A stretch of DNA of 12,705 bases, taken from positions 1 to 12,705 of the forward strand of contig DOUO01000028.1 of NCBI GenBank assembly GCA_003520555.1, written 5' to 3'. The notes under the pieces are model-generated. The model had not been told where the DNA came from. It did no database searches and worked only from the letters and a program-made list of their open reading frames with translations. This document shows positions 1-12,705 of the stretch, piece after piece. Numbering within the stretch: the stretch's first letter is position 1; each line of letters opens with the position of its first letter. Source of the DNA: Oscillospiraceae bacterium. GTDB taxonomy: Bacteria; Bacillota; Clostridia; Oscillospirales; Acutalibacteraceae. The translations under genes and the position numbers were made by a program.

Positions 1-150
1 TCACTTTCTTTAGGAAAAGATATCATCGGCGCGACGGGCTGAAAACGCTGTACGATTGAAACATAGTCGCTCTTCGTTTCGGCTCTTCCTCGAACTCCCT
101 TTTTTCGCTGCCGGCGGCGGTCGTTCTCGTCACAAATCCCTTCGGATACT
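1..150 (-). repeat. Probable interspersed repeat with a relic coding frame, cut by the window edge
   Basis: No credible gene start lies here, but the minus strand has an open frame of about 46 codons from about 150 down to a TGA at 22-24. It reads KYPKGFVTRTT, then a charged stretch, then ATMFQSYSVFSPSRR. After the TGA the same frame continues as YLFLKKV to the window edge. I recall peptides of the type YSVFSPSRRYLFLKKV recurring as small hypothetical ORFs in Oscillospiraceae genomes, often beside RNA genes. That is memory, not a search. This copy appears interrupted in frame by the stop codon. The frame has no ribosome binding site and directly abuts the tRNA trailer hairpin. I read it as a non-coding interspersed repeat rather than a gene. 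The left boundary is outside the window. Confidence 0.45.
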
Positions 151-160
151 TAGCGAACAA

Positions 161-196
161 TAAAACAGGGATACCCGGTTGGGTATCCCTGTTTTA
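161..196 (-). terminator. Trailer hairpin/terminator of the tRNA-Arg gene
   Basis: A perfect 16-bp inverted repeat (161-176 with 181-196, 4-nt loop GGTT on the plus strand) directly abuts the encoded CCA end of the tRNA. Reading minus, the 3' arm ends in TGTTTTA followed by TTG, so a short U-rich stretch follows the GC-rich core. It probably terminates the tRNA transcript and protects the trailer before CCA-end processing. The U-tract is mostly inside the stem, so efficiency as an intrinsic terminator is uncertain. Confidence 0.7.
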
Positions 197-273
197 TGGT
201 CCGCCCGAAGGGATTTGAACCCCCGTTCTCCGGAATCGGAATCCGTTGCGTTATCCAACTGCGCCACGGGCGG
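197..273 (-). tRNA. tRNA-Arg (anticodon CCG), CCA encoded
   Basis: Reading minus, a full cloverleaf folds. The acceptor stem CCGCCCG pairs perfectly with CGGGCGG, followed by discriminator A and an encoded CCA (197-199). The D arm contains AGTTGGAT. The anticodon loop is TTCCGAT, giving anticodon CCG for the arginine codon CGG. The T arm contains GGTTCAAAT. Two oddities: the first acceptor pair is C1-G72 instead of the usual G1-C72, and the top anticodon-stem pair is A27/G43, a mismatch. The remaining stems are sound, so the gene is probably functional. A sigma-A promoter lies just upstream and a hairpin just downstream. Confidence 0.93.
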
Positions 274-291
274 AAATATTGTTGCTTGTTT

Positions 292-320
292 ATTATACTA
301 TATCCGCGTATTTTAAGCAA
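292..320 (-). promoter_or_regulatory. Promoter of the tRNA-Arg gene
   Basis: On the minus strand, -35 TTGCTT (315-320) and -10 TATAAT (292-297) are separated by exactly 17 bp, placing the start about 11 nt before the mature tRNA end. It begins just after the stop codon of the lipoprotein gene, and no terminator lies between them. Read-through from the upstream operon is therefore possible. Confidence 0.7.
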
Positions 321-331
321 GCAAAAATTGT

Positions 332-1078
332 CTATTCAAGTGTGATTTTTATAATTACGTTAAACTCGCCCTTGCCTACGCTGGCAAATTCACGGCAGAT
401 TGCGCAGAAATTTCCCGCGCCGTCAAAAAACAGGCTGCTGTTTTCTATGTTTTCACTGCTCAGCGTTTTTTCGTAATTGATGTAGTAATCGTCCTTAAAA
501 TTATCGTATTTGAATTTTGAAACGTAATCGCTTTCAAGCGCGTTGTAAACAGCACGGTTGATTTCCGATGCATCACGCTTCATGTACCGCGCGATTCCGT
601 TGTTGTCAAACTGTACGTTTTTTTCAACATTGTAGTTATAAACGCTGTAATCAACGGTGTGGTCGGCTGAGGTGCGTGTTATTATCACGGTCAGCACAAT
701 GTCGTTTAAATAGCTTTCATAGCTTATGCTGCTGATTTCCGGCGTTTTGCCATTGTCAACGGCGCTCTGCGCGTTCTCAAAATCCTTTTCATATGTTTTA
801 ATTATTTCCGAGTTGATTTTCTTTGCCGAATCCGAACCGGGAGTAAGCATAGGAATTTTGTATTGCGTTTTTTCCTTTGCGCCCGATTTTTCTGTTGCCT
901 CAAAGGTTTCTTCCTTTGCGGTTTTTACATACTTTGCCGCTCCGCTTGGTTCTGTGGGCGGTTCTGTTGTCGGGTCGGTCACGATTTGATAATACTCCTG
1001 CTTTGAGCTTTCCTGCTGTGAGCATGAGCACAAAGCCGCGCAGACAATCAGCGCGGCGGCTATTATTTTTTCCTTCAT
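332..1078 (-). CDS. Lipoprotein with DUF4163/DUF3298-like (PdaC/RsiV-type) domain
   Basis: A 248-residue predicted exported lipoprotein. The N-terminus is a short basic start, a hydrophobic run (about 5-16) and a lipobox L16-C-S-C19. A Thr/Pro/Glu-rich linker follows (about 33-65). The body resembles the DUF4163-DUF3298 pair found in PdaC and RsiV. It has an opening strand with KIPML (74-78), a helix of the type that pairs with KKINSEI (86-92), central strands (about 118-135), and a C-terminal strand ending in GEFNVIIKI (237-245). These folds sit outside the membrane and are linked to cell-wall sensing or modification, but no catalytic domain is visible here. The start is fixed by GGAGG five bases before the ATG. 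It lies 15 bp downstream of the PHP phosphatase gene, so they probably share a transcript. The domain call is from pattern memory. Confidence 0.75.
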   Translation of the reverse strand: MKEKIIAAALIVCAALCSCSQQESSKQEYYQIVTDPTTEPPTEPSGAAKYVKTAKEETFEATEKSGAKEKTQYKIPMLTPGSDSAKKINSEIIKTYEKDFENAQSAVDNGKTPEISSISYESYLNDIVLTVIITRTSADHTVDYSVYNYNVEKNVQFDNNGIARYMKRDASEINRAVYNALESDYVSKFKYDNFKDDYYINYEKTLSSENIENSSLFFDGAGNFCAICREFASVGKGEFNVIIKITLE

Positions 1079-1093
1079 ATAACCTCCGAAACC

Positions 1094-1876
1094 CTACGGC
1101 TTTAAAAGCTTTATTTCGTCAAAATCCGCAGGCGCGATTCCAAGCTCCTTAAGCTCGGTTAAACATTCGTTGTACGCGCCGAGCGTTTTAAGCGCTTCCG
1201 GACTGTGCGCGTCAAAGCCCAAAACAGTTTTGTTTCCCGTTTCGGCGGCAATCCTCCAGAATTCGGGATTCGGGTAGCATTTATTATTGGTATGTCCCAA
1301 AATATTGTACTCAAGCGGAATGTCCTGTTTTTTGCAGTAATCGCAAAGCCGTTTTATCTGCTTGCGGTAAAATGTTAAATCACCGCTGTAGTTCACGGTG
1401 TCAGGGTGCGCGATATAGGTGAATTTTCCCGTGCCGAGACCTTCAATTACCTGATTGACATAGCTTTCAAGGAAGCTTTCGCCGCGTTCACCGCGCGGTG
1501 TGTAATATGTACGCTCGTCGTATTCGTTACCCACAAAATGCTGTCCCATAATCATGTAGTCAAATTCAAACGGCTTAATAAATTCAATCAGACGGTCAAA
1601 GCATATAGGATAATATTCGGTTTCAAAACCGAGAAGAATATTAATGTCGTCCGCATATTCCTTTTGAAGCCTGCGCACGCTGTTGACATAATCTTCGCAA
1701 AGCTCCGGCCGCATGCGGAAACGGCTGTAGTAATCCGTTACCGGAAAAAACTGCGGACAGTGGTCGGCAAAGCCAAGCGTTTTTATTCCGGATTTAATCG
1801 CGGCTTCAACATATTCTCTGTCCTCGCCTGACGCGTGGTTGCAGCGCTTTGTGTGTGTGTGTAAATTGTAAAGCAT
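1094..1876 (-). CDS. PHP-family phosphatase, histidinol-phosphatase-like (HisJ/HisK type)
   Basis: A 260-residue protein, the usual size for the HisK/HisJ type of histidinol-phosphate phosphatase. These enzymes release phosphate from L-histidinol phosphate in histidine synthesis. PHP metal-site residues are visible in order: H6-T-H8 near the N-terminus, H14, D38-H39, E85 (in GFETE), H113 (in MGQHF), H157 (in IAHPD) and D222-A-H224 (in GFDAH). This is the complete PHP set for a trinuclear metal centre in a TIM-like barrel in the cytoplasm. No other his gene is nearby, so the true substrate may be another phosphate ester. The ATG is preceded by GAAGGTC at good spacing and by a strong promoter. 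The following lipoprotein gene starts 15 bp after its stop. Fold assignment is firm; substrate is inferred. Confidence 0.88.
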   Translation of the reverse strand: MLYNLHTHTKRCNHASGEDREYVEAAIKSGIKTLGFADHCPQFFPVTDYYSRFRMRPELCEDYVNSVRRLQKEYADDINILLGFETEYYPICFDRLIEFIKPFEFDYMIMGQHFVGNEYDERTYYTPRGERGESFLESYVNQVIEGLGTGKFTYIAHPDTVNYSGDLTFYRKQIKRLCDYCKKQDIPLEYNILGHTNNKCYPNPEFWRIAAETGNKTVLGFDAHSPEALKTLGAYNECLTELKELGIAPADFDEIKLLKP

Positions 1877-1913
1877 AATCTGACCTTCAAAAAATGATAA
1901 TAATTCCGAATAT

Positions 1914-1942
1914 ATTATAATATAAAATTAACATAAATGCAA
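1914..1942 (-). promoter_or_regulatory. Promoter of the PHP phosphatase-lipoprotein operon
   Basis: Minus strand: -35 TTGCAT (1937-1942), 17-bp spacer, -10 TATAAT (1914-1919). It lies about 40 bp upstream of the phosphatase start. It nearly abuts the plus-strand promoter, so the 138-bp gap is a divergent promoter region. Confidence 0.75.
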
Positions 1943-1950
1943 TAAAGGAC

Positions 1951-1979
1951 TTTACCTTTAAGCAAATATGCGCTATAAT
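1951..1979 (+). promoter_or_regulatory. Promoter of the C_GCAxxG_C_C gene
   Basis: Plus strand: -10 TATAAT (1974-1979) with a weak -35 TTTACC (1951-1956) at 17-bp spacing, placing the start about 30 bp before the ATG at 2015. Confidence 0.55.
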
Positions 1980-2014
1980 AAAGAAAATAGTTACTATAAA
2001 GGCAGTGAGAGATT

Positions 2015-2401
2015 ATGCGAAAAACAGAAAAATCCGAAAATGCCGTTTGTTATAAGCACAACGGAATGAACTGCTGTCAAGCGGTAATTGCGGCATACGC
2101 CGACGAACTCGGGCTTGACATGGAAACCGTAAAAAAACTCGGCTCGGCGTTCGGCATGGGTATGGGAAATATGAGCGGAAACTGCGGAGCGCTTGTAGGC
2201 GCGCAGATTGTGCTTGGAATGCGTGAATATTCCGGTAGGCCGATTTCCGCCAAGGCAAGAAGCCTTTACGCTCAGTTTGTCGGCAAATGCGGCGCTTCAA
2301 CCTGCATTGACATCAAGGGCGTTACCACCGGCAGAGTGCTTTGCTCATGCGACGACTGTGTGGCAAACGCCGTTGATATTCTTGAGGAAATGGCGCAATA
2401 A
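2015..2401 (+). CDS. C_GCAxxG_C_C family redox-type protein
   Basis: A 128-residue cytoplasmic protein of the C_GCAxxG_C_C family (PF09719), small proteins with conserved cysteines thought to bind a cofactor or act in redox chemistry; no reaction is established. The family landmarks are visible: C20-C21 in the first helix, a Gly/Met-rich segment (43-52), the motif around C57-G58-A59, C92 and C97, and the trio C110, C112, C115 near the C-terminus. No signal peptide is present. The ATG follows a purine-rich GTGAGAGA segment, a modest binding site, but the length and cysteine layout fit the family. The next gene starts 86 bp downstream on the same strand, after only a weak promoter candidate (TACAAT at 2448-2453), so co-transcription is possible. 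Confidence 0.85.
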   Translation: MRKTEKSENAVCYKHNGMNCCQAVIAAYADELGLDMETVKKLGSAFGMGMGNMSGNCGALVGAQIVLGMREYSGRPISAKARSLYAQFVGKCGASTCIDIKGVTTGRVLCSCDDCVANAVDILEEMAQ

Positions 2402-2487
2402 TATAAACATTTTTCCGTTTTCGGTAGCAACCCGGCGCTAACTGTGATACAATGTTATCATAAACTTCATATGGTAAAGGTGATTTT

Positions 2488-3303
2488 ATGAACCGTATTA
2501 TTTTAATGATAGTATTGCTTATCGCGGTGTTCGCTTCGGGTTTTTTGCTTGTTTCGCTTTTTCGCAGGCTTTTTCACAAGCGGCTTTCAAAGCCTGTCTA
2601 CGCGCTTTTAAGCGTTGCGCTCAGCCTGGTAATTGCCGTTTCGGGTTTTATTGTTTATTTGAATATTCACTATGAAGCCGAGTCTGCCGCGGTTGAAGTC
2701 TTTTCAAACGGAAGCGCCGTACACGCGGAAAAAACAGAATTCGGATATGTGTTTGACGGAAAGGGCAGTGAAACGGCGCTGGTATTCTATCCGGGCGCAA
2801 AGGTTGACAGCGAGGCGTACGCTCCGCTTATGCAAAAAATCGCGGCTCGCGGAGTTGACTGCTTTTTGCTCAATGTGCCCTTCGGAATGGCTTTGTTTGA
2901 CATGAACGCCGCCGACGCGGTTTTGAAAAAATATGATTACAGGCATTGGATGATATCCGGACATTCAATGGGCGGCGTAGCAGCCTCGTCATACGTAAGC
3001 TCTCACCACGGCGCGGCCGACGCGTTGGTATTGCTTGCCTCTTATCCGTCGCAAAAAATTGAAAACACGGTTGACGTGCTTTCAATCTACGGAAGCAACG
3101 ACAAAGTTCTCAACATGGAAGCGTATAATAATTCCGCTTCGAACCTCCCTGAAAAATCCGAAGAATTTATAATCAAGGGCGGAAACCACGCCGGTTTCGG
3201 AAACTACGGCGAACAAAGCGGAGACGGCAAAGCCGATATCACAAACGAAGCCCAGCAGCGCCGGACCGCTGAAAAAATTGCGGAGCTTGCAGGCAAATTC
3301 TAA
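2488..3303 (+). CDS. Membrane-anchored alpha/beta hydrolase
   Basis: A 271-residue serine hydrolase with its catalytic domain probably outside the membrane. Two hydrophobic segments (about 4-24 and 38-58), separated by a basic loop, precede the hydrolase domain (about 70-271). The YPGAKVDSEAYAPL segment (101-114) is typical of the Abhydrolase_5-like (PF12695) subgroup. The nucleophile elbow G158-H-S160-M-G-G is canonical. The acid is probably D205 (in YGSNDKV) and the histidine H234 (in GGNHAGFG). The substrate is unknown; relatives are usually annotated only as alpha/beta hydrolases. The start is supported by AAAGGTG seven bases upstream of the ATG. The gene ends at a bidirectional terminator facing the galactokinase gene. 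Hydrolase identity is firm; topology is predicted. Confidence 0.87.
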   Translation: MNRIILMIVLLIAVFASGFLLVSLFRRLFHKRLSKPVYALLSVALSLVIAVSGFIVYLNIHYEAESAAVEVFSNGSAVHAEKTEFGYVFDGKGSETALVFYPGAKVDSEAYAPLMQKIAARGVDCFLLNVPFGMALFDMNAADAVLKKYDYRHWMISGHSMGGVAASSYVSSHHGAADALVLLASYPSQKIENTVDVLSIYGSNDKVLNMEAYNNSASNLPEKSEEFIIKGGNHAGFGNYGEQSGDGKADITNEAQQRRTAEKIAELAGKF

Positions 3304-3356
3304 AAGCTTAACCGCCGGTATAATGCGCGGAAACGGTAACGCGTACAATGAAAAAC

Positions 3357-3395
3357 ACCTCCTATGGCAGAAGTAAACGAACTGCCGTAGGAGGT
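3357..3395. terminator. Bidirectional intrinsic terminator
   Basis: A 14-bp stem (3357-3370 with 3382-3395, one G-U pair, 11-nt loop) lies between the converging hydrolase and galactokinase genes. A TTTTG run follows the plus-strand arm and five T residues follow on the minus strand, so it can stop transcription from both sides. Confidence 0.85.
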
Positions 3396-3407
3396 TTTGT
3401 ATTTATG

Positions 3408-4682
3408 TCATTTAATTTCAACGCCGCCCGCAGGACGGATTTTCAGTATTTTACAGCTTCCTTCACCAAACACCTTATCAATTGCCTCAACATAATCCGG
3501 CGTTTGTTCTTTAGGTACAATTGCCTGAATCGTGCCTGCAAAGCCGCCGCCGTGAACGCGCGCCGCGGCATTTTTGCCAAGCGCAAGCCTGCTTATCATC
3601 AGAGCGACGGGAATAGCCTGCTCCCGTGGCTTTTTAGTTGAGTATAAGTTTTGCAAAAGGCTCTCGGAAGAAGAAGCCGATTGCCTGTACAGCTCAAAAA
3701 ACTTCGGTAAATCTCCGCTTTCAAGCGCTTTTGCCTCCAGCACGGCGCGGCGGTTCTCGCCGAAGAAGTGCGCGGCTCTCATCACCGCGCGGTCGCCGCA
3801 AATTTCCCTGAGCTTCGGGATTTCATTGTAAAAATCATCCTCGGCCACATCCCTGAGCACGTCTCTGCCGAAATATGCCGCAACGCTTTTCATCTCTCCG
3901 GGAACTGCCGTGTAGTCATCGGTTAAATCACTGTGACTGCCGTGGGTGTCTGTTATGCAAAGGCAAAACCCCGCTCGCTCAAAGTCAAAGTCAAACCGTT
4001 TCACAAGCGGATTAGCGGTGTTTTCAAAATCAATAAATACAAATCCGCCCTCACAGCACACAAGCTGGTCAAGCAAACCGCTTGCCTTGCCGAAGTACAC
4101 GTTTTCGGCAAACTGACCGAGCTTTGCAAGCTCTGCCGCTGCCGCCTTGCCGTCGTTATATTTGATATTAATTATTGTGCCGATAAGCGTTTCAAACGCC
4201 GCTGAGGATGACAGACCGCTGCCGCCCGTGACATTTGACGAAACGTAAGCGTCAAAGCCTTCTGCCTTTACCCCGAGCCCGGCAAACCCTGACGCGACTC
4301 CGCGGATTATTGCGGCGGTGCGTCCCTTTTCATCCTCGTGTACGGTTAAATCCTCAAGCGCGACTTCGCACAGCCCGTAGCCCTCGGAATATACGCGGAT
4401 AATGTTTTCGTCATGGAAGGCAACAACCGCCGCGGCGTCCAAATTAATTGCCGCGCCCAGTGCGCAGCCGCGCTGATGGTCGGTGTGGTTTCCGCCTATT
4501 TCCGAACGCCCCGGAGCCGAAAAAATACGCACGTCGGTTCTGCTCGGAAATCGCCTCGAAAATTCGTTGAGTATGTTAATATATCGCTGCTGTTGATAAC
4601 AAGCATCTTCGCCGTAAAGCTTTTCCAAAGCGCCGTCAAGCAATCCGTTTTTAAACCGATTTTTGAACTCGTTAATATTCAT
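3408..4682 (-). CDS. galK: Galactokinase (GHMP kinase family)
   Basis: A 424-residue cytoplasmic kinase that phosphorylates galactose at C1 using ATP, the entry step of the Leloir pathway. The galactokinase signature is the clostridial variant, APGRSEIGGNHTDHQ (56-70). The ATP-binding GHMP loop is GGSGLSSSAA (153-162), the probable catalytic Asp is D205 in GLLDQ (202-206), and the C-terminal GHMP motif is RVHGGGFAGT (375-384). The protein is slightly longer than the usual 380-400 residues, mainly because of an N-terminal extension of about 45 residues. The start is supported by AGGGTG six bases before the ATG. The gene stands alone: no galT or galE lies in the window. The LysR gene lies upstream on the same strand, with a 204-bp gap that holds its own promoter-like site and an inverted repeat. 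Confidence 0.93.
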   Translation of the reverse strand: MNINEFKNRFKNGLLDGALEKLYGEDACYQQQRYINILNEFSRRFPSRTDVRIFSAPGRSEIGGNHTDHQRGCALGAAINLDAAAVVAFHDENIIRVYSEGYGLCEVALEDLTVHEDEKGRTAAIIRGVASGFAGLGVKAEGFDAYVSSNVTGGSGLSSSAAFETLIGTIINIKYNDGKAAAAELAKLGQFAENVYFGKASGLLDQLVCCEGGFVFIDFENTANPLVKRFDFDFERAGFCLCITDTHGSHSDLTDDYTAVPGEMKSVAAYFGRDVLRDVAEDDFYNEIPKLREICGDRAVMRAAHFFGENRRAVLEAKALESGDLPKFFELYRQSASSSESLLQNLYSTKKPREQAIPVALMISRLALGKNAAARVHGGGFAGTIQAIVPKEQTPDYVEAIDKVFGEGSCKILKIRPAGGVEIK

Positions 4683-4765
4683 AGCATCACCCTGAGTTTA
4701 ATTATGAAATAATCAGCCACCGCTCTTGTCGCAAAGCGGCAAATCGAGCGGGCAATATAGATTTG

Positions 4766-4825
4766 TATAATAAACGCAAAACGCGACTTTAATTACACAA
4801 AAACAGTTTTTCTGCGTTTATTGTA
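4766..4825. promoter_or_regulatory. Inverted pair of 13-bp elements at the likely galK promoter
   Basis: TATAATAAACGCA on the plus strand (4766-4778) and TACAATAAACGCA on the minus strand (4813-4825) are inverted copies, 12 of 13 identical, 34 bp apart. The minus-strand copy contains the best galK -10 (TACAAT, 4820-4825) preceded by TG and one base, an extended -10; no good -35 is visible. The pair may be operator half-sites for a looping or roadblock regulator. The 204-bp gap between lysR and galK otherwise shows only a weak hairpin (CCGAT/ATCGG near 4855-4867). Confidence 0.5.
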
Positions 4826-4886
4826 TCATACGGTTAAATTTCCGTCCGTAAATACCGATAACATCGGAATATTTGTGATGATAAAA

Positions 4887-5750
4887 TTATTCTTTGTTTA
4901 TAAGATAATCCAAAAACAGCTTTGCCGCCTGAGACTGAATTTGGTCGCGTTTCCATATCAAGGTGGGCTGAACGGAAATCTCGGGTGACAGCGGACGAAA
5001 ACACAGCTTTGAATTTTCGGATGTGTCAATCAGCTTGTTAAAGGAAATTGCCACGCCTATTCCGTCCTCAACCATCAAAGAGGCGTTGTACAGCAAATTG
5101 TACGTTGCCGCCACATAAAGCTTTTGAGCCTGAGCTCCGCTGAAAACCGAAAGTCCGTTGGCGCGTGAAACAATCAGCGGTTGACCGCGTAAATCCTTTA
5201 CGGTCAGGCTTTCCTTCGCGGCAAGCTCGCTGTCCTTGCGCATTATAACGCCGAAAATTTCCTTTTCCTCAAGGGAAAAGTGGTGATACGTTTCCCTGTC
5301 AAAGTCGGTGAAAATAAGCGCGAAATCCAGCAGTCCGCGGTCAAGCTTGTCTTTTAAATCCTCGGTGTCTCCGCTTATTATGTTCAGGCGGATGTTCGGG
5401 TAGCTTTCTTTAAGCCGATAAAACACCTTGGTTACGCGGTGCATTGAATACGATTCGCCCGCGCCAATGTTCAAGCTGCCCGAAATGTTGTTTTTTACAC
5501 CGGAAATCTCGTTGCCCGTAAGCTCAACAAGCTGCATTATTTCGCTTGCCCTCTTGCGGAGAACCAGGCCTTCCTCCGTAAGCTCAATGCGGCGGCTGCC
5601 GCGCGTAAACAGCGTTACTCCGAGCTCGTCCTCCAAATCCCTGAGCTGTCGGGAAAGCGAAGGCTGTGAAAGATTAAGAGACTGAGCCGCCGCTGAAATA
5701 TTGCCCTCGCGCGTTACCGCCAAAAAATACTGCAATACCCTGAACTCCAT
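4887..5750 (-). CDS. LysR-family transcriptional regulator
   Basis: A 287-residue LTTR of typical length. The N-terminal winged helix-turn-helix (1-60) carries the family hallmarks FLAVTREGNISAAAQSL (9-25) and SQPSLSRQLRDLEDELG (28-44), followed by the LFTRG wing. A linker helix leads to a periplasmic-binding-protein-like effector domain (about 90-287). The effector cannot be read from sequence. The start is supported by GGGGTG six bases before the ATG. The gene is divergent from the esterase-acetyltransferase-hydrolase-cyclophilin operon, and the shared gap holds a T-N11-A palindrome overlapping its own -35 box. It therefore most likely represses itself and activates that operon in response to a small ligand. 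Galactokinase lies downstream on the same strand but has separate signals. Confidence 0.92.
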   Translation of the reverse strand: MEFRVLQYFLAVTREGNISAAAQSLNLSQPSLSRQLRDLEDELGVTLFTRGSRRIELTEEGLVLRKRASEIMQLVELTGNEISGVKNNISGSLNIGAGESYSMHRVTKVFYRLKESYPNIRLNIISGDTEDLKDKLDRGLLDFALIFTDFDRETYHHFSLEEKEIFGVIMRKDSELAAKESLTVKDLRGQPLIVSRANGLSVFSGAQAQKLYVAATYNLLYNASLMVEDGIGVAISFNKLIDTSENSKLCFRPLSPEISVQPTLIWKRDQIQSQAAKLFLDYLINKE

Positions 5751-5767
5751 GTTATCACCCCGCTTTG

Positions 5768-5796
5768 ATTATATCATGTTAATGTATGCTTGTAAA
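5768..5796 (-). promoter_or_regulatory. Promoter of the lysR gene
   Basis: Minus strand: -35 TTTACA (5791-5796), 17-bp spacer, -10 TATAAT (5768-5773). The -35 lies wholly inside the 17-bp palindrome 5785-5801, so a regulator bound there would block RNA polymerase at this promoter. Confidence 0.75.
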
Positions 5797-5801
5797 GCAT
5801 A
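5785..5801. promoter_or_regulatory. LysR-type operator (palindrome with T-N11-A)
   Basis: TATGCTT-GTA-AAGCATA is a perfect 7-bp inverted repeat with a 3-bp spacer; the inner T5787 to A5799 is exactly T-N11-A, the LTTR consensus. Its centre lies about 66 bp upstream of the predicted operon start, the usual place of the LTTR recognition site. It covers the lysR -35 box, as in autorepressed LysR systems. Confidence 0.75.
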
Positions 5802-5823
5802 GTGTTGTATTTAATATAAGTAT

Positions 5824-5852
5824 TTGCTATTTTGATAATTATCATTTATAAT
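5824..5852 (+). promoter_or_regulatory. Promoter of the esterase operon, with an internal 12-bp palindrome
   Basis: Plus strand: -35 TTGCTA (5824-5829), 17-bp spacer, -10 TATAAT (5847-5852). The spacer contains the perfect palindrome TGATAATTATCA (5833-5844). This could be the LTTR activation site, which normally lies near the -35, or a site for another repressor. The half-site TGATAAT resembles a Fur box, but the spacing is not that of a standard 7-1-7 Fur site. Confidence 0.65.
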
Positions 5853-5881
5853 ATTGATATAACAAGGACGGAGGTGCCTTT

Positions 5882-6856
5882 ATGAAAAGAAAAATAATTC
5901 TCCCGGCAGCCGCGGTGTTGGCGTGTACAATCGTCTTATCAGCCTGCGCCGCCCCTCAAAGCAGTCAAAACCGGACTATACAATCGTCGCAAAGCTCCGC
6001 TACGGTTTCGGAAGCGGAATTTAATCCTTACGGCGTTGAAAACCGCTATGATATAGGAAATGAAATGTTTGAAAAACGCGGAGACGTGGACTACGGTACC
6101 GTTGAAAAGGACGTTGTATATTACTCAAAAACAGCGGGCGACAACAAGCAGTGCAACGTGCTTCTGCCCGCGGGCTATGACAAAAACAAGGAATACCCGG
6201 TTATGTATGTTTTTCACGGCTTCGGAGGCAGTCATAATAATCAAATAGACGACGATTCTTACCTTACGCTGCTTTATGGAAACATGCTCCACGACGGTCT
6301 TACGGTACAGCAGATTATTGTAAACGTCGATATGTATACCGATAAGCAGGCGGACAAGGAAAGCAAAAGCGAGGAGGAGCTGCGTTATATTTACGACAAG
6401 GCGGTTGACGATGTCGCGCTTGACCTGATGCCGTTTATCGAGGAGCGCTACGCGGTAAAAAAAGGCAGGCTTAACGCCGCGATTGCCGGAATGTCGGAGG
6501 GCGGCGCAAAATCGCTCTGCACCGGCTTTAAGTGGCTTGACAAATTCGGTTATATAGCGTCCTTCGCTCCCGACACGAACGTTATTGCCATAGGCGAAAA
6601 TTATATGGACAGCTTTTGGACAGTGCCGTATTTCAAGGACGGTTTCCCAAAGCCCTCAAAAGCCGACACGCCGCGTTATCTTTATATGACGGTAGGCAGC
6701 AAAGACCCGTGGAACATACAAGGCACGCTGTTTTACCGCGACGAGCTCAACAAAATGGGCGTAAAAAGCCAAACCGACTACGTTGAAGGCTACGGTCACG
6801 ACTACAAGTTCTGGCGGCAGTGCTTTTACAACTTCCTGACCAAGGATTTCAGATAG
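5882..6856 (+). CDS. Lipoprotein esterase of the CE1/feruloyl-esterase-like family
   Basis: A 324-residue predicted surface lipoprotein with an esterase domain (PF00756-like, esterase D/CE1 fold). The signal peptide ends in lipobox L19-S-A-C22, followed by a Ser/Gln-rich linker (23-45). The domain (about 70-324) shows the oxyanion strand VFHGFGG (110-116), the nucleophile elbow G203-M-S205-E-G-G, the probable acid D275 (in VGSKDPW) and the histidine H306 (in GYGHDYKFW), so the triad is complete. Relatives remove feruloyl or acetyl groups from plant polysaccharides or hydrolyse siderophores; the substrate here is unknown. The ATG follows a strong GGAGGTG. It heads the LysR-divergent operon, and the acetyltransferase ribosome binding site overlaps its stop codon. 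Surface de-acylation of a glycan is a plausible role. Confidence 0.87.
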
Positions 6857-6864
6857 GAGAAGCG

Positions 6865-7440
6865 ATGACAACAGAAGAATTTATAAAAATAATGGACAGC
6901 GGAGCGGAGGTAACGGCAGGCAGTGAGGTTCATCTGCACATGACATATCTCAGCAACGAGGCAATGAAGCTTACCTGCAAGCTTAACAACGATTATCATA
7001 CTCCCGAAGAAATAGGCGAAATAATGACACAGCTTACGGGCAGACCGTTTCCGAAAGGCGCGTATATGTTTCCGCCGTTTTACACCGACTGCGGCAAAAA
7101 CATCAAGCTGGGAAAAAACGTGTTTATTAACGCAGGCTGTCAGTTTCAGGATCAGGGCGGTATAACCGTCGGCGACAACACGCTGATCGGCCCCAAGACG
7201 GTTATCGCCACGCTTAATCATCATCAAAATCCGAAAAAAAGGGCAAACCTTATTCCCAAGCCCGTGATTATCGGCAAAAACGTATGGATCGGCGCGAACG
7301 TTACCGTTTTGCCCGGCGTAACAATAGGTGACGGAGCAATAATTGCCGCGGGCGCGGTTGTCACCAAGGACGTTAAGGAAAACACCGTTGCCGGCGGAGT
7401 ACCGGCAAGGTTTATTAAAAATATAGTTGCGGAGGAATAA
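6865..7440 (+). CDS. Hexapeptide-repeat O-acetyltransferase (maltose/galactoside acetyltransferase-like)
   Basis: A 191-residue cytoplasmic enzyme of the left-handed beta-helix class, expected to transfer acetyl from acetyl-CoA to a sugar hydroxyl. The N-terminal part (1-65) resembles the helical Mac region of Maa/LacA proteins. Hexapeptide repeats run from about 78 to 165 (for example [12 protein letters not shown] and [18 protein letters not shown]). The loop TLNHHQNP holds H119 and H120, where the catalytic histidine of LacA relatives lies. GGVPAR (177-182) is the usual closing motif. I chose ATG 6865 over an in-frame ATG at 6820 because AGGAG (6855-6859) precedes it at good spacing and the longer form would overlap the esterase gene. 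The gap to the next gene is only two bases, so translation is probably coupled. Confidence 0.9.
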
Positions 7441-7442
7441 TA

Positions 7443-8429
7443 ATGAAAACAGAAGTATTGAGGTTAACAGACGAATGGGATAAAACCTTCCCGAAAAGCG
7501 GCAAGGTAAATCACAAAAAAGTAACCTTTGTCAACCGTTACGGCATAACTCTGGCGGCTGATATGTATGTTCCCGTGAACGCCGAAGGAAAGCTTGCGGC
7601 AATTGCGGTTTGCGGTCCGTTCGGCGCGGTCAAGGAACAATGCTCGGGACTTTACGCTCAAACAATGGCGGAAAGGGGATTTTTGACAATTGCCTTCGAC
7701 CCGAGCTTCACCGGCGAAAGCGGCGGAAGTCCGCGCTATATGGCTTCGCCTGATATCAATACCGAGGATTTTCAGGCGGCGGTTGATTTCCTCTCGGTTC
7801 AGGAAAATGTTGATTCCGAAAAAATCGGAATTATTGGCATCTGCGGCTGGGGCGGCATGGCTCTCAACGCGGCGGCAATTGATACGCGCGTCAAGGCGAC
7901 CGTTGCTTCCACAATGTATGATATGACGCGGGTAAACGCGAACGGATATTTTGACAGCGAGGATAGCGAAGAAAAGCGATATGAAAAGAAATCCGCTCTT
8001 AACGCGCTGAGAACCGCGGAATACGCCAAGGGTGAGTATTCGCGCGCCGGCGGTTGCCTTGAGCTTCCCGTGCCCGACGACGTACCCTTCTTTGTGAAGG
8101 ATTACAGCGAATATTACAAGGGCAGAGCTTACCATGCTCGTTCGCTTAACTCAAACGAGGGCTGGAACACCGTCGGATGTATCTCGTTTATGAACCAGCC
8201 TATTTTGAAATACACAAACGAAATCCGCTCGTCGGTAATGGTAATTCACGGCGACAAGGCTCATTCGTTCTATTTCGGCCGCGACGCGTTTAACGCTATG
8301 TGCGAAAACAGCAAGTACACGGACAACAAGGAGCTCGTTGTTATTCCGGGCGCGGTACACACCGATTTGTATGATAACACAGACGTAATTCCGTTTGATA
8401 AAATGCAGGAGTTTTTCGGCAAAATGTAA
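7443..8429 (+). CDS. Alpha/beta hydrolase, dienelactone-hydrolase/YcjY-like, with atypical nucleophile elbow
   Basis: A 328-residue cytoplasmic alpha/beta hydrolase of the DLH/YcjY-like group, with no signal peptide. Landmarks are the strand with CGPFGAVKEQ (57-66), FDPSFTGESGG (85-95), the elbow G132-I-C134-G-W136-G-G, then D271 (in IHGDKAHS) and H306 (in PGAVHTDLYD). In related YcjY-type proteins the elbow reads like GICASGG, with Ser at the position occupied here by W136. The canonical nucleophile therefore appears replaced, with C134 two positions away. I recall other gut-bacterial members with GICG(F/W)GG, so this is probably a subfamily trait. GGAGG (7431-7435) fixes the start. It is the third gene of the LysR-linked operon. 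Substrate is unknown; the residue change raises doubt about ordinary hydrolase activity. Confidence 0.87.
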   Translation: MKTEVLRLTDEWDKTFPKSGKVNHKKVTFVNRYGITLAADMYVPVNAEGKLAAIAVCGPFGAVKEQCSGLYAQTMAERGFLTIAFDPSFTGESGGSPRYMASPDINTEDFQAAVDFLSVQENVDSEKIGIIGICGWGGMALNAAAIDTRVKATVASTMYDMTRVNANGYFDSEDSEEKRYEKKSALNALRTAEYAKGEYSRAGGCLELPVPDDVPFFVKDYSEYYKGRAYHARSLNSNEGWNTVGCISFMNQPILKYTNEIRSSVMVIHGDKAHSFYFGRDAFNAMCENSKYTDNKELVVIPGAVHTDLYDNTDVIPFDKMQEFFGKM

Positions 8430-8439
8430 GGAGCGGCTT

Positions 8440-9057
8440 ATGAAGAAACTCAGCTTTGTTTTGGCTTCGGTTTGCCTGGCGGTGCTTTTATCCGCGTGCG
8501 GCAGCCCTAAATCATCACAATCAGGCAGCGAACCGCCTACGGCAGGCACCGCTTCGGTAAGCACAGCGGCAACGGAAAAGACCGCCGCCGAACCGACGGA
8601 AAAGCAAACCGCGGCGTCAACGGAAAGACCAACCCCGACGGCAACGGAAAAGCCAACGCAGGCCTTTACCGCAACTCAGGCTGTTGCCGAAACGGAAGCC
8701 AAGTCCTCCGAAATGCGATTGAGTATAAACGGTGAGACCGTTGAGGTCAGGTGGGAGGAAAACGACGCGGTAGCGGCTCTTAAGGAAGCGGTAAAAAACA
8801 GTCCGCTCACAATTAATATGTCTATGTACGGCGGATTTGAGCAGGTAGGCTCGCTTGGCATGTCGCTTCCGCAAAACGACGTCAGAACCACCACCGAAGC
8901 AGGAGATATAGTTTTGTATTCGGGCAATCAAATGGTAGTGTTTTACGGCTCAAACACATGGGCGTATACGCGCCTCGGGCATATCAGCGACAAAACCGCC
9001 CGGGAGCTGACGCTGCTGTTATCAAAAGGAAACGTCACAATCACGCTAACATATTAA
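8440..9057 (+). CDS. Lipoprotein with cyclophilin-like domain
   Basis: A 205-residue predicted surface lipoprotein. The signal peptide ends in lipobox L17-S-A-C20. A Thr/Glu/Pro/Ala-rich linker (21-90) contains four 8-residue repeats starting TEK or TER (45-76). The C-terminal domain (about 92-205) matches the bacterial cyclophilin-like fold (PF18050-like), with LSINGETVEVRW (94-105), MYGGFEQVGSLGMSLP (124-139), GDIVLYSGNQMVVFYG (151-166) and a C-terminal TLLLSKG segment. These proteins are related in fold to prolyl isomerases, but their activity is not established. I chose ATG 8440 because AAGGAG (8428-8433) precedes it; an in-frame ATG at 8395 would overlap the hydrolase gene and put extra residues before the signal peptide. 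It is the last gene of the operon. Confidence 0.88.
   Translation: MKKLSFVLASVCLAVLLSACGSPKSSQSGSEPPTAGTASVSTAATEKTAAEPTEKQTAASTERPTPTATEKPTQAFTATQAVAETEAKSSEMRLSINGETVEVRWEENDAVAALKEAVKNSPLTINMSMYGGFEQVGSLGMSLPQNDVRTTTEAGDIVLYSGNQMVVFYGSNTWAYTRLGHISDKTARELTLLLSKGNVTITLTY
8572..8667 (+). repeat. Four tandem 24-bp units in the linker of the cyclophilin-like lipoprotein
   Basis: The DNA motif ACGGAAA(A)G recurs at 8572, 8596, 8620 and 8644, exactly 24 bp apart. The units encode TEKTAAEP, TEKQTAAS, TERPTPTA and TEKPTQAF. This is a degenerate in-frame tandem repeat forming a flexible spacer between the lipid anchor and the folded domain. Confidence 0.8.
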
Positions 9058-9129
9058 ACATTTGAAATAATCTGTATTTTTTATACCAATCTTCATTAAA
9101 AAGCAGACAAAAAGATATTATTCAAAAAA

Positions 9130-9159
9130 GGGCGTCGGGGAACACATTCCCTGACGCCC
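9130..9159 (-). terminator. Intrinsic terminator of the MATE-type transporter gene
   Basis: A 13-bp GC-rich stem (9130-9142 with 9147-9159, one G-U pair, 4-nt loop) is followed on the minus strand by six T residues (9124-9129). It starts 8 bp after the transporter stop codon. The plus-strand operon ending at 9057 converges on it, but the plus-strand U-tract is poor. Confidence 0.88.
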
Positions 9160-9166
9160 GTGTTGA

Positions 9167-10954
9167 TTATATCCTGATAATAAGGTTATTGGCACCGAAT
9201 GTCGCGGTATACTTGATATCCTTAGATGCCTTGAATATAATTGCCATATTTACCTTTTCTTCTTCCGCTTCCTGACTGTCGCCTAACATTTTATAATAAT
9301 CTTTTAAATTAAGCGGCTTGCAGTCGTCTCTCATACGGATTATTAAATCGTCGTCTTTTGCGACAAGCCTGGTGTTGATATTATGTTCCTTTCCGTCACT
9401 GAAACCATGCTCCGCCAAAAATATCGACAGCTCCTCGGTAACAAGTCCGTATAATTTCGCACGTTTTTTATCCGCGCCGTGCTCTAAGGCAAAGGCAATA
9501 GCGATTTTTGACAGCTCCTCTATTTCCCCGGTTGAGGTAGCTATTACCGAAATCTCGTTTTCGGGCGTTGTGCCGAAATCACGCGGCAGCAGCAGCATTT
9601 TATCGCTGAACTTTTTTCCTTCTTTATTCAGCAATATGTAGATAATCGCAATAAGGGAAAGACCTGCCATATTGACAATTTTGGATATCCACGCGCCTTC
9701 GTAACCTATAACCCGAAGCATCAGCAGGGTAATGGGAATAAGGTTGCCGCACTCAATCAAAAAGCTGTAGATATTTGCAAAGCGCAGCCTTTTGATTCCC
9801 ATAAGATAATTACTGAAATTATACACTATTGTGTGGAACGGCAGGGACAGGCAAGACACCATAATACATTGCTTTGCAAGGTCAAGCGCCTGCGGACTGT
9901 CTGATTTTAGGAAAAATACCGCCAACGGGTCGGTAAATACAAACAGCACAACCGTTACAACACTTGTCAAAACCAGCGCGTGAATAAGAGAAAGCTTTTG
10001 AACCAGCTTAATCGCGCTTCTGTCTTCCTCGCCGACAAATACACCGGCAAACGCCATAAGCGTATCGGCGGGCGCGTACCATGCCGCGCGGACGAACACC
10101 GTAATTTGAGAAAAAACGCCGTGCGCCGCCACAAGATAAGGCATGTTAAATGAGGTGAGCAAATTGTTGATAATCAGTCCGCCCAAGGACTTGCTGCCCT
10201 TGGTAACGCCCATAGGAGCGCCGAGTTTGAATATTTCCGCGCAAAGCTTGGGGCTGAAGCCTTTAAATTTAAGCTTGAAAACGGAACGGCTTTTTTTACC
10301 CGCAAAAAACGCGGCGCTTACAAAGAACGGGATAATATATCCGAACGAGGTAGCCAACCCAATCTCAAACATACCTCCGTGTATTACAAAAACAACAAAA
10401 GCGTCCGCGGCGATATCAATAACTGTTGTCAGCACCGATGTTGTGTTTACGCGGTTATACTGACCTTCAATCTGCAGGAACGGCGTGATGACTCTTGTGA
10501 GCGTGTAAAACGGAAATCCGATTAAATATCCGTAAATATACTGCTTTGTCATTTCAGCAATCCCGGGTTCTCTTGCTCCAAGGATAAATATCAGACCTGA
10601 GCAAAATATAAAAGCAAGCAGGGACAGAAGAATTGACAAACCGCCGCTCATTATCAGCGAATCCGAAAACACTCGGTTAGCGTCGTCCAGCTTTCCGGCG
10701 CCTATCATGGAAGAAACCTTATTTCGCGCGCCGTTTGCGACCGCCGAGCCTATCAGCTCAAAAAACATAATCAGCGGCGACATAAAGCCCAATACCGTTA
10801 CTCCGTTTACTCCTATAAAATGGCTGACAAAAATCAAGTCTATCATAGGACCTATTGCTTTTGAAAAATCAGAAACGCCCCATGATACTTCCGACTTGTG
10901 AAACAGTTTTCGGATAATTTTGTTTTCCGCTTTGCCGCCGCAAATCATTTCCAT
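9167..10954 (-). CDS. MATE-family transporter fused to a degenerate RsbW/SpoIIAB-like ATPase domain
   Basis: A 595-residue protein, about 140 longer than ordinary MATE exporters. Residues 1-443 form a multi-helix MATE/MOP-type membrane domain, with landmarks in the first bundle (IGPMIDLIFVSHFIG, 34-48; GSAVANGARNKVSSMIGAG, 69-87) and FLQIEGQYNRVNT (159-171). A short linker leads to a cytoplasmic C-terminal domain (about 455-595) resembling HATPase_c_2 anti-sigma kinases. It has an N-box-like TEELSIFLAEHGF (506-518), a G1-like RMRDDCKPLN (540-549) and a closing strand YTATFGANNLIIRI (582-595). Aligned by eye with SpoIIAB, the general-base Glu is kept (E508), the Mg-binding Asn is F512, and the Gly of DxG is C545. 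Nucleotide binding may therefore be weak or lost. The ATG follows AAAGGTGGG. Substrate is unknown; the fusion suggests control of transport by a partner protein. Confidence 0.85.
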   Translation of the reverse strand: MEMICGGKAENKIIRKLFHKSEVSWGVSDFSKAIGPMIDLIFVSHFIGVNGVTVLGFMSPLIMFFELIGSAVANGARNKVSSMIGAGKLDDANRVFSDSLIMSGGLSILLSLLAFIFCSGLIFILGAREPGIAEMTKQYIYGYLIGFPFYTLTRVITPFLQIEGQYNRVNTTSVLTTVIDIAADAFVVFVIHGGMFEIGLATSFGYIIPFFVSAAFFAGKKSRSVFKLKFKGFSPKLCAEIFKLGAPMGVTKGSKSLGGLIINNLLTSFNMPYLVAAHGVFSQITVFVRAAWYAPADTLMAFAGVFVGEEDRSAIKLVQKLSLIHALVLTSVVTVVLFVFTDPLAVFFLKSDSPQALDLAKQCIMVSCLSLPFHTIVYNFSNYLMGIKRLRFANIYSFLIECGNLIPITLLMLRVIGYEGAWISKIVNMAGLSLIAIIYILLNKEGKKFSDKMLLLPRDFGTTPENEISVIATSTGEIEELSKIAIAFALEHGADKKRAKLYGLVTEELSIFLAEHGFSDGKEHNINTRLVAKDDDLIIRMRDDCKPLNLKDYYKMLGDSQEAEEEKVNMAIIFKASKDIKYTATFGANNLIIRI

Positions 10955-11052
10955 GTAAAACCCACCTTTGCCAATCGCTGCTCAGCCCGTTAATTTTTTC
11001 TAAAGGGTAATGGCGCCGCTCACTGAGCAGATACATTCTAAATTCTATTATC
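10955..11052 (-). promoter_or_regulatory. Structured 5' leader of the MATE-type transporter gene
   Basis: Between its promoter and ATG the transporter has a leader of about 90 nt. CTGCTCAG (11025-11032) can pair perfectly with CTGAGCAG (10977-10984), closing a stem around a 40-nt interior. The first arm can also fold locally as GCTCA/TGAGC (11020-11030), so two structures exclude each other. A CCCTTT segment (11001-11006) can pair with the AAAGG of the ribosome binding site. I do not recognise a known riboswitch class. A protein operator at GCTCACTGAGC is the alternative. Confidence 0.4.
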
Positions 11053-11075
11053 TATGAATTGTTTATTAATGTCAA
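11047..11075 (-). promoter_or_regulatory. Promoter of the MATE-type transporter gene
   Basis: Minus strand: consensus -35 TTGACA (11070-11075), exactly 17 bp, then -10 GATAAT (11047-11052), one mismatch from consensus. This should be a strong sigma-A promoter unless repressed. Confidence 0.85.
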
Positions 11076-11121
11076 CCGTTTTTATCTGTTATTTGCGTTT
11101 TATTTGTTTTGTTATGGAAAT

Positions 11122-11139
11122 AAGCATTACAAAATGCTT
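11122..11139. repeat. Short inverted repeat upstream of the PNP promoter
   Basis: AAGCATT (11122-11128) and AATGCTT (11133-11139) are perfect 7-bp inverted arms with a 4-bp spacer, centred about 31 bp upstream of the PNP -35 box. The position suits an activator site or a small operator. It does not match the lysR palindrome in arm order. Confidence 0.45.
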
Positions 11140-11161
11140 TCTGCTGTTTAAGGATTTATCA

Positions 11162-11190
11162 TTGACATCTGTTTTAATATATAATATAAT
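11162..11190 (+). promoter_or_regulatory. Perfect-consensus promoter of the PNP lipoprotein gene
   Basis: TTGACA (11162-11167), exactly 17 bp, TATAAT (11185-11190): a full match to the sigma-A consensus. The start falls near 11197, giving a 64-nt leader with a possible GCGGA/TCCGC hairpin before the ribosome binding site. Confidence 0.9.
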
Positions 11191-11260
11191 TAATGTGAAA
11201 TCTGAAAAACCCGGCGGAGCTTTAGAACTTTTACCGTCCGCAGGTATTAAGGAGAAACAT

Positions 11261-12208
11261 ATGAAAAAACTATTGACCGTATGCTTGGTTTTGGCACTCG
11301 CGCTGGCGTTCGGCGGTTGCGCGGCAAAACAAACGCAATCCTCAAACGAGGACAGTAAATGGGAAAGCGTACAGGTGGAATTTGACGCAGAGGATTATTA
11401 CTCACGGCTGGAAAGCTGCGTTAAGCAGATTCGGGAAAAAACCGATTTTGTACCCGAAATCGCGTTGGTTTTGGGCAGCGGATTGGGCGATTATGCCGAC
11501 AGCGTGAAAATTATTTCCGAAATTCCTTACAGCGAAATCAAAGGTTTCCCGGTTTCAACCGTAGCCGGACACGACGGCACTTTGATTTTTTGCGAGATAA
11601 AAGGCAAAAAGGTAGTTGTAATGAACGGCAGAGTGCATTATTACGAGGGTTATGATATTCACGAGGTTGTACTGCCGTTGCGCGTTATTCACCTTTTGGG
11701 CGCCAAAACGGTTGTTCTTACAAACGCGGTCGGCGCGATTAACGCCGATTACAGCGTAGGCGACTTTGTGTTGAATGTAGATTATATTTCCAGCTTTGTT
11801 CCTTCTCCTCTTGTAGGAGAGAATATTGATAAGCTCGGCGACCGTTTTGTGGACATGACAAACGCCTTTGATACGGAACTGAATTCTGTTGTTGAGGATA
11901 TTGCTAAGCAGAACAAAATCCCCGTTCATAAAGGCGTTATGGTTCAGGTAACGGGTCCGCAGTATGAATCTCCCACGGAAATTAAGATGTATCGCAGTCT
12001 CGGCGCCGACACGGTCGGCATGAGTACGGTGGTGGAAACCATTGCCGCAAGACACATGGGAATGCGCGTTTGCTCAATCAGCTGCATTACCAACATGGCG
12101 GCAGGAATGCAGGAAAAAATATCTCACGAAGAAGTGCAGAATTCCTCCAACAACTCCTCAAAGAACTTTGCGGTTCTTGTCGGAGGTCTGCTTGAAAAAA
12201 TGAAATAA
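11261..12208 (+). CDS. Purine nucleoside phosphorylase with lipoprotein signal peptide
   Basis: A 315-residue trimeric-type PNP, which converts purine nucleosides plus phosphate to free base and ribose-1-phosphate. The first 20 residues are a lipoprotein signal: basic KK, a hydrophobic run and a lipobox ending FGG-C20, then a Ser/Gln/Glu spacer. The enzyme domain (about 45-315) keeps the family sites: GSGLG with S73, H104 (in AGHDG), R124 and H126 (in NGRVHYYEGY), TNAVGAIN (154-161), GPQYES with Y235 and E236, VGMST with M254, N278, and H289. By comparison with human PNP these are the phosphate-, ribose- and base-binding residues, with the Glu/Asn pair of 6-oxopurine enzymes. AAGGAG (11249-11254) fixes ATG 11261. 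PNPs are normally cytosolic, so anchoring outside the membrane is unusual. The gene is monocistronic, with its own promoter and terminator. Confidence 0.9.
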   Translation: MKKLLTVCLVLALALAFGGCAAKQTQSSNEDSKWESVQVEFDAEDYYSRLESCVKQIREKTDFVPEIALVLGSGLGDYADSVKIISEIPYSEIKGFPVSTVAGHDGTLIFCEIKGKKVVVMNGRVHYYEGYDIHEVVLPLRVIHLLGAKTVVLTNAVGAINADYSVGDFVLNVDYISSFVPSPLVGENIDKLGDRFVDMTNAFDTELNSVVEDIAKQNKIPVHKGVMVQVTGPQYESPTEIKMYRSLGADTVGMSTVVETIAARHMGMRVCSISCITNMAAGMQEKISHEEVQNSSNNSSKNFAVLVGGLLEKMK

Positions 12209-12221
12209 CTCAAAAGACATT

Positions 12222-12251
12222 AAAAAAGCAGGTTTCGAAGCCTGCTTTTTT
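12222..12251 (+). terminator. Intrinsic terminator of the PNP gene
   Basis: An 11-bp stem (12222-12232 with 12241-12251, 8-nt loop) with GCAGG/CCTGC core runs into a seven-T tract (12246-12252), starting 13 bp after the stop codon. The matching A-run upstream lets it also act on transcription arriving from the minus-strand gene. Confidence 0.92.
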
Positions 12252-12315
12252 TATGTTAAAATATTTTTACTTTATTTTTTGACAAACGGTTATACAAAAT
12301 TTTCGGTACTTCAAA

Positions 12316-12338
12316 ACCGATGTATTTTTACAATCGGT
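12316..12338 (-). terminator. Hairpin overlapping the stop codon of the Ltp-repeat gene
   Basis: On the minus strand ACCGAT-T-GTA pairs with TACATCGGT (9 bp with one bulged T), and TTTT follows at the end of the second arm. The TAA stop codon (12328-12330) lies in the hairpin. A weak intrinsic terminator is the simplest reading. Confidence 0.5.
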
Positions 12339-12705
12339 CAATCGCGTATTGAGCCTGTTCGCTCGTAAACTTTTCGAAAATCAGCTGTTCGCGCAAATCA
12401 TCTTTTGAAAAGTCGGTGTTTTTTAAGTAACCCTTAGCGGTTAATAAAGCCTGCTCATTCCAGTCGGTTTTTAAGTTGTTAACCGCGAAAGAGGCCTGTT
12501 CCTGTGTAAGGTTTTCATAAATTAACTGTTTATACAGCGCTTCCTTGGAAAAAGGCGAGCTTTTCAGGTAGTTCTCGGCGCATTCCAAAGCGTTTTGTAA
12601 TTCCAGCGGAATATCTTTGCTCTGAGTTTCAGATTCTTTTTTGTCAGCCTGCTTGGCAGTATTTTCTGCTGCTTCGGCTGCTTTTTCGGGCATTTCCTCA
12701 ACGGG
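12328..12705 (-). CDS. Ltp-repeat protein (host cell surface lipoprotein family), N-terminus outside the window
   Basis: The visible 125 codons are open to the window edge, so the gene is partial at its 5' end. The ATG at 12691-12693 is in frame, but codons before it (PVEE) continue the same low-complexity style and no ribosome binding site precedes it. After an Ala/Glu/Lys-rich segment come two copies of a motif of about 45 residues, of the pattern ALxxAxxYLKxxxFSKxxLxxQLIxExxTxEQA. This is the PF07553-type Ltp repeat. The second copy ends at the stop. In phage TP-J34 the Ltp lipoprotein of this family blocks superinfecting phage DNA entry, but chromosomal homologues are common in Firmicutes and mostly uncharacterised. 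Whether this one has a signal peptide or membrane segment cannot be seen. Confidence 0.83.
   Translation of the reverse strand, partial: PVEEMPEKAAEAAENTAKQADKKESETQSKDIPLELQNALECAENYLKSSPFSKEALYKQLIYENLTQEQASFAVNNLKTDWNEQALLTAKGYLKNTDFSKDDLREQLIFEKFTSEQAQYAIDRL

Follow-up and report, generated by a model that had tools for sequence, protein, structure and literature searches.

The window, that is, the whole stretch of 12,705 nucleotides analysed here, carries a gene for a purine nucleoside phosphorylase (PNP) with a lipoprotein-type N-terminus. Our best explanation, to which we give a probability of roughly 0.68, is that this low-molecular-weight (trimeric-type) PNP would be a surface lipoprotein of Ruminococcus-like Clostridia that splits nucleosides outside the cell, with the freed base imported and rescued. 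We infer each step of this, from export, lipidation and catalysis to substrate preference, base import and the fate of the sugar phosphate. The earlier note on this DNA had proposed an exported PNP lipoprotein, and as a prediction this finds support in the signal, which relatives conserve, in the tree and in what the genomes contain. Judged from its sequence, the enzyme part is an ordinary PNP; what is unusual is where it is predicted to lie, that a group of relatives conserves this location, and that no cytosolic counterpart was found.

The enzyme domain and its lipoprotein-type signal

The gene and its features are listed in Table 1, and its translation begins with MKKLLTVCLVLALALAFGGC. In profile searches, the window protein exceeded the cut-off of 218 bits for NF006054 and reached 304.1 bits against TIGR01697 (cut-off 197.1), which places it in the low-molecular-weight PNP family, and its sole Pfam match was PF01048 (residues 67-311, 170 bits, cut-off 25). 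It shares reaction type and superfamily with the DeoD-type (hexameric) PNPs, but scored just 19.6 bits against their profile NF004489 (cut-off 230). The score against TIGR01700, the inosine/guanosine-specific PNP profile, was 283.8 bits and lay narrowly below the cut-off of 293.35, so the substrate specificity is unsure.

Table 1. Features of the PNP gene in the window
Feature	Position	Strand	Basis
Sigma-70-type promoter match, TTGACA-17-TATAAT	11162..11190	+	12/12 consensus positions; pattern match only
Shine-Dalgarno-like AAGGAG	11249..11254	+	6 bases 5' of ATG
Lipoprotein-type purine nucleoside phosphorylase gene	11261..12208	+	ORF, 315 aa plus stop
Signal peptide, residues 1-19, ending FGG	11261..11317	+	lipobox pattern, alignment of relatives; model helix 2-16
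Lipobox Cys20 codon, predicted lipidation and cleavage site	11318..11320	+	conserved at 90% or more across the 120 relatives
Variable linker, residues 21-45	11321..11395	+	length and letters vary; model confidence under 50 over 15-36
PNP domain, residues 46-313	11396..12199	+	NF006054, 338.2 bits; Foldseek match to PNPs
Possible terminator of the PNP gene, a hairpin flanked by T runs on either strand	12222..12251	.	terminator-like scan (- strand)

The nearest solved chains by sequence were 8swu, the PNP of Clostridium perfringens (271.5 bits), and 6tk9, that of Thermus thermophilus (238 bits). Nine active-site residues had been named in the earlier note (S73, H104, R124, H126, Y235, E236, M254, N278 and H289); all stand at these positions and have counterparts in 8swu in the sequence alignment, and in the aligned relatives, a set formed by the best 120 of 7,992 found, every one of them is either invariant or conserved at 90% or more. 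Residue 278 is Asn in the window PNP and in 8swu and Asp in 6tk9, and Asn278 presumably points to 6-oxopurine nucleosides as substrate. An AlphaFold2 model built from 21 rows (mean pLDDT 79.6) placed a helix at residues 2-16, with confidence below 50 across residues 15-36, and its domain matched 8swu in Foldseek with TM scores of 0.80 (query) and 0.94 (target). Domain, fold and active-site residues are thus those of the low-molecular-weight PNPs (8swu, NF006054/TIGR01697). What sets the window protein apart from 8swu, whose match begins at query residue 45, is an extra stretch of about 45 residues made up of a lipoprotein signal and a linker.

The signal peptide with lipobox cysteine C20, also claimed from the first reading, was borne out by a PS51257-style pattern, which found a basic start, a hydrophobic stretch and the lipobox Cys at C20; when the first 40 residues were shuffled 20,000 times, the same pattern arose 192 times. 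The strict Gram-positive pattern G+LPP matched 49 of the 120 relatives but not the window protein, whose residue at -3 is F17. A lipobox was called in 103 of the 120 best relatives by our own rule and in 101 by the PS51257-style pattern. Relatives down to 56-59% identity retain the basic start, the hydrophobic stretch and the Cys, while the linker varies. We sorted the 17 relatives without a lipobox call by our own reading: seven are fragments or have odd starts (P0087, P0101, P0106, P0112-P0115), two are longer calls (P0002, P0028), four do show a lipobox, but their start is short or charged (P0056, P0067, P0076, P0077), and four have none (P0102, P0116, P0118, P0119). Among the last, P0118, P0119 and P0102 have a signal-like start with no lipobox Cys, and P0102 reads Phe there. 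Where named in the source, the relatives are called plain 'purine-nucleoside phosphorylase', a name that calls for caution since it hides the location.

Upstream of the gene, the ribosome binding site and the perfect-consensus promoter described in the earlier note were both found again (Table 1). The scan found six promoter-like sites in the region, where shuffled sequence gave 2.6 on average. High expression of the gene, which the earlier note read from the promoter pattern, goes beyond the evidence. An earlier in-frame ATG at 11054 (384 aa) was rejected as the start: it sits 5' of the promoter match, and the relatives align from 11261. Downstream of the gene, the hairpin has a self-complementary stem, and a T run follows it on the forward strand too.

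Distribution of the predicted exported form and genome content of its carriers

To place the exported form among PNPs, 133 PNP domains, with the N-terminal regions excluded, were put into a maximum-likelihood tree of the quick kind, with SH-aLRT support and without bootstrap. Rows with a domain shorter than 215 residues (e.g. the split copy of genome G174) were excluded, and locus L092, whose automatic lipobox call lay upstream of the gene start and was set aside, was entered as unsignalled. The rows comprised 31 lipoprotein forms, 100 unsignalled forms and 2 that start with a signal-like sequence of another type. All 33 exported forms fell into one group of 34 rows (SH-aLRT 98), of which P0116 was the sole unsignalled member, and the remaining 99 unsignalled rows all lay outside it. 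The exported/not-exported label needed two changes on the tree; the unsignalled group likewise needed two, against a shuffled mean of 29.6. Since near-copies make any label cluster, the grouping carries more weight than the shuffle value. The claim that bacterial PNPs of this family are usually cytosolic agrees with the 100 of 133 rows that have no signal peptide, to which the exported group is the exception. The survey of homologues for lipoprotein signals and their phylogeny, suggested as a check in the earlier note, gave a lipobox in most of the best relatives and one supported group. Locus L010 (G008, 7896-8867) is a lipoprotein-type PNP in an Olsenella-labelled (Actinomycetota) assembly with a second PNP; this copy may be a transfer or a stray contig.

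We then turned to 150 genomes drawn from the nearest genus (that of G003) and counted as carriers those with a PNP relative at an E-value of at most 1e-20. There were 23 carriers with one PNP place each, and a second copy of the same type was found in none of them at this threshold; genome completeness is not stated for these assemblies, so absences are provisional. The lipobox-type N-terminus was in frame in all 23. The PNP was split over two frames in three (G006, G174, G285), no start is evident for the G006 copy, and in G169 the expected start position is occupied by ATA. At the level of the wider family, a PNP of the same type was present in 43 of 150 genomes. Among the 30 of these 43 that were read as loci, some of them unreadable by the lipobox rule, the lipoprotein form was seen only in G003 (L092 set aside).

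The carriers were also compared with the other genomes sampled from the genus by plain Fisher tests. DeoD was present in 13 of the 150 genomes (3/23 carriers, 10/127 others) and was not associated with carrier status (p 0.42). The nucleobase permease family PF00860 was found in 21/23 carriers against 85/127 others (p 0.023, a test that ignores kinship and assembly completeness). HGPRT was above the cut-off in 22/23 carriers, and a profile search for the NupC C-terminal domain gave 0/23. BMP family binding proteins, some of which bind nucleosides, occurred in 22/23 carriers, so nucleoside import could still take place. By our reading, at least 15/23 carriers have a second, weaker phosphoribosyltransferase match within about 1.5 kb of the PF00860 match on the same contig, a pairing which resembles the xpt-pbuX layout. 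The carrier G293 has DeoD and a BMP-family binding protein about 2 kb apart (contig C2, 12453-15816), a hint that here a nucleoside importer may be paired with a cytosolic PNP.

An MTA/SAH nucleosidase with a lipoprotein-type signal was found in 9 of the 23 carriers (loci L166 in G003, L171 in G007 and L186-L192) and in the non-carrier G196 (L198). Two of these lipoprotein-type nucleosidases were scored against NF004079 and gave 251.5 and 248.9 bits (cut-off 169). A match to this lipoprotein-type nucleosidase was present in 13 of the 150 genomes, 9/23 carriers against 4/127 others (p 5e-6, by the same plain Fisher test that ignores kinship and completeness). Among the four non-carriers with a match, a lipoprotein N-terminus was seen only in G196; G264 matches without its N-terminus, and the readout gave no N-termini for G257 and G297. 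Signal-less nucleosidases are present beside the lipoprotein-type one.

With regard to gene neighbourhood, purA and purB homologues lie on the PNP strand in 8 of the 25 loci compared, whose PNPs are about 66-71% identical to the window PNP. The gap from the purB stop to the PNP start is 11-12 bases in seven of the eight, and in L152 guaA intervenes. Also near the PNP in these loci are guaA (7/8) and an ogt-like gene (6/8). Scores for the neighbour families were taken as examples only, for purA from L004 and L151 and for purB, ogt and guaA from L005.

Proposed function and alternative explanations

In the proposed mechanism, Sec would export the PNP, and the lipidated Cys20 would hold the enzyme by a flexible tether at the membrane's outer face. 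Using external phosphate, the enzyme would convert purine nucleosides, most likely inosine and guanosine, to free base and (deoxy)ribose-1-phosphate; a nucleobase permease would import the base, and HGPRT or a relative would convert it to the nucleotide. The ribose-1-phosphate would be the weak link, as it may be lost, be dephosphorylated by another surface enzyme, or not be the purpose; its probable loss outside the cell unless processed counts against our best explanation. We counted in favour of this explanation the PNP family and fold matches, the conserved active-site residues, the lipoboxes of the relatives, the one exported group in the tree, the lipoprotein N-terminus of all 23 carriers with no other copy found, the few carriers with DeoD, the presence of PF00860 and HGPRT, the absence of the NupC C-terminal domain and the purB-PNP spacing. 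Against it we counted the G+LPP miss, the BMP family, DeoD in 3/23 carriers, the split copies and the TIGR01700 miss.

Since the PNP carries a membrane-anchoring export signal, nucleoside cleavage is probably outside the cell, and the exported PNP would replace the usual cytosolic enzyme in the lineage. A broader proposal is that cleavage of purine nucleosides has been moved outside the cell in a lineage of Clostridia from gut and rumen, its only trimeric-type PNP, partly together with the MTA/SAH nucleosidase, being a surface lipoprotein, so that nucleoside purines would enter mainly as free bases; we regard this as evenly balanced between right and wrong. If true, models of how purines pass among microbes, and from or to the host, in gut and rumen communities would change: free bases would be released within reach of other cells, and the surface of the cell would display an enzyme for which inhibitors are well studied.

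Textbooks present PNP as a salvage enzyme of the cytosol, and no exported or lipoprotein bacterial PNP was described in the literature searched (titles and abstract openings, among the matches listed). Enterobacterial PNP is reportedly releasable by osmotic shock. PnrA/BmpA-type lipoproteins are also surface lipoproteins that meet nucleosides first, but they bind nucleosides for import without cleaving them and have a different fold; unlike this type (PF02608), the window protein matches PF01048 only. One of them, SP0845, is reportedly the nucleoside-binding lipoprotein of an ABC importer (PMC4331430). Bgp and MtnN of Borrelia burgdorferi are described as exported MTA/SAH nucleosidases proposed to supply purine (PMC7557402). 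Like the window protein, for which the location is predicted, they are members of the phosphorylase/nucleosidase superfamily outside the cytoplasmic membrane, but as described there they are hydrolytic spirochete enzymes acting on MTA and SAH and not phosphorolytic PNPs (PMC7557402).

Three other explanations were weighed against the surface-enzyme reading. The PNP could be made or kept in the cytosol, its N-terminal extension being a mis-called or vestigial leader and translation starting downstream. The in-frame GTG at 11375, just ahead of the PNP domain, would allow such a start; P0116, within the exported group, has no signal, and P0102 has lost the Cys. However, AAGGAG precedes ATG 11261 and not the GTG, residue 39 is not conserved, and the N-terminal signal features persist in relatives as described above; these points count against a downstream start, which the earlier note had named as a refutation, and we consider a cytosolic enzyme very unlikely. 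It is unlikely, to a lesser degree, that the exported PNP mainly acts on other cells or the host, by removing inosine or adenosine signals or feeding neighbours, instead of feeding its own cell. The location would permit this, and the lipoprotein-signal nucleosidase co-occurs in 9/23 carriers, but the purA/purB linkage in eight loci, together with the base permease and phosphoribosyltransferase content, suggests the cell's own purine supply.

The least probable explanation in our estimate is that the exported protein serves as an adhesin or binds nucleosides or another ligand, the PNP fold being kept without its catalytic role. A precedent of sorts is the exported Borrelia Bgp of the same superfamily, which binds glycosaminoglycans besides its enzyme activity (PMC7557402). 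Against such a loss of catalysis, all recognised active-site residues are conserved in the 120 relatives.

Other features of the window

The neighbours of the window PNP differ from those of the purA/purB loci and are a MatE transporter gene (9167-10954, -) and an Ltp-type domain gene (12328-12693, -). The MatE-type protein has 595 residues, and more than 100 residues of its C-terminal part are unnamed by Pfam; this part may be a kinase-type ATPase domain. Within the window's own branch, no neighbour was conserved across the loci except a cyclophilin-like lipoprotein gene (L003, L006). In the window, this gene (8440-9057, +) encodes a cyclophilin-like (PF18050) protein with a lipobox, and its homologues lie at about 7035 in L003 and about 732 in L006. 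It is near the PNP in these three loci and adjoins it, divergently, in L003 and L006. Two more lipobox proteins are encoded in the window, a putative esterase (PF00756; 5882-6856, +) and an ORF with no Pfam match (332-1078, -). A search of the window with Rfam at the gathering threshold found no riboswitch for the PNP gene and only a tRNA, whose gene lies at 200-273 on the reverse strand (RF00005, 55.7 bits).
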